Of a stretch of 64,000 bases of DNA, positions 1-64,000 are shown one piece after another. Each line of letters begins with the position of its first letter. Positions within the stretch are counted from its first letter, which is position 1. A program made the position numbers and the translations under genes. This DNA is from Salisediminibacterium halotolerans (lineage in GTDB: Bacteria > Bacillota > Bacilli > Bacillales > Salisediminibacteriaceae), in the NCBI RefSeq assembly GCF_003814815.1, contig NZ_RKQQ01000006.1, positions 186,001 to 250,000 on the forward strand, read 5' to 3'. Below the pieces are notes generated by a model. The model was not told the origin of the DNA. It ran no database searches and saw only the letters and a program-made list of their open reading frames with translations.

Positions 1-470
1 TTAAGCACACACCGTCGAATTTTTTCAGTGAGGTTCTCGGCACATACGTCTTGCTTTTTGGTATTATGGCGTTAGGGGCCGGCGACATGTCAGCCGGACT
101 TGATCCGTTAGTCACCGGATTTCTCATTGTTGTCATCGGCATGTCACTTGGCGGAACGACCGGGTATGCGATCAACCCGGCGCGGGATCTCGGGCCGAGA
201 ATCGCCCACGCACTGCTGCCGATTCCGCGAAAAGGTAATTCCGGCTGGTCTTACGCGTGGATTCCGATTGCCGGACCGATTATCGGCGGATCGCTAGGAA
301 CGTTGTCGTATGTCGCTTTCTTTAACGGGATTATTTATCCGGCATTGTGGCTGTTTATTCTGCTGTTTATCACCGTCCAAGGTTTAACGATTTGGATAAA
401 CAAGAAAGATGCTGTTGCCGAAGACGTTGATGAAACGGTTCATAATAAAGCGAAATTAGAAGCTCAATAA
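1..470 (+). CDS. glpF: Glycerol uptake facilitator GlpF, 3' part
   Basis: Only the C-terminal half is present; the reading frame is open from the first bases, so the start lies before the window. The protein is an aquaporin-family channel that lets glycerol cross the membrane. The second NPA box is visible as [12 protein letters not shown], with the Asp and Arg after NPA that are typical of glycerol channels rather than water channels. At least three membrane segments remain, followed by a charged tail. It ends 31 bases before glpK, so the two are very probably cotranscribed. Confidence 0.93.
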
Positions 471-501
471 GTTTTTATCACAATACAAGGGGTGAAGGTA
501 A

Positions 502-2037
<1,536 letters not shown>

Positions 2038-2087
2038 TACGGTCATGTGTTAAACTGGTCAGTAAGTTAAAAGAAGGTCTGAGATGA

Positions 2088-2152
2088 GGAGAGACCGCAG
2101 CACCCCCGGTGAAGAGTGTATTTTACCGGTCTTGTTGCGGTCTCTTTTTTTG
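2088..2152 (+). promoter_or_regulatory. GlpP-type terminator/antiterminator leader of glpD
   Basis: The stem AGAGACCGCA (2090-2099) pairs perfectly with TGCGGTCTCT (2136-2145), with an inner CCGGT/ACCGG pair, and is followed at once by a run of seven T. It is a strong rho-independent terminator lying between glpK and glpD. In B. subtilis the glpD leader has such a terminator, and the RNA-binding antiterminator GlpP, acting with glycerol 3-phosphate, allows read-through. The same control is inferred here from position and structure; glpP itself is not in the window. Confidence 0.8.
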
Positions 2153-2185
2153 TATCTTGTTTATTGTTTAGAGGAGGAATCATGT

Positions 2186-3850
2186 ATGGTAAAACCATTT
2201 TCAGCGCTGCAGCGCAAAACACATTTAGCCGAAATGGCTGAAGAAGAACTAGACATGCTCGTGATCGGCGGCGGCATCACCGGGGCGGGAATTGCTCTCG
2301 ATGCTACTGACCGGGGTTTAAATGTCGGACTGGTGGAAATGCAAGATTTTGCAGCCGGGACGTCAAGCCGTTCAACGAAACTCGTGCACGGCGGGCTCCG
2401 CTATTTAAAGCAATTGGATTTCAAAATCGTCGCCGAAACCGGGAAAGAACGGGCGATCGTGTATGAGAACGCTCCGCACGTGACAACACCGGAATGGATG
2501 ATGCTTCCGATCGTCAAAGGCGGAACGTACGGCAAGGCGGCAACTTCTGTAGGTTTGAAGGTATATGACACCCTTGCCGGGGTGCGCCGTAAGGAACGGC
2601 GGAAAATGCTCAGCCTCAATGAGACATTGGAGCGGGAACCGTTATTGCGCCGCGATAAATTAAAAGGCGGCGGCGTGTATGTTGAATACAAGACTGATGA
2701 CGCGAGGCTGACGCTTGAGACAGTGAAAGAAGCTGTCTACCGCGGCACAAAGGCCGTCAATTACACGAAAGCGGAGACATTGCTGTATCGAAACGGCAAG
2801 GTGATCGGCGCCCGTGTAAAAGATGTTGAAAGCGGTCAAACGTATGACATCTACGCAAAACGTGTCGTGAATGCAGCCGGTCCTTGGGTCGATGAGCTGC
2901 GTGAACAGGACGGATCCAAAACAGGCAAGTATTTGTATTTAACGAAGGGTGTTCATGTCGTATTTGATCAATCGCGCTTCCCGCTGAAACAAGCCGTCTA
3001 CTTTGATACGGAGAACGACGGCCGGATGATTTTTGCGATCCCGCGCGGAAACAAGACGTATGTCGGCACGACCGATACGTACTATAAAGATGACATTACC
3101 ACGCCGCGAATGACCGAAGAAGATTTAAAATATTTAGTCGATGCGTCAAACTATATGTTTCCGGGGATGGACTTAACCCGCGATGACGTTGAATCAAGCT
3201 GGACCGGCTTGCGGCCGCTGATTTTTGAAGAGGGGAAAAGCGCCTCGGAAATTTCCCGCAAAGACGAAACGTTTGAATCAGAGTCCGGACTTCTCTCGAT
3301 TGCCGGCGGCAAGCTGACAGGCTACCGGAAAATGGCGGAACGGATCGTCGATATTGTTGCCAAAGAACAAGGTGTGAAGAAAAAATGCTCAACGGCGAAA
3401 ATTGTCCTTTCCGGCGGAGATGTCGGCGGCTCGGAAAATTTAGACACGTTTATTAAGGAGCAAACTGCCGAAGGAAAACGCCGCGGGCTGACAGAAGACG
3501 AAGCGCGTCACTTGTCATCGCTTTTCGGTTCAAACGTTTCGCGGATTTATGAATTAATCGACACACTCGGCGAGGAAGGCGAACATTACGGCTTGCCGAA
3601 AAGCGTGTTTGCGCCGCTCGTTTACAGCATCGAAGAAGAGATGGCGGTTTCGCCGATCGACTTTTTCAATCGCCGCACAGGTGCCTTGTTCTTTGATATC
3701 GATTATGTGGAAAAATGGAAAGAGGCGGTGACGTCTTACATGGCGACCCGTTTTAATTGGTCAGCTGAACAAAGAGAAGCTCACGTGAACGAGCTGGAAA
3801 CTGAACTTTATTTTGCCAAGTATCCGGTAGAAACACGGGAAGCAAATTAA
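2186..3850 (+). CDS. glpD: Aerobic glycerol-3-phosphate dehydrogenase
   Basis: FAD-dependent, membrane-associated enzyme that oxidises glycerol 3-phosphate to dihydroxyacetone phosphate and feeds electrons to quinone. The FAD-binding glycine motif GGGITGAGIALDA lies near residue 25, followed by GTSSRSTKLVHGGLRYL, which is typical of GlpD. The ATG at 2186 is chosen because GAGGAGG lies 9 bases upstream and because translation from an earlier in-frame ATG (2084) would run through the leader terminator. This gives 554 residues, close to known GlpD proteins. It completes the glpF-glpK-glpD set. Confidence 0.96.
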   Translation: MVKPFSALQRKTHLAEMAEEELDMLVIGGGITGAGIALDATDRGLNVGLVEMQDFAAGTSSRSTKLVHGGLRYLKQLDFKIVAETGKERAIVYENAPHVTTPEWMMLPIVKGGTYGKAATSVGLKVYDTLAGVRRKERRKMLSLNETLEREPLLRRDKLKGGGVYVEYKTDDARLTLETVKEAVYRGTKAVNYTKAETLLYRNGKVIGARVKDVESGQTYDIYAKRVVNAAGPWVDELREQDGSKTGKYLYLTKGVHVVFDQSRFPLKQAVYFDTENDGRMIFAIPRGNKTYVGTTDTYYKDDITTPRMTEEDLKYLVDASNYMFPGMDLTRDDVESSWTGLRPLIFEEGKSASEISRKDETFESESGLLSIAGGKLTGYRKMAERIVDIVAKEQGVKKKCSTAKIVLSGGDVGGSENLDTFIKEQTAEGKRRGLTEDEARHLSSLFGSNVSRIYELIDTLGEEGEHYGLPKSVFAPLVYSIEEEMAVSPIDFFNRRTGALFFDIDYVEKWKEAVTSYMATRFNWSAEQREAHVNELETELYFAKYPVETREAN

Positions 3851-3857
3851 CGATTAC

Positions 3858-3930
3858 CCTTTGCGTTAGAAGCTAAAGTGCGGTTAAATAGAATTAGAAG
3901 TAAAAGTCATTTCGCTAATCGCAAAGGAGG
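3858..3930 (+). promoter_or_regulatory. Possible hairpin covering the pgcA ribosome binding site
   Basis: CCTTTGCGTTAG (3858-3869) can pair with CTAATCGCAAAGG (3915-3927), leaving one bulged base and a loop of about 45 bases. The right arm includes the first part of the pgcA Shine-Dalgarno AAAGGAGG (3923-3930). The pairing is seen directly; a role in limiting translation is inference. No T-run follows, so it is not a terminator. Confidence 0.35.
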
Positions 3931-3937
3931 ACGCATG

Positions 3938-5671
3938 ATGAGTTGGGAACAGGAGTATAAACGCTGGATCGAGAATCCGTCGTTGGACAACGTGTTAAAA
4001 GAAGAACTTGAAAGCCTGGTAAATGATCAGGCAGCTCTGGAAGACCGCTTTTATAAAAAATTAGAGTTCGGAACGGCCGGTATGCGCGGAGAAATCGGTT
4101 CCGGGACAAACCGTATGAATACTTATACGGTTCGAAAAGCAGCCAAAGGTCTTGCGGATTACGTGGCTTCAAAAGGGGAAGAAGCGAAAAAGCGCGGCGT
4201 CGCAATCGCCTACGATAACCGCCGGAAATCTAAGGAATTTTCGGTTGAAACGGCCGCTGTACTCGGTGCGAACGGTGTAAAAGCTTACGTATTTAAGGAG
4301 CTGCGCCCGACGCCTGTTCTATCCTTTGCGGTTCGCGAGTTAGAAACCGCAGCGGGAGTCATGATTACAGCGAGTCATAATCCGCCGGAATATAACGGTT
4401 TCAAAGCGTACGGAAGTGACGGCAGCCAATTAGTGCCGGAAGATGCCGATCAGTTAATCAGTTATGTCAACGCGGTTGAAGATGAACTGTCGATTGAACG
4501 TGAAGATCCGGAAAAACTTGAAACGTCAGGATTGCTTGAATGGGTGCTTGAAAGCATTGACACCCGTTATAACGAGGAAATGAAACGGGTGATCATGGAT
4601 CAGCCGCTGATTGATGAGATCGGCGGTCAGCTCTCCGTCGTATTCACCCCGCTGCACGGAACAGCGCAAGTGCCGATGATGCGCGCATTCGAAACGGCCG
4701 GGTTCACAAATGTCTATTCTGTTCCCGAGCAAGATACACCGGACAGTGAATTTTCCACGGTCAGTTCGCCAAATCCGGAAGAACACAGCGCATTTGCCGA
4801 AGCGATTAAAGTCGGCGAAAGCGTTCATGCCGACCTTTTGATTGCGACGGATCCCGATGCGGACCGTGTCGGCTTAGCAGCGAAAAACGAACAGGGCCAA
4901 TACGTTGTGTTTAACGGCAATCAAGCCGGGGCGCTCCTGCTCGATTACTTGCTGAAAAAGAAACATGAACAGGGCGCGCTTCCTGAAAACGGTATCGTAA
5001 TTAAAACGATCGTGACCTCAGAAATGGGGCGGACAATTGCTGAATCTTACGGCATGACTGCGATCGATGTACTGACCGGTTTTAAATTCATCGGGGAAAA
5101 GATTCGTCAATATGAAGCAGACGGTTCGAATACGTTCCTTTTCGGCTACGAGGAAAGTTACGGTTATTTAATCGAGCCGTTCGCGCGGGATAAAGACGCG
5201 ATTCAGCCGTCATTATTGGCAGCAGAAATGGCTGCTTATTATAAAAAGCACGGCATGAGCCTTTATGATGCCATGGTGCACCTGTATGAAAAATACGGCT
5301 TTTATTATGAAGACTTGGTTTCTTACACGTATAAAGGAAAAGAAGGCGGCGAAAAAATCAACCGTATTATGGACGTGTTTCGCCGCGATGTTGCAAGCGG
5401 CGAAGTCTCCGCCGGGATTGTTAAAATTGAAGATTACCACACGGGCGAACGAATCTTTGTTGACGGCAGTCCGCGGGAGACGATTGATTTGCCCGCATCG
5501 AATGTCTTGAAAATGTTCTATGATGACGGTTCGTGGTTTTGCCTCCGTCCGTCCGGAACGGAGCCGAAAATTAAATTTTACTTTGGTGTGAAAGGCGCTT
5601 CAGACAAAGAGGCGAATGAGCGTCTTGAAACGATCAAGCATGACCTTCTTGCCAAAGTCGATCGTATATAA
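3938..5671 (+). CDS. pgcA: Phosphoglucomutase (phospho-sugar mutase)
   Basis: Interconverts glucose 6-phosphate and glucose 1-phosphate, feeding UDP-glucose, glycolipid and wall teichoic acid synthesis. It is an alpha-D-phosphohexomutase with the active serine loop TASHNPPEYNGFK, the metal-binding loop DPDADR, the sugar loop GYEESYGY and the C-terminal phosphate loop RPSGTEPK. At 577 residues it matches B. subtilis PgcA. Two adjacent ATGs (3935 and 3938) follow AAAGGAGG; the second has the better 7-base spacing. An in-frame start further upstream (3878) lacks a ribosome binding site. Its placement after glpD with no clear terminator allows some read-through. Confidence 0.95.
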   Translation: MSWEQEYKRWIENPSLDNVLKEELESLVNDQAALEDRFYKKLEFGTAGMRGEIGSGTNRMNTYTVRKAAKGLADYVASKGEEAKKRGVAIAYDNRRKSKEFSVETAAVLGANGVKAYVFKELRPTPVLSFAVRELETAAGVMITASHNPPEYNGFKAYGSDGSQLVPEDADQLISYVNAVEDELSIEREDPEKLETSGLLEWVLESIDTRYNEEMKRVIMDQPLIDEIGGQLSVVFTPLHGTAQVPMMRAFETAGFTNVYSVPEQDTPDSEFSTVSSPNPEEHSAFAEAIKVGESVHADLLIATDPDADRVGLAAKNEQGQYVVFNGNQAGALLLDYLLKKKHEQGALPENGIVIKTIVTSEMGRTIAESYGMTAIDVLTGFKFIGEKIRQYEADGSNTFLFGYEESYGYLIEPFARDKDAIQPSLLAAEMAAYYKKHGMSLYDAMVHLYEKYGFYYEDLVSYTYKGKEGGEKINRIMDVFRRDVASGEVSAGIVKIEDYHTGERIFVDGSPRETIDLPASNVLKMFYDDGSWFCLRPSGTEPKIKFYFGVKGASDKEANERLETIKHDLLAKVDRI

Positions 5672-5678
5672 AGGACTA

Positions 5679-5716
5679 TCCTCCTGTCATTGATGGCAGG
5701 AGGACTATTTTTTTGC
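5679..5716 (+). terminator. Terminator after pgcA
   Basis: The stem TCCTCCTGTCAT pairs with ATGGCAGGAGGA (5679-5704) and is followed by CTATTTTTTT. A typical rho-independent terminator 8 bases after the pgcA stop. Confidence 0.85.
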
Positions 5717-5794
5717 TTATTATGGAAAAAATCTGTCAGGATGTGATATATTGAGTGTTCCAGACGAGTAATAAAGAATTAAGCGGGGTTCACA

Positions 5795-5995
5795 ATGAGT
5801 ATATCTTGTTTGTTGCAAGAAATCGAAAAGAAGCGTAATTTAATGATGCTGGCAGCCAATCAATACGGTTTTTCAGCCAAGATTACCATTACATACAGCC
5901 AAGAGCTGGACCGGTTAATTGCTGAATACGCGAAATACTCAGAGGCGGTGGCCAGTCCGCCAAAACAACCGTATAGCCGATCCGTTGTCACGTGA
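5795..5995 (+). CDS. Spo0E-like aspartyl-phosphate phosphatase
   Basis: Small 66-residue protein of the Spo0E family. The family signature SQELDRLIAEY is at residues 36-46, after an N-terminal helix (LLQEIEKKRNLMMLAANQYG). Spo0E-type proteins remove phosphate from Spo0A~P and so delay sporulation. The signature supports membership; which response regulator it acts on is not known from the sequence. It is monocistronic, between the pgcA terminator and its own. The upstream GCGGGG is a modest ribosome binding site. Confidence 0.75.
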   Translation: MSISCLLQEIEKKRNLMMLAANQYGFSAKITITYSQELDRLIAEYAKYSEAVASPPKQPYSRSVVT

Positions 5996-6050
5996 TCAAA
6001 AAACAGTCCAGAGGATTCAACAATCCAACAAGACTGTTTTTTTTTTGATC
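5994..6050 (+). terminator. Terminator after the Spo0E-like gene
   Basis: Long-range inverted repeat GATCAAAAAAACAGTC (5994-6008) with GACTGTTTTTTTTTTGATC (6032-6050). The poly-T makes it a plausible terminator for the preceding gene; the symmetry allows function in both directions. Confidence 0.6.
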
Positions 6051-6117
6051 AATATTGCCTTGTTTGTGCCGGATAAAGCAGGGGTATAGTAGTAAAAAAA
6101 GAGGAGGCGGCATTTCA

Positions 6118-6261
6118 ATGGCGATCATCTATCTGTGCCGGGAGTGCAGCGGCAGAGGAAAAGTGAAGCAAAAGCGGATGTTCATGACAAAAGAGATCGT
6201 CTGTCCGAAATGTAAAGGAACCGGGAAGCTGAAAACTGAAAAACTTAAGAAGCCTTCTTGA
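6118..6261 (+). CDS. Small double CxxCxGxG zinc-ribbon protein
   Basis: Encodes 47 residues with two DnaJ-like zinc-binding motifs, CRECSGRG near residues 7-14 and CPKCKGTG near 29-36, then a lysine-rich tail. The ATG at 6118 follows GAGGAGG at 10 bases, while a longer in-frame start at 6055 has no ribosome binding site. Such mini zinc ribbons are common in Bacillaceae and generally uncharacterised; structural zinc binding is the only safe inference. It faces prfC and shares its terminator. Confidence 0.7.
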   Translation: MAIIYLCRECSGRGKVKQKRMFMTKEIVCPKCKGTGKLKTEKLKKPS

Positions 6262-6269
6262 CGAAAATG

Positions 6270-6302
6270 CCCGGCAGATAACTGTGATCTGCCGGGTTTT
6301 TT
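6270..6302. terminator. Bidirectional terminator between the zinc-ribbon gene and prfC
   Basis: CCCGGCAGAT (6270-6279) pairs with ATCTGCCGGG (6287-6296), followed by TTTTTT on the plus strand. It serves the plus-strand small gene and may also terminate convergent prfC transcription. Confidence 0.85.
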
Positions 6303-7848
6303 ATTCGAGTATTTCCCAACCGGTCGAAAGTTCGATCTCCGGATTTTTGTCTTGGAACCAGCGAAGGGCAAAGTCATTTTCGAATAAGAGCACAGCCCGT
6401 CCCTGTTGGTCGTTGACAAGCATTTTACGGTGGTCGGATACAAGGTCGGAAACATCGCCTTTTGTCACCCAGCGCGCCAGCTCGTGGCTCATATGGACAA
6501 ATTCTAAATCGACGTTGTATTCTTGTTTCATCCGGTGTTCGAACACTTGAAATTGCAGCTCACCGACAGCGCCGAGAATGTAATCTTCAAAGTACGGTGT
6601 TTTATACAGCTGGATCGTGCCTTCCTGAACGAGCTGTTCAATTCCTTTGTGATATTGCTTATGTTTCATCGCATTCTTCGCGGTGACTTTTGCGAATTGT
6701 TCCGGCGGGAACTGCGGCATTTCTTCATATTGAATTTTTTCGCCGCGGTCAATCAGCGTATCGCCGACTTGGAAGTTCCCGGAGTCATACAAGCCGACAA
6801 TGTCGCCCGGCATCGCGCGGTTAACCGTTTCCCGGTCGGAAGCAAAAAAGGAGTGCGATTGATTCATTTTCATTTTTTTCCCCGTCCGGGACAATGTCAC
6901 TTCCATACCGCGCTCAAACGAACCGGAGCATACGCGGAGAAAAGCGATCCGGTCCCGGTGATTCGGATTCATGTTCGCTTGAATCTTGAAAATGAACCCG
7001 GAAAACTGTTGTTGATCCGGCGAAATCCAGCGTCCTGAAGCTTTGCGCGGTTTCGGCGGGGCCGCGAGCTGAACGAATTGATCGAGAAACGACTGCACGC
7101 CGAAATTCGCCAAGGCACTTCCAAAAAAGACGGGTGTCATTTCGCCTGCTTGGATTTGCTCGAGGGAAAAATCGTTGCCGGCTTCTTCGAGAAGCATCTT
7201 ATCTTCTTCTAACGCCTCCCGTTCGTAAGATTCCAATGTGTCCACTTCTGAATAAGGAACGATTTGGCGTTCTTCGGCTTTTTCAGAGAAAACATCTACC
7301 GTGTCATCTGAAAGGTTATAAATCCCTTTAAGGCGTTTGCCGGTGCCGATCGGCCAATTCATCGGATACGTGTCCATCTCGAGTGTTTCTTCAATTTCCG
7401 CTAACAAATCGAGCGGTTCTTTGCCTTCACGGTCCAGCTTATTAATAAAGGTTAAAATCGGGATCCCGCGCATGCGGCAAACTTTAAACAATTTTAACGT
7501 TTGTGCTTCAATGCCTTTCACACTGTCGATCACCATCACCGCGGTATCAACTGCGGTCAGCGTCCGGTACGTATCTTCACTGAAATCTTGGTGCCCGGGG
7601 GTATCAAGAATATTGATTTGAACGTCATCGTATTCCAGCTGCATCACACTTGACGTGACCGAGATACCGCGTTGTTTTTCAATGTCCATCCAGTCTGACG
7701 TGGCAAACTGGCCGGATTTTTTTCCCTTCACTGTCCCGGCGCTTCTGATACTTCCGCCGAGAAGAAGAACTTTTTCTGTTAAGGTTGTTTTCCCGGCGTC
7801 CGGGTGCGAAATAATCGCAAACGTTTTCCGTTGTTTTTCTTCACTCAT
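6301..7848 (-). CDS. prfC: Peptide chain release factor 3
   Basis: GTPase of the elongation factor G superfamily that recycles RF1 and RF2 from the ribosome after peptide release. GTPase motifs are seen as [13 protein letters not shown] (G1, near residue 15), DTPGHQDF (G3, near 83) and NKLDRE (G4, near 137). Length 515 fits the RF3 family. RF3 is absent from many Bacillus species, so its presence is a lineage trait rather than a housekeeping constant. The start ATG follows AAAGGATATG. It is monocistronic and divergent from the DUF1538 operon. Confidence 0.95.
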
Positions 7849-8010
7849 TGTTTCATATCCTTTCCATCTTTACGTTTCGCGCATTCTGACATTTCATTAT
7901 AACGTAATTCAGCGGATGTGACGAGAGGAAAAACGAAAGGTTGAATCCTTGAACTCAAGGGAAAAAACAAGTATCGTTAGAATTATCTTACCAATGGAAG
8001 GAAGAGTTCA

Positions 8011-8703
8011 ATGAAACAAATATACGATCAATTTCAAGAAGTTGTCATGGCTATTCTTCCTTTGGCCGCTGTGATTATTATTTTACAGTTCACTGTCATC
8101 GGTATGCCTCCGGACGTTTTCTTTCGTTTTATTGCCGGGGTGGTGATGGTCGGACTCGGCTTATTTTTATTTTTAGTCGGTGTTCATATCGGTCTCTTGC
8201 CGATCGGGGAGATGATCGGCTCGACTTTGCCGAAAACGAAAAAGCCGGTGCTCATTATCGGCACAGGGTTTGTGCTCGGTGTTGTTGTCACCATTGCAGA
8301 ACCGGATGTTCGGGTGCTTGCTTCCCAGGTCGACCAAGTTTCCGGCGGGGAAATTTCCAATATGGTTCTGGTATATTCCGTTGCGATCGGTGTGGGTTTT
8401 TTTGTCGCGATGGCGATGGTGCGGACGTTGTTTAACATACCGTTGAAATACATACTGATCGTCAGTTACGGATTAGTATTTTTCATGCTTACATTCGTAC
8501 CGGACATGTTTGTGCCGATTTCGTTTGATGCCGGCGGTGTCACAACGGGTCCGATGACGGTGCCGTTTATCCTTGCACTCGGTGTCGGTGTCGCCTCGGT
8601 TTTGCGCGGAAAATCGTCAACGAGTGACGGATTCGGCCTTGTTGCACTCGCGTCGATCGGGCCGATCTTCGCCGTGATGATTTTGGGGGTGATTTACGGA
8701 TGA
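8011..8703 (+). CDS. DUF1538 membrane protein, first subunit (UmpA-like)
   Basis: Integral membrane protein of 230 residues with about seven hydrophobic segments, preceded by GGAAGG. It carries the family motif SFDAGGVTTGPMTV near residue 171 and AEPDVRVLASQV near 93. DUF1538 gene pairs have been reported, as I recall, as a two-component cation/proton antiporter (UmpAB) from a halophilic Halomonas; the transfer of that function here is inference. The stop overlaps the next start by four bases (ATGA), so the two are translationally coupled. Confidence 0.8.
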   Translation: MKQIYDQFQEVVMAILPLAAVIIILQFTVIGMPPDVFFRFIAGVVMVGLGLFLFLVGVHIGLLPIGEMIGSTLPKTKKPVLIIGTGFVLGVVVTIAEPDVRVLASQVDQVSGGEISNMVLVYSVAIGVGFFVAMAMVRTLFNIPLKYILIVSYGLVFFMLTFVPDMFVPISFDAGGVTTGPMTVPFILALGVGVASVLRGKSSTSDGFGLVALASIGPIFAVMILGVIYG

Positions 8704-9431
8704 TTGCTGAATTGTTTTATGGCTTTGATCATGTCCTCATGGAAGTCACCTTTGCGATTATTCCGCTCCTCGTCTTTTTCTTTGTCTTCCAATTTTTCTT
8801 TTTGAAGCTCGAAAAGGAACGGATTAAAAATATTTTGATCGGGGTCGCCTTCACGTTTGCCGGGCTTGCGTTGTTTTTGCAAGGCGTGGAAGTCGGTTTT
8901 TTTCCCGCCGGCCAAGCGATTGGCGAGCTTTTGGCAGAGCGTGACAACACGATTGTTTTATTGCCCGCGCTTGGTTTCTTATTCGGGTTTGTCGCAACGT
9001 TTGCTGAGCCGGCGATTCGAATTTTAAATTACGAAGTTGAAAAAGTGACCGCCGGTTCGATCTCCAAAAATGTTATGCTCTTGACCCTGTCAACCGGGGT
9101 CGCTGTTGCAATAATGCTCTCAATGATACGCATTGTTTTAGGAATCCCGTTGATGTATTTTATTATTCCGGGTTATTTGCTGGCAGTCGTGCTTGTGTTT
9201 ATTTCGAGCGATCGGTTTATTTCGATAGCCTTCGATGCCGGCGGAGTGGCGACGGGGCCGATGACGGTGACATTTATTATGGCGATCGCTGTCGGCATTG
9301 CCGATGTGACACAAGACCGTGACCCATTGCTTGACGGATTTGGTATGATAGCGTTAGTGGCTTTAATGCCGATTCTGTCTGTGTTAATACTTGGACTCAT
9401 TTTTAATATGAAAGAGCGGGTGAGAGAATGA
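8700..9431 (+). CDS. DUF1538 membrane protein, second subunit (UmpB-like)
   Basis: 243 residues, about seven membrane segments, clearly paralogous to the upstream gene: AFDAGGVATGPMTV near residue 179 matches the motif in the first subunit, and AEPAIRILNYEV matches its AEPDVRVL region. The two therefore probably form a heteromeric transporter from an old duplication. It overlaps both neighbours by four bases (8700-8703 and 9428-9431), a sign of fixed stoichiometry. Transport of Na+, K+ or H+ is inferred from the family, not seen. Confidence 0.8.
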   Translation: MIAELFYGFDHVLMEVTFAIIPLLVFFFVFQFFFLKLEKERIKNILIGVAFTFAGLALFLQGVEVGFFPAGQAIGELLAERDNTIVLLPALGFLFGFVATFAEPAIRILNYEVEKVTAGSISKNVMLLTLSTGVAVAIMLSMIRIVLGIPLMYFIIPGYLLAVVLVFISSDRFISIAFDAGGVATGPMTVTFIMAIAVGIADVTQDRDPLLDGFGMIALVALMPILSVLILGLIFNMKERVRE

Positions 9432-10126
9432 TCAGTCAAATCATGCGTGATCATAAATTACTCATAACGATCGTTAAAAAAGGAAAAGCAAAAACGGTTT
9501 GTAAAGCCGCGAAAGCGGTCGGTGTCGAAGGGCAGACGATCATGCTCGGATCCGGTGTCGGTATACATGAAAAGAAGAAAGTCTTCGGAATTGATGCACT
9601 CTACGAAAAGGAACTGATTCTTCATCTCGTGCCTGAAGATCTTCTTCCCATAGCTGTCGATGCGATTACAGCAAAAGCGAAGCTGAATGAGCCCGGCAAA
9701 GGTGTCGGGTTTGTGATTGATATAAAAAAAACGGTCGGAATGGCGCATATGGATTATGATGAAGAAGTAAAGGAGGATATCGACGAGATGACAGACGACG
9801 TAAAACACGAAGGATTTAACTTAATTTTAACAATCGTTAATAAAGGCCGCGCCGGCAGAGTGATCGACGCTTCAAATCGCGGCGGCGCAGAAGGCGGTAC
9901 CGTGATGAACGCCCGCGGCAGCGGGATTCACGAAAAAGCGAAATTGCTTGCGATTGATATTGAGCCGGAAAAAGACGTTGTCTTAACGCTGATCAAACGT
10001 TCGCTGACGAAAGATGTTTTAAAAGCGATTGAAGAGGATGTTGAAATTAACAAGCCTGGAAACGGGATTGCCTTTGTCCTGCCGGTAGAAGAAACGATCG
10101 GTTTGCCGCATCTCGTACAAAAATAA
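9428..10126 (+). CDS. Tandem P-II family regulator
   Basis: 232 residues made of two P-II-like halves: residues about 8-105 (begins HKLLITIVKKGKA, ends GKGVGFVIDIKKTVGM) and about 125-230 (begins FNLILTIVNKGRA, ends GNGIAFVLPVEETIGL). Each has a GSGIHEK/GVGIHEK element where the P-II T-loop region would be. P-II proteins bind nucleotides and small ligands and commonly gate membrane transporters. The coupling to two DUF1538 genes suggests it controls that transporter. The tandem fusion differs from the usual single-domain trimer. It lacks the classic GlnB uridylylation tyrosine context, so ordinary nitrogen control is unlikely. Confidence 0.82.
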   Translation: MISQIMRDHKLLITIVKKGKAKTVCKAAKAVGVEGQTIMLGSGVGIHEKKKVFGIDALYEKELILHLVPEDLLPIAVDAITAKAKLNEPGKGVGFVIDIKKTVGMAHMDYDEEVKEDIDEMTDDVKHEGFNLILTIVNKGRAGRVIDASNRGGAEGGTVMNARGSGIHEKAKLLAIDIEPEKDVVLTLIKRSLTKDVLKAIEEDVEINKPGNGIAFVLPVEETIGLPHLVQK

Positions 10127-10150
10127 AGAAGAGCGCTAAAACGCTCTTCT
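10125..10150. terminator. Hairpin after the P-II gene, left flank of repeat copy A
   Basis: GAAGAGCG (10128-10135) pairs with CGCTCTTC (10142-10149). No T-run follows on the plus strand. The arms match those of the hairpin on the far side of repeat copy A (10399-10424), although the loops differ. Confidence 0.6.
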
Positions 10151-10398
10151 CAGACTGTCGCCGCAGGATTAAGCCGGGATGCTGTGGCATCCTCTCTGTT
10201 TCAAATAGTGCGTTGTCAATATTGTTCTGCAACGTAAGAAAGCCGCGCAGCCGCTCCTCCGACACCTCCGGGAAAGCAAGAGACGAAGATCCGGATTCGG
10301 CGGTCCGAGACCGCCGAAGGCTAGCTGAGTCCTTGCCCCGGGCAAGCGGAGGTTAGCGGCTGCGCGGCTTGCGTCAAAATACGAGTTTGTCTGCAGTC
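10151..10398 (+). repeat. Terminator-associated repeat, copy A (5'-truncated)
   Basis: Fills most of the 307-base gap between the P-II gene and leuD. It lacks the 5' module but has the core (CCGCAGGATTAAGCCGGGAT) and the whole 3' hairpin module. The outer stem AGCCGCGCAGCCGCT (10241-10255) pairs perfectly with AGCGGCTGCGCGGCT (10355-10369). The right end TTTGTCTGCA is a variant of the terminal repeat TTTGTCTACAA. It is homologous to the copies near 22.7, 30.0, 37.8, 52.6 and 54.6 kb. Confidence 0.85.
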
Positions 10399-10429
10399 AA
10401 AGAAGAGCGCCGCGGCGCTCTTCTTTTTT
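10399..10429. terminator. Terminator hairpin between repeat copy A and leuD
   Basis: AAGAAGAGCGCC pairs with GGCGCTCTTCTT, followed by TTTTTT on the plus strand. On the minus strand it lies 5 bases after the leuD stop, so it can also end the ilv-leu transcript. Confidence 0.8.
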
Positions 10430-10433
10430 GTTA

Positions 10434-11021
10434 TTATTCAGCTCGTGACGTCTCAAAGGCTGTAATTTTGTCAGCCATATTGAGCGTAATCGAAATTTCA
10501 TCCCAGCCGTTAATCAGCATTTGCTTTAAGTGATCAGGAATATCAAACGAAGCATCAAAGCCGTCTTCATCATAGACACGCTGGTTTTCAAGATCAACAT
10601 TCAGTTCATAACCGCCGTTTTCACTCTTCGCCACCAGTTCTTCGACTTGTTCTTTTGGCAGGACAACCGGCAAAATGCCGTTTTTTACGCAGTTGTTGTA
10701 AAAGATATCGGCAAAGCTCGGAGCAATGACGACGCGGAAACCGAAGTCCTGAATCGCCCAAGGCGCGTGTTCGCGGGATGATCCGCAGCCGAAGTTCTCG
10801 CCGCTGACCATGATCGAGACATCATTAAATTCCGGACGGTTCAGCGAGAAGTCGCTGCGCGGTTCGTTATTATCGTCAAAACGCCAGTTGAAAAACAAGA
10901 ATTGCCCGAATCCTTGGCGTTCGATCCGTTTTAAAAACTGTTTTGGAATGATTTGGTCAGTATCAATATTCGAACGGTATAACGGATAGACCGTTCCTTT
11001 ATGGTGTTTAATCGGTTCCAT
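10434..11021 (-). CDS. leuD: 3-isopropylmalate dehydratase small subunit
   Basis: 195 residues, the usual LeuD length. With LeuC it isomerises 2-isopropylmalate to 3-isopropylmalate in leucine synthesis. The swivel domain is recognised by GENFGCGSSREHAPWA and by YRSNIDTDQIIPKQFL near the N-terminus. It is the last gene of the ilv-leu operon, 15 bases after leuC, with a GGAGGAGAT-type site upstream. Confidence 0.97.
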   Translation of the reverse strand: MEPIKHHKGTVYPLYRSNIDTDQIIPKQFLKRIERQGFGQFLFFNWRFDDNNEPRSDFSLNRPEFNDVSIMVSGENFGCGSSREHAPWAIQDFGFRVVIAPSFADIFYNNCVKNGILPVVLPKEQVEELVAKSENGGYELNVDLENQRVYDEDGFDASFDIPDHLKQMLINGWDEISITLNMADKITAFETSRAE

Positions 11022-11036
11022 TGTATCTCCTCCGTT

Positions 11037-12458
11037 TTAGACTGGTGCTGGTTCATACGTGCGGATGTCAGTGAAATGGCCGTTAATCGCGGCAATCGCA
11101 GCCATTTCCGGTGCAACAAGATGCGTTCGCGCGCCGTTGCCTTGGCGGCCTTCGAAGTTGCGGTTGGACGTCGAGGCGCAACGTTCACCGGACGGGACGA
11201 TGTCATCGTTCATTGCCAGACACATGCTGCAGCCGGCTTCACGCCATTCAAATCCGGCAGCTTTGAAAATTTCGTCGAGTCCTTCTTTTTCCGCTTCGGT
11301 TTTAACCGATTGCGAGCCGGGCACAACCATCGCGCGGATCCCGTTTTTGACTTGTTGGCCTTCAACAATGCTCGCAGCGCGGCGCAAATCGCTTAAGCGT
11401 GAATTGGTACAGGAGCCGATAAAGACGTGGCCGATTTCGACCGAGGAGATCGGTTCGCCGCCTTTCAGGCCCATGTATTCGAGTGCACGGCCGATTTCTT
11501 CTTTTTCCGCTTCGGTATTGGCATCTTCCGGTGTCGGAATATTGGCGCTGACCGGTATCGACATCGACGGGTTCGTTCCCCACGTGACTTGCGGTTCGAT
11601 TTCCGCTGCGTCAATTTCCAATGTCGTGTCGTACTCAGCACCTTCATCGGTTGCAAGCGACTTCCAGTAGTTGACGGCTTCGTCAAAAGCTTCGCCTTTA
11701 GGGACATGCCGTTTGCCTTCTAAATAATTAAAGGTAGTTTCGTCCGGGCTGATTAAGCCGGCTCGCGCACCGCCTTCAATCGACATGTTGCAAATCGTCA
11801 TCCGTTCTTCCATCGTCAAGTTGCGGATCGCTTCGCCGGTGTACTCGACGACGTGACCGTTGCCGAAATTGACACCGAATTTGCCGATGATGGCTAAAAT
11901 TAAGTCTTTCGATGTGACAGCCGGGCTTAACTGACCGTTAACTTTCACATTCATCGTACGCGGCTTGGCCTGCCAAAGCGTTTGCGTTGAGAGAACGTGC
12001 TCGACTTCACTCGTGCCGATGCCAAAAGCCAAGGCTCCGAATGCACCGTGTGTCGCGGTGTGGCTGTCGCCGCAAACGATTGTTTTTCCGGGCTGTGTCA
12101 AACCCATTTCCGGGCCGATCACGTGGACGATCCCTTGATCAGGATGATCGATGCCGGCCAGAGGAATGTCGAATTCTTCACAGTTATTTTCCAGTGTATC
12201 CATTTGCTTTTTCGAAACTTCATCGTAAATCAAGTGCCGCGCGACTGTCGGGACATTGTGGTCCATCGTCGCATACGTGCGGTCCGGCCGGCGGACGGAT
12301 CGGTTCTTCATCCGCAGGCCTTCAAACGCTTGCGGCGACGTCACTTCATGAATGAGGTGCAGATCGATATAGAGGAGGTCCGGTTTATCTGTTTCTTCAT
12401 GAACGACGTGTTCGTCCCAAATTTTTTCGATAATCGTTTTTCGGTTGTTATCACTCAT
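11037..12458 (-). CDS. leuC: 3-isopropylmalate dehydratase large subunit
   Basis: 473-residue aconitase-family subunit that carries the 4Fe-4S cluster. The cluster-binding cysteines lie in SCTNSR and in CSMC further downstream, and the substrate region [14 protein letters not shown] is clear. It works with LeuD. The ATG follows AAAGGTG at 7 bases. Several long plus-strand open frames opposite this gene are shadows of its codon bias. Confidence 0.97.
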
Positions 12459-12492
12459 CGTGTTTCACCTTTCCCTTCGTTCTAATCACTTA

Positions 12493-13599
12493 TTATGCGT
12501 AACAGGACTTAATGCTTTCGGTTGCTGAATGGTCTTCGATCATTTCAATCACATAATCCGTGATTTCTTTTGTGCCGACTTTTTGGCCGTTTTTCACGTT
12601 TAAATCACCGGTGTGATAGCCTTGTTTTAAGACGCTGTCGACAGCTTTCTCGATCGTCTCCGCTTCTTTTTGCATCGCAAAAGAATAGCGAAGCATCATT
12701 GCTGCCGAGAGAATCGTCGCAAACGGATTGGCCAATCCTTGGCCGGCAATGTCAGGTGCAGAACCGTGAACGGGTTCATAGAGACCGAAGCCGTCTTCAC
12801 GCAGGCTTGCAGAAGGGAGCATGCCGAGCGACCCGGTCAGAACAGACGCTTCATCGCTTAAAATATCGCCAAACATGTTTTCTGTCACAATCACATCAAA
12901 ATCTGTCGGGGCGGTAATCAGCTTCATCGCTGCTGCGTCGACGAGCATGTGTTCCACTGTGACGTCAGTGTATTCGGGAGCAATTTCATTCACGACTTCA
13001 CGCCACATTTTGCTTGATTCGAGAACATTCGCTTTATCAACCGATGTTAACTGTTTGCGCCGCACGCTCGCGGCTTCGAAACCTTTGCGGACGATCCGTT
13101 CAATTTCCGATCGTTCATAAGCGAGCGTATCGACGACAGAGGTACCGTCATTGCGGCGTTCGCTCGGTGTGCCGAAGTACAGTCCGCCCGTCAACTCACG
13201 GACGATAAGCAAATCGCTGTCGTTGACGACTTCATGTTTTAACGGCGAGGCATGCAACAGCTCGGCAAATCCTTGAACCGGCCGCAAGTTTGCGAAAAGC
13301 CCAAGCGATTTGCGAATGCCGAGCAGGCCTTTTTCCGGACGAAGGTGTGACGGGTTTTCATCCCATTTCGGTCCGCCGACAGCGCCTAACAGAACAGCAT
13401 CACTGGCATGACAAGCCGTTTCCGTCGCTTCTGGAAGCGGTGTGCCGAACTCATCGATCGCTGCGCCGCCGATCGCTTCCGTTTGATACGTGAAGGTGTG
13501 ATTAAATTGATGAGCGACAGCGTCTAAGACACGCTGCGCTGAAGCGGTGACTTCTTCACCGATCCCGTCGCCGGGCAGGAGAACAATGTTTTTTTTCAT
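12493..13599 (-). CDS. leuB: 3-isopropylmalate dehydrogenase
   Basis: NAD-dependent oxidative decarboxylation of 3-isopropylmalate in leucine synthesis. Family motifs include [10 protein letters not shown] at the N-terminus, GAVGGPKWD and [16 protein letters not shown] use the ATG at 13599 because GAAAGGTG lies about 9 bases upstream; an in-frame GTG at 13611 overlaps that site. This gives 368 residues, close to B. subtilis LeuB (365). Confidence 0.96.
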
Positions 13600-13637
13600 A
13601 TACGAAAACACCTTTCAAAAAGAGATGATAAGAGAAA

Positions 13638-13663
13638 GGACGAACCGGAAATACCGGCCGTCC
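13638..13663 (-). other. Intercistronic hairpin between leuA and leuB
   Basis: GGACGAACCGG pairs with CCGGCCGTCC around a short loop (13638-13663), in the 74-base gap after the leuA stop. There is no T-run, so it is not a simple terminator. Such hairpins can mark mRNA processing or differential stability in polycistronic mRNA; that role is inferred. Confidence 0.45.
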
Positions 13664-13673
13664 GGGTGAGAAC

Positions 13674-16794
<3,121 letters not shown>

Positions 16795-16798
<4 letters not shown>

Positions 16799-18516
16799 GG
16801 TTTCACCCCAATCATTTCATGAATCCCTTTGCCGGGTGCAATCATCGGGTAGACGTTCTCTTGCTGCAGGACACGGCAATCAATGACAGCAGGCTGATCA
16901 TCGGCAAGAATCTCCGGCATCGTTTCATTGAACTCTTGCTGTGATTCGATTTTGAAGCCGCGGATGCTGTAACTTTCAGCCAGCTTGATAAAATCCGGCT
17001 GGGTGCCGATCAGTGATTCTGAATAACGCTCTTCGTAAAAGGATTCTTGCCACTGCCGGACCATCCCGAGCGCTGCGTTATTGACAATGATGACTTTCAC
17101 CGGAATTTGTCTTTCTTGCAGCAAAGACAGCTCCTGCAGCGTCATTTGAAATCCGCCGTCGCCGACAACAGCAAGAACCGTATCCTCGGGTGCGGCCAAC
17201 TGTGCGCCGATCGCAGCCGGAAAGCCAAAGCCCATCGTTCCGAGTCCGCCTGATGTGACCCAGCGGTTCGGCCGGTTGAACTGATAATATTGCGCGGCCC
17301 ACATCTGATGCTGGCCGACGTCGGTTGTCACGATCGCATCGCCTTTCGTCGCATGATAAATCGACTCAATCAGCCATTGCGGAATCATCTCTTCGTCGTG
17401 ATCGTTATACCAAAGCGGATATTCCGCCATATTCTCCCGCAAGTGTGTCATCCATTCATCGTGTTCCGGACCTTCTGTCATTTGTCGGAGAAGTTCTTCA
17501 AGCGCCGCTTTGGAATCGGAAACGATCGGGATGTCTGTCGGCACGTTTTTGCCGATTTCAGCCGGGTCAATGTCGATGTGTGCGATTTTCGCTTCAGGGG
17601 CAAAATGCTGCAAATTGCCGGTTAAGCGGTCATCGAATCGTGCCCCGATGTTGACGAGCAAGTCGCAGTCGGCAATCGCCATATTGGCTGTATACGTGCC
17701 GTGCATTCCTGCCATTCCGAGAAACAGTTCATGCTGACCCGGAAAAGCGCCGAGGCCCAAGAGCGTTGACGTGACCGGCAAGGAATATTGTTCAGCTAAC
17801 GACGTGATTTCTTCGGAAGCTTGACCGTGGATAATGCCGGCTCCGGTAAGAACAACGGGCTTCTTCGCTTGTTTGATGGCATCAGCAAGCTTTTTGATCT
17901 GCAGCGGGTTCGGTTTGATGGTCGGCTGATAGCCTTTCAAATCAAATGTTTTCGGGCCTTTCTCTTCGCAGATACCGGCTGAAATGTCTTTTGGAATGTC
18001 GACAACAACTGGACCCGGCCGGCCGGTCGAAGCGATATGAAACGCCTCGTTAATAATCCGCGGAATTTCATAGCTTGATTGCACTTGATAGTTGTGTTTC
18101 GTAATCGGGGTAGTGATGCCCATCACATCTGCTTCCTGAAAAGCGTCCGTTCCGGTTACAGCGGTGGCAACTTGGCCGGTAATGACGACGAGCGGAAGGG
18201 AATCCATCATCGCGTCGGCAATTCCTGTAACAAGGTTTGTTGCGCCGGGGCCGCTCGTACCGATCACCACTCCGGGCCGTCCGGATACTCTTGCGTATCC
18301 TTCCGCGGCATGAATCGCTCCTTGTTCATGACGGGGGAGGATATGGTCAAAATCCCCGTCAGAACGGTATAAAGCATCGTAGATCGGAAGGACCGCACCG
18401 CCGGGATAGCCGAATATTTTATCAACGTTTTGCTCGACAATCGACTCAACCAACACATCAGCACCTGTTTGAACGGTTTGTTTGGCCTGCGTTTGCGGCT
18501 TCGTTTCTGTTTTCAT
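16795..18516 (-). CDS. ilvB: Acetolactate synthase large catalytic subunit
   Basis: Thiamine diphosphate enzyme of 573 residues. The catalytic glutamate is in [16 protein letters not shown] near residue 62, and the ThDP/Mg motif runs from VVGDGGFQM to VNN near residue 450. It makes acetolactate and acetohydroxybutyrate, the first common step to valine, leucine and isoleucine. The start follows AGGAGGGATC. It is the first gene after the T-box leader. Confidence 0.97.
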
Positions 18517-18574
18517 CTATGATCCCTCCTGATTATCCGCTCAATTTGTTGAGCATTGTGCATTTCTGTCAAAG

Positions 18575-18880
18575 AAAAAAAAGCCTCTTCTCCTCGCAGT
18601 GATTTGGATTAAACCACTGACGGGGAGAAAAGGCTTTGCTTTTCACGGTACCACCCGGATTTAACCGCCCTTCGCAAGACGGTCCTCATGAAGCTGCTCT
18701 GTGCGGCTTCTTTTGGTAACGGGTCGTTACGGACCCGGCTTTGCCTACTGAGAAGATCTTTTCAGCAAAACACTCAGGGAAGATGTCGGATGAAGGTGCA
18801 GTGCCGGTTTCCAGCAGTACCGGCTCTCTGTAACAGCATAATCTAAATCCTTTTATCCCATCATCGTTTTAGACTTATAA
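18575..18880 (-). promoter_or_regulatory. T-box leader of the ilv-leu operon
   Basis: On the minus strand a leader of about 300 bases contains the AGAGAG motif with an adjoining GCCGGT...ACCGGC hairpin, and the T-box itself, GGGTGGTACCGTG (within 18643-18662). It ends in a terminator whose arms are AAGCCTTTTCTCC and GGAGAAGAGGCTT followed by eight T. Uncharged tRNA would stabilise the competing antiterminator and permit ilvB transcription. A leucine-class specifier would be expected, but I could not fix it: CTT and ATC triplets both occur in the plausible loop. The leader begins immediately after the ilvE stop. Confidence 0.9.
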
Positions 18881-18887
18881 TTTCGAA

Positions 18888-19796
18888 TTAACTGACAATT
18901 GCTCTCTGTGATTTCGAATCATAACATTGTACACCGTCAGATGCAACTACTTTGCGGAAAGAATCGAGTAAATGATCGGTAATTTCACCAGGCTTACCGT
19001 CATTGATTTTCCGTCCGTCAGCTTCAACTACGGCAATCACTTCAACAGCCGTTCCGGTGAGAAAAACCTCATCGGCAACATACACATCGTGACGCGTAAA
19101 CGGCGTTTCTTCGACGGTATATCCTTCTTTTTTCGCCAAGTCAATAATGGCGTTGCGGGTAATCCCTTCAAGCGCCCCTAAGTAGACCGGCGGTGTCATG
19201 ATTTTGCCGTTTTTGACGATGAAAATATTATCCGCTGAGCCTTCGGTGACATAACCTTGATCGTTCAGCATCAGCGCTTCATCGACACCGGCTTGATTCG
19301 CTTCCAGTTTAACGAGAATATTGTTTAAATAGTTTAATGATTTGACTTGCGGACTGAGTACATCCGGCCGGTTTCGCCGGCTCGCTACCGATCCGATTCT
19401 TAAGCCGCGCTGATAAAGTTCTTTCGGAAACAAAGCCAGCGACTCAGCAATAACAATGATTTGCGGTGTTGAACAAGAAGAAGGATCAAGTCCTAAATTG
19501 CCGGGACCGCGTGAGATGACTACGCGAATGTAAGCAGAAGTCAATTCATTCTTTTTGACTGTATCGACAATAATCTGCTGCATTTCCTCCTTGCCGTACG
19601 GTATGTCCAACATGATGGACTGTGCAGATTGATAAAGCCGCTCCAGATGCTCGTCGAGTTTGAAAACATTGCCTTCGTAAACGCGAATGCCTTCAAACAC
19701 GCCGTCTCCGTATAAAAATCCGTGATCAAAAACGGAAACAACCGCATCCTCTTTGCGGACGAAAGATCCGCCGAGAAAAATCCATTGACTGCTCAC
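18888..19796 (-). CDS. ilvE: Branched-chain amino acid aminotransferase
   Basis: Fold type IV PLP enzyme of 302 residues that carries out the last transamination to leucine, isoleucine and valine. GVFEGIRVYEG near the N-terminus, the PLP lysine in QVKSLNYLNN and the GYVTEGSADNIF motif are diagnostic. It lies upstream of the T-box leader, so it escapes that attenuator and needs its own promoter; a CodY-like box lies about 200 bases upstream. The start follows AAAGGAGTTGGGTCG. Confidence 0.95.
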   Translation of the reverse strand: MSSQWIFLGGSFVRKEDAVVSVFDHGFLYGDGVFEGIRVYEGNVFKLDEHLERLYQSAQSIMLDIPYGKEEMQQIIVDTVKKNELTSAYIRVVISRGPGNLGLDPSSCSTPQIIVIAESLALFPKELYQRGLRIGSVASRRNRPDVLSPQVKSLNYLNNILVKLEANQAGVDEALMLNDQGYVTEGSADNIFIVKNGKIMTPPVYLGALEGITRNAIIDLAKKEGYTVEETPFTRHDVYVADEVFLTGTAVEVIAVVEADGRKINDGKPGEITDHLLDSFRKVVASDGVQCYDSKSQRAIVS

Positions 19797-19996
19797 ATCG
19801 ACCCAACTCCTTTCTGTAAATAATTTTTTGCTCTTGGAGGAAAGACATTTGTCCGTCGCTCGTAAAATTAATGTTGATGGTTATACTACAACCAACGAGC
19901 CGTAAAATCAACAGCCGATTGTTAAAAATTCTAACAAATCTGAACTGTTACACTTTTTGATAACGTTAACATCACTGCGGTTGTAAGGTAAGAGTG

Positions 19997-20011
19997 AATT
20001 TTCAGAATAAA
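19997..20011 (-). promoter_or_regulatory. Possible CodY box upstream of ilvE
   Basis: AATTTTCAGAATAAA matches the CodY consensus AATTTTCWGAAAATT at 12 of 15 positions. CodY represses branched-chain amino acid genes when isoleucine and GTP are high, so the position fits. In the 289-base gap between pgeF and ilvE I otherwise see only AT-rich sequence, the pgeF terminator and a cre-like site. Confidence 0.45.
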
Positions 20012-20023
20012 TTATTAATTTTT

Positions 20024-20038
20024 GTGAAGCGCTTTCAA
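20024..20038. promoter_or_regulatory. Cre-like palindrome
   Basis: TGAAGCGCTTTCA resembles the CcpA site consensus TGNAANCGNTNNCA but is one base short in one half. It lies upstream of ilvE, just after the pgeF terminator. Weak support. Confidence 0.25.
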
Positions 20039-20045
20039 AAAGCTG

Positions 20046-20078
20046 ATAAAAAACTGGTACAATGACTGTGTACCAGTT
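20046..20078 (-). terminator. Terminator after pgeF
   Basis: Perfect 10-base stem AACTGGTACA / TGTACCAGTT (20052-20078) followed on the minus strand by TTTTTTAT. It lies 8 bases past the pgeF stop. Confidence 0.9.
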
Positions 20079-20085
20079 CAAACGC

Positions 20086-20898
20086 TTATTCTTGATAAAT
20101 CCAAGCGGCCATTCTCCCGGTTTCGCTGCCGTCCCGGCGGTGGGAAAAAAATAAGTCGCTGCGGCATTTTGTGCAATAAGCCGATGTATCAATGTGCTCA
20201 GGGGAAATACCGTGTTTCACTAACAAATGAAAGTTCAACGATTTCAAATCAAGTATGAATCTCTCGTTCGGCTGTTTTTCGTAGACAGATGCTGAAATAT
20301 CAAGTTCTGTCATGACTTCGTCCACGTGGCGGATCACATTTTCATCAACTTCATAACAGCAGCTGCTGATCGCGGGGCCGATTAAGACATGGATATCTTC
20401 AAACGGAATCTGTTCATACTCCGTCCAAAGCTGAACCATTTTCCCGCTGATGTTTTTAACAGTGCCTTGCCATCCTGCGTGAGCAACACCTACGATACCC
20501 GATGACGGGGCAGAAAAATAAACAGGCACGCAATCGGCAAACAGAAGGCTTAACACGACACCTGTTTCTTTCGTATAAAGCCCGTCAGTCGCTCGGACTC
20601 TTGTAGCTAAGTCTTCGCCGCCCATCCCTTTCATTGCAGAATGAACCTTGACAATTTGGTCGCTGTGCGTCTGCTCTGCCCAAACCCAGTCAGATAAGGG
20701 GATACCGATGTTCGAAGCGAATTTGCGTCTGTTCGCGACCACATCTTCGGGGGTGTCATCGACATGCATGCCGAGGTTATTTGCGTCGTAAGGCGGACGG
20801 CTGAAGCCGTTAAGCTTAGTGGAAAAACCGGCAGAAACGTGATCACAAACGTTTATCTTCAGCTGCTGATCAGTGTTCAATTTTAACGGTTCACTCAT
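20086..20898 (-). CDS. pgeF: Peptidoglycan editing factor / purine nucleoside phosphorylase (YlmD family)
   Basis: DUF152 multi-copper-like family, 270 residues. Metal and active-site segments are ADCVPVYF and VAHAGWQGTVKNISG, with GPAISSCCYEV further on. Family members act as purine nucleoside phosphorylase or adenosine deaminase, and in E. coli YfiH edits peptidoglycan precursors; I cannot tell which applies. The ATG at 20898 with GGAGG at 8 bases is chosen over an upstream in-frame ATG. It overlaps the preceding small gene by 8 bases. In B. subtilis ylmD lies by sigE-sigG, so this location is different. Confidence 0.88.
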   Translation of the reverse strand: MSEPLKLNTDQQLKINVCDHVSAGFSTKLNGFSRPPYDANNLGMHVDDTPEDVVANRRKFASNIGIPLSDWVWAEQTHSDQIVKVHSAMKGMGGEDLATRVRATDGLYTKETGVVLSLLFADCVPVYFSAPSSGIVGVAHAGWQGTVKNISGKMVQLWTEYEQIPFEDIHVLIGPAISSCCYEVDENVIRHVDEVMTELDISASVYEKQPNERFILDLKSLNFHLLVKHGISPEHIDTSAYCTKCRSDLFFSHRRDGSETGRMAAWIYQE

Positions 20899-21115
20899 TG
20901 TTTCGTCCTCCATTTGAACGGTCGTTTTCTTTATCGGTGCGGGGCGGAGCATACATTTCAAAGGATTCCGGTTCAGCTTTGGCCTCCTGCTTTCGTTTAC
21001 TTCGCTTTTTTAACCGGTAGACGGTAATGGAGGCAGCGATAAAAACGAGAGTCATTGCGAGATATGCATAGCCCATGCCAGGATCGCCTGGGTCGGGGAC
21101 GTAAAAAATATCCAT
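20891..21115 (-). CDS. Small single-span membrane protein upstream of pgeF
   Basis: 74 residues with one hydrophobic segment (YAYLAMTLVFIAASITVY, about residues 15-32) followed by a basic stretch (RLKKRSKRKQ) and an acidic, polar tail. The basic residues after the span suggest the tail is cytoplasmic. Start chosen at MDIFYVPDPGD, with AAAGGTCGTG upstream. The stop lies within the pgeF start region (8-base overlap), implying translational coupling and perhaps a linked role. No family recognised. Confidence 0.6.
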   Translation of the reverse strand: MDIFYVPDPGDPGMGYAYLAMTLVFIAASITVYRLKKRSKRKQEAKAEPESFEMYAPPRTDKENDRSNGGRNNE

Positions 21116-21367
21116 TGTCTTCACGACCTTTCTAAGGAATTCAGACACCAATATTTTATCAGATATCGCTTATGTTCACTTACTATTTGCCCGGATAAAA
21201 ATAATTTCATGACAAGCATGTTCATAAGCGTTTGCCAGAGCTCATAGGCTGGTTGGGCTGTATTGTAAAAAAATTCGTTTTTCTTTCTTGGCAAAAAGGC
21301 AGTACAATAAAATGGAGTCAGGATATTTAAAGGGAATGTAAAAATACGAAATAAAGGAGGCGAGCAC

Positions 21368-21682
21368 TTGGAAGTCATTGCGAAGCATCCATATTATAAA
21401 GTTCAACGAGAAGTAAACGTGATCGAACAAAAAAATGTCGAGTACGAGCGTATGCTTGTGCTGTATGAAGATAAGCTGGTCACGCAGCACCGTGAATTTT
21501 CGGCAGAGCATATTTTTGACATGTCTTACCGGGAATTATCCGGCGGTGAAGGGATGCTTTATGTACACACGAGTAAAGGTGTTTTCTCATACAACGTTAA
21601 ATCTGATCCGTCAGAGTTTATTCAAGCGTTTAAACAATTAGAAAAACGAATACTTGAGCGTAAAAAAAGGGAAAATAGATAG
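21368..21682 (+). CDS. Hypothetical protein with possible PH-like fold
   Basis: 104 residues starting at TTG, 7 bases after a strong AAAGGAGG; no competing ATG has such a site. The predicted strand-rich middle (RMLVLYEDKLVTQHREF, MLYVHTSKGVFSYNV) and a C-terminal helix rich in Lys, Arg and Glu resemble bacterial PH-like proteins, but I do not recognise a named family. It lies 16 bases before an aldo/keto reductase gene and is probably cotranscribed with it. Confidence 0.65.
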   Translation: MEVIAKHPYYKVQREVNVIEQKNVEYERMLVLYEDKLVTQHREFSAEHIFDMSYRELSGGEGMLYVHTSKGVFSYNVKSDPSEFIQAFKQLEKRILERKKRENR

Positions 21683-21698
21683 ATAAGGAGATGAGGTT

Positions 21699-22682
21699 AT
21701 GAATTATCGGAAACTGGGAAGCACGGATTTAACGATCAGCGAGTTAAGCTTCGGAACTTGGGCGATTGGCGGTGCTTGGGGAAGCACAAATGACACAGAG
21801 GCTCTCAAGGGACTTGAGACGGCGATCGATAAAGGGGTAAACTTCTTTGATACAGCGGATGTTTATGGTGATGGCCATGCAGAAAAGCTGATAGGCCGGA
21901 AAGCAAAGGAGCGGCAAGAAGAAATCTATATAGCGAGCAAGTTCGGCCGGGGACTTGATTTTACAGATCCGGATACTTACAAAGAAAAACAAGTTCGCTC
22001 TTTTCTCGATCGGACATTGAAAAACATCGGCCGAGATACGTTGGATTTGTATCAAATTCATTGCCCGCCGATGAAAATCATTCAAGACGGCGAAATATTC
22101 AGTGTGCTTGAAAAATTGCAAAAAGAAGGAAAGATTCGATACAGCGGCGTGAGCGTCGAATCGACGGAAGAGGGCTTGGAAGCTCTTAAATACTCGAATG
22201 TGAAGGCGCTGCAAGTCATATTTAATTTATTCAGGCAGAAACCGGTGGATGAATTGTTCCCGAAAGCGATCGACCAAGGAGTCGGGATATTGGCGAGAGT
22301 ACCCCTGGCAAGCGGTCTGCTGACAGGAAAATTTCAACCATCACAGGCCTTTGCTGCTGATGATCACCGCAATTTTAATCGGGATGGAGCAGCCTTCAAT
22401 GTCGGTGAAACATTTGCCGGACTTCCTTTTGAAACAGGGGTGGACTTAAGCCAAGATATTGAATGGATTAAAGATAATCGCGAAACGATGGCTGCTGCCG
22501 CTTTGAAGTGGATTTTAGAGCATGACGCAATTTCAGCCGTTATCCCGGGATTTAAAACAGCGAAGCAAGTAGAAGATAATTTAAAAGCGATTGATGTACC
22601 CGGATTCAGCCAAACTGAAATGGAGCAATTAAAATCGTTTTATGATGAGCGTGTCCATGCTCATATACGCGGCTCGTATTAA
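21699..22682 (+). CDS. Aldo/keto reductase
   Basis: 327-residue TIM-barrel NADPH oxidoreductase. The catalytic Asp and Tyr are in FFDTADVYGDGHAE, Lys in YIASKFG and His in YQIHCPP, so the tetrad is complete. The C-terminal AAAALKWILEHDAISAVIPG is the cofactor-binding segment. It is closest in style to the IolS/YhdN/YqkF group of B. subtilis; substrate unknown. AAGGAGATGAGG precedes the start. Confidence 0.9.
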   Translation: MNYRKLGSTDLTISELSFGTWAIGGAWGSTNDTEALKGLETAIDKGVNFFDTADVYGDGHAEKLIGRKAKERQEEIYIASKFGRGLDFTDPDTYKEKQVRSFLDRTLKNIGRDTLDLYQIHCPPMKIIQDGEIFSVLEKLQKEGKIRYSGVSVESTEEGLEALKYSNVKALQVIFNLFRQKPVDELFPKAIDQGVGILARVPLASGLLTGKFQPSQAFAADDHRNFNRDGAAFNVGETFAGLPFETGVDLSQDIEWIKDNRETMAAAALKWILEHDAISAVIPGFKTAKQVEDNLKAIDVPGFSQTEMEQLKSFYDERVHAHIRGSY

Positions 22683-22689
22683 AACGAAA

Positions 22690-22927
22690 AAAGCCTTCTT
22701 CGTGTCTTACTAGTCCGCGGGCGAGCGCCGATCCGCTTCGGGCTTGCCCTGCAGGGTCTCGTCTGTCTCGCTATTCCGCAGGAAAAAGCCGGGATGCTGG
22801 GTCATTCTCCTTCTTTGAATCGAGGTATTCATAATAAAGAAAGCCACGCATCCACTCCTCCGACGCCTCAGGGCAAGCGGAGGGTAGTGGCTGCGCGGCT
22901 TACGTCAAAATAATAATTTGTCTACAA
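22690..22927 (+). repeat. Terminator-associated repeat, copy B (partial)
   Basis: Occupies the 295-base gap between the aldo/keto reductase and the 3D-domain gene. It has the core module (GTCCGCGGGCGAGCGCCG onward), a shortened 3' hairpin lacking the inner GGATTCGGCGG stem, and a perfect right terminal repeat TTTGTCTACAA (22917-22927). The 5' module is missing. Confidence 0.85.
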
Positions 22928-22930
22928 TCT

Positions 22931-22963
22931 GAAAGCCTTGAACCACTAAGGTTCAAGGCTTTA
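22931..22963 (-). terminator. Terminator after the 3D-domain gene
   Basis: AAAGCCTTGAACC pairs with GGTTCAAGGCTTT. The T-run on the minus strand is short. It abuts the right end of repeat copy B. Confidence 0.65.
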
Positions 22964-22977
22964 TTTCACTGTTAAGT

Positions 22978-24294
22978 TTATGGTGTGTCGATAACGGTTA
23001 CTTCAACTTGCTGACGTCCGAAGTTGACAGCTTCAGCATTTGATGCCATGTGCAAGTCAATACGCTCGCCTTGGATCGCTCCGCCGATGTCGCCAGCTAC
23101 AGCTTGGCCGTAACCTTCAACATGAACCGTCGAGCCGAGAGGGATGACGTCCGGGTCAACCGCAACAACGTTTTTGTTAGGGTTAGCATTTAGGTCGATG
23201 CCCGTGTACGTTACACCTGTGCAGCCTTCGCAATCTGCTGTGTATGCAGTTGCTTCAAGGGACATTGTTTGACCATCAGCATCGGAAGATGTCGACGTTG
23301 CTGTTTCTTCTTGCGCAGCTTGCTCTTCAGCAGCTTGTTGTTCTTCTTGCGCAGCTTGTTCTTCAGCAGCTTGTTGTTCTTCTTGCGCAGCTTGCTCTTC
23401 AGCAGCTTGTTGTTCTTCTTGCGCAGCTTGCTCTTCAGCAGCTTGTTGTTCTTCTTGCGCAGCCTGCTCTTCAGCAGCTTGTTGTTCTTCTTGCGCAGCC
23501 TGCTCTTCAGCAGCTTGTTGTTCTTCTTGCGCGGCTTCTTCTTCAGCAGCTTGTTGTTCTTCTTGCGCGGCTTCTTCTTCAGCAGCTTGTTGTTCTTCTT
23601 GCGCAGCCTGCTCTTCAGCAGCTTGTTGTTCTTCTTGTGCAGCCTGCTCTTCAGCAGCTTGTTGTTCTTCTTGAGCAGCCTGCTCTTCAGCAGCTTGTTG
23701 TTCTTCTTGCGCAGCTTCTTCTTCAGCAGCTTGTTGTTCTTCTTGAGCAGGTTCTTCTTCGACTGTTCCTTCAGTTACTTGATGAAGAGCTGAGTAAGTT
23801 TTCGGTCCAGCTACTCCGCTTTTTTCATCAACGTCGTAATCGTTTTGCAGCTCAACAACCGCTTCTTCAGTCAAAGGACCGAAAATTCCGTCAAGGCCTG
23901 CTTGATAGTAGCCGGCTGCTTGCAGATCTTCTTGCAGGGCTTCAACGACTTGACCTTGGTCGCCGTTTTCTAATCCCATTAATGCACCGATCGTTTGCGG
24001 ACCGGCTAAACCGTCAACGAGGAGATCGTAGTTTTGCTGAAACTCCTTAACGGCTTGAGCGGTTTGGTTACTGTATTGACTGGACGGGTTGTCTACACTG
24101 TAAAATTTCGTCTCATCGAGAAGCTCTTTGAAGTTTTCTACATCTTGGCTGCTTTTTCCTTCGTATAGTAGCTCGTCCCCGAGGCTGCCGTCGTTCTCAG
24201 CAGCAGATACCGCTGATCCTGTGAAGAAAACGGCTCCTGCAGCTAGTACGGATACTCCGGCACGCTGTAGTGTCGTGCGCAATTGTGTTGTCAT
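22978..24294 (-). CDS. Secreted cell-wall protein: two peptidoglycan-binding domains, Gln/Glu/Ala repeats and a 3D domain
   Basis: 438 residues. An N-terminal signal peptide (hydrophobic AGVSVLAAGAVFFTGSAVSA, cleavage after AVSA likely) leads to two PG_binding_1-like domains (about 45-105 and 110-170; QTIGALMG and LDGIFGPLTEEAV motifs). A linker of twelve 12-residue units QEEQQAAEE(E/Q)AA follows, then a C-terminal 3D domain (about 345-438) with its conserved aspartates in AVDP, AGDIGGAI and RIDLHM. 3D domains are related to the catalytic core of lytic transglycosylases; B. subtilis YocH is comparable. AAGGAGGT precedes the start. It is probably exported and wall bound, acting in wall turnover. 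Confidence 0.9.
   Translation of the reverse strand: MTTQLRTTLQRAGVSVLAAGAVFFTGSAVSAAENDGSLGDELLYEGKSSQDVENFKELLDETKFYSVDNPSSQYSNQTAQAVKEFQQNYDLLVDGLAGPQTIGALMGLENGDQGQVVEALQEDLQAAGYYQAGLDGIFGPLTEEAVVELQNDYDVDEKSGVAGPKTYSALHQVTEGTVEEEPAQEEQQAAEEEAAQEEQQAAEEQAAQEEQQAAEEQAAQEEQQAAEEQAAQEEQQAAEEEAAQEEQQAAEEEAAQEEQQAAEEQAAQEEQQAAEEQAAQEEQQAAEEQAAQEEQQAAEEQAAQEEQQAAEEQAAQEEQQAAEEQAAQEETATSTSSDADGQTMSLEATAYTADCEGCTGVTYTGIDLNANPNKNVVAVDPDVIPLGSTVHVEGYGQAVAGDIGGAIQGERIDLHMASNAEAVNFGRQQVEVTVIDTP
23308..23754 (-). repeat. Twelve tandem 36-bp coding repeats
   Basis: Twelve nearly identical 36-bp units, each encoding QEEQQAAEE(E/Q)AA, inside the 3D-domain gene. The units keep the frame, so changes in copy number would only lengthen or shorten the acidic, probably helical linker. 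Differences are mostly at the ninth-to-tenth codon (GAA or CAG) and at silent sites. Confidence 0.95.
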
Positions 24295-24551
24295 TATTTA
24301 ATGACCTCCTTTTTTTTGTTGCAATGTGTTCAACAAGGCTTATCTTAACAACGCCTTATGAAAGAGACAATGGGTTTCGAACGGATTTAATATGTTGCAA
24401 TCACCTTGTTATGATTGAAATGGTTTTGTCATATGGAAACGTCAAAAAATTACAATTCGCCTGCGTCTTTTATTTAAATTGGAGGAAATTTAAAAATGCT
24501 GGTAAACTGTAAACGAAGCAATTATATAAGCGAAAAGGGGAGAACGTTGTC

Positions 24552-25322
24552 ATGATAGAGCGAAAATCGGAGCGTGAAAAACAATATATGATTGAAGCAG
24601 GGCAACTGCTTGCAAGTATTCATAAGAGGTTAGCTGAGATGATTGAACCGGGAGTAACAACGCTTGAACTCGATCAATTTGTTGAGAATACATTGAACGG
24701 TTATCAGGCAAAAGCCGTTCAAAAAGGCTATCACGGCTATCCTTTTGCAACATGTGCTTCTGTAAATGATGAAATTTGCCACGGTTTTCCCCGTAACGAA
24801 AAATTACAAGACGGTGATTTGCTTACAATCGATTTTGTCGTGAGATATAAGGGCGTTTTAGCAGATTCAGCTTGGACGTATGCTGTCGGTGAGCTTTCGC
24901 CGGAAGCTTTAGAGTTGATGAGCGTAACAAAGGAGGCGCTTTACAAAGGGATTGAAGCAGCGCGGGCTGGTAATCGTGTGGGCGATATCGGGGCGGCGAT
25001 CCAGTCTTATACAGAAGGAGCCGGCTTCAGCGTTGTACGTGATTTTGCCGGTCACGGTATCGGCCCGACGATACATGAAGAACCGAATATCCCTCATTTT
25101 GGAATTACAGGCAAAGGCTTGCGTTTAAAAGAAGGGATGGCGATAACGATTGAACCGATGATCAATGCCGGAGAATGGCGCTCGAAGATGGACGAAAACG
25201 GTTGGACAGCGAGGACAAAAGACGGCTCTTTGTCTGCTCAATTTGAACACACTCTCATCGTCACGAAAGGGCGTCCAATTATAACGACGGAGCAAAATCA
25301 GTCGGCCGTAAACACGAATTAA
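24552..25322 (+). CDS. map: Methionine aminopeptidase type I
   Basis: 256-residue M24 metalloprotease removing initiator methionine. The five metal ligands are visible: Asp in TIDFV, Asp in LADSAWTY, His in FAGHGIGPTIHEE, Glu in TIEPM and Glu in FEHT. It stands alone rather than in the ribosomal protein cluster (secY-adk-map), so it may be a second copy like B. subtilis YflG. GGGGAGAACGTTGTC precedes the ATG. The 257-base upstream gap shows no gene. Confidence 0.92.
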   Translation: MIERKSEREKQYMIEAGQLLASIHKRLAEMIEPGVTTLELDQFVENTLNGYQAKAVQKGYHGYPFATCASVNDEICHGFPRNEKLQDGDLLTIDFVVRYKGVLADSAWTYAVGELSPEALELMSVTKEALYKGIEAARAGNRVGDIGAAIQSYTEGAGFSVVRDFAGHGIGPTIHEEPNIPHFGITGKGLRLKEGMAITIEPMINAGEWRSKMDENGWTARTKDGSLSAQFEHTLIVTKGRPIITTEQNQSAVNTN

Positions 25323-25393
25323 GTAAAATTCCCTGTTTTATAAGTTACAGTAAGTGGTAATGGTTCTCGAATATATATTTTGGGGGTGGCTTC

Positions 25394-26257
25394 GTGGCAC
25401 GAGAATTTATTGATGAAATAGGCCGAGATTTTATTGCATCAGCTGGAGCGATGGCTGAGGATATTTCTCTTCGTTTTCGGCAAAATGAAGGAACGACTTA
25501 CGAACGGATACAAGAAAGTGAACTTCATACTCATTTATCGAACTTAATTGAAATGATCGGAAACGATTTACTGACTTCAGAACAAGGATTCAATGAAGTT
25601 TCAGCGGAAAAATGGGGAAAAGACTTCGGAGGAAAAGCGGTTAAATCAGGAGTTTCTGTTGCAAAAGCAATGACGATCCTCCCTTATTTCAGAACGGTGT
25701 TGTTTAATTACATACGTACAGCTTTTGAGAATCGGGAAGGCCGATTAGATGATTATTTTCAAGTCGCGGATACAGTTAATCCGTTCATAGATAGAGCTGT
25801 TTATGCTTTTACCGAAGCGTATGTGGAACATAATAACGAAACGTTTAATCACGCGAAAGAAGAATTGCTCGAACTTTCCGTTCCCGTTGTGCCATTGACG
25901 TCTGATGTCGCGATTTTACCGATCATCGGAACAATCGACACGCGCAGGTCAGCGGAGCTGTTGGATAAATCGTTAAACAAAGGGCGCGAGCTGGGATTGT
26001 CTTACTTGATCGTTGATCTTTCCGGTGTGCATATGATCGATACTGCCGTTGCTCATAACCTGTTTCAGCTAAACGATGCTTTGAGTGTTGTCGGCATCAA
26101 AGCTGTTTTTTCCGGTCTGCGCCCTGAATTGGCGCAAACAATCGTCAGTCTCGGTATTTCTTTTAAACACATGACAGTCACCAGTAATTTGCAGCGGGCG
26201 CTTGAGTTAACAGGACTCGTGATCGAAGAAGGGAAGACCTCGAAACATCCGTTCTAA
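25394..26257 (+). CDS. RsbR-type STAS protein (stressosome component paralogue)
   Basis: 287 residues starting with GTG after GGGGGTGG. The N-terminal half (1-150) is helical and globin-like in size, as in RsbR paralogues; the C-terminal STAS domain (about 160-280) contains LIVDLSGVHMIDTAVAHNLF with the threonine that RsbT phosphorylates in RsbR proteins. Stressosome proteins sense stress and release RsbT to activate sigma-B. No rsbS, rsbT or rsbU lies near, so this is an orphan sensor subunit. Confidence 0.82.
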   Translation: MAREFIDEIGRDFIASAGAMAEDISLRFRQNEGTTYERIQESELHTHLSNLIEMIGNDLLTSEQGFNEVSAEKWGKDFGGKAVKSGVSVAKAMTILPYFRTVLFNYIRTAFENREGRLDDYFQVADTVNPFIDRAVYAFTEAYVEHNNETFNHAKEELLELSVPVVPLTSDVAILPIIGTIDTRRSAELLDKSLNKGRELGLSYLIVDLSGVHMIDTAVAHNLFQLNDALSVVGIKAVFSGLRPELAQTIVSLGISFKHMTVTSNLQRALELTGLVIEEGKTSKHPF

Positions 26258-26296
26258 GTATGTGAAGACCTTTCATTGGCTGTCAATAACAGAAAG

Positions 26297-26330
26297 AAAT
26301 CGCCTGCACGTTTGCCGTGCAGGCGATTTT
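26297..26330. terminator. Bidirectional terminator
   Basis: AAATCGCCTGCACG pairs with CGTGCAGGCGATTT, with AT-rich ends on both sides. It separates the convergent STAS and phasin-like genes. Confidence 0.85.
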
Positions 26331-26332
26331 GG

Positions 26333-26650
26333 TTATTCGCTGTCTTGGTTTTCAAATTTCGCCAGCCGTTTTTCTAAATCATCGATCCGGCCTTTCAGTT
26401 CGTTGTATTCTTCACGCGTAAACAAATTCAGTTCTTCCATCGTTTCCTGCATTCGTTCTTTCGTGCGGCGGTGCCATTCTTCTTCGGTTTCTTCACCTTT
26501 TTGCAATAGCGAGTGATAAAGCTCATCTGCTTCTTTTGGTGTGACTTTTCCTTTAACGAGCAGTTCATCGACATATTTGTCAACTTTTTCTTTAGATGAT
26601 ACAGCTGCTCCTAATCCTAGCAAGAAACCGGTTTTTAAAACATTACTCAT
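26333..26650 (-). CDS. Phasin-like coiled-coil protein
   Basis: 105 residues with a short hydrophobic start (VLKTGFLLGLGAAVSSKEK) then helical, charged sequence (EEEWHRRTKERMQETMEEL, YNELKGRIDDLEKRLAKFE) likely to form a coiled coil. Similar small phasin-type proteins often adjoin AarF/ABC1 kinases, as here, where the kinase gene ends 34 bases upstream. AGGAGGGATTAC precedes the start. Function unknown. Confidence 0.65.
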   Translation of the reverse strand: MSNVLKTGFLLGLGAAVSSKEKVDKYVDELLVKGKVTPKEADELYHSLLQKGEETEEEWHRRTKERMQETMEELNLFTREEYNELKGRIDDLEKRLAKFENQDSE

Positions 26651-26683
26651 TTGTAATCCCTCCTAAATATAATTCCTTACTGT

Positions 26684-28330
26684 TTAATTCCCTTGATAAA
26701 ATTTATTAACCCATCGTTTGTGAGATTTGTATAATATGAGCGATAAAAAAAGCGACGCAATCGCCAATACCCCAAAAGACAGTGATAAAAACATCGCTTC
26801 TAAATAATAAAAGACTGCTGCAACAATTAAAAAGAGAATAAATACCGCAACAGCAGCTGATAAGCCAAGCATGCTGCGTTGATGATTGATTACTCTCCAT
26901 TGGTGTTGATCGGCTTGGTATCGATCGAGCTTAGGGCTCTCTAAGTAATTGTTAATATTTTTCGGTAAAGCTAAAAGCGGACGGGCCGATTCTGTTAGCA
27001 CTTGCTTTTGCCATGTCGGTCCTGATTCGCTGCCTTTCTCTTCGAGCCATTCTGATACGACAGGTTTGCCTAAGGCAAGAAAGTCGATATTCGGATTCAG
27101 AGTCGCTAAAACGCCGAGGCCGATACTAGCGGCCCGTCCGAGAAAGGCAAACTCAGCCGGGAGCTGGATTGGCTGTTCACGGACAATGGCTTGTAAGTCT
27201 TCAAATATTTCTTCGACAGTTGCTTGATCGAGTTCATTTAAATCTTGTTCCAGATACAGATCGATATAATACTTGAGCAGGTTTTGCATTCGCTGTTTAT
27301 CAGCATGCGGAAGGAGAAATCCAAGTTCTTGTAATTGGTCAACTGCAAGCTCGTAATCCTCCAAGACAAAGCCTTGGACCATTTTTCGAATATTTTCTGA
27401 ATCGCTTCGTGTAATTTCTCCGATCATGCCAAAATCGAGAATGATAATTTGACCTTCTGCCGTAACAAAAATGTTCCCCTGGTGAGGATCGGCATGAAAC
27501 TTGCCGGAATCAATCAGTTGGTCTAGAAAAAAGGAGAAAAGCTTTTCTGAAGTGGCGATCGGATCAATGTTGTTTTGCCGAAGAAAAGCCATGTCTGTAA
27601 TTTTACGGCCATCCACCCACTCCATCACAAGAACTCTGCGCGTAGAATATTCTTCATAAAACTGCGGAATGTAATAATTTTCTTTGTCCTCAAATTTCTT
27701 TTTAAAATACTGGCCGTTTTTTAATTCTTTATAGTAATTTAACTCATCTCCGATAGTTGAGACAACTTCTTTATACAGTGCTTTTGTATCGATTTCTCTG
27801 CCGAACTTAGTGAATTTCCTTGTGATCCACAGCACGATCCGCAACGATTTAAAGTCTGCTTTAATGATTTTATCAATATTAAAGCGTTGAATTTTTATGG
27901 CAACATCTTGACCGTTTAGCAGCTGGCCTTTAAATACTTCGCCGATCGATGCGGAAGCGACAGGCTGTTCGCTGATTTCCGACAGATAATTTGTGTACGG
28001 CTGCCCCCACTCTTTTTCAAGCAGCTGCATTGAGAGACCGGGTGGGACAGGGGGAACTTGGTCAATCAAATCAGCTAACTCATCAAGAAAGACTTGCGGC
28101 ATGATATCGGCTCTTGTTGAGAGAAACTGCCCGACTTTGATTAACAGCCCTTCAAGTTGGACAGCACGTTCACGGTATTCTTGGGCTTGCTTGCGCAACA
28201 ATTCTTCCCATTGTTCATATGTTGTTGCGTCCCAGGAAGGGTTGCGTTTGTGAAATAAGTAAAGTTGAAAAATAAATTTTACAGTCATGTAGACCGTAAT
28301 ATATATACGGTATAATGAGAAGTTTTTCAC
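26684..28330 (-). CDS. AarF/ABC1/UbiB-type atypical kinase
   Basis: 548 residues of the protein kinase-like UbiB family. Motifs: GLLIKVGQFLSTRADIMP (the KxGQ extension), ASASIGEVFKGQL (Ala-rich P-loop), VAIKIQR (lysine), FHADPHQGNIF (catalytic loop) and ILDFGMIGE (metal-binding DFG). Two C-terminal hydrophobic segments (about 490-535) anchor it in the membrane. UbiB proteins support isoprenoid quinone metabolism; in menaquinone-using Bacillaceae the exact role is not established. GAGGATC precedes the start. Confidence 0.9.
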   Translation of the reverse strand: MKNFSLYRIYITVYMTVKFIFQLYLFHKRNPSWDATTYEQWEELLRKQAQEYRERAVQLEGLLIKVGQFLSTRADIMPQVFLDELADLIDQVPPVPPGLSMQLLEKEWGQPYTNYLSEISEQPVASASIGEVFKGQLLNGQDVAIKIQRFNIDKIIKADFKSLRIVLWITRKFTKFGREIDTKALYKEVVSTIGDELNYYKELKNGQYFKKKFEDKENYYIPQFYEEYSTRRVLVMEWVDGRKITDMAFLRQNNIDPIATSEKLFSFFLDQLIDSGKFHADPHQGNIFVTAEGQIIILDFGMIGEITRSDSENIRKMVQGFVLEDYELAVDQLQELGFLLPHADKQRMQNLLKYYIDLYLEQDLNELDQATVEEIFEDLQAIVREQPIQLPAEFAFLGRAASIGLGVLATLNPNIDFLALGKPVVSEWLEEKGSESGPTWQKQVLTESARPLLALPKNINNYLESPKLDRYQADQHQWRVINHQRSMLGLSAAVAVFILFLIVAAVFYYLEAMFLSLSFGVLAIASLFLSLILYKSHKRWVNKFYQGN

Positions 28331-28407
28331 AATGATCCTCCTGACGCCTCTAATACATATCTAATGACATTATACCCTTTTAAAATACAGGATCAAACGA
28401 GAAAAAT

Positions 28408-28442
28408 AAAAGCCCGCGCTGTTTTTCAGCACGGGCTTTTTC
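28408..28442. terminator. Terminator between the AarF gene promoter region and treP
   Basis: AAAGCCCG.CGCTG pairs with CAGCACGGGCTTT, flanked by A-rich sequence left and TTTTT right. It lies 9 bases after the treP stop on the minus strand. Confidence 0.8.
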
Positions 28443-28450
28443 ATGAAAGA

Positions 28451-29869
28451 TTAAATTTCTTCTTTGGAGATCATTTTGCCGTAGAGATAAGTCAATACAA
28501 GCGGAACGATAAGTGCGATCAGCATGCCGATAAAGAATGGACCCCAGTCTTCCGGGAAGATCGAAAAGATCGCCGGAACACCGCCGACACCGACAGCAGC
28601 TGCAAGCACGTTGTTGATGGAGATAAACATACCGGCTGATGCTGCACCGATAATCGCCATGACAAACGGAAAGCGGTAACGGATATTAACACCGAACATC
28701 GCCGGTTCTGTTACACCGAGGTAGGCAGAAAGCGCTGATGTCCCGGAAAGTCCGCGAAGATTTTCGTTTTTCGCAAGGAACATCATCGCCAGTGCGGCAG
28801 AACCTTGCGCCATGTTTGACAGTGCGAGAATCGGCCATAAGAACGTGCCTTGACCTGCGCCTGTTAACTGCAAGTCAACGGCTAAGAATACGTGGTGCAT
28901 ACCGGTGACAACGAGCGGCGCGTAAGCAATACCGTACACGAGACCGCCGAGTGCAGGTGTGACATCAAAGAGCCAAACAAAAAAGTCGGTAATGCTCGTA
29001 CCGATTGTAAAAGTGATCGGTCCGATAATGATAAACGTTACCAGTCCTGTAAACAGTAAAGCGGCTGGCGCGACAACGAGCAGTTGAATCGCATCCGGCG
29101 TTTTTTTCCGGAGCCAAAGCTCACTTTTCGCTAAAATCCAGGAGGCGACGAGTGTCGGGAGAACTTGTCCTTGATAACCGATAGCTTCAATTTCAAGTCC
29201 GAACAAATTCCATACGGGTACTTCGCCGTCAGCTTGAGCGCCGGCATATTCAAATGCGCTTAACAAGTTAGGGTGTACGAGAATAAGACCGAGAACGATA
29301 CCAAATAAATCACTTCCGCCAAAACGCTTAACTGCCGACCAAGCGATTAAAGGCGGTAAGAAAGCGAACGCCGCATTGGCAATGACAAAGATAATATCAG
29401 CAAAGTCGGCCCACTGCGTATACACATCAACGAGACCAGCGTCATCAAAAAAGATATTTTCACCGGTCAGCAAATTATGAACCCCGAGAAGCAAACCGGC
29501 CGTTACAATTGCCGGCAATATCGGAATGAAAATGTCTGCAAGAACTTTTACAAATTGCTGGAGCGGATTCATTTTCTTCGCGGATGCCTCTTTGACCTCA
29601 TCTTTGGATGCTTCCCCCAAGTCAGTTAATTCCATTATGTCGCGGTAAACTTGGTCAACGGTTCCTTGACCGATGATGACTTGGAACTGTCCGCCAGAAG
29701 AAAATTGTCCTTTTACGATATCTAAAGATTCGAGCTTATCGGCATCGACTTTAGACTCGTCTTTTAATGCAAAACGAAGCCTCGTAACACAGTGTGTAAC
29801 TTTATCGACGTTTTCCTCGCCGCCGATGGCGTCGAGAATGTCACGAACTTCCTGTTCGTACTTTGCCAT
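28451..29869 (-). CDS. treP: PTS transporter EIIBC, trehalose type
   Basis: 472 residues. An N-terminal EIIB domain (1-90) has the phosphorylated cysteine in VTHCVTRLRFAL (Cys27), followed by a glucose-superfamily EIIC domain with about ten spans and the GVTEPAMFGVNIRYRFPF motif. There is no EIIA domain, so a separate glucose-type EIIA must supply phosphate. The trehalose assignment rests on the sequence style and on the TTGTATATACAA operator in its promoter. The ATG at 29869 follows GGGAGGG. No treA hydrolase or treR regulator adjoins it, which is unusual. Confidence 0.85.
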   Translation of the reverse strand: MAKYEQEVRDILDAIGGEENVDKVTHCVTRLRFALKDESKVDADKLESLDIVKGQFSSGGQFQVIIGQGTVDQVYRDIMELTDLGEASKDEVKEASAKKMNPLQQFVKVLADIFIPILPAIVTAGLLLGVHNLLTGENIFFDDAGLVDVYTQWADFADIIFVIANAAFAFLPPLIAWSAVKRFGGSDLFGIVLGLILVHPNLLSAFEYAGAQADGEVPVWNLFGLEIEAIGYQGQVLPTLVASWILAKSELWLRKKTPDAIQLLVVAPAALLFTGLVTFIIIGPITFTIGTSITDFFVWLFDVTPALGGLVYGIAYAPLVVTGMHHVFLAVDLQLTGAGQGTFLWPILALSNMAQGSAALAMMFLAKNENLRGLSGTSALSAYLGVTEPAMFGVNIRYRFPFVMAIIGAASAGMFISINNVLAAAVGVGGVPAIFSIFPEDWGPFFIGMLIALIVPLVLTYLYGKMISKEEI

Positions 29870-29885
29870 GATTGACCCTCCCAAA

Positions 29886-29900
29886 ATAAATCGTTTTCAT
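29886..29900 (-). promoter_or_regulatory. Cre-like CcpA site upstream of treP
   Basis: On the minus strand ATGAAAACGATTTAT fits the relaxed cre consensus WTGNAANCGNWNNCW with one mismatch. It lies between the -10 box and the start codon, a good position for roadblock repression by CcpA. Confidence 0.5.
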
Positions 29901-29914
29901 TTAATGATGGGTTC

Positions 29915-29943
29915 ATTATAATTTGTATATACAAGTTTTGCAA
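29915..29943 (-). promoter_or_regulatory. treP promoter with TreR-type operator in the spacer
   Basis: On the minus strand: TTGCAA (-35, 29938-29943), 17-base spacer, TATAAT (-10, 29915-29920). The perfect palindrome TTGTATATACAA (29923-29934) fills most of the spacer and equals the B. subtilis TreR operator as I recall it. A repressor there would block RNA polymerase directly. Confidence 0.75.
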
Positions 29944-29967
29944 CCGTTTTATATAATTTTTCTCATT

Positions 29968-30000
29968 CAAAAAAAGAAAGCTTCCTAAGAAGAAGCTTCC
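29968..30000 (-). terminator. Terminator of the ytr-like operon
   Basis: Two AAGCTT-containing arms form a stem on the minus strand, followed by TTTCTTTTTTT. It is separated from the permease stop by repeat copy C. Confidence 0.55.
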
Positions 30001-30004
30001 AAAC

Positions 30005-30100
30005 TGTAGACAAAGGATTATATTGACGTAAGCCGCGCAGCCGCTAACCTCCGCTTGCTTTCTCGGAGGCATCGGAGGAGCGGATGCATAGCTTACTTTA
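30005..30100 (-). repeat. Terminator-associated repeat, copy C (short, inverted)
   Basis: Minus-strand orientation. Contains only the terminal repeat (TGTAGACAAAG on the plus strand) and the two outer arms of the 3' hairpin module (GTAAGCCGCGCAGCCGCTAA and CATCGGAGGAGCGGATGCAT). The inner part is deleted. It lies between the permease stop and its terminator. Confidence 0.75.
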
Positions 30101-30137
30101 TTTTGGAGCAATTTTGCAGCGTTCTTTGCGTATCGGA

Positions 30138-31148
30138 TCAAGATTGACTTTTTATCAGCACATTCATTTCCAGAACTTTGCGGGTAATTAACAACGCGAA
30201 CAAGAGAAACCCGAAAAAGCCGATCCAGTAAGATAAAATTTGCAAAATATCTGCATTCCAAGGAGCTAGCGAAGATAAAATCGTCCCGCCGAACATGGAA
30301 ATCATTAAGACGATGACGATATATGCCGGACGGTGAAGTGATTTAAAGATTAAAAACTCTCCGTTGTGCTCAAGTTCATTTCGTTCATAAATCCGCTTGC
30401 CGGCGCTCAAGAAGATGATGATCCCTATAATACCGGAACCCGCCATCCAAGAATGCTGGTCTGACTCTAGGACATACATAAACGGAGTGATAAAATCCAA
30501 AAATCGCGGAATAGGCAAAATGAAGTTCAAATGGATATCGATGATTCGTTCGGTTAAGTGATAAATACCGAGCGGGAAAAAACCTAACAACACAGTAACA
30601 ACCATTTGCGAGATCATTTCACCTGTAAATGTACCGACAAACAACGCAAAGGTAAAGATTAAAATCATACCGACAAAAGGCTGAATCAAAATTTCTGCAG
30701 TTGTTACTTGATTAAATGCATCCTGATAAGGAGAAAACCAAATAATCAAAAATGCCGAGAGGAAGCTAAATGAGTGAAACGCGGTTATCGCGGTGCTCCC
30801 GAAGGCCCATTTCGCCCAAAATAAATCTCTGCGTTTATAAGGAAGGGAAAAAGCAAAGTCCATTTTACGCGTATTACGCTCAAGGCCGATCAAAAGTCCG
30901 GCTAAAACGACAACGGTAATAAGTAAAAATACCGAGATGATTCCTTCCGAAAAAACTTGCAGGACATCCCAACGCTGGACTTCATAGACATAATCGTCGA
31001 TGCTGTCAGCCATTTCTTCACGTTCCATCCAGGTTTCAATCGCCAGAACAGCTTGAAAAGGCATATGTACGAGATAAAGTGCGAACATTAACCCGATGAC
31101 GAGTTTAGTCTGTTTATAATTTTGCAGCCAAAGTCCTTTATCAAACAT
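30138..31148 (-). CDS. ABC transporter permease, YtrC/YtrD-like
   Basis: 336 residues with about eight hydrophobic segments and a long first extracellular region (EREEMADSIDDYVYEVQRWD). The motif KMDFAFSLPYKRRDLFWAKW is typical of ABC-2 permeases in the YtrC/D group. The ATG at 31148 overlaps the end of the ATPase gene by 8 bases. With the upstream ATPase and GntR regulator it forms a reduced ytr-type operon. In B. subtilis ytrABCDEF responds to cell-wall-active antibiotics; the same is inferred only weakly here. Confidence 0.8.
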   Translation of the reverse strand: MFDKGLWLQNYKQTKLVIGLMFALYLVHMPFQAVLAIETWMEREEMADSIDDYVYEVQRWDVLQVFSEGIISVFLLITVVVLAGLLIGLERNTRKMDFAFSLPYKRRDLFWAKWAFGSTAITAFHSFSFLSAFLIIWFSPYQDAFNQVTTAEILIQPFVGMILIFTFALFVGTFTGEMISQMVVTVLLGFFPLGIYHLTERIIDIHLNFILPIPRFLDFITPFMYVLESDQHSWMAGSGIIGIIIFLSAGKRIYERNELEHNGEFLIFKSLHRPAYIVIVLMISMFGGTILSSLAPWNADILQILSYWIGFFGFLLFALLITRKVLEMNVLIKSQS

Positions 31149-32013
31149 ACGGATCACCGCCAAATTTAGCGACAAAAACATCTTCAAGCGAGAGAGGGAG
31201 TTCTTCTAATAATAACGGCTGATATTTTTTTATTTCATCAAGAGAAGTAAAAGACTCGTTGTCCATCAGCAGCGTATATACGCGTCCGGTTTGATTCAAT
31301 ATACTAGCTTTATTTTCCAGCTCTTCAGGTATTTGATCTGAAAACGCTGCTTGAATTTTTTTGTAGCGGTTTTTAAGGTCGGACAGTTCATAGTGATCAT
31401 CTAAACAGCCGTCGCGGATCACCAGCATATTTTCTGCCATGTATTCGAGCTCATCGAGGCGGTGAGAGGAGATAATCACCGAGGTCCCGTTTTCGGAAAC
31501 TTGTTCAAGCAAGAGCTGTTGAACTTGCTTTTTTACAATAACATCTAATCCGTCCGTCGGTTCATCGAGTAAAATATAATCCGCCTTTGTCGCAAAAGCG
31601 ACGAATAGCGAAAACAGGGCTTTCATGCCTTTGGAATAGTGAGAGATGCGTTTAACTTGCGGGAGTGCGAACCGCTCCATGCATGAATGCAAATACTCGG
31701 CGTCAAAGTCCGGATAAACCCTTTGATAAAGTCTGATAAGTTCTGCTGTGCTGTAATTTTTAAGCGCGTCAGATGAATCAGGAACAAAAAACAGTTTTTG
31801 TTTTACTTCCGGGTGAGTATAAACACTTTTACCGTTAATAGCTACGTCGCCTGACGAAGGGTGATAAATCCCGACGATCGTACGCAAAAGTGTCGTTTTA
31901 CCCGCGCCGTTTCGGCCGATTAAACCTGTGATCGTTCCGGGGGACACATCAAAGTTGATATCGTTTAACACAGATTTACCGTTGATGTTTTTTGACAGCT
32001 GCTCTACCTTCAT
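31141..32013 (-). CDS. ABC transporter ATP-binding protein, YtrB-like
   Basis: 290 residues. Walker A GRNGAGKTTLLR near residue 33, signature HYSKGMKALFSL (degenerate LSGGQ, as usual in this group), Walker B ADYILLDEPTDGLD near 150, and the H-loop SSHRLDELEY. A C-terminal extension of about 80 residues follows. It overlaps the regulator gene by four bases. Confidence 0.9.
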   Translation of the reverse strand: MKVEQLSKNINGKSVLNDINFDVSPGTITGLIGRNGAGKTTLLRTIVGIYHPSSGDVAINGKSVYTHPEVKQKLFFVPDSSDALKNYSTAELIRLYQRVYPDFDAEYLHSCMERFALPQVKRISHYSKGMKALFSLFVAFATKADYILLDEPTDGLDVIVKKQVQQLLLEQVSENGTSVIISSHRLDELEYMAENMLVIRDGCLDDHYELSDLKNRYKKIQAAFSDQIPEELENKASILNQTGRVYTLLMDNESFTSLDEIKKYQPLLLEELPLSLEDVFVAKFGGDPYV

Positions 32014-32399
32014 GTGGACGGCCTCCTAAATTCACTGTCAATCTCCTCGATCCATTTTTGGAATGTTTCTTTCTCGATGCCGTAATAAAAACCGTCGATC
32101 ATAACTTTGCGCAAATCATTTTTGATTTGTTTTGTTTGTTGCTCAGCGGCTTGCTGCTGTGAAGGAGCTGAGATGAATGATCCGATACCGGATTCTGAAT
32201 AGATGACATTTTGCCGTTCTAATTCTTGATAAGCTTTGCTGACAGTATTGGGGTTTACTACCATTTGTTTTGAGAGCTCCCTTACGGACGGCAATTGTTC
32301 ACCTGGCTGTAATACACCTTTAACGATGAGTTCTTTAATCTGTTCAATCAGCTGTACATAGATCGGGGACGAAGATTGTGAATCAGTGTGAAAAAACAC
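32010..32399 (-). CDS. GntR-family repressor, YtrA-like
   Basis: 129 residues with an N-terminal winged helix (PIYVQLIEQIKELIVKG, LPSVRELSKQMVVNPNTVSKAYQELE) and only a short C-terminal extension, as in the YtrA subfamily. The GTG at 32399 has AGGAGGG at 6 bases; the open frame further upstream lacks one. It is the first gene of the operon and probably autoregulates through the inverted repeat over its transcription start. Confidence 0.88.
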   Translation of the reverse strand: MFFHTDSQSSSPIYVQLIEQIKELIVKGVLQPGEQLPSVRELSKQMVVNPNTVSKAYQELERQNVIYSESGIGSFISAPSQQQAAEQQTKQIKNDLRKVMIDGFYYGIEKETFQKWIEEIDSEFRRPST

Positions 32400-32442
32400 C
32401 GGTATCCCTCCTGCTAAAAATGAGTGAATCAACTGTCTTACG

Positions 32443-32489
32443 CTGTGTCATACACTGTGAGTTTATAATCCGGGAACAAAGCATGTCAA
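32443..32489 (-). promoter_or_regulatory. Promoter and operator of the ytr-like operon
   Basis: Minus strand: TTGACA (32484-32489), 16-base spacer, TATAAA (32462-32467). Directly downstream, CTGTGTCATACACTG (32443-32457) is an imperfect palindrome with GTGT/ACAC arms that would cover the transcription start, a fitting operator for the GntR regulator. Confidence 0.7.
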
Positions 32490-32575
32490 TCTGGTAAGAA
32501 AATTACTTCGTGTCTTTCATTGTGATTTGTATTACAATGTAACAAATATTTCGGGCGAAAAGAGGAGGCAGATTG

Positions 32576-33466
32576 ATGAGAAAAGTTTTAGTCTTGGGCG
32601 GCACGCGTTTTTTCGGCAAACAGTTAGTCGATCAACTGATAAAACGGGGAGATGAAGTCACGATTGCCACAAGAGGCGACTCCGGCAAGCCGTTTGGCAA
32701 CCGGGTGCAGCACCTTAATGTTGACCGGTTTCACAGAGGTTCAATGGAGCGAACGTTTCAAGACGGGGAGTGGGATGTGATTTATGATCAAATTGGGTTT
32801 TCCCCGGATGATATGACAGATGTTTGTGAAATATTCTCAGGCCGGACAGGACGATTTATTTTTACATCGTCCTTAAGTGTTTATCCGTTTAAAGGCAACG
32901 CGGCAAAAAAAGAAGAAGATTTTGATCCGTATAATTTACAGGTCGGGGCAGGGAGAAAAGACAATTTTTCCTATGCCGAAGGAAAACGCCAGGCAGAAGC
33001 AGCGCTGTTACAAACGGCTGATTTCCCGGCGGTTGCTGTCCGCCCGCCAATTGTACTCGGCGAAACCGATTATACAGAACGGCTTCATTTTCATGTGCGG
33101 GAAACGATGAACCAACAGCCGGCCGGTATTGATTATCCGGACAATCATTTATCCTTTATTCACTCCGAAGATTTAGCGTCCTTTTTGCTTTGGGCAGGCG
33201 ATCAAGCGTTCACCGGCCCAGTGAATGCTTCATCGCCGGATCACTTTTCCTTGCAGGAAATGATGACGATCATCGGTGAAAAAACCGGCGAATCGCCAAC
33301 AATCGAGCCGGCAAAACGTACGCTGAAACCGTCGCCGATGAACTTCCCTGTTTCGTATTATCAAGATGTCTCATTAGCGGAATCGTACGGCTATCAATTT
33401 AAACGGTTGCGCGAATGGTTCCCCGCGCTTGTAAAACGGATTTATGAATACGAAAAAACGAATTAA
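32576..33466 (+). CDS. NAD-dependent epimerase/dehydratase-like protein
   Basis: 296 residues with the extended SDR nucleotide-binding start VLVLGGTRFFGKQLVDQL. It has FIFTSSLSVYPF and FSYAEGKRQAEAALL, giving a Ser-Tyr-Lys-type arrangement (YxxxK as YAEGK). Substrate unknown; similar proteins are annotated as reductases or mRNA-binding-like epimerases. The ATG at 32576 has GAGGAGG at 7 bases; a TTG directly before it is in frame but less likely. Divergent from the ytr-like operon. Confidence 0.82.
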   Translation: MRKVLVLGGTRFFGKQLVDQLIKRGDEVTIATRGDSGKPFGNRVQHLNVDRFHRGSMERTFQDGEWDVIYDQIGFSPDDMTDVCEIFSGRTGRFIFTSSLSVYPFKGNAAKKEEDFDPYNLQVGAGRKDNFSYAEGKRQAEAALLQTADFPAVAVRPPIVLGETDYTERLHFHVRETMNQQPAGIDYPDNHLSFIHSEDLASFLLWAGDQAFTGPVNASSPDHFSLQEMMTIIGEKTGESPTIEPAKRTLKPSPMNFPVSYYQDVSLAESYGYQFKRLREWFPALVKRIYEYEKTN

Positions 33467-33478
33467 CAACAAAACAAG

Positions 33479-33508
33479 ACCCCCTTGTGCGGAAAAGCAC
33501 AAGGGGGT
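33479..33508. terminator. Bidirectional terminator
   Basis: ACCCCCTTGTGC pairs perfectly with GCACAAGGGGGT (33479-33508). Weak T-richness on both sides. It separates the convergent epimerase and cyd genes. Confidence 0.75.
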
Positions 33509-33512
33509 TGTG

Positions 33513-33668
33513 TTAAATATTCTCATCGCTCGGCGGTTCTTCGTCCGGATCAGCTTCGCGCAAAAACGACGGCGGTTTCGCTTTACCGGCCCAGAAGAAG
33601 ACGATCGCTATACTGAGAAATAAAATAAGTACCGGCGCGATCATGATCAAAAAATAAGTTAAATCCAT
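33513..33668 (-). CDS. CydS-like small membrane protein of the cytochrome bd operon
   Basis: A 51-residue frame, short enough to be missed by routine gene calling. It reads MDLTYFLIMIAPVLILFL then SIAIVFFWAGKAK and an acidic Pro-rich tail: one membrane span with a polar C-terminus. GGAGGG lies 6 bases before the ATG. It begins 15 bases after the cydB stop on the same strand. Small single-span subunits (CydX in Proteobacteria, CydS in Geobacillus) stabilise cytochrome bd; the position and topology support a similar part here. Confidence 0.75.
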   Translation of the reverse strand: MDLTYFLIMIAPVLILFLSIAIVFFWAGKAKPPSFLREADPDEEPPSDENI

Positions 33669-33683
33669 AGCTTTCCCTCCAAG

Positions 33684-34697
33684 TTATTTGTTCCCTTGAA
33701 CGTAGTCTGCATCAAACAGAAATAAACGAAGCAGCAAGTATAAAGACGGTATCAGCAAAAATAAACCAGCAACAAAAGCAATGATCAGCGCAATCGCCAT
33801 CGATTCATTTGTAAAACCGTCATAAATCGTTAAATGAGGATAAAGCAAGTAAGGCAAATGAGCGACGCCGTAACCAAAAAATGCCGTGAAATATTGAATA
33901 ACGACGAGCGTAAAGGCTGTTCCGTACCGTTGGCGCTTCCAGATGAGCACAACGGCGGCAACAAATGCGATAAACGAAACGGCGAACACCCAACCGATTT
34001 CAAGCATATTTTCAAACTGAGTTATGTTGCGTTTACTGAGGAGCAGAAACACTACAATTCCCATGATAATCGTCGGAAACGACCATGTGATAGTATACTT
34101 TCGCAGCAGTTCCAATGCTCTGTTATCATTAGCGCGCGCCGCGTAATAGGTCAAAAATGAAGCGGAGATAAACAGCACGCTGACAATGGCCAAAATAACG
34201 ACGCTCCACGAATAGGCGCTTCCGAATAATTCACCGTAAAGAAGCTGAATCTGATCATTATCAACGACGATGTACCCGCCGAGAGAAACTGTCAGCACAA
34301 CCGTCAGTGAGGCAGGAATCAAAAGACCAGTCGCCCCGTAAAGAAAGGAGAAGAAGTGACTGTCCTTTGCGCCGTAGGTTGAAAAGGCGTAATACGAACC
34401 GCGGATCGCGAGCAAAATAATCGCGATACTGCCGGGAATTAACAGAGCTGTTCCGTAATAATAAGCGGTGTCCGGAAAGAAACCGATAATGCCGATCAAG
34501 AAGAAGACAAGAAAGACGTTGGTAACTTCCCAGACAGGCGACAAATAACGCTGGACAATATTGTGGATAATGTGAGCTTTATTTGTCGCCTTCGAATAAT
34601 AGCTGTAAAAGCCGGCACCAAAATCAATCGATGCAACGATCAGATAGCCGAACAGAAATGTCCAAAGTACTGTGATACCTAAGAGTTCATATGTCAT
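33684..34697 (-). CDS. cydB: Cytochrome bd-type quinol oxidase subunit II
   Basis: 337 residues with about eight to nine spans. The N-terminal TVLWTFLFGYLIVASIDFGAGFY is typical of CydB. It forms the oxidase with CydA and reduces oxygen with quinol electrons at high affinity without pumping protons. It overlaps cydA by four bases. The pair resembles B. subtilis YthAB as much as CydAB; no cydCD exporter follows. Confidence 0.93.
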   Translation of the reverse strand: MTYELLGITVLWTFLFGYLIVASIDFGAGFYSYYSKATNKAHIIHNIVQRYLSPVWEVTNVFLVFFLIGIIGFFPDTAYYYGTALLIPGSIAIILLAIRGSYYAFSTYGAKDSHFFSFLYGATGLLIPASLTVVLTVSLGGYIVVDNDQIQLLYGELFGSAYSWSVVILAIVSVLFISASFLTYYAARANDNRALELLRKYTITWSFPTIIMGIVVFLLLSKRNITQFENMLEIGWVFAVSFIAFVAAVVLIWKRQRYGTAFTLVVIQYFTAFFGYGVAHLPYLLYPHLTIYDGFTNESMAIALIIAFVAGLFLLIPSLYLLLRLFLFDADYVQGNK

Positions 34698-36073
34698 GAT
34701 TCCACATCCTTTTCAACGGTGTGATAAGGAATACCGCGTCTTTCCAATTCATGTTCTACCGGATTGTGCAGGAACATTTTCCGGAGCACGAGGTAGCTTG
34801 TCACGCCGAGAACGGCGTAAAGCAAGATAAAGATCCAAAGCATAATATCAACATGATCGGATGTTGTTGCTCCTTCAGCAGTTGTCATGACACTGTGCAG
34901 GATCCATGGCTGCCGGCCGACTTCTGCAAAAATCCAGCCGAACTGAATCGCGAACATGGACAATGGTCCGCCCAATACAATTAAACGAAGCATCCAAGAT
35001 TTAAACGGATTAAGTTTGCGCAGCGGGTTGCGCCGGTTTTGCCAATTGAACAAGACAAACAAGGCTGAGACAGCTGCTAAATACATGCCGATAAAGACCA
35101 TTGCGTCAAAGAAGTAATGAACCCACAACGGCGGAAGTTCATCTTCCGGATATTCGTTTAAGCCGATGACTTCTGTATCCGGTGTTCCGCCGGCAAGAAT
35201 ACTCAAAGCAAAAGGAATTTCTAAGGCGTATTCTACTTCGTTATCTTCAGTTAATATACCGCCGAGTATAAGCGGCGCTTCCGTCTCCGTTTCAAAATGC
35301 CATTCCGCAGCTGCGAGTTTTTCCGGCTGATACTCATGGAGATATTTACCGGACAAGTCACCGATTGCAGCCGTAGCGACAGCAAATACAAGTGCTGAAA
35401 CCATCGTCATATGCAAAGCTTTTTTATGATAGACATGTTTGTTCCCGCGCAAGATTTTATATGCAGCAATCATGCCGAGAATAAAGGCTGCAGTTAAGTA
35501 ACAGGTAATGATAACGTGCGAAATTTTTGTCGGCGTCGCGGCATTGAACATTGCTGCGAGCGGACTGACGTCGGTAAGAACACCGTCAACGATATTAAAA
35601 CCTTGCGGCGCGTTCATAAAAGAGTTGACTGACGTAATGAAAAAAGCGCTTGCCGTGGCGCCGATAACAATCGGGATTACGAGTAAAAAGTGTTTCATCT
35701 TGCTTTTAAAACGATCCCATGTGTATAAGTATATACCGAGGAAAATCGCTTCAAAGAAAAAGGCGAACGTTTCCATAAACATCGGCAGTCCGATTGTATG
35801 GCCGGCAGCCTGCATAAAGTTCGGCCACAGGAGGGCCAATTGCAACGCAATAGCTGTCCCGGTCACAACACCGACGGCGACAGTGATAACAAATCCGCGT
35901 GCCCAGCGGCGCGCCATTAACGTGTAGTGCGGATCGCCGCGTTTAATTCCCATCCATTCAGCTATAGCAATCATCAGCGGAACCCCGACACCGAGCGTGG
36001 CAAAAATCACGTGGAAACCGAGCGTGACGTATGTGAGGATGCGGCTGAATAAGACCGGATCGTATTCAAACAT
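34694..36073 (-). CDS. cydA: Cytochrome bd-type quinol oxidase subunit I
   Basis: 459 residues. Candidate heme ligands are His in LGFHVIFATLG, His in ISHVIITCY and Met in the region after the conserved GWIFAEVGRQPW. The quinol loop is of the short type. The lack of adjacent cydC and cydD matches B. subtilis ythAB. A weak AAAGGAATG site precedes the start. Upstream is a 254-base gap shared with a divergent regulator gene; I see no clear Rex or FNR palindrome in it. Confidence 0.94.
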   Translation of the reverse strand: MFEYDPVLFSRILTYVTLGFHVIFATLGVGVPLMIAIAEWMGIKRGDPHYTLMARRWARGFVITVAVGVVTGTAIALQLALLWPNFMQAAGHTIGLPMFMETFAFFFEAIFLGIYLYTWDRFKSKMKHFLLVIPIVIGATASAFFITSVNSFMNAPQGFNIVDGVLTDVSPLAAMFNAATPTKISHVIITCYLTAAFILGMIAAYKILRGNKHVYHKKALHMTMVSALVFAVATAAIGDLSGKYLHEYQPEKLAAAEWHFETETEAPLILGGILTEDNEVEYALEIPFALSILAGGTPDTEVIGLNEYPEDELPPLWVHYFFDAMVFIGMYLAAVSALFVLFNWQNRRNPLRKLNPFKSWMLRLIVLGGPLSMFAIQFGWIFAEVGRQPWILHSVMTTAEGATTSDHVDIMLWIFILLYAVLGVTSYLVLRKMFLHNPVEHELERRGIPYHTVEKDVES

Positions 36074-36327
36074 AGCTCTTCATTCCTTTCAAAGGTATAA
36101 TAATCATACAGAAGTTCGAATGAACAATAACACTATCTATATAGTAATAAAATTTTCAATCCGCGTTTATAGGTGATTACCCCTATCATTACGTGAAATT
36201 TTGAGCATTTAATGAACGACGTGTGAGTTAAATGTGAAAAAATAAAAGCGAAGCCTCTCTATATCTATATTTGCCTGTGATACGCCGCTGCAAAAAAAAT
36301 GTGTCAAAAAATTGGAGGGAACAATCA

Positions 36328-36945
36328 ATGCGCATCCTGATCGGTATGGAACACGAACTGCTCAGATACGGGCTGATTCAATTATTAAAAGATGTCCGTT
36401 CGCTAGAGTACATGGTGACAGCTCGTTCACAGGAAGAACTGAAAACGGCGGCAGGGAAGTATCCGTTTGATATGGTGCTGCTTGACGCGTCGCTAAAAGG
36501 AATTGGAAGCTACCGAACACTTTTTTCTTTTCCCGAGTTTTCTGACAGGCGTTCATGCAAGCGGGTCGTTATGTATACTGAACCGCTCTCGACGCTGGAA
36601 TCACTATTTGAGAAAAAGGAAATTGACGGTCTGTTCCATGAAGAAACGTCTCTTGATGAAATGATGATGTTTTTTGACCGAATCATCTTAGGGGAACGTC
36701 TGTATTTAAAAGTGCAGCACGGAGAAAAAGATAACGAAGGCCCGGCTGAGAAGATTTCTCTATCTGAGCGGGAACTTGAAATTTTTCAGCTGAAAGTACA
36801 AGGATACTCAGTCTATGATACGGCATCGATACTGAACATTTCAAATAAAACGGTGGATAATCACCGCAGAAACATTAAGAAAAAACTAAAAATCGTTAAA
36901 AATGAGGAATGGATCGACCGCGCCAAAGCATTTGGCCTTTTGTAA
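36328..36945 (+). CDS. LuxR/NarL-type regulator with degenerate receiver domain
   Basis: 205 residues: an N-terminal receiver-like domain (1-120) and a C-terminal LuxR helix-turn-helix (about 140-205; LSERELEIFQLKVQGYSVYDTASILNIS in two stretches, then TVDNHRRNIKKKL). The receiver keeps an Asp in MVLLDASLKG but its acidic pocket is GMEHE instead of the usual ADDHE, and the conserved Lys is lost (GLFHEETS). It may therefore work without normal phosphorylation. No histidine kinase adjoins it. GGAGG lies 9 bases before the ATG. It diverges from cydAB and could regulate it. Confidence 0.85.
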   Translation: MRILIGMEHELLRYGLIQLLKDVRSLEYMVTARSQEELKTAAGKYPFDMVLLDASLKGIGSYRTLFSFPEFSDRRSCKRVVMYTEPLSTLESLFEKKEIDGLFHEETSLDEMMMFFDRIILGERLYLKVQHGEKDNEGPAEKISLSERELEIFQLKVQGYSVYDTASILNISNKTVDNHRRNIKKKLKIVKNEEWIDRAKAFGLL

Positions 36946-36999
36946 GACGGCCGCGGACTGCAAATAAAATCAGCAACCTTCGTCCTTCTTTTTAGACGG

Positions 37000-37644
37000 T
37001 CATTGCTCTGTCTTTTCCCCGATTCCGATCCGGCGGCTGTGAAAAGACGTATTACAGATGTTCTCAAAAGCGAATGCTGCTATGCTTTCCGGTGTGATTT
37101 GCCTGACCCCTTCAGGAAGCAGATCGAATTCCCAAACAACCGGCCCTTTCGCCGGTCCATCCAGTATGTAAGTCGGGCAAAATAAAATCCAGCCGATCGA
37201 ACTCTCTTTCAGGCGCTCGTAAACGGTTAAATGATCTTTGGCAGCTTCGGTCGATTTACGTTTTGATTCAGAAGATTGAAAGCGGTATTTGCCAGCTTCG
37301 TGCCGGGCATTTAAAATGCCGGCAGTGCTGATGGCGGCAAAATCAGCCGTTGTCGCCTCTTCAATACGGGAGAGAATATGACCGATGCTCCGTGATAACA
37401 CATTTTGTTTATCTGTTGATAAAGCGCTGAAAACCAACTCGGTTTCAGGCGTAATGGCTTTTTTAATAGAATCCGGGTCAAGAACATCTCCTTCGATTAG
37501 GATGAGCTTCTTCGAATCAGGGAGCAAACTTTTGGCCCGTGCAAGATCGCGGACCAGCACGGTCGTTTGGTAACCCGCAGCAATAGCTTGCGTTACAAAA
37601 TTTCGCCCGGTGCGTCCGGTCCCTCCGAATACAGTGATGTTCAT
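37000..37644 (-). CDS. NAD(P)-binding atypical SDR (NmrA-like)
   Basis: 214 residues with the glycine-rich NITVFGGTGRTGRNFVTQA start and DFAAISTAGI further in; no YxxxK catalytic motif is evident, so it belongs with the atypical SDR proteins that bind NAD(P) as redox sensors or flavin-type reductases. The ATG at 37644 has GGGAGGG at 8 bases; the upstream extension is not supported. Stands alone. Confidence 0.78.
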   Translation of the reverse strand: MNITVFGGTGRTGRNFVTQAIAAGYQTTVLVRDLARAKSLLPDSKKLILIEGDVLDPDSIKKAITPETELVFSALSTDKQNVLSRSIGHILSRIEEATTADFAAISTAGILNARHEAGKYRFQSSESKRKSTEAAKDHLTVYERLKESSIGWILFCPTYILDGPAKGPVVWEFDLLPEGVRQITPESIAAFAFENICNTSFHSRRIGIGEKTEQ

Positions 37645-37718
37645 GATGTTTTCCCTCCCGAAAAATAAAAGATTATAACGGGCAGTTCCCGCAATAACAA
37701 AATTCAAACGTTCGCAGT

Positions 37719-37751
37719 AAAAAAACGCCTCCGCTTTAAATCGCGGAGGCG
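37719..37751 (-). terminator. Terminator hairpin, left flank of repeat copy D
   Basis: A 26-base hairpin (37726-37751; arms CGCCTCCGC and GCGGAGGCG) followed on the minus strand by TTTTTTT. It is identical over all 26 bases to the hairpin at 38123-38148 on the other side of the repeat. This copy has the T-run, so it is the original terminator of the msmX gene. Confidence 0.9.
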
Positions 37752-38122
37752 CTAGATTGTTGACAAAGTCATGACATCGATAGATGTCATAGTTAAAAGG
37801 AACGGATGACGACGCATCGTCCGGCTTCTTTCCGCGGGCGAGCGCCGAGCCGCTTCGGGCTGATGCCCTGCAGGGTCTCGTCTGTCTCGCTATCCCGCAG
37901 GATTAAGCCGGGATGCTGGGTCATCCTCATTCTTTGAATCGAGTGTATTCATCATAAAGGAAGCCACGCCTCCACGCCTCCGACGCCTCCGGGAAAGCAA
38001 GAGACGAAGATCCGGATTCGGCGGTCTCAGGCCGCCGAATACTAGCTGAGTCCTTGCCCGGGGCAAGCGGAGGGTAGTGGTTGCGTGGCTTACGTCAAAA
38101 TAATAATTTGTCTACAAACTGT
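37752..38122 (+). repeat. Terminator-associated repeat, copy D (371 bp)
   Basis: Nearly complete copy. Left end GATTGTTGACAAAG and right end AATTTGTCTACAAACT are inverted repeats with few mismatches. Modules in order: hairpin ATGACATC/GATGTCAT, hairpin GACGA/TCGTC, core CCGCGGGCGAGCG...CCCGCAGG, then the 3' hairpin with outer stem AGCCACGC (37962-37969) / GCGTGGCT (38083-38090) and inner stem TTCGGCGG/CCGCCGAA. It lacks 57 bases present in copies E and F. It fills the gap between the SDR gene and the msmX gene. Confidence 0.9.
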
Positions 38123-38148
38123 CGCCTCCGCTTTAAATCGCGGAGGCG
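38123..38148. other. Duplicated hairpin, right flank of repeat copy D
   Basis: Exact 26-base duplicate of 37726-37751, next to the repeat's right end. It has no T-run on either strand, as expected if it arose by duplication of the target hairpin on insertion. Confidence 0.9.
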
Positions 38149-38161
38149 TCAGTTTGGTTAG

Positions 38162-39253
38162 TTATTTAATGCGCTCTTCAGACTCCGGGTCGAAGAAGTG
38201 AACTTTGTTCATATCAAAAGCCAGTTCAAGTTTGTCGCCGCCGTAAACATCTGTTCGGGAATCAACCCGCGCTGTGAAGTCCTGATCGCCGATTTTTGAA
38301 TACAGGTAGGATTCTGCTCCCATCAGTTCAGATACTTCGATATTTGCAGTGAACTTTGATGTTGGGTGTGCTTCAAGGAAAACCGGCTCGTCATGAATTT
38401 CTTCCGGACGGATCCCGAGGATGATTTCTTTGCCTTCATAGCCGTCGAGCGTTTTCAGTTTACCTTCCGGCACTTCGATTGTCATTTCGCCGACTTCGAA
38501 GTGGCCGTCGTTAAGTGTACCGTGGAAAAAGTTCATTGCCGGTGAACCGATAAAGCCGCCGACGAAAACGTTGTTCGGATAATCATAAATTTCTTTTGGC
38601 GCGCCGACTTGTTGAATATAGCCGTCTTTCATAACAACGATTCGGGTCGCCATTGTCATAGCTTCTGTTTGGTCGTGCGTAACGTAAATCGTTGTTGTTT
38701 GTAGGCGACGGTGAAGTTTGATGATTTCCGCACGCATAGCAACACGCAGTTTCGCGTCCAAGTTCGAGAGCGGCTCATCCATTAAAAACACTTTCGGGTT
38801 ACGGACAATCGCACGGCCGAGTGCGACACGCTGACGCTGACCGCCGGACATCGCTTTCGGTTTGCGGTCAAGCATTTCTGTCAGCCCGAGAATTCTCGCT
38901 GCCTCGCGAACGCGCTCATCGATATCTTCTTTTTTAAATTTACGCAGTTTAAGACCAAACGCCATGTTTTCATAAACATTCATGTGCGGATAAAGCGCAT
39001 AGTTCTGGAATACCATCGCAATATCGCGGTCTTTAGGTGCTACATCGTTTACTTTATCGTCACCGATAAACAGGGAGCCTTTAGAGATTTCTTCCAATCC
39101 TGCGACCATTCGGAGTGTCGTTGATTTTCCGCACCCGGACGGTCCAACGAATACGATAAATTCTTTATCTTCCACATCCAAATTAAAATCAGTTACGGCT
39201 TGGACGTCACCGTCGTAAATTTTGTACAAGCTGTCGAATGTTATATCTGCCAT
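38162..39253 (-). CDS. msmX: Sugar ABC transporter ATPase (MsmX/UgpC type)
   Basis: 363 residues (B. subtilis MsmX 365). Walker A GPSGCGKSTTLR near residue 37, signature MSGGQRQRVALGRAIV, Walker B VFLMDEPLSNLD, and a C-terminal regulatory OB-like domain. MsmX-type ATPases energise several carbohydrate importers, and no permease genes adjoin this one, which fits such a shared role. The ATG at 39253 follows AGGAGG at 7 bases. A PucR-type regulator gene lies upstream on the same strand. Confidence 0.92.
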   Translation of the reverse strand: MADITFDSLYKIYDGDVQAVTDFNLDVEDKEFIVFVGPSGCGKSTTLRMVAGLEEISKGSLFIGDDKVNDVAPKDRDIAMVFQNYALYPHMNVYENMAFGLKLRKFKKEDIDERVREAARILGLTEMLDRKPKAMSGGQRQRVALGRAIVRNPKVFLMDEPLSNLDAKLRVAMRAEIIKLHRRLQTTTIYVTHDQTEAMTMATRIVVMKDGYIQQVGAPKEIYDYPNNVFVGGFIGSPAMNFFHGTLNDGHFEVGEMTIEVPEGKLKTLDGYEGKEIILGIRPEEIHDEPVFLEAHPTSKFTANIEVSELMGAESYLYSKIGDQDFTARVDSRTDVYGGDKLELAFDMNKVHFFDPESEERIK

Positions 39254-39379
39254 TTGAATACCTCCTAAGTATGAGAACATCTCTGTGAAACTGCTTTCAT
39301 TCTATCGTGAAAAGGCTTGCAAATCTATGGCAAACTTGCACAAAATACGTCCGCAAAAGTTGTGCACATTGTCAGAAAG

Positions 39380-40282
39380 TCAGTCATGGTCGTGTTTTTG
39401 CAGATCGAGCACACTCAACAGGATGTATACAACCGCAGCATTGGGAAATTGTTTAATATCGATTCCGGTTTTTTCGATGAATTTATCGACTCTGTACTGC
39501 ATCGTATTTCGGTGCATAAATTGCTGTTTCGCTGCCGAACTGATGTTTAGGTTGCTCTGTAAATATGTCCGCACTGAATCGGTGAGAGAAGGATCATTTT
39601 TCACATCGCGGATCCAGCCCATTGATGTTTGCAACGAATGTTCCGGGATAAATTTAATTAAATAAAAAAGTGTCATTTCTTGCTCAGAAAAGGCGGCCTT
39701 TTTGTTAAACCACGGCTTAATCGTCTCATACAGGTGAATTTCCAGCTGAAAACGGTCGTACATCTCGCGCATAGACGACACAGGAGACCCGGCACAGATG
39801 GCGGATTTTGTATATAAATCAGATGCCAGCGTATCGACAACGGAAGCAAGCGACGGCGTTTCATCGAACTCTTCATCGATCGTCTGGATGAGTACACCGT
39901 CTTGGGCGGATAGCCAAAAAAGCGAAACTGTGCCAGGAAAAATTTCTGGAAGCGCTTCTTCGGCCCCGTTCATGTCATTTTTTCCTGCCGGGATGTGAAT
40001 ATAAACGAAACGAAGCGGGAAATAAGCATTGATCGAAGCGGGAGGCTCTTGACTGTTTTTAAGCCAGTTATACATTGATTGATCACCAACATCGATTACA
40101 TCAGAAGGTACATTCTCATCAAAGAGCTGGCTTAACACAGCGATTTCAGCTTCGTTTAACTCCCGTCGGTCTAACGTACATTCGCTCCCATCAGGCAATT
40201 GCAGTGTTAGACGATGCTCGCGGGCAATCGATTCAGTTTCGGCAAAAGCATGGGCGTAACGTGTTTTCAGTCGTTCATACAT
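39380..40282 (-). CDS. PucR/CdaR-type transcriptional regulator
   Basis: 300 residues. The C-terminus has the PucR-family helix-turn-helix (SVRTYLQSNLNISSAAKQQ, HRNTMQYRVDKFIEKTGIDI). The N-terminal two thirds (including a GGDEF-like fold region in this family) has no recognisable ligand site. PucR-family proteins sense diverse metabolites. It lies 126 bases upstream of msmX and may control it. Confidence 0.82.
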   Translation of the reverse strand: MYERLKTRYAHAFAETESIAREHRLTLQLPDGSECTLDRRELNEAEIAVLSQLFDENVPSDVIDVGDQSMYNWLKNSQEPPASINAYFPLRFVYIHIPAGKNDMNGAEEALPEIFPGTVSLFWLSAQDGVLIQTIDEEFDETPSLASVVDTLASDLYTKSAICAGSPVSSMREMYDRFQLEIHLYETIKPWFNKKAAFSEQEMTLFYLIKFIPEHSLQTSMGWIRDVKNDPSLTDSVRTYLQSNLNISSAAKQQFMHRNTMQYRVDKFIEKTGIDIKQFPNAAVVYILLSVLDLQKHDHD

Positions 40283-40321
40283 TCGTTGTTCCGTCCTTCC
40301 GTTATTCTATGGTTATTAACG

Positions 40322-40534
40322 CTATTCATAAACATGATAAAGCATTAAGTCGTGGACAGCTGAATGGAGAAATTCAGCTTCTTCATTGTCGGCTGGTTCT
40401 CGATAGATCCAGCGTATCTCTCCGTTTTTATAATACCGTCCGCGAAAGCGGCGTTTTTTATAGTAAAATGTAAATTCCCATTCTTGATTGACAAGGTTGT
40501 TTTTAAGTTCTTTCAGCTGGAAATGTTCAAGCAT
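40322..40534 (-). CDS. yheE: YheE family protein (DUF5342)
   Basis: 70 residues, MLEHFQLKELKNNL start, basic and aromatic (FTFYYKKRRFRGRYYKNGEI). It resembles B. subtilis YheE (72 residues) in length and pattern and lies beside yheB and yheA as there. The ATG at 40534 has AAAGGA about 10 bases upstream; the frame extends 15 codons further without support. Function unknown. Confidence 0.7.
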   Translation of the reverse strand: MLEHFQLKELKNNLVNQEWEFTFYYKKRRFRGRYYKNGEIRWIYREPADNEEAEFLHSAVHDLMLYHVYE

Positions 40535-40696
40535 GCTAACGAGTCCTTTCTTTGAAAGAGTCTGCCCATATACTATCATGAAGGAGTAAGAGAAGAAAGA
40601 CAGCCGGCAATCGGGCTGTTTGAAGGGAAGAGATTTGCGGGAAATGATAAACTAAACGATATAGAGGATATGTCGAAAATGGAAAGGGTTTTGTTT

Positions 40697-41836
40697 ATGG
40701 AAGGCTTCTGGATCATTTTGCTCCTGATTTTTATTGGCGCCGTTGTCGGCGGAGGAACGAATATACTCGCGATTCGCATGATCTTTCGGCCGCACAAGCC
40801 GTTGTACATCGGCAAAGCCCGCCTGCCTTTCACACCCGGATTAATCCCTAAAAGGCGGGGCGAAATCGCTGATCGGCTCGGAAAAATGGTGGAAGAACAC
40901 CTTCTCACCCCCGAAGGCATTCAAACGAAACTCGAAGAGGGGGCGATTTTTCCGGAGTTAGAACGCCGTATTGGTGAAGCTGTCAACAGGTTGGTGCTGG
41001 AAGAAATCACAATCGACGAGTGGCTTGAAGAAAATTTTGATACAAAAGGGCGTCCGGAACAAATCCGCCGGGCACTGGAAACCGCAATTCGCAATAAATT
41101 AACGGCTTTCGTAAAAGAATACGAAAACTTGCCGATGAATGAAACCATTCCGCCTGAATGGCAGACTAAAATTAACGAGCGGATTCCGCACTTGTCGGGA
41201 GAAATTATCAGCCGTGTCGACAAGTACCTGCACAGTCCAGAAGGCCAGGAACAGCTCCAAAATATGATTGATCATTTCTTTCGGTCAAAAGGGAGTATGA
41301 CCAATATGTTCGGCCGTATGGCCAGCCGTTTTTCGTTAGCGAACTTCGTGACAAAAGAAATCACAAAGTTTCTCAATGAACCGAACACCGTTAAAATGTT
41401 GAGCGAACTGCTTAAAAGCGAATGGGACAAAACGATACTGAAAGCTCCGGCAGAATTGTTTGACAGCAATGTATTAAGTCAGCGGATTGAACGTTTGACG
41501 CAAATGGTGGTTGACGAGGTGCCGATCGTCGGCGAGTGGAATAAACCGCTGAACGAATGGAGCGGCGAATACCGTGATGCGATTGAACGCCATGTGTTGC
41601 CGGCCGTTATGGGGGCAGCGGCGACGATGCTCTCCCGCTATTTAGCAACCGTGATGCATCAAGTCGGGATTCGCGATGTTGTCCGCAGGCAGGTTAATGA
41701 TTTTCCAATTTATAAACTCGAAGAAATGCTTGTCATGATCGCCATTCGCGAATTAAAGATGATCGCCCTTCTCGGCGCAATTATCGGCGGTTTAATCGGG
41801 CTTATTCAAGGCGGCGTTATAATTTTTTTCATTTAA
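40697..41836 (+). CDS. yheB: YheB, DUF445 membrane protein
   Basis: 379 residues (B. subtilis YheB 377). One membrane segment at each end (FWIILLLIFIGAVVGGGTN; MIALLGAIIGGLIGLIQGG) frames a long helical, charged domain. RMIFRPHKPLYIGKARLPFTPGLIPKRR is the conserved DUF445 motif region. Function unknown; it is found in spore-formers. Start at 40697 with AAAGGG at 8 bases; ATGs at 40670 and 40679 are alternatives. Confidence 0.88.
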   Translation: MEGFWIILLLIFIGAVVGGGTNILAIRMIFRPHKPLYIGKARLPFTPGLIPKRRGEIADRLGKMVEEHLLTPEGIQTKLEEGAIFPELERRIGEAVNRLVLEEITIDEWLEENFDTKGRPEQIRRALETAIRNKLTAFVKEYENLPMNETIPPEWQTKINERIPHLSGEIISRVDKYLHSPEGQEQLQNMIDHFFRSKGSMTNMFGRMASRFSLANFVTKEITKFLNEPNTVKMLSELLKSEWDKTILKAPAELFDSNVLSQRIERLTQMVVDEVPIVGEWNKPLNEWSGEYRDAIERHVLPAVMGAAATMLSRYLATVMHQVGIRDVVRRQVNDFPIYKLEEMLVMIAIRELKMIALLGAIIGGLIGLIQGGVIIFFI

Positions 41837-41964
41837 ATTTTTTTGAACGGGTGTATTCAATTTAATTTCGTGTTATAGTCGAGATTGACTTAATCTGCGA
41901 ACGCAAACAGCAGATTTCTGTATTTTATTTGCGTGCGCGGGAAATTAGAGGAGGATCAATTATT

Positions 41965-42324
41965 ATGGCTAACCCTTACGACAAGGCTCACGAACTAGCG
42001 AATGAGCTTAAACAATCTGAAGAGTTCACAAAACTGCAAGACTTGCACAATCAAGTAAATGCGGACGACGTTGCGAAGCGTATGCTCGATAACTTCCGTC
42101 AAATTCAAATGGACTTGCAGCAAAAGCAAAGCCAAGGTGAACAAATTACGGAAGAAGAAGTACAAAACGCGCAGCAGCAATTCGAAGTTGTGCAGCAGCA
42201 CGAAACGATTTCTCAGCTGATGGAAGAAGAGCAGCGCATGAGCCAGCTCGTCGGCGACTTGAACCGAATTATCACTGAACCGCTTGAAGCGCTTTACGGC
42301 GTGGATCAAGGCGAAGAGCAATAA
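41965..42324 (+). CDS. yheA: YheA, YlbF/YmcA-family protein
   Basis: 119 residues, almost wholly helical, Gln- and Glu-rich, with RMSQLVGDLNRIITEPLEALYG at the C-terminus typical of the YlbF/YmcA fold. YlbF and YmcA act with YaaT in RNA processing by RNase Y; YheA is a less studied paralogue. The ATG at 41965 follows GAGGAGGATC; the frame extends 12 codons upstream without support. Confidence 0.88.
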   Translation: MANPYDKAHELANELKQSEEFTKLQDLHNQVNADDVAKRMLDNFRQIQMDLQQKQSQGEQITEEEVQNAQQQFEVVQQHETISQLMEEEQRMSQLVGDLNRIITEPLEALYGVDQGEEQ

Positions 42325-42333
42325 ACGAATTTA

Positions 42334-42369
42334 AACTCCGGAGCTTTCAGCTCCGGAGTTTTCTTTTTC
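42334..42369 (+). terminator. Terminator after yheA
   Basis: 12-base perfect stem AACTCCGGAGCT / AGCTCCGGAGTT followed by TTCTTTTTC. Confidence 0.9.
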
Positions 42370-42416
42370 TAATTTTTTTGCAGATCGCGTATAATAAAAG
42401 CGAAAGGGTGATGACA

Positions 42417-42848
42417 GTGGATAAAGAGATGTGGCGGGAAAAGTTAGAAAAAGCAATGGAAGACCACGAAGAAGGAACACCGCAGCTGTTTTTGTATTCG
42501 ATGCTTGATTTTGCATTTGATTATGATGAAGAAAAAGAAGCCGTCGTATTAACAGCACCGGTCTCTGAAATTATGTTTAATCCTGTCGGGTTCATTCACG
42601 GCGGCGTGATCACCTATATGGCAGATACAGCATTAGGACATTTATGTGCGGCTTTTTTAGACCAGCCGTCTGTATCGTTAGAGTTAAAGACCCAATTTTT
42701 CCGTACCGTAAATCACGGGAGCTTAAAAGCGATTGCGACGTTTCAAAAAAAGGGCAAAAACGTTCAGTTTGCTGTATGCAGGATTTTCGATGAGAGTGAC
42801 CATTGTTTGGCGGAAACAACGGGGACGTTTTATGCAGTGAAAACATAA
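42417..42848 (+). CDS. Hotdog-fold thioesterase (PaaI type)
   Basis: 143 residues. The hotdog motif NPVGFIHGGVITYMADTALGH carries the active-site region HGG, and SVSLELKTQFFRTV is the following strand. Probable acyl-CoA thioesterase; substrate unknown. I prefer the GTG at 42417 because AAAGGG lies 8 bases upstream; the ATG at 42411 sits too close to that site. A TATAAT box lies about 25 bases before the start. Confidence 0.82.
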   Translation: MDKEMWREKLEKAMEDHEEGTPQLFLYSMLDFAFDYDEEKEAVVLTAPVSEIMFNPVGFIHGGVITYMADTALGHLCAAFLDQPSVSLELKTQFFRTVNHGSLKAIATFQKKGKNVQFAVCRIFDESDHCLAETTGTFYAVKT

Positions 42849-42885
42849 ACGGCCAAAGGCATTGAGCCTTTGGCCGTTATTTTTA
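42848..42885. terminator. Bidirectional terminator
   Basis: AACGGCCAAAGGC pairs perfectly with GCCTTTGGCCGTT, followed by ATTTTT on the plus strand. It overlaps the last base of the thioesterase gene and separates it from convergent yhzD. Confidence 0.9.
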
Positions 42886-42891
42886 CGCTGG

Positions 42892-43077
42892 CTACGGGCG
42901 GAAATAAACCCAAGTCCCGTCCGAGCGGACAATTCTCGCCGGAGATGACTCAGCTTGTGCTTCCTTAAGACGCGTCATGCCTTGTTCGTGTGCAGCGTCG
43001 ATCGTTTCCGCTTGGAACGACTCGTTTACCAGCTTTGTCCCGTCAGCTTGAAACGCTGTAACAAAAAACTTTTGCAT
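42892..43077 (-). CDS. yhzD: YhzD-like small protein
   Basis: 61 residues, the family length, beginning MQKFFVTAFQADGTKLVNESF and ending VRSDGTWVYFRP. YhzD-like proteins occur next to the yha cluster in B. subtilis, as here. Function unknown. A weak GAAAGGCCG site precedes the ATG. Confidence 0.75.
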   Translation of the reverse strand: MQKFFVTAFQADGTKLVNESFQAETIDAAHEQGMTRLKEAQAESSPARIVRSDGTWVYFRP

Positions 43078-43245
43078 TTGATCACGGCCTTTCGTTTAAG
43101 AAAATTATCCCTGTTTCAAGCTATACCACGAAAACGCGGATAAAAAACAAAATATAAAAAATCATCAAACATCGCAGTGTGTAAGAACGTATATTCGCAC
43201 GGTTGTGCTATAATAGCGGCAAATAGAAAGGAGATCAGATTATTT

Positions 43246-44484
43246 ATGATCACGTTTATACATATGGCCGATCTGCATCTTGGCAGGGTTTTTCAAACGA
43301 ATGTAACGAATGATAACCATGCGCGAAAAAAAGCGCTTGATGCTGTATACCGTTCTTTGGATAATGCTGTTGAAACGGCGATCGATCAACAAGTGGATTT
43401 TATCGTGATTGCCGGTGATATTTATGATGAAGCTGAGCGTTCAGTAAAAGGAAAATATAAATTTCAGCAAGCTTGCAGCCGCCTGCAAGAATACGGGATT
43501 CATGTCTACGCGGTTCACGGCAACCACGATCCGTTAACATCGTCCGTTTCGTCGTCAGCCGATCTGCCGGCGAATGTCACGGTGTTTTCAGCGGAGGGTG
43601 AAACGGTTGTTCACACTGGGAAATCAGGTGAAAAAGCTGCGCTGTCCGGCTTCAGCTATCCACAAACGGTGTTTACAGAATCCCCTATAGCGCGGTTTCC
43701 TGCCAGGTCAAACAACGATTACCATATCGGCATATTGCACGGCCAAGAGGGGACGCTGGACGGGCATGAACCTTATGCCCCTTTTCGGGCGCGGGAGCTG
43801 GCTGCGTTGGAATACGATTATTGGGCGCTCGGTCATATCCATGACAGACAGGTTCTTCAAGACGATCCGCCGATTCGTTATTCCGGATGTATTCAGGGCG
43901 CCAACCGGAAAGAACAAGGCCCAAAAGGGGTTGACGTTGTCCGGCTCGACAGTTCCGGTGCGCATTGCACCTTTGTTCAGACAGCGCCCATCGTCTGGGC
44001 AGAAGTCACTGTCGGGGCGGAAGATGTCACAACAGAAGCAGAACTTATCAGCAAAGCAGAAACGTTGACTGCTGAACGCTTCGGCGCTGAAACCGCAGTT
44101 TTCACAATTACAGTTACAGGTGAAACGGCCCTTCATGAACAACTCTCAGATATAGATAAAAAATACGAGTGGATCGAGCTGTTGCGCGAAGAGCTGAGCG
44201 GTGACGGCAGATGGGTCGATCAAGTTCGTGTTCAAACAAAGCCGGTGATTGACCGTGAAGTTTGGCGCAATGAAGATCATCTTTACGGGGATATCATCCG
44301 CATCCGCGAAGAGATTACAGAAGCGGATAAAATCGAAATAATTGATGCGTGGCGAAAAAACGCCAAGCTCCGGCGGGTCATGCGTGAAACAGAAACATGG
44401 TCGGAAAAAGAATGGGAAGCTGTTTGGGATGAAGCTGAACAGCTTATTCTCGCGAATTTAATCGATGAGGAGCGCGGTTTATGA
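43246..44484 (+). CDS. yhaO: YhaO, SbcD-like DNA exonuclease/phosphoesterase
   Basis: 412 residues. Calcineurin-type metal motifs are intact: HMADLHLGR, GDIYDEAERS, VHGNHDP and GHIHDRQ. It likely pairs with YhaN as an SbcD/Mre11-type nuclease in DNA repair. The ATG at 43246 follows AAAGGAG at a long spacing; earlier in-frame starts (43177) lack support. It overlaps yhaN by four bases. Confidence 0.93.
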   Translation: MITFIHMADLHLGRVFQTNVTNDNHARKKALDAVYRSLDNAVETAIDQQVDFIVIAGDIYDEAERSVKGKYKFQQACSRLQEYGIHVYAVHGNHDPLTSSVSSSADLPANVTVFSAEGETVVHTGKSGEKAALSGFSYPQTVFTESPIARFPARSNNDYHIGILHGQEGTLDGHEPYAPFRARELAALEYDYWALGHIHDRQVLQDDPPIRYSGCIQGANRKEQGPKGVDVVRLDSSGAHCTFVQTAPIVWAEVTVGAEDVTTEAELISKAETLTAERFGAETAVFTITVTGETALHEQLSDIDKKYEWIELLREELSGDGRWVDQVRVQTKPVIDREVWRNEDHLYGDIIRIREEITEADKIEIIDAWRKNAKLRRVMRETETWSEKEWEAVWDEAEQLILANLIDEERGL

Positions 44485-47333
44485 GGCTAAAAAAGGTGAA
44501 AGCTCACGGGTTCGGAAAATGGCGTGATACAGAATGGGATTTATCTGCGGATTCACGTTTCACCGTTTTTTTAGGCGAGAATGAAACGGGCAAATCATCC
44601 GTTATGCAATTAATTCATGCTGTTTTGTTCGGATTTGTAAAAGAAGAAGTTGAACGTTTGAAACCCCGGAACGGCGGAAATTTCGGCGGCTCAGTTGAGT
44701 TGGAAATGGACGGACGGACTTTGACGGTCGAACGCACTCACCGGCAGCGGATACGCGGCGAAGTGACAGTCAAGTACGAAGACGGCCGCACCGGCGGAGA
44801 AAAAGAATGGGAAGCGATTTTACAAGGATTGGACAGTGCGACTTTTAAAGGCATTTTTCATATTGACTTAAACGGGTTGGAACACTTGCAGCGTTTGTCC
44901 CCTGGAGAAGTGAACCGTTATTTATACGATGCAGGTATGAGCGGGGGCCAAGCGTTAACAAAGCTGGAGAAAAAATTAAAGCAGCGCGCCGATGATTATT
45001 ATACGCCGCAAGGAAAAGTAAAGCCCGTCAACCGTTTAGCGAAAGAATGGGAAAAAACCGAGAGTGAACGGGCATTGCTGGCGGAAAAATTGGATCGTAT
45101 TTCAGAGAAAAGAAGGCTGATTTCTGATTATGAAAACCGTTTGGCTGAACAAGCGGATCAAGAGGATGAGATTAACCAACGCTTACGGTTTTTCGAAAAA
45201 GCCTCTGCGCTGGAAACGATCATCCGCGATTGGTCTGCATTAAACAAAAAGCGCGACGAATTGGCAAGAAAGAGACCGGATCGTTTTCCGGTCAACGGGC
45301 TGGAACGATTTGAACGCTGGCAGCAGCTGGCGGAAGAAAAAAAGGCGGAAGCCGCTGATAAACAGAAAAAACTTGCCGAAAAAAAACAGCTCTTGGCTAG
45401 GGAAGAGAACCTTCTGTTAACAGATCAATTACGCCTGGAAATGTCCAATGCGTTGGAGAAAAAAGCGGAAATCATGAGGCTTTACGACAATCGAGCAACG
45501 CTAAGTAAAGACATTGAACAATTAAACCGTGAAAAAAAGAAACTGTTAAAAGCGCATCCCGACACGTCGGCTGATCACTTTAATGCCGCCGTGATCGATG
45601 CGCAGAAACTTCAGCAGTTTGATCGGCTTAAAAACGAACGTGTTCAGTTGAAATCAAAAGAAGAACAGCTGAAAATGAAAGCAGAAGATATCGAAAACCG
45701 CGTTGCAGACAATCAGGAGATGCAAGAAGAAGCTAAAAGGCAAGAAAAGAATTATATCGCAGAGGAAAACCGGTTGGCAAAGCAACAGGAAAAAAAGGCA
45801 AATCGCAAAATAACCTGGATTTTAACGGGAACGGTGTTGGCTGCGGGGATCAGTTTAGTTGCAGCAGATTTGTTTATCGCTTTAATGGCCTTAGCCGCAG
45901 GTACGGCGTTACTGTTTAGCGCGTATAAGGAAAAAAGGGAATGGCTTGATCGGCGGCAGAGGACAGAAGAAACGTTAAGCAAAGCAGATCAGCAATCAGC
46001 TCAAGAAAGTTCGCCCCCGTTGATGGCGGAAAAAGCCATTAACGAGAAAAGTTTGCAGCAAGAAAAGGAGCAAATTGAACTTGAGCGCGAACGATTGGCG
46101 AAACAATGGAGCGAATGGGAAGACGCGTTTCATAACTGGCTGACAATAACTCAGCTGCCGTTCAAAGACGACTTGGGTTGGTATGACCACTTCATTCCAA
46201 ATGCGCGCAAATGGTATGAGCTTGAAGACCGGATTGAAGAATTAACCGAAGATAAACAGCAGACCGAATCGCAAATTGAACAAGGAGAACGTTCGGCAAA
46301 GCAAATCGTGCAAAAGGCCGGAAACACAACAGATCAGGAAGATTTTTGGTATACGCTCTATAAGCAGTATGACCGCGATGAAGAAAGACGCCGCGAAATA
46401 GCGAAACAACAAGACTTATTAACAGACATGATTGAACAGCACGATGAACTCGAAGAAAAGTACAACCATTATCGTGCAAAACTCGATGAACTGCTTACGT
46501 ATACCGGAGTGACGGAAGAAAACCGCTTTCGCAGCTTGGGAGAGTTGGAGAAACATTACGAAGATATTGATTACCGCTGTCAAGAACAAGAGATTCGGCT
46601 GTCGAGCGCGATTCCGGATAAGGATGAACGGGAAAAAATAACAGCAGCCGTTCTTGCAGAACATACGGATATAGACAAAGAAAAGCAGCATTTACACGAG
46701 CAATCAGCAGCTGTGTTTACCGAAAAAGAAAGGCTGATTAAAGAAAAAACCGAGACAGCAAAAGAAGTTGAGACATTAGAGCAGGATGGCACATACGAAG
46801 AAATTTGTCAGGAAAAAAAGCGGCTTGAGGAAGAAGTGAATAAGCTGCTGCGGGAATGGGCTGTGATGCAGGCGGCGCTCAAAATGATCGGGCAGGCGAA
46901 GAGAGTATACGAACAAAACCGGCAGCCCGCCGTAATGGAACGCGCTGAACAATTGTTTATTCATTTGACAGAAGGCCGTTATCATCGTTTTTTCGCGCCG
47001 TTAGGGGAAGAGACGTTTTATGTCGAGCGAAATGACGGCGAACGTTTTGAACCGGCTGACTTGAGCCGGGGGACGAGAGAAATTCTTTATTTGTCTTTGC
47101 GCTTGGCATTAGCCGACGACGATGCATTTGAGCGCAAATATCCGATAATTATGGATGAAATTTTAGTCAATATTGATGCAGTTCGGCGTAAAAAACTGAT
47201 TGAAGCTTTTTCAATGATCAGTTCCGGACGGCAGCTGCTGTTTTTCACATGTCACCGCAATTTATATAAAGAAATTAAGAACTTTACAGATGACCATACG
47301 CTCCATCTGCTTGATTCTGCGGTACAGCGATGA
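44481..47333 (+). CDS. yhaN: YhaN, SbcC/Rad50-like ATPase
   Basis: 950 residues. Walker A GENETGKSSVMQLIHAVLFG near residue 33; C-terminal signature and Walker B in DLSRGTREILYLSLRLAL and YPIIMDEILVNID. Long coiled coils (about 180-435 and 500-830) are split by two adjacent hydrophobic segments near residues 442-485 (WILTGTVLAAGISLVA, FIALMALAAGTALLF), so unlike classic SbcC it may be membrane attached. Coupled to yhaO by a 4-base overlap. Confidence 0.92.
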   Translation: MRLKKVKAHGFGKWRDTEWDLSADSRFTVFLGENETGKSSVMQLIHAVLFGFVKEEVERLKPRNGGNFGGSVELEMDGRTLTVERTHRQRIRGEVTVKYEDGRTGGEKEWEAILQGLDSATFKGIFHIDLNGLEHLQRLSPGEVNRYLYDAGMSGGQALTKLEKKLKQRADDYYTPQGKVKPVNRLAKEWEKTESERALLAEKLDRISEKRRLISDYENRLAEQADQEDEINQRLRFFEKASALETIIRDWSALNKKRDELARKRPDRFPVNGLERFERWQQLAEEKKAEAADKQKKLAEKKQLLAREENLLLTDQLRLEMSNALEKKAEIMRLYDNRATLSKDIEQLNREKKKLLKAHPDTSADHFNAAVIDAQKLQQFDRLKNERVQLKSKEEQLKMKAEDIENRVADNQEMQEEAKRQEKNYIAEENRLAKQQEKKANRKITWILTGTVLAAGISLVAADLFIALMALAAGTALLFSAYKEKREWLDRRQRTEETLSKADQQSAQESSPPLMAEKAINEKSLQQEKEQIELERERLAKQWSEWEDAFHNWLTITQLPFKDDLGWYDHFIPNARKWYELEDRIEELTEDKQQTESQIEQGERSAKQIVQKAGNTTDQEDFWYTLYKQYDRDEERRREIAKQQDLLTDMIEQHDELEEKYNHYRAKLDELLTYTGVTEENRFRSLGELEKHYEDIDYRCQEQEIRLSSAIPDKDEREKITAAVLAEHTDIDKEKQHLHEQSAAVFTEKERLIKEKTETAKEVETLEQDGTYEEICQEKKRLEEEVNKLLREWAVMQAALKMIGQAKRVYEQNRQPAVMERAEQLFIHLTEGRYHRFFAPLGEETFYVERNDGERFEPADLSRGTREILYLSLRLALADDDAFERKYPIIMDEILVNIDAVRRKKLIEAFSMISSGRQLLFFTCHRNLYKEIKNFTDDHTLHLLDSAVQR

Positions 47334-47430
47334 TGAATGATTTCAATTTAGGGCGCTTTGTTATACACTTTTAGTAAGACACGTACCTGTCAATGTACAA
47401 TTCGAAAGCGAATGAAGGAGGCCGAAACTC

Positions 47431-48102
47431 ATGAGCGGGTTTACTGTTTATTTAGTCGAGGATGAACAAAATCTAGGTGAAGTGATTAAAGCATATATGG
47501 AAAAAGAAGGATGGAGTGTTGTGCACTTCACCGACGGCAATGATGCCTATAATCATATACACGATCAGCCGCATTTGTGGGTGCTTGATATCATGCTGCC
47601 GGGGATGGACGGGTATCAGCTGTTAAAATCAATCCGTCAAGAAAGTGAAACACCGTGTGTATTTATTTCCGCGAGAGACCAAGACTTGGACCGGGTGCTC
47701 GGTCTTGAACTCGGAAGCGACGATTATTTGGCGAAACCGTTCATGCCGGAAGAGTTGATGATCCGGGTGAAAAAACTTCTTCACCGGGCGTATCCGCCGG
47801 AAAATCAAGAAGAGAATACAATCGAGCTTAATGATTACTTGATTGATACGGCTTCGCGGACGGTTACCGATCACGGTGAACAAATCGAACTGACGACAAA
47901 GGAAATGGACTTAATTATTCTTCTTTCCGGCAATGTCGGAAAAGCCCTTTCGCGTGAAGAGATTATCGAATACGTGTGGGGGGAAGATTATTTCGGTTCG
48001 GAGCGGGCTGTCGATGATGTTGTCCGCCGTGTGCGCAAAAAACTGCCCCGTATCCATGTAGAAACGTTGTACGGATACGGCTACAGGGTTCTTTCTTCAT
48101 GA
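47431..48102 (+). CDS. cssR: Secretion-stress response regulator CssR
   Basis: 223 residues: receiver with VEDEQNLGEV acidic pocket, phospho-Asp in LDIMLPGMDG, Lys in YLAKPF, and an OmpR-type winged helix (about 130-223; VDDVVRRVRKKL, ETLYGYGYR). PHLWVLDIMLP and the LGLELGSDDY context closely follow B. subtilis CssR. With CssS it activates htrA-type proteases when secreted protein misfolds. AAGGAGGCC precedes the ATG. It overlaps cssS by four bases. Confidence 0.88.
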   Translation: MSGFTVYLVEDEQNLGEVIKAYMEKEGWSVVHFTDGNDAYNHIHDQPHLWVLDIMLPGMDGYQLLKSIRQESETPCVFISARDQDLDRVLGLELGSDDYLAKPFMPEELMIRVKKLLHRAYPPENQEENTIELNDYLIDTASRTVTDHGEQIELTTKEMDLIILLSGNVGKALSREEIIEYVWGEDYFGSERAVDDVVRRVRKKLPRIHVETLYGYGYRVLSS

Positions 48103-49442
48103 TCCGACTGAACCTGACACAGCGAATCTGGTTTTCTTTTATTGCGATTTTGCTATTAGTCGGTCTGTTAATCGGTGTCATTTATCCGATATCGTTAAAC
48201 AGCACTCTTACGGAAGAAACGTACAGAATTATTGAACAAGAACAAACCCGCTATGCCAATCCATACGGTGAACACATGATTCCGCCTAACTCCGAACTTG
48301 ATTTTATCGAACGCAGGGATGCGGAACGCTCTGTCGGACACTTGTTTTTGATGAATCAAATGGGGACATTGGAAGGCGATCCGGTACCAAATGAAGTGCT
48401 CAATGAGATGGGAGAAAATGCACAAGATCAGATGGGCCGCCGCGGCCGCTATGAGCTGACTTATAATGATGCGACGCTCTTTTATGTCGTTTTTAAAGTG
48501 TATACAACCGGGGGCGAAGCCTACCACATTTCCTACATGTGGGATACGTACCGTGATGAAATGGTCAACAGGCTTTGGACGAGACTGAGTTTTATTATGG
48601 TTCTGGCCGGATTGCTCAGCCTTGTTCCTGCCTTTTGGCTGAAACATTATTTAAAAGCGCCGCTAAACAGTCTCGGAAGCCACTTCGAACAAATCTCAGA
48701 GCGGAATTGGCGCGAACCGTTTCGCTGGGAAGGCGACCAGGACTTCGAAAAACTGTCGAATCAATTTGAAAAAATGCGTCAAAACTTAATTAAATACGAT
48801 TCGGCGCAGAAAACGTTTATTCAGCATGCGTCTCACGAATTGAAAACGCCGATTATGGTTGTGAAAAGCTATGCGCAGTCTGTTAAAGACGGGATCTTGC
48901 CGAAAGGAAACATGCAGGAAACGATGGATGTTATCCTTGAAGAATCCAACCGAATGGAAAAACGGGTCAAAGACATGCTGTACTACACGAAGCTCGATTC
49001 ATTGAAGGAAGCCCCGATGGAGCCGGCATACTTTAAATTCGGCACGGTCGCTTACGAAATGGAAGAGCGTTTTCTCGCCCCGCGCGAAGAACTTGTTTGT
49101 ACCATTAGCGGTGATAATATCACGGTTTATGCTGATCAAGAGCAAATAAGCGTGGCATTGGAAAACCTTATAGAGAACGCGCTTCGCTATGCTGTTTCCG
49201 AGATCCACATTAAAGCGGACAGACGAGGGAGAGACGTGTATATTGAAGTTTATAACGACGGTGATCCGATCCCTGAAGAAGAACTCGATTATTTATTCAC
49301 ACCGTTTCGAAAAGGAAATAAAGGCCAATTCGGTTTAGGGCTGGCGATTGTCGAACGAATTGCCGACATTCATCAAGGGAAAGCTGATGTGGTCAACGAA
49401 GAAGACGGAGTGCGTTTTCGCTTGATCATCCCGCAAAATTAA
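48099..49442 (+). CDS. cssS: Secretion-stress sensor kinase CssS
   Basis: 447 residues. Membrane spans at about 10-30 and 160-180 enclose an extracytoplasmic sensor of about 130 residues. A HAMP-like linker, the phosphorylated His in FIQHASHELKTPIMVV, the N-box ENLIENALRYA and G-boxes (NDGDPIPEEELDYLF, GLGLAIVERIA) follow. The short sensor and pairing with cssR support the assignment. The gene pair sits between yhaN and yhaM, unlike B. subtilis. Confidence 0.86.
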   Translation: MIRLNLTQRIWFSFIAILLLVGLLIGVIYPISLNSTLTEETYRIIEQEQTRYANPYGEHMIPPNSELDFIERRDAERSVGHLFLMNQMGTLEGDPVPNEVLNEMGENAQDQMGRRGRYELTYNDATLFYVVFKVYTTGGEAYHISYMWDTYRDEMVNRLWTRLSFIMVLAGLLSLVPAFWLKHYLKAPLNSLGSHFEQISERNWREPFRWEGDQDFEKLSNQFEKMRQNLIKYDSAQKTFIQHASHELKTPIMVVKSYAQSVKDGILPKGNMQETMDVILEESNRMEKRVKDMLYYTKLDSLKEAPMEPAYFKFGTVAYEMEERFLAPREELVCTISGDNITVYADQEQISVALENLIENALRYAVSEIHIKADRRGRDVYIEVYNDGDPIPEEELDYLFTPFRKGNKGQFGLGLAIVERIADIHQGKADVVNEEDGVRFRLIIPQN

Positions 49443-49448
49443 ATTGCC

Positions 49449-49482
49449 TAACCTCTGCGCCTGTTGCGCAGAGGTTTATTTT
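49449..49482 (+). terminator. Terminator after cssS
   Basis: AACCTCTGCGC pairs with GCGCAGAGGTT, followed by TATTTTA. Confidence 0.8.
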
Positions 49483-49538
49483 ACCGAACGTATGTATGGT
49501 ATACTGGAATAGTCAAAGCCGAACCGTAAAGGGGAGAA

Positions 49539-50504
49539 ATGATGAAAAACGGAGTGCAGCAATTTCAAGTAGGCGATTCAATTGATGCGTATGTGTTAAT
49601 TAAACAAGTGAAAAAAGGAATTGCCAGCAATGGCAAGCCGTTCTTATCTTTACAGCTGAGCGATCAAACCGGGGAAATTGATGCCAAGCTTTGGGCGATC
49701 TCTGCAGAAGATGAAGCGGTATTCCGGGCTGGTACAATCGTTCATGTTCAAGGAGATGTTCAAGATTTCCGCGGCCAAAGACAGCTTCGGATTAAATCGC
49801 TGCGTCCTGCAACCGCGATGGATCACGTCCGCCCGGAAGATTTTATGCCGACAGCGCCCCGAAATAAAGAAGATATGCTTGAAGAAGTCCATCAATATAT
49901 CTTTGAGATGAACAACGCGAAGATTCAGCGCTTAACGAGACATTTGTTGAAAAAACATCAGCAAGCGTTTATCATGGCGCCCGCTGCAACGAAAAATCAT
50001 CATGAGTATGCATCCGGATTGATCTATCATGTTGTTTCGATGCTTCACGCGGCGAAAAGTTTAGCGCAACTTTATCCCAGTCTCGATACAGACTTACTGT
50101 ACGCCGGTGTGATATTGCATGATATGGCTAAAGTCCGCGAACTTTCAGGTCCGATGACGACAGAGTATACACTGGAAGGAAAGTTGATCGGGCATATTCC
50201 GTTAATGGTCACCGAGATTGACAATGCAGCAAAGGAACTGAGCATTGAAGGTGAGGAGGTTATGGTGCTGCAGCACATGATTTTATCGCACCACTCGAAA
50301 CCGGAATGGGGATCGCCAAAGCCGCCGCTTGTCAAAGAAGCTGAGCTGCTGCATCTCATTGATAATATCGATGCCAGAATGAATATGCTCGATCGTGCGC
50401 TTGAACGAGTCGAACCGGGCGAATTTTCCGAACGGGTATTTGGACTCGAAAACCGATCTTTTTATAATCCGAGTTTCACTAAAAACTCTGCTGATCCGAC
50501 GTAA
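49539..50504 (+). CDS. yhaM: 3'-5' exoribonuclease YhaM
   Basis: 321 residues, very similar to B. subtilis YhaM. N-terminal OB-fold (about 10-90; [19 protein letters not shown]) and HD domain with [20 protein letters not shown] and [13 protein letters not shown] metal ligands. Trims RNA and single-stranded DNA 3' ends. GGGGAGAA precedes two adjacent ATGs (49539, 49542). An extended -10 TGGTATACT lies at 49497-49505. Confidence 0.95.
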
Positions 50505-50535
50505 AAAAGCTGTTCATCGCTTGAACAGCTTTTTT
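50503..50535. terminator. Bidirectional terminator between yhaM and prsA
   Basis: AAAAAAGCTGTTCA pairs perfectly with TGAACAGCTTTTTT, giving T-runs on both strands. Confidence 0.92.
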
Positions 50536-50544
50536 ACCATTCGC

Positions 50545-51498
50545 TTAGGGAAACAAATGGTCGAGCTCATCGTCGTGAATATCAATGTCGTAAGAGTCAA
50601 ACAGCTCTCCCTGCTGCTCGGTCATCATATAAAGCCGGCGATCTTCGAGCGTTGTCCGCAACTGTTCTCGCACTTCTGCAAACGGCTCATCGAAATCTGT
50701 GCGGTCTGTCACTTCGATAATGTGATAGCCGGAAGGACCTTTAACCGGCTCGCTGATTTCGCCGACATCGAGCAGGAACGCAGTTCGTTCAAAGGCCGGG
50801 TTCATCGTCCCGCGCTGAAAACTGCCGACGTTTCCGCCGTCATCGCTGCTGGTTGGATCTGTCGAATACTCAGCGGCGAGATCAGCAAAAGATGCCTCAT
50901 CTTCGGTCAGGCGCCTGTAGAGTTCATCGGCTTCTTCTCGATCAGACACCAGTATGTGACGGGCTTCAACCATTCTGCCGCGTTCGTATTCTGTTTCGAG
51001 AGCGTCTTCTGTAATTCTTTCCATATTGTCGGTGTATTCTTCCATCACGAGCTGACGCTTAATTAAATGTTCCATGTCATCTTCATCCTCAGCATCTTGC
51101 CGGGTAAAAAGTTCATAAAATTCGGTTTCATTATCAGCGCCGTAATTTTCCATGAGTTGTTCCATTTCAGCTTGCACGGTTTCATCATCGATGCCGAGGT
51201 TTTCTGCTTCTGCTTCAATAATCATTTTTTCAATCAGGCGGTTGAGGACGGCTTCCCCGTGTGAGGCTTTTAATTCTTCATAAAAATCATCTTTGCTGAT
51301 TGTTCCAGCTTCTGATTCGACAACAAGATTATCGCCGTTAAGAGTCGGATCTTCACGTTCGTTACCGTTATAATCGTTCGATTCCTGACTTACTGCATTG
51401 TTTGTCTCGCTGTTTTCTTCTTCTTGTTCGTCGTTTTCTGCTGAACAAGCAAACAAAAACAGCGATGATATCGCGAGCGTGTACATCAGTTTTTTCAT
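50545..51498 (-). CDS. prsA: Foldase PrsA, peptidyl-prolyl isomerase lipoprotein
   Basis: 317 residues. The signal peptide ends in a lipobox, LFLFACS, so Cys is lipidated and the protein sits on the outer membrane face. A parvulin domain (about 175-265; EARHILVSDREEADELYRRL, NVGSFQRGTMNPAFE, GYHIIEVTDR) lies between helical chaperone arms. PrsA folds secreted proteins and is needed for lipoprotein and PBP maturation. The linker after the Cys is very acidic. Start at 51498; an in-frame ATG three codons upstream overlaps the probable binding site. Confidence 0.94.
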   Translation of the reverse strand: MKKLMYTLAISSLFLFACSAENDEQEEENSETNNAVSQESNDYNGNEREDPTLNGDNLVVESEAGTISKDDFYEELKASHGEAVLNRLIEKMIIEAEAENLGIDDETVQAEMEQLMENYGADNETEFYELFTRQDAEDEDDMEHLIKRQLVMEEYTDNMERITEDALETEYERGRMVEARHILVSDREEADELYRRLTEDEASFADLAAEYSTDPTSSDDGGNVGSFQRGTMNPAFERTAFLLDVGEISEPVKGPSGYHIIEVTDRTDFDEPFAEVREQLRTTLEDRRLYMMTEQQGELFDSYDIDIHDDELDHLFP

Positions 51499-51608
51499 CA
51501 AGCGCATACACCTTCTTTACTAGATAGATGTCGATCCATACGTCTAATATAGCATATTTTAGAAAAAAAGTGAGCGGCTCTGCCGCTCACTAAGAAATTC
51601 TCATGCGT

Positions 51609-51791
51609 TTACGTATGAAAAATCCGGAAAAACGAAGACGTAATTAAGATCGTGATTAATACGTTAATGGTGCGAAAGATCTTGCCGTGTTTCTCTTCAG
51701 GAATTTCTTTTTGTACAACGAGTGTATTTGTCATAGAATTAATGACAAATAAATAAAGTGTACTGAATACAATAAAGGGTAAATAAATCAA
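51609..51791 (-). CDS. Small two-span membrane protein
   Basis: 60 residues, TTG start with GGAGGT at 7 bases. Two hydrophobic segments (YLPFIVFSTLYLFVI and INVLITILITSSFF) surround a charged loop (QKEIPEEKHGKIFR). No family recognised. It lies upstream of prsA in the same direction but at a distance of over 100 bases. Confidence 0.6.
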   Translation of the reverse strand: MIYLPFIVFSTLYLFVINSMTNTLVVQKEIPEEKHGKIFRTINVLITILITSSFFRIFHT

Positions 51792-51947
51792 TTGGGTACC
51801 TCCAGTCGCGATGACACTGATTGCCTGACGCTGTCAGCCAAATTCGGTTTATCTGAAAACTTAACACTTTTGATTTCATCTCCATTGTAACAAACGATTA
51901 AAAAGACATGAAGTAATAAATTTTACAGACACGAAAGGAGAAGCGTG

Positions 51948-52556
51948 ATGAATCGTTGGAAAGTTTCGTTTTTTGTACTTGCTGCAGCAGTTCTTTTGAC
52001 TATCAGTTTAGCCTTCTTCTGGTTAAATTCAATCAGCTCAGATAACTCAGAAAGTACATTTGAGCGTCCGGATATATCAGCGCAAGACGGTGCCGAGTTT
52101 CGCGTCAGCACCTCAATTGAAGATTTGAACACATGGATTGCTCAAGAGATGGCGCGCGAAGGAGAAGAGGATTTTGATTTGTATGTGGATGATGCTGTTT
52201 ACGTCGAGGCAAATATCGATGCGTTTGGGTTTCAAGTGCCGATGGAAATGCAGCTTAACCCTGTATTATTAGATAATGGAAACATTGAACTGCAGGAAGA
52301 ATCGTTTCAAATTGCGACGATCGACCTGCCTTCCAAGCAGTTGTTTCAAGTGATCGGTCAAACGGTAGAATTACCCGAGTGGATTACCGTCGTACCGGAT
52401 GAACAGCTCTTTTATGTCGATCTTCGTTCTTCTGCCGGCGAGGAAGCAGACATTCGCGTCGTAACGTTCGATCTTGAAGACGAGGATATAGAAATTGCCG
52501 TTACACTGACAGGAGAGGGCGAACCGCTGTTTACAGATGATGAATCCGCTTCGTAA
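51948..52556 (+). CDS. ypmS: YpmS family protein (DUF2140)
   Basis: 202 residues with an N-terminal anchor (VSFFVLAAAVLLTISLAFFWL) and an acidic extracytoplasmic domain rich in beta structure, including FEIQV-like EANIDAFGFQVPMEMQLNPVL in two stretches. It resembles B. subtilis YpmS. The ATG at 51948 has AAAGGAG at 7 bases; a GTG directly before it is in frame. Function unknown. Confidence 0.75.
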   Translation: MNRWKVSFFVLAAAVLLTISLAFFWLNSISSDNSESTFERPDISAQDGAEFRVSTSIEDLNTWIAQEMAREGEEDFDLYVDDAVYVEANIDAFGFQVPMEMQLNPVLLDNGNIELQEESFQIATIDLPSKQLFQVIGQTVELPEWITVVPDEQLFYVDLRSSAGEEADIRVVTFDLEDEDIEIAVTLTGEGEPLFTDDESAS

Positions 52557-52581
52557 ACAGTGTATGTATAAAAATAATTGC

Positions 52582-52997
52582 TTGTAGACAAAGTCATGAC
52601 ATCAATAGATGTCCTATTAAAAGGAACGGATGACTACGCATCGTCCGGCTTCTTTCACCTGAAGGTATCACTGCGACATCGGCTCAAAAAGACTTCGCCG
52701 TGTCTTACTAGTCCGCGGGCGAGCGCCGAGCCGCTTCGGGCTGATGCCCTGCAGGGTCTCGCCTTTCTCGCTATCCCGCAGGAGAAAGCCGGGATGCTGG
52801 GTCATCCTCCTTTTTTGAATGGAGTGTATTCTTAAAAAAAGAAGCCATGCATCCACTCCTCCGACGCCTCCGGGAAAGCAAGAGACGAAGATCCGGATTC
52901 GGCGGCCTCAGACCGCCGAATACTAGCTGAGTCCTTGCCCGGGGCAAGCGGAGGGTAGTGGATTCATGGCTGACATCAAAATATAGTTTGTCTACAA
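52582..52997 (+). repeat. Terminator-associated repeat, copy E (416 bp, complete)
   Basis: Full-length copy bounded by a perfect 11-base terminal inverted repeat, TTGTAGACAAA (52582-52592) and TTTGTCTACAA (52987-52997). All modules are present, with 3' outer stem AGCCATG (52843-52849) / CATGGCT (52965-52971). It fills the 456-base gap between ypmS and the DUF3267 gene; only the latter's terminator remains besides. Confidence 0.92.
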
Positions 52998-53027
52998 ACA
53001 AAAAGAGCCGTTTTACGGCTCTTTTTG
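52998..53027 (-). terminator. Terminator overlapping the DUF3267 stop codon
   Basis: CAAAAAGAGCCG (52999-53010) pairs with CGGCTCTTTTTG (53016-53027). The TAA of the DUF3267 gene (53013-53015) lies in the loop, so the last four codons form one arm. Repeat copy E abuts it directly. Confidence 0.85.
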
Positions 53028-53561
53028 TACTTCCGGACGAAGAATGTAAAATCCGTCGCGGTGCTCTTCGATAATGCTGTTATTCGGTACCGAACGAATC
53101 TCCCGGTAGTTGAAAAGATCGTAAATGGCAAGGCCTGAATTCAGTGCAGACATCATCGCAATATAATGAATATAATGCGGAAAAACAAACGAAGCAATAA
53201 CTGCAATTGTTGTAAACATGATAATCGGAAAAGCAGAGACAACCATTCCGTAATATTTTGTCATCGGCTGTTTCACAGAGTAATAGAAAAACGGCCACTG
53301 ACTTTTACGGATCCCGAATGTAGCCTTCATCCCTAACAGCCATAGCGGCATGCAGTGAAGGAGTAGATGAACGGGCAGAACAGCGGCCATTAGAGCTAAG
53401 AGAATAAACGCACCATGATCGGTCAGTGTTTGCGGTGATAAAATTGTTCGAAATACTGAGAAGAAAACGAGAAAATATACGATTGATGTAAACAGTGAGA
53501 GAGCCCAAAGTCTCGAGCGTCCGTAATTTTCTTCAACTGAAATCCGTTTTAAACAATTCAT
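53013..53561 (-). CDS. DUF3267 membrane protein (possible metalloprotease)
   Basis: 182 residues with four or so hydrophobic segments. VHLLLHCMPLW provides an HxxxH-like pair seen in DUF3267 proteins, which have been proposed to be zinc peptidases. Similar proteins (YhaJ group) occur near scoC and prsA in Bacillaceae. GGAGGT precedes the ATG. The gene ends inside its own terminator hairpin. Activity unproven. Confidence 0.7.
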   Translation of the reverse strand: MNCLKRISVEENYGRSRLWALSLFTSIVYFLVFFSVFRTILSPQTLTDHGAFILLALMAAVLPVHLLLHCMPLWLLGMKATFGIRKSQWPFFYYSVKQPMTKYYGMVVSAFPIIMFTTIAVIASFVFPHYIHYIAMMSALNSGLAIYDLFNYREIRSVPNNSIIEEHRDGFYILRPEVQKEP

Positions 53562-53778
53562 TTCTAACCACCTCCGTAGACCGTACGTTCATTTCATGTA
53601 TTCAGATAACTGTCTGTATAAGAGTATATAAGTTAATGTGTCCGGATTTTTTAGCTGATTTTCTCTAATCGGCACTTAGGACAATTTACGACGAAAAATA
53701 GAGAAAATCAAGCCCTTTTTTAAAAAAAGTTGCTTTGATGTTCAGTCCGAGCAAAAATATGAGAATAATGACGGACAT

Positions 53779-53810
53779 AAAAAACCCGCCTGGCTGAGCA
53801 GCAGGCGGGG
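53779..53810 (-). terminator. Terminator after scoC
   Basis: On the minus strand CCCGCCT pairs with AGGCGGG, followed by TTTTTTAT. Positioned 8 bases past the scoC stop. The rest of the 256-base gap to the DUF3267 gene is AT-rich with no gene seen. Confidence 0.8.
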
Positions 53811-53817
53811 GAGAAGA

Positions 53818-54402
53818 CTAGGAAGAGGAAGCTTCTTGGTTGTTTTTTTGTACCGGGACAAGTTTGTCGTTTGATACTGTAAAATCTTCTTCGAACTTGT
53901 TCATTGATGTTTCAAAAATGCGGATGAAGTCAGGTCCGTATAAATGTTTAACTATACTCATCAGCTCAGCAAACTCAGGAAATTTCCCGTAAAGCTCTTT
54001 GATCGGAAGCGACCCTTCATAAATCGCATATGTCTGCGGATTATAATGTTCAAACGTTTCTAATAAAAGGTTTTCGCCTTCGGGTGTTAAGTACACATAC
54101 GTATTTCGTTTGTCTGTGTGACGCTTAGAAAACGTCAACAGTCCGCGTTCTTCAAGTTTTTTTGAAAAGTTAAATGCGGTCGATACGTGCATTACCCCGA
54201 ATTTGGCAATATCTGATACGGATGCACCCTCAAGGTGATAGGCGATCCATAAGATATGATGTTCATTAATATTTAAATCGAACGGTTTAATCCAAGCCTG
54301 CCAGTCTTTTTCAATCGATTTCCATAATGCTTTGCTTAATTGGGCAATTTTGTGGCTGTACATAATGGACTGTTTGACGGAATCTTGGTCATGTTGATCC
54401 AT
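53818..54402 (-). CDS. scoC: Transition-state regulator ScoC (Hpr), MarR family
   Basis: 194 residues (B. subtilis 203). A winged helix lies at about 45-115 ([50 protein letters not shown]), followed by a C-terminal region with [21 protein letters not shown] typical of Hpr. ScoC represses extracellular proteases and sporulation genes. Located near prsA, serC, hit and ecs as in B. subtilis. GGAGGACAAC precedes the ATG. Confidence 0.93.
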
Positions 54403-54563
54403 AGTTGTCCTCCAATCGGTAAAGTATTATGTGTTCAATCTGGCAGTCGTCGGAATTTTCATTATTTTATCGGCAAAATGATAACATCATCATAACACAA
54501 TAAAACATTTGTGCTCAATAACATTTCATATTTTTCTGACAAATAATTTCACAAAATGTTCAC

Positions 54564-54594
54564 AAAAATCCGTCCTGCTAAGGGACGGATTTTA
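54564..54594 (-). terminator. Terminator hairpin, left flank of repeat copy F
   Basis: 31-base segment with stem AAATCCGTCC / GGACGGATTT, identical to 55018-55048. Both have short T-runs on the minus strand. It probably is the original serC terminator. The 160 bases between it and the scoC start hold only AT-rich promoter-like sequence. Confidence 0.88.
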
Positions 54595-55017
54595 CAGAGT
54601 GTTGACAAAGTCATGACATCGTTAGATGTCATGTTAAAAGGAACGGATGACGACGCATCGTCCGGCTTCTTTCACCTGAAGGTATCACTGCGACATCGGC
54701 TCAATAAGACTTCGCCGTGTCTTACTAGTCCGCGGGCGAGCGCCGAGCCGCTTCGGGCTGATGCCCTGCAGGGTCTCGTCTGTCTCGCTATCCCGCAGGA
54801 GAAAGCCGGGATGCTGGGTCAGCCTCTTTTTTGAAGCGAGTGTATTCATAAAAAAAGAAGCCATGCATCCACTCCTCCGACGCCTCCGGGAAAGCAAGAG
54901 ACGAAGATCCGGATTCGGCGGCCCGATACCGCCGAATCCTAGCTGAGTCCTTGCCCGGGGCAAGCGGAGGGTAGTGGATTCATGGCTGACATAAAAATAT
55001 AGTTTGTCTACAGTCTA
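54595..55017 (+). repeat. Terminator-associated repeat, copy F (423 bp, complete)
   Basis: Complete copy, close to copy E over its whole length, with ends GTGTTGACAAAG and TAGTTTGTCTACAGTC forming an imperfect inverted repeat. The 3' stem has AGCCATG/CATGGCT. It separates two identical 31-base hairpins. Short open frames inside are shared with copy E only because the DNA is shared. Confidence 0.92.
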
Positions 55018-55048
55018 AAAAATCCGTCCTGCTAAGGGACGGATTTTA
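55018..55048 (-). terminator. Terminator hairpin after serC, right flank of repeat copy F
   Basis: Exact duplicate of 54564-54594; stem followed on the minus strand by TTTTTTAG. It lies 7 bases past the serC stop. Confidence 0.88.
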
Positions 55049-55054
55049 AATAAA

Positions 55055-56137
55055 TTATGAATGATTTTGCTGAAATTCAAGCATGAAGTCGCGCAAAATT
55101 TCCACGTGTTCTTTCGGAACGGCATTGTAATTGGAAACACGGCATCCGCCGACAGAACGGTGTCCGTTTAACCCTGTAAATCCGCGTTCGGAAGCTTGAT
55201 TCAAAAACTTCTTCTCGAGTTCTTCCGAAGGCAGACGGAACGTGATGTTCATCCATGAACGGGAATCTTTATCAGCATGACCGCTGTAAAAACTGTTCGA
55301 GCGATCGATCACGTCGTAGATCAAAGCGGCTTTTTCTTTTGCCCGATTTTCCATTTCGGTAATTCCGCCTTGTTCTTTAATCCAATCGAGCACGAGACTC
55401 GTGATATAAATCGCTCCAGTCGGCGGTGTGTTATACAGTGAATCTTTATCTGCATGCTGCTTGTACGAGAGCGACGGCGGCAAAGAACCGGAAGCTTGAT
55501 CAAGCAGGCTTGTGCGGATAATTGCGATTGTTACACCGGCCATACCGGCGTTCTTTTGCGCGCCTGCATAAGCAAGATCAACCCGGTCCCACGGAATCGG
55601 GCGGCTTAATATGTCACTGGACATATCGACAAAAACGGGCTGCTCACAGGCGGGCCAGTCTGACAGCTGTGTTCCGTAAATTGTGTTGTTCGAAGTTAAG
55701 TGAACATAGGCGGTATTTTCCTGCAGATCGGCCGGGTCGAACACCGGTACATCGGCGTACGTCCGGCTGGAAGAAGCTGCTGCTGTGTATATTTCACCGA
55801 TCGCGGCGCCTTCTTTCTGCGCTTTTTCAGCCCATGAGCCGCTCAGTACATAGGCGCCTGCTTTGTTATCGGAAAGAAAGTTCTTAGCCAGCATGGAAAA
55901 TTGCAGAGAGGCTCCGCCTTGTAAAAACAAGACAGAAAAATCATCAGGAATGTCGAGCAGCTCGCGCAACGTATTCATCGCATGGAAATGTACGCGTTCA
56001 TAGGCGGCGCTGCGGTGGCTCAGTTCCATGACAGCCATGCCGGTTTGTTCAAAGTTGAACATGTTTTGTTGTGCTTTAGCAAGAACTTCATTCGGAATAG
56101 GTCCCGGACCGGGATTGAAATTATACGTTTGTGTCAC
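55055..56137 (-). CDS. serC: Phosphoserine aminotransferase
   Basis: 360 residues, PLP fold type I. FNPGPGPIPNEVL start, the PLP lysine in AYAGAQKNAGMAG, and TPPTGAIYITSLVLDWI are diagnostic. Converts 3-phosphohydroxypyruvate to phosphoserine. Neighbours hit and ecsAB match B. subtilis, where the gene was yhaF. The start follows CAGGAGTG. Confidence 0.96.
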   Translation of the reverse strand: MTQTYNFNPGPGPIPNEVLAKAQQNMFNFEQTGMAVMELSHRSAAYERVHFHAMNTLRELLDIPDDFSVLFLQGGASLQFSMLAKNFLSDNKAGAYVLSGSWAEKAQKEGAAIGEIYTAAASSSRTYADVPVFDPADLQENTAYVHLTSNNTIYGTQLSDWPACEQPVFVDMSSDILSRPIPWDRVDLAYAGAQKNAGMAGVTIAIIRTSLLDQASGSLPPSLSYKQHADKDSLYNTPPTGAIYITSLVLDWIKEQGGITEMENRAKEKAALIYDVIDRSNSFYSGHADKDSRSWMNITFRLPSEELEKKFLNQASERGFTGLNGHRSVGGCRVSNYNAVPKEHVEILRDFMLEFQQNHS

Positions 56138-56200
56138 TCTGTGTTCACTCCTGTTTGTAAAATTGGTTTTACTGTTGGAATATTCAGAAGACGATTCTCG

Positions 56201-56226
56201 AAAAAAATACGGAATAGTTTCCGTAT
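56201..56226 (-). terminator. Terminator after hit
   Basis: ATACGGAA pairs with TTCCGTAT; TTTTTT follows on the minus strand. Confidence 0.88.
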
Positions 56227-56233
56227 AAAGAGG

Positions 56234-56668
56234 CTATGCTTGAATATTCGCTTCGATCGTTTTGGCGATGTCTTGAAGTTTTTCAGCGCTGTAATCATCA
56301 GCATGAGTGTGCCATTTCGCGGCAAAACCGTCTGATTCATCGTAGCGCGGGAGCAGATGGACGTGAAAATGAAACACGGATTGTCCGGCAAATTCACCGT
56401 TGTTATTCAGCATGTTCAACCCGCTGATGTTAAAAGACTCTTTCAGCGCGCGGGCTACTTTGGGAACAGCTTGAAACACGTGCGAAGCGTCATCTTCAGT
56501 CAAATCATAAATATTTTCTTGATGATTTTTAGGAATGACGAGCGTATGGCCTTCTGTTACTTGACTAATGTCCAAAAAAGCCAAAACGTGCTCATCTTCG
56601 TAAACTTTTGCCCCGGGGATGTCGCCGGAGACGATTTTACAGAATATACAATCGCTGTGCTGTGCCAA
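56234..56668 (-). CDS. hit: HIT family nucleotide hydrolase
   Basis: 144 residues (B. subtilis Hit 145). A zinc-type CIFCKIVSGDIPGAKVYED start and the catalytic triad HFHVHLLPR identify it. Hydrolyses nucleotide conjugates such as AMP derivatives. I choose the TTG at 56668 because AAAGAGGTG lies 6 bases upstream; the longer frame to 56725 has no support. Confidence 0.93.
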   Translation of the reverse strand: MAQHSDCIFCKIVSGDIPGAKVYEDEHVLAFLDISQVTEGHTLVIPKNHQENIYDLTEDDASHVFQAVPKVARALKESFNISGLNMLNNNGEFAGQSVFHFHVHLLPRYDESDGFAAKWHTHADDYSAEKLQDIAKTIEANIQA

Positions 56669-56822
56669 TTCATTCACCTCTTTATTCTTTGGTATCCAAC
56701 AGTTATAAACGTTCTCAACTGTCATTTGTATTTACCTTAAATGTTTTTTCATTGCTTTTCAAGCCCGAATAATTCCGATATAGTAAACGAGAATAGATCG
56801 ATGAGCAAAAGGAGGCACCTTG

Positions 56823-57569
56823 ATGACGGAATTGCTGAATGTAGATGGTCTGACAGGCGGCTATCAACGGAACAAACCGGTCATACGTGAAATGAACTTT
56901 TCTGTAAAGCCGTATGAAATGGTCGGTTTGATCGGCTTGAACGGGGCAGGCAAAAGCACGACGATTAAACATATTCTCGGATTGATCGAGCCGATCGAGG
57001 GAGAAATCCGCCTGAACGGAAAAACCATCTTTGACGATATGCATATGTTTCGGCAAAATATGGCTTACATACCGGAAACGCCGCTGTTATACGAAGAAAT
57101 GACACTTTGGGAACATTTAGAGATCACGGCGATGGCTTACGGTTTGGAGCAAGCGGAGTTTCACGTGCGGGCTGAGCATCTGTTGAAAGAGTTTCGCATG
57201 ACCAAGATGAAAAATTGGTTTCCGAGCCATTTTTCAAAAGGGATGCGGCAAAAAGTGATGATCATGAGCGCTTTTTTAATTGAACCGCCGTTATATATAG
57301 CGGATGAACCGTTTGTCGGTCTCGACCCGATTGGAATTAAATCGTATTTGGATCGGATGATTCAGCTCCGCGATGACGGGTGCGGGATTTTAATGAGCAC
57401 ACATATTCTTGCGACTGCCGAGAAATATTGTGACCGCTTTTTGTTTTTGCATAACGGGACGATCGTGCTGGAAGGCACGCTTGATGAAATGAGGGCTCAA
57501 GCAAATATGCCGGGGGCAGATCTGGATGAAATTTATGTCGAGGTGACAAAGGAAGAGTCCGATGAATGA
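56823..57569 (+). CDS. ecsA: ABC transporter ATP-binding protein EcsA
   Basis: 248 residues (B. subtilis 247). Walker A GLNGAGKSTTIKHILG, signature HFSKGMRQKVMIMSAFL, Walker B LYIADEPFVGLDP, H-loop STHIL. EcsAB affects exoprotein secretion, competence and regulated membrane proteolysis. ATG at 56823, with AAAGGAGG at 7 bases. Overlaps ecsB by 8 bases. Confidence 0.95.
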   Translation: MTELLNVDGLTGGYQRNKPVIREMNFSVKPYEMVGLIGLNGAGKSTTIKHILGLIEPIEGEIRLNGKTIFDDMHMFRQNMAYIPETPLLYEEMTLWEHLEITAMAYGLEQAEFHVRAEHLLKEFRMTKMKNWFPSHFSKGMRQKVMIMSAFLIEPPLYIADEPFVGLDPIGIKSYLDRMIQLRDDGCGILMSTHILATAEKYCDRFLFLHNGTIVLEGTLDEMRAQANMPGADLDEIYVEVTKEESDE

Positions 57570-58773
57570 TATCGTCAGCCTTTTTGATCGGCGCCGAAGC
57601 GATTTCTGGCAAATGGCCATCCGCTATTTACGCTTGATCGGCAACAGCGGATTTTTATTTACGATTTACTTGCTGTTTATTTTCGGCAGCTATTATTACG
57701 GTCAATTTTTACAATGGCTGCCGGAAACCTTCCCGGCTGTGCTTTTCATGACCGCTGTCATCACGTGGATGATGACCCGGGGCAGGGTGCGGACGTTTTT
57801 TCAACAAGCGGATCTCATTTATTTGCTTCCGTTAGAATCACGTTTAAAACCATATTTCAGAAAAGGGATTATGTACAGCTGGCTGATGGAAACGTTTTGG
57901 ACGGTGTTTCTTTTCATGCTGCTCACGCCGTTTTTCTTTGACAGAATCGCAGAGGGCGGGGCAGTTTGGCTCGGGTCCGTTATCGCGCTCAGCTTGCTTA
58001 AACTGTGGAATTTAGTCTGTTCGTTTGAAGAACAGCGGATTTTAGATAAATGGGCCTATCGAAAACACCAATGGATGCGTCTGGCCGTCAACTTATTAAT
58101 CGTTTACTTGCTCTTTTCCGGGCAAGAGTGGTGGATCATGCTGATTTTAGGCGGCGCATTGACGGTTTTTTACTTTACGTATTACAAAAAAATTGAGCAC
58201 GTATTTACGCTTAAGTGGGAAAGGCTCGTTGCGATTGAAAACGCGACAGTTATGACATTTTACCGGATTGCGAACAGCTTTACCGACGTCCCGCGCCTAA
58301 ACAATACGGTGAAACGCCGGCGGTTGATCGATCCGCTCTTCAACTTCATTACGTATCGGCAGCGCAACGTGTATAAGTATATGTTCGGCCGCTCGTTTTT
58401 TCGGGCGAATGATTATTTCGGAATCTATCTCCGGCTGATGTTATTAGGGGTGATTTTCATCTTCGGCGTCGACGTGTCGTGGGGCGTTTGGTTTGTGGCC
58501 GGGCTGTTCTTTTATATGACGGCGCTGCAGCTGGAAACGCTGGCAAGGCATTACGATACGAAGCAGATGCCTGATCTTTTTCCGCTGTCAGATGAGATCA
58601 AACAGCAGGGACTGAGATATTGGCTTGTACTTTTGCTCGGAGTGCAGGCGGCAGTCTTCAGTGTGATGACGCTGTTTACCGGTGAGCTTTATGATTTCGC
58701 CAGTGTATTGGTCATTTGTTTGACTCTGATGTTTTACACTGTTAAGGTGCGGCCGAAAAAGTCCCGAACCTAA
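57562..58773 (+). CDS. ecsB: ABC transporter permease EcsB
   Basis: 403 residues (B. subtilis 408) with about eight to ten spans. IVSLFDRRRSDFWQMAIRYLRLIGNSGF at the start (two stretches) is typical. Coupled to ecsA. The third gene of the B. subtilis operon, ecsC, is missing; a terminator follows directly. Confidence 0.93.
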   Translation: MNDIVSLFDRRRSDFWQMAIRYLRLIGNSGFLFTIYLLFIFGSYYYGQFLQWLPETFPAVLFMTAVITWMMTRGRVRTFFQQADLIYLLPLESRLKPYFRKGIMYSWLMETFWTVFLFMLLTPFFFDRIAEGGAVWLGSVIALSLLKLWNLVCSFEEQRILDKWAYRKHQWMRLAVNLLIVYLLFSGQEWWIMLILGGALTVFYFTYYKKIEHVFTLKWERLVAIENATVMTFYRIANSFTDVPRLNNTVKRRRLIDPLFNFITYRQRNVYKYMFGRSFFRANDYFGIYLRLMLLGVIFIFGVDVSWGVWFVAGLFFYMTALQLETLARHYDTKQMPDLFPLSDEIKQQGLRYWLVLLLGVQAAVFSVMTLFTGELYDFASVLVICLTLMFYTVKVRPKKSRT

Positions 58774-58774
58774 A

Positions 58775-58818
58775 AAACGCCTGCTCGATCACATGAGATG
58801 ATCGAGCTGGCGTTTTTG
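58775..58818 (+). terminator. Terminator after ecsB
   Basis: AACGCC.TGCTCGATCA pairs with TGATCGAGCTGGCGTT, followed by TTTTG. Confidence 0.9.
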
Positions 58819-58868
58819 TTGAGGGAGGAGTTCACATCGATACACGTTGAAACACGTGGAGCTTGACG

Positions 58869-60053
58869 TTATCTTGCCATCGAATCGACCACCGTTTTTC
58901 CAAGCACTTTGGCCGCATTCAGCATCGAACGTTCATCGATATCGAATTTCGGATGATGGTGCGGATATGTTGTTTCCCAGTCGGGATGCTGAGCGCCGGT
59001 GAAAAAGAAAGCGCCCGGCCGGTGCTGGAGGTAATAAGCGAAATCTTCGCCGCCCATTTGCGGTGAGGCATGGATCACTTCGTCGATCGCGCTGATTGAA
59101 GCTGCCGCTGCTCGAATATTTTCAGCTTTTGCAGCATCGTTTATCAGCGCCGGATAGCCTTTCACATATCTGACTTCTGCTTGAGTCCCGTACGCGGTCG
59201 CAATCGACTCAGCCGTCCGTTCGATTTCATCAATTAAGTGCGTTTGCGTTTCTTCGCTGAACGTGCGGACTGTGCCTTTTAAAACCGCTTTGTCAGCGAT
59301 GACATTAAAGGCGTTCTCTGCTTCAAAGCTGCCGATACTGAGAACAGCTGAATCGAGCGGATCGACTTGTCGGCTGACGAGATGATGGAGCGCATCAACG
59401 ATCCGCGTCGCGGCGAGAATCGAGTCACGCGTTTTATGGGGCTGAGCGCCGTGCCCGCCGGTTCCTTGCAGTTCAATCGTAAAACGGTCGGAAGCGGCCA
59501 TCAGCGCGTTCTCGTTGTACTCCACTTTTCCTGTCGGCGTCGTTGCCCAAAGGTGCGTGCCGTAAACTTCGTCTACACCTTCAAGACAGTCATCTTCAAT
59601 CATCGAAATGGCGCCGCCTGGGATCACTTCTTCAGCAAATTGATGAATAAACACTACTTTGCCGTTAAGCTCGGCTTGATGTTCGTTTAAGACTTTCGCC
59701 AGTACAAGTAACAGAGCGGTATGCGCATCGTGGCCGCACGCATGGGTGACACCGGGAACTGTCGATTTATACGGCACGTCTTTTGCGTCTTGCATCGGCA
59801 AGGCATCGAAATCAGCCCGCAAGGCAATAACCGGGCCTTCTTTGCCGCTGTCGAGTTCGGCGACAACCCCGCGTCCGCCGACGTTTGTACGGACGGTGTG
59901 ACCAAGCTTTTGGTGATAATCGGCAATGTATTTCGGTGTTTCCGTTTCTTCAAACGACAATTCCGGATGTTGATGAAGAAAACGGCGAATATCAACCATT
60001 TCATCAAAAGCGTTTTCCAACAGCTCTTCTATTTGTTTATACACGGCAATCAT
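58869..60053 (-). CDS. yhaA: M20 family amidohydrolase (YhaA type)
   Basis: 394 residues of the M20D group (IAA-amino acid, hippurate and N-acyl amino acid hydrolases). Metal ligands lie in HACGHDAHTALLL (Cys-Gly-His), FQFAEEV-like VVFIHQFAEEVIPGG and GGEDFAYYL. The dimerisation domain has GTGGHGAQPH. Substrate likely an N-acylated amino acid. Its position beside ecsB matches B. subtilis yhaA. A GAGAGGATG site precedes the start. Confidence 0.9.
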   Translation of the reverse strand: MIAVYKQIEELLENAFDEMVDIRRFLHQHPELSFEETETPKYIADYHQKLGHTVRTNVGGRGVVAELDSGKEGPVIALRADFDALPMQDAKDVPYKSTVPGVTHACGHDAHTALLLVLAKVLNEHQAELNGKVVFIHQFAEEVIPGGAISMIEDDCLEGVDEVYGTHLWATTPTGKVEYNENALMAASDRFTIELQGTGGHGAQPHKTRDSILAATRIVDALHHLVSRQVDPLDSAVLSIGSFEAENAFNVIADKAVLKGTVRTFSEETQTHLIDEIERTAESIATAYGTQAEVRYVKGYPALINDAAKAENIRAAAASISAIDEVIHASPQMGGEDFAYYLQHRPGAFFFTGAQHPDWETTYPHHHPKFDIDERSMLNAAKVLGKTVVDSMAR

Positions 60054-60070
60054 CCTCTCTTTTCAAGTGT

Positions 60071-60098
60071 GAAAACCCCTCTGCAGCGAACAGAGGGG
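60071..60098 (-). terminator. Terminator after the ccdA-like gene
   Basis: CCCCTCTG pairs with CAGAGGGG; TTTTC follows on the minus strand. It lies between the ccdA-like stop and the yhaA start. Confidence 0.7.
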
Positions 60099-60148
60099 AC
60101 AGATTTATGACAATCGTAGCGGAAGTGCGCTTATTTCGCAAATTCGAT

Positions 60149-60898
60149 TCAAATGCCAAATGGGATATACTGACTTAAGTAAGCCGCCATCCGGGCAAAG
60201 ATTCCGGTAAATAACAACACGCCTAATAAAATCATGATCGCGCCGCTCGTCTTTTGAATGATCGGCAAATAGCGGTTAATGTTTCGCACTTTATCGAGGG
60301 ACTTTGCATAAAGCATTGAAACGATTAAAAACGGAAAACCGATTCCGACAGAATAAAACAAGAGCAGAACCATCATTCCGGTTGTATCAGCGCCTTGACC
60401 GACCCCTAAAGCGAGAATCGATCCGAGAACAAGCCCGATACAAGGAGACCACCCGGCTGCAAAAATCAGTCCGAATATGACTGAGCGGCCGAATGAGGCT
60501 GATTTTTTCGGGGCGTTTAATCGTTTATCGCCCATTAAAAACTGAAAATTAAATACACCGAGCAGCTGCAATCCGAACATGACGATCACGATTCCGCCGA
60601 GCTGCTGCAGCAGCTGTTGGTTGCCGAGAAAGACCGAACCGATCATCGATGAGGCCGCCCCGATGATCAAAAAAATCGATGTGAAACCGAGGATAAAACC
60701 GATACTTCTTGAAAAGATCAGTTTTCTGTCGGCAGCGATTTCATTAGCGTTCATTCCGGTTCCGGTCAGCTGAGCGACGTAAGCGGGAACGAGCGGAAAG
60801 ACGCAAGGGGATAAAAATGAAACTAAACCGGCAAAAAGAGCGACCCATAAAGAGAGAAATGTTAATTCGTTTACGACGAGAGCACTGAGAACAACCAT
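60149..60898 (-). CDS. CcdA/DsbD-family thiol-disulfide membrane protein
   Basis: 250 residues, six spans. The two redox cysteines are in FLSPCVFPLVPAY and AGWSPCIGLVLG, so electron transfer from cytoplasmic thioredoxin to extracytoplasmic partners is expected, for cytochrome c maturation or disulfide control. Start at 60898 with a weak AGGTG site; eight more in-frame codons exist upstream. Monocistronic. No ccdB-type partner adjoins it. Confidence 0.9.
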   Translation of the reverse strand: MVVLSALVVNELTFLSLWVALFAGLVSFLSPCVFPLVPAYVAQLTGTGMNANEIAADRKLIFSRSIGFILGFTSIFLIIGAASSMIGSVFLGNQQLLQQLGGIVIVMFGLQLLGVFNFQFLMGDKRLNAPKKSASFGRSVIFGLIFAAGWSPCIGLVLGSILALGVGQGADTTGMMVLLLFYSVGIGFPFLIVSMLYAKSLDKVRNINRYLPIIQKTSGAIMILLGVLLFTGIFARMAAYLSQYIPFGI

Positions 60899-61091
60899 GT
60901 TGCTTGACACCTGACCTTTCAAAAACTTGCCTGCTTATGTACATTTCTACTATACAAGATTTGAAAACAGATGAGAAGGCCGGCGACTTGAATTGCAGCA
61001 AACGGCCCAGGGTATCAGGGTCCGCCGCTATCGTAAACGGCATTCTTCCGTTATAATCAAGTATTGAAAGATAACAAATGAGGTGAACACG

Positions 61092-63260
61092 GTGGCTTTG
61101 AAAAAGAAATTATTATGGACCGTTGCATCGGTTGTCGGCGTGGTTTTTACCGGGGCATCCGTATATGCCGGAATGATATTATTCGGAAATTATGCGATTG
61201 ATGAACAGGAATTGGTGATGAGTGAGGTGACCTCTGTTGTAGACAGCGAAGGGGAAATGATCACAAGGATGTTCGCGGAAAATCGCGAGCTTGTTGATTT
61301 GGATGATGTGCCGGAGCATGTTCAAGATGCGTTTATCGCTGTTGAAGACAGGCGGTTTTATGATCATACAGGAATAGATTTTCGGGCGATCGGCAGAGCG
61401 CTTTACCGCGATTTGCTGGCCGGCAGCATGGATGAAGGCGGAAGCACGATCACCCAGCAGCTAGCGAAAAATGCGTTTTTGTCGCCGGAAAAATCGCTAA
61501 TGCGAAAAACGGAAGAAGCGCTGATTGCAATCAACTTGGAAAAACGCTATACGAAAGATGAACTGTTGGGGATGTACTTGAACCAAATTTATTTTGGACA
61601 CGGCGCATATGGCATTCAATCGGCAGCGAAGCTGTATTTTGATAAGGACGTCAGTGAATTAGAAGTCCATGAAGGCGCTTTATTGGCGGCGCTGCCGAAA
61701 GGCCCGAACAATTACTCCCCGTTTCAGGATGAAGAGAGAAGCCTTGATCGCCGAAACCTCGTATTAAATGTTATGGAACAAAACGGTTATATTACAGCAG
61801 AAGAAGCGGTGTCTTATAAAGGGCGGACGCTTCCGTCCGAAATGACGCAATGGACGTCTAACCCGGCGTATAACACGTATGTCGATATGATTCTGAACGA
61901 AGCGGAAAATGAACACGGGTTAAGCGAAGAAGAAGTTTTGAGCGGCGGTTATACGATTGAAGTGGCGATGGATTCCGCTATGCAGGAGGAAACGTATCAT
62001 AAGATGACCGACGGCAGCTACTATCCGGAAGGCGGGCCGGAACAGCAAGTTCAAGGAACCGCGGTCTTTTTGGACAATGATACCGGCGGTGTGGCAGCGG
62101 TGCAAGGCGGCCGCGATTATGAACGAAAAGGATTGAACCGTGTGACCAGAGAACGTCAGCCGGGTTCAACCTTTAAGCCGCTTGCTGTGTATGCCCCGGT
62201 TTTAGAAGAAAATGTCTTTGAACCGTATTCTCTGCTAAAAGATGAACCGACGGATTTTGACGGATACAGCCCGCGAAACGTTAACGAATCGTATGAGGGA
62301 GAACGTACGGTGTACGATGCGTTAAAAGATTCAGCGAACGTCCCCGCTGTTTGGGCCTTAAACGAACTCGGCCTTGACCAGGCTAAACCTTACCTTGAAG
62401 AACAGGGCATCACGTTTGCCGACGAAGGTTTAAGTGTGGCGCTCGGCGGTCTGTCGGAAGGGATCACCCCGCTGGATCTGGCAGCTTCTTACCGAACGTT
62501 TATTAACGGCGGATCGTACAGCGAACCGTACTTTATTGAATCCATTACTGACCGGGACGGCGAGACGATTGTCCAGCGTGAAGAAGAAGAAAAGGAGATA
62601 TACAGTGAACAGACAGCATGGGATATCACCCGGATGCTCGAAGCTGTCGTCGATGACGGGACGGGAACAGCGGGAACGTTCAACGGGCCGCTTGCCGGGA
62701 AAACCGGCACGACGCAATTGGAAGGTACAGACGGAGCTTCGCGTGATTTATGGTTTTCCGGTTTTACCCCCGAGTTCACCGGTGCAGTTTGGATGGGCTT
62801 TGATTCCAGCGATGAAGACCACCGGATGTATGAATCGAGCGCGTTGCCGACCGCAATGATGAAAGCGATCCTGACCGATGCCTACAGTTCAATCGATAAC
62901 CGGGCAACAGCCTTTGAGCAGCCGGATGAAACGAGAGACTTGGAGGAACCGATCCGGCTTGTAAATATTCAAGATCTCGAGGCGGACGTATCGATGAGTT
63001 TGACCGGTCAAGAGATTGAACTGACTTGGTCGGAAAGCGAAGATAATCGGTTGAAATACCGAATTTATGAAATGGACGGCGATGGGCGCGAGCTGATTGA
63101 AGAAGTGCGCGGCACCGGCGAATATACCGTGAAAAAGGGCTACTTTGGTTCGTCTGACTTTGTCGTCGTGCCGTACAACCCGCAAGCTGAAGAAGAAGGG
63201 GAACCGTCGAACGTTGTAGAGGCGGGGTACTCGCTTTTCTCATCCGGCGAAGCGTCATAA
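61092..63260 (+). CDS. pbpF: Class A penicillin-binding protein (PbpF-like)
   Basis: 722 residues (B. subtilis PbpF 714). A single span at about 12-32 anchors it. The GT51 domain (about 60-235) has EDRRFYDHTGIDFRAIGRAL and GGSTITQQLAKN; the transpeptidase (about 320-620) has GSTFK, the SAN motif in KDSANVPAVWAL and KTGTTQLEG. A C-terminal fibronectin-like segment (about 635-715) follows. It both polymerises and cross-links peptidoglycan. GTG start with GAGGTG at 6 bases. Next to hemE, as in B. subtilis. Confidence 0.93.
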   Translation: MALKKKLLWTVASVVGVVFTGASVYAGMILFGNYAIDEQELVMSEVTSVVDSEGEMITRMFAENRELVDLDDVPEHVQDAFIAVEDRRFYDHTGIDFRAIGRALYRDLLAGSMDEGGSTITQQLAKNAFLSPEKSLMRKTEEALIAINLEKRYTKDELLGMYLNQIYFGHGAYGIQSAAKLYFDKDVSELEVHEGALLAALPKGPNNYSPFQDEERSLDRRNLVLNVMEQNGYITAEEAVSYKGRTLPSEMTQWTSNPAYNTYVDMILNEAENEHGLSEEEVLSGGYTIEVAMDSAMQEETYHKMTDGSYYPEGGPEQQVQGTAVFLDNDTGGVAAVQGGRDYERKGLNRVTRERQPGSTFKPLAVYAPVLEENVFEPYSLLKDEPTDFDGYSPRNVNESYEGERTVYDALKDSANVPAVWALNELGLDQAKPYLEEQGITFADEGLSVALGGLSEGITPLDLAASYRTFINGGSYSEPYFIESITDRDGETIVQREEEEKEIYSEQTAWDITRMLEAVVDDGTGTAGTFNGPLAGKTGTTQLEGTDGASRDLWFSGFTPEFTGAVWMGFDSSDEDHRMYESSALPTAMMKAILTDAYSSIDNRATAFEQPDETRDLEEPIRLVNIQDLEADVSMSLTGQEIELTWSESEDNRLKYRIYEMDGDGRELIEEVRGTGEYTVKKGYFGSSDFVVVPYNPQAEEEGEPSNVVEAGYSLFSSGEAS

Positions 63261-63282
63261 TCTTCCGGATCTGAAAAATTTA

Positions 63283-63322
63283 ATGAAAGCTGAAGGATAA
63301 CACCTTCAGCTTTCATTTTTAG
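63283..63322 (+). terminator. Terminator after pbpF
   Basis: 14-base perfect stem ATGAAAGCTGAAGG / CCTTCAGCTTTCAT, followed by TTTTTAG. Confidence 0.93.
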
Positions 63323-63394
63323 CGTCAATTGGTGTAAAATGCAAAAGGATAGTCAATGACGAGCGATAAGAGCATGAATAATGAGGTGAAGGAT

Positions 63395-64000
63395 TTGAGT
63401 GATAGGTTTAACGATCAGATTTTACGGGCAATTCGAAAGGAACCCGTATCGCATGTGCCGGTGTGGTATATGCGCCAGGCGGGACGTTCGCAGCCGGAGT
63501 ACCGCGAACTGAAGAAGAAATACAGTTTAGAAGAAATTACGCAAATGCCGGAAACGTGTGCCTGGGTAACGAAGCTGCCGGTCGACCAATACAACAATGA
63601 TGCCGCGATTTTATACAAAGACATCATGACCCCGCTTCCGGCGATGGGGGTAGATGTGACGATTCAAAAAGGTATCGGTCCGGTCATTCCCGATCCGATC
63701 ACATCACTCGATGACGTGATGAAACTGACGGAGCTGCAACCGGAAAAAGATGTTGATTACGTGCTTGAAACCATTAAGATTCTCCGCACGCAGCTTTCCG
63801 TCCCGTTAATCAGCTTCAGCGGCGCCCCTTTTACGCTCGCAAGCTATATGATTGAAGGCGGTCCGTCGAAAAATTACAATAAAACAAAAGCGATGATGTA
63901 TGCACAGCCTGAAGCTTGGTTCGCCTTGATGAACAAGCTTGGCGATATGGTGATTACCTACGTCAAAGCACAAATTAACGCCGGAGCACAAGTGATCCAA
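63395..64000 (+). CDS. hemE: Uroporphyrinogen decarboxylase, 5' part
   Basis: First 202 codons; the gene runs off the window. [18 protein letters not shown] (the substrate-binding MRQAGRS loop), [19 protein letters not shown] and [13 protein letters not shown] identify HemE, which decarboxylates uroporphyrinogen III to coproporphyrinogen III in haem synthesis. I favour the TTG at 63395, as GAGGTG lies 6 bases upstream; in-frame ATG at 63374 and GTG at 63386 are alternatives. hemH and hemY probably follow, as in B. subtilis. Confidence 0.93.

Follow-up and report, generated by a model that had tools for sequence, protein, structure and literature searches.

The stretch of DNA analysed here, a window of 64,000 nucleotides from Salisediminibacterium halotolerans, harbours six copies (A to F) of a dispersed repeat which we assign to MITEs of an IS1182-family insertion sequence (IS), together with hairpins adjoining their ends. 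In the order of their positions these features are as follows.

10127 to 10150, unstranded: left hairpin at copy A (AGAAGAGCGCTAAAACGCTCTTCT), recognised by eye
10151 to 10400, plus strand: copy A, MITE with an internal deletion
10401 to 10424, unstranded: right hairpin at copy A (AGAAGAGCGCCGCGGCGCTCTTCT), recognised by eye, with the arms of the left hairpin and a different loop
22690 to 22931, plus strand: copy B, left-truncated MITE
22932 to 22962, unstranded: hairpin at the right end of copy B (AAAGCCTTGAACCACTAAGGTTCAAGGCTTT), recognised by eye
29975 to 30000, unstranded: hairpin at the remaining end of copy C, recognised by eye
30001 to 30100, minus strand: copy C, truncated MITE, right end only
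37726 to 37751, unstranded: left hairpin copy at copy D (CGCCTCCGCTTTAAATCGCGGAGGCG)
37752 to 38122, plus strand: copy D, MITE of 371 bp without part of the 5' module
38123 to 38148, unstranded: right hairpin copy at copy D, identical to the left one (CGCCTCCGCTTTAAATCGCGGAGGCG)
52582 to 52997, plus strand: copy E (locus L021), decayed MITE of full length with altered outer bases of the terminal repeat and no left hairpin
53000 to 53027, unstranded: terminator-like hairpin adjoining the right end of copy E (AAAAAGAGCCGTTTTACGGCTCTTTTTG), recognised by eye, none at the left end
54564 to 54594, unstranded: terminator-like stem-loop, left target-duplication copy of F (AAAAATCCGTCCTGCTAAGGGACGGATTTTA), 100% identical to the right copy
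54595 to 55017, plus strand: copy F, full-length MITE (about 423 bp), left end CAGAGTGTTGACAAA, right end TTTGTCTACAGTCTA
55018 to 55048, unstranded: terminator-like stem-loop, right target-duplication copy of F

The six homologous blocks which a preliminary description of the window had delimited (10151-10398, 22690-22927, 30005-30100 in inverted orientation, 37752-38122, 52582-52997 and 54595-55017) are all present in its sequence. The perfect 11-base terminal inverted repeat attributed there to copy E (TTGTAGACAAA / TTTGTCTACAA) is present as well, but the repeat of the family comprises about 15 bp and E, having lost its outer bases, is atypical. The claim that no open frame is kept across the copies requires a restriction, as E and F share a frame over their first approximately 75 codons (ORFs 52578-52835 and 54556-54834), yet there is no sign of a conserved gene. 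The ORF list of the window contains no ORF of 80 or more amino acids within copy D. At 23197-23880 of the window a tandem repeat with a 36-nt unit lies inside a minus-strand ORF of 438 amino acids (22978-24294) and would encode a 12-residue repeat.

The repeat family and its IS1182-family partner

The genome of S. halotolerans comprises 2.84 Mb in 11 contigs. With copy F as query, about 40 dispersed elements are retrieved from it (40 of 182 candidates scored), many of them full-length and 96-97% identical. The terminal-repeat pattern AGASTGTNGACAAA, with one mismatch allowed, produces 93 + 93 matches genome-wide versus 4 + 10 for the reversed control. The BLAST elements and the pattern places listed together give at least 40 + 61 sites, so that the high copy number which had been predicted from the window is borne out with at least about 100 sites. 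In contigs C2, C3 and C10 terminal repeats of the family are found no more than about 170 bases from a contig end, so that elements probably interrupt the assembly and the number of copies has to be considered a lower bound.

The copies do have common ends, whose absence would, according to the preliminary description, have spoken against a mobile element: the terminal repeat of about 15 bp, derived from the 152 ends of 76 clean elements, has the consensus YAGABTGTWGACAAA. Truncated forms as well as both orientations occur. Repeat-bounded elements are mainly about 260, 365 or 422 bp long, larger forms being rarer, which agrees with the loss of whole modules noticed earlier in the shortened window copies. 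With lengths of 258 to 699 bp (75 clean elements other than the IS) the MITEs are too short for a transposase gene.

An IS bounded by the terminal repeat of the family, as envisaged in the preliminary description, is found elsewhere in the genome. It is 1736 bp long (C2:366166-367901, locus L059; ends AGAGTGTCGACAAA / AGACTGTAGACAAA) and contains, between its terminal inverted repeats, a single intact transposase ORF of 480 amino acids which scores 450.8 bits against the NCBIfam IS1182 model NF033551 (cut-off 270). The only match to PF13751, the IS1182-type transposase domain, in the whole genome is located outside the window at C2:366286-366645. MITEs and IS share their terminal repeats only, while the interiors differ. 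As the likeness is limited to these repeats, mobilisation in trans is what we infer, and the single full-size IS very probably moves the MITEs. At locus L071 part of a MITE is joined to the right end of the IS (97% identity) in a chimera. By eye, both ends of the IS at L059 (about 1381-1440 and 3060-3116) appear hairpin-like, each followed by a T-run in inward direction, an arrangement reminiscent of terminators that would keep external transcription from entering the transposase gene.

Hairpins at the ends of the elements and at empty sites

We read 97 loci of the host genome in detail (L001-L030 and L059-L125), copies A, B, C and D being treated separately and three contig-end places left out. 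At 76 of the 97 a whole hairpin of 19-40 nt (median 26) is directly repeated outside both ends, its sequence being specific to the site; the duplication is alike in the IS and in the 75 other loci. The two hairpins are identical in 31 of the 76 pairs and differ somewhere in loop or stem in 45. When flanks from different sites among the 76 were paired, with the ends kept as chosen, none of 760 mismatched pairs reached the threshold. The repeats of the 31 identical pairs fold at a mean of -15.6 kcal/mol, compared to -3.2 kcal/mol for shuffles.

T accounts for 61-64% of the eight nucleotides after the right copy (61% in the host, the range covering the relatives described below) and A for 53-59% of the eight nucleotides before the left copy (53% in the host, the range again covering the relatives). 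A stem-loop with T after the right copy and A before the left copy corresponds to the anatomy of intrinsic terminators. At 28 host sites (29 tried, by ORF calling) the neighbouring genes are arranged in forward tandem (10), convergently (10), in reverse tandem (7) or divergently (1), and divergent pairs are found at 2 of 62 sites of the relatives. For left neighbours transcribed towards the element, the median distance between stop codon and left hairpin is 6 nt. The passages considered from a published survey report IS1182 to be over-represented between convergent genes (PMC9208149).

Twenty-one of the 97 host loci fall below the automatic threshold for hairpin duplication. Among these, L107 contains no element, L016 and L071 do have a duplicated hairpin, and L103 has a 17-nt direct repeat. 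One end touches a predicted hairpin, the other end or a second copy not being found, at 13 loci (L064, L066, L069, L074, L076, L077, L084, L088, L089, L096, L100, L115 and L123), while no clear duplicated hairpin is recognisable at L021 (copy E), L072, L083 and L113. In a few pairs the two hairpin copies have the same stem, but their loops are in opposite orientation; the flipped loop fits better in L102 and slightly better in L012, with a tie in L120. Loop inversion was dismissed as a sign of the mechanism, since a similar flip exists between species at one terminator (G129 versus G141; L280, L282).

Relatives of the transposase are present in 29 of 100 genomes searched, host included. A duplicated hairpin at recognisable IS ends was found at 11 of 30 loci read, again including the host IS (L126-L129, L134-L138, L140 and L143), down to a transposase identity of 31%; many others are transposase fragments or contig-end loci. 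L146 exceeds the hairpin threshold and was left uncounted, because it is part of a longer tandem duplication away from the IS ends. From a scan of public genome contigs 80 related IS loci were kept, and 79 after L207 had been dropped for its short flank. Sixty-three of these 79 copies are flanked by a duplicated hairpin of 19-42 nt, identical in 57 pairs. Mismatched pairs whose ends were searched in the same way reached the threshold in 0 of 474 cases, and the repeats of the 63 relatives fold at a mean of -14.8 kcal/mol versus -2.5 kcal/mol for shuffles. The 63 copies range over Bacillus and its relatives, Lysinibacillus, Sporosarcina, Exiguobacterium, Enterococcus avium, Saccharibacillus and, within the Clostridia, Alkalithermobacter thermoalcaliphilus; some genomes (e.g. 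Bacillus sp. OV166 and Neobacillus drentensis) contribute several copies, so that the sites are independent and the ISs are not.

The automatic test is failed by 16 of the 79 related copies, of which, by eye, L184 and L243 also have duplicated hairpins. Different hairpins are present at the two ends of L190 and L193, a hairpin at one end only is seen in 10 of the 16 (three of them at a contig end), and L173 has no hairpin. At L245 (Enterococcus avium) the IS copy is flanked by a 7-bp direct repeat, ACGAGCT, with no hairpin, which constitutes an exception to hairpin duplication. In 20 further stretches, several of which are re-read loci, 17 reveal duplicated hairpins, the exceptions being L248, L251 and L266 (clipped by a contig end). 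Three of six plasmid copies carry the hairpin duplication, namely those from Sutcliffiella horikoshii, Enterococcus faecium pELF and the Gram-negative Providencia rettgeri (38% transposase identity); ISCfr1, a copy resembling ISEfa7 and a further E. faecium copy are without it.

Matches to the MITE modules are dispersed in 24 of 60 genomes, host included. That they represent the same MITE was rejected, L042 alone of 28 loci having a duplicated hairpin at MITE-like ends; L038 also exceeds the threshold of the script, but is situated within repeat sequence rich in GC. The modules themselves are dispersed, GC-rich and also present on their own elsewhere, with related repeats standing alone in many relatives. 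A GC-rich repeat of the CTTTCCGCGGGG...CCGCAGGAGTC type is located between IS end and transposase gene in L131, L132 and L059, and inside the MITE at L042.

The borders of the repeats coincide with those of the hairpins most clearly in the relatives. There, the outer eight nested positions form a mean of 7.03 complementary pairs at the repeats' own borders, a value which falls to 2.6-4.1 if the compared segment is shifted by one to six bases (3.6-4.1 at one base, 2.6-3.6 at two). No unpaired base is present at the 5' edge in 48 of the 63 and at the 3' edge in 51 of the 63. In the host genome the peak is weak, the borders giving 4.39 of 8, shifts of +1 and +2 giving 4.22 and 4.14, and all other positions 2.6-3.4, perhaps owing to decay and to alignments running beyond the hairpin. 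As 45 of the 76 host pairs have diverged and some aligned repeats overrun the hairpin, our statement on exact borders is founded on the relatives. A duplication of fixed stagger was rejected in view of the varying repeat lengths of 19-42 nt.

For a 41%-identical IS in genome G076, we rebuilt three insertion sites in their empty form and looked for them in the 44 genomes of the genus, among them G076 itself. The empty site of L264 is unbroken in G117 (98%) and G121 (97%), among others, that of L263 in G141 (89%) and that of L262 in G121 (88%). G076 itself gives a two-piece match whose pieces overlap exactly over the hairpin, and ACGCCTGCAGCCGCAGGCGT occurs once in G117 and twice around the IS in G076. 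The target of this related IS contains one hairpin before insertion and two after it. Two of these terminators carry insertions elsewhere in the genus, the hairpin being doubled each time: a MITE of 175 bp at L279 in G117, a short element at L280 in G129 and, at L281 in G120, an insertion of IS size. The comparison of occupied and empty sites proposed in the preliminary description is thus achieved to the base for relatives, but not for the window copies: the same-genus genomes G001 and G002 contain no exact empty site for these, the syntenic gaps without element consisting of DNA too diverged for a base-level comparison. By eye, most of these gaps contain one terminator-like hairpin; at C none is apparent (G002 not shown there), and at D an extra gene is present in the gap.

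Alternative readings and proposed mechanism

Several observations support the assignment of the repeats to a MITE family of an IS1182-family IS: the elements are numerous, have terminal inverted repeats in common with each other and with an IS, and are flanked by target duplications, and for related ISs as well as for one related MITE empty sites are available. The MITE reading of the preliminary description is thereby supported, but both the terminator target and the duplication of the hairpins had escaped it, even though they are visible in the window at A, D and F. Its alternative wording, 'bcr-like', is not supported, the IS1182-family membership of the partner IS arguing against it. The bcr repeats of the Bacillus cereus group are likewise dispersed intergenic repeats of Bacillaceae, whose ends and target duplication, as generally described, differ from those of the present family.

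We consider it highly probable that MITEs of an IS1182-family IS insert at terminator-like hairpins with duplication of the whole hairpin, and that the IS moves them in trans. The elements could instead have inserted between terminators already arranged in tandem, or could themselves carry the hairpin, insertion then causing no duplication, and the 45 of 76 host pairs that differ somewhere in loop or stem would agree with this. Each site, however, has its own hairpin, mismatched pairs never reach the threshold (0/760; 0/474), and the uninterrupted sister-species sequence corresponding to L264, 98% identical in G117, has a single one; we therefore hold this explanation to be extremely improbable. 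Insertion into pre-existing tandem terminators is refuted at three sites of one related IS, where the empty sites have one hairpin. Selection would offer another route to the same distribution: staggered cuts might be made anywhere under loose control, only insertions at terminators between genes surviving, with the hairpin being no guide. Terminators presumably are dispensable intergenic space, selection against gene disruption is to be expected, and the border test in the host genome is weak (4.39/8 versus 4.22 at shift +1). Selection would, however, not place the repeat borders at the feet of each hairpin, the pairing in relatives (7.03/8) drops on sliding, and the repeats vary in length from 19 to 42 nt and yet comprise whole hairpins, which renders this route improbable.

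A structured RNA or cis-regulatory 3' element which is kept for its function and is not mobile would be in line with the location of the copies after genes and with the predicted RNA folding of copy F (-182 kcal/mol versus -138 kcal/mol for shuffles, z -8). Against it speak the terminal repeats, the duplicated targets and the occurrence of truncated copies as well as of copies in either orientation. In addition, Rfam has no match in the window at gathering threshold, the three sub-threshold matches around E and F belonging to unrelated families (E 0.11-0.79). A structured RNA family was rejected on the latter grounds, and we judge the functional-element reading as a whole very improbable; a role in 3' UTRs may have been acquired after insertion.

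According to the insertion mechanism which we favour, the IS transposase would act on the MITEs in trans and would recognise its target by the hairpin, probably as an extruded cruciform, rather than by base sequence. Joining of the element 3' ends to both 5' feet of the stem-loop would leave gaps whose repair copies the entire stem-loop. After insertion the T-tract would stay with the right hairpin and the A-tract with the left one, giving one predicted terminator per direction of transcription, and the inserted element would become a long structured 3' UTR. Terminators would hence be a nearly harmless target at which termination is predicted to persist, and such a nearly neutral result would account for the presence of about 100 copies in 2.84 Mb. 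We give an even chance to a broader proposal, in which a clade of DDE transposases, found in Bacilli, at least one species of Clostridia and on one Gram-negative plasmid, sets the duplication by DNA structure instead of a fixed stagger. Joining by these enzymes would take place at the 5' feet of a cruciform formed by the terminator, whose own transcription may drive the extrusion, and would rebuild the terminator on each side, which would amount to a built-in sparing of the host.

Relation to known elements and significance

IS1272 and TnSha1 of staphylococci resemble the present family, in the passages considered, by their IS1182-family transposase, by hairpin targets without sequence specificity, of which several are confirmed terminators, and by terminal repeats of 16 bp (PMC4923244, PMC5678879). 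Both papers credit Siguier et al. 2015 with the observation that some IS1182 members target palindromes. As far as these passages go, stem-loops hit by IS1272 are replaced and not duplicated (Wan et al. 2017, PMC5678879), and hairpin and terminator targets with blunt deletion are described by Furi et al. 2016 (PMC4923244). In contrast to IS1272, which replaces or partly deletes the hairpin with no duplication, the whole hairpin is kept twice here; hairpin deletion with lack of a target duplication is not what the family exhibits. It fits the duplication branch of the model of Wan et al. (PMC5678879), whose hypothetical pathway b, with joining at the 5' feet of the cruciform, would duplicate the whole stem-loop. 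The part considered of a 2025 paper (PMC12056078) states that IS1182-type transposases work with or without target duplication or deletion.

The ISMac2 MITEs of Methanosarcina acetivorans are likewise short non-autonomous derivatives of an IS of the IS1182 family, but are 160 and 169 bp long with direct repeats of presumably 4 and 0, and the word 'terminator' is absent from the main text of the paper (PMC3852290). ISPse1 from Paracoccus belongs to the same family and has terminal repeats of 16/16, yet its presumed direct repeat is 4 in the passages considered (PMC3281130). ISCfr1, an IS1182-family element of enterobacterial plasmids, shares 27.5% transposase identity over 66% of the query; unlike the present family, the one copy read has other ends and no duplicated hairpin. 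The BrickBuilt MITE of Porphyromonas gingivalis is similar in that the target duplications of three of four copies differ in length and that predicted Rho-independent terminators or polyadenylation sites flank 10 of 19; its text makes no mention of IS1182, and the passages considered contain no duplication of the terminator itself (PMC4596501). Among the literature titles and abstract openings listed, no IS1182 elements or MITEs duplicating terminators are reported. ISfinder entries for single ISs could already record such hairpin repeats.

As a rule, the enzyme determines how long the target duplication of a DDE transposon is, and this length does not vary. In the present elements it varies with the hairpin instead, and well over 100 sites thereby provide natural evidence for a pathway previously drawn as a hypothesis in the passages considered (PMC5678879). 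Hairpin targeting by IS1182 members is already known; the duplication of the whole hairpin is a variant new beside it. Our findings suggest a way for an element to reach about 100 copies in 2.8 Mb with little harm and predict that many genes in such genomes have a mobile element as their 3' UTR. A dispersed repeat of obscure origin thus becomes a system open to laboratory testing.
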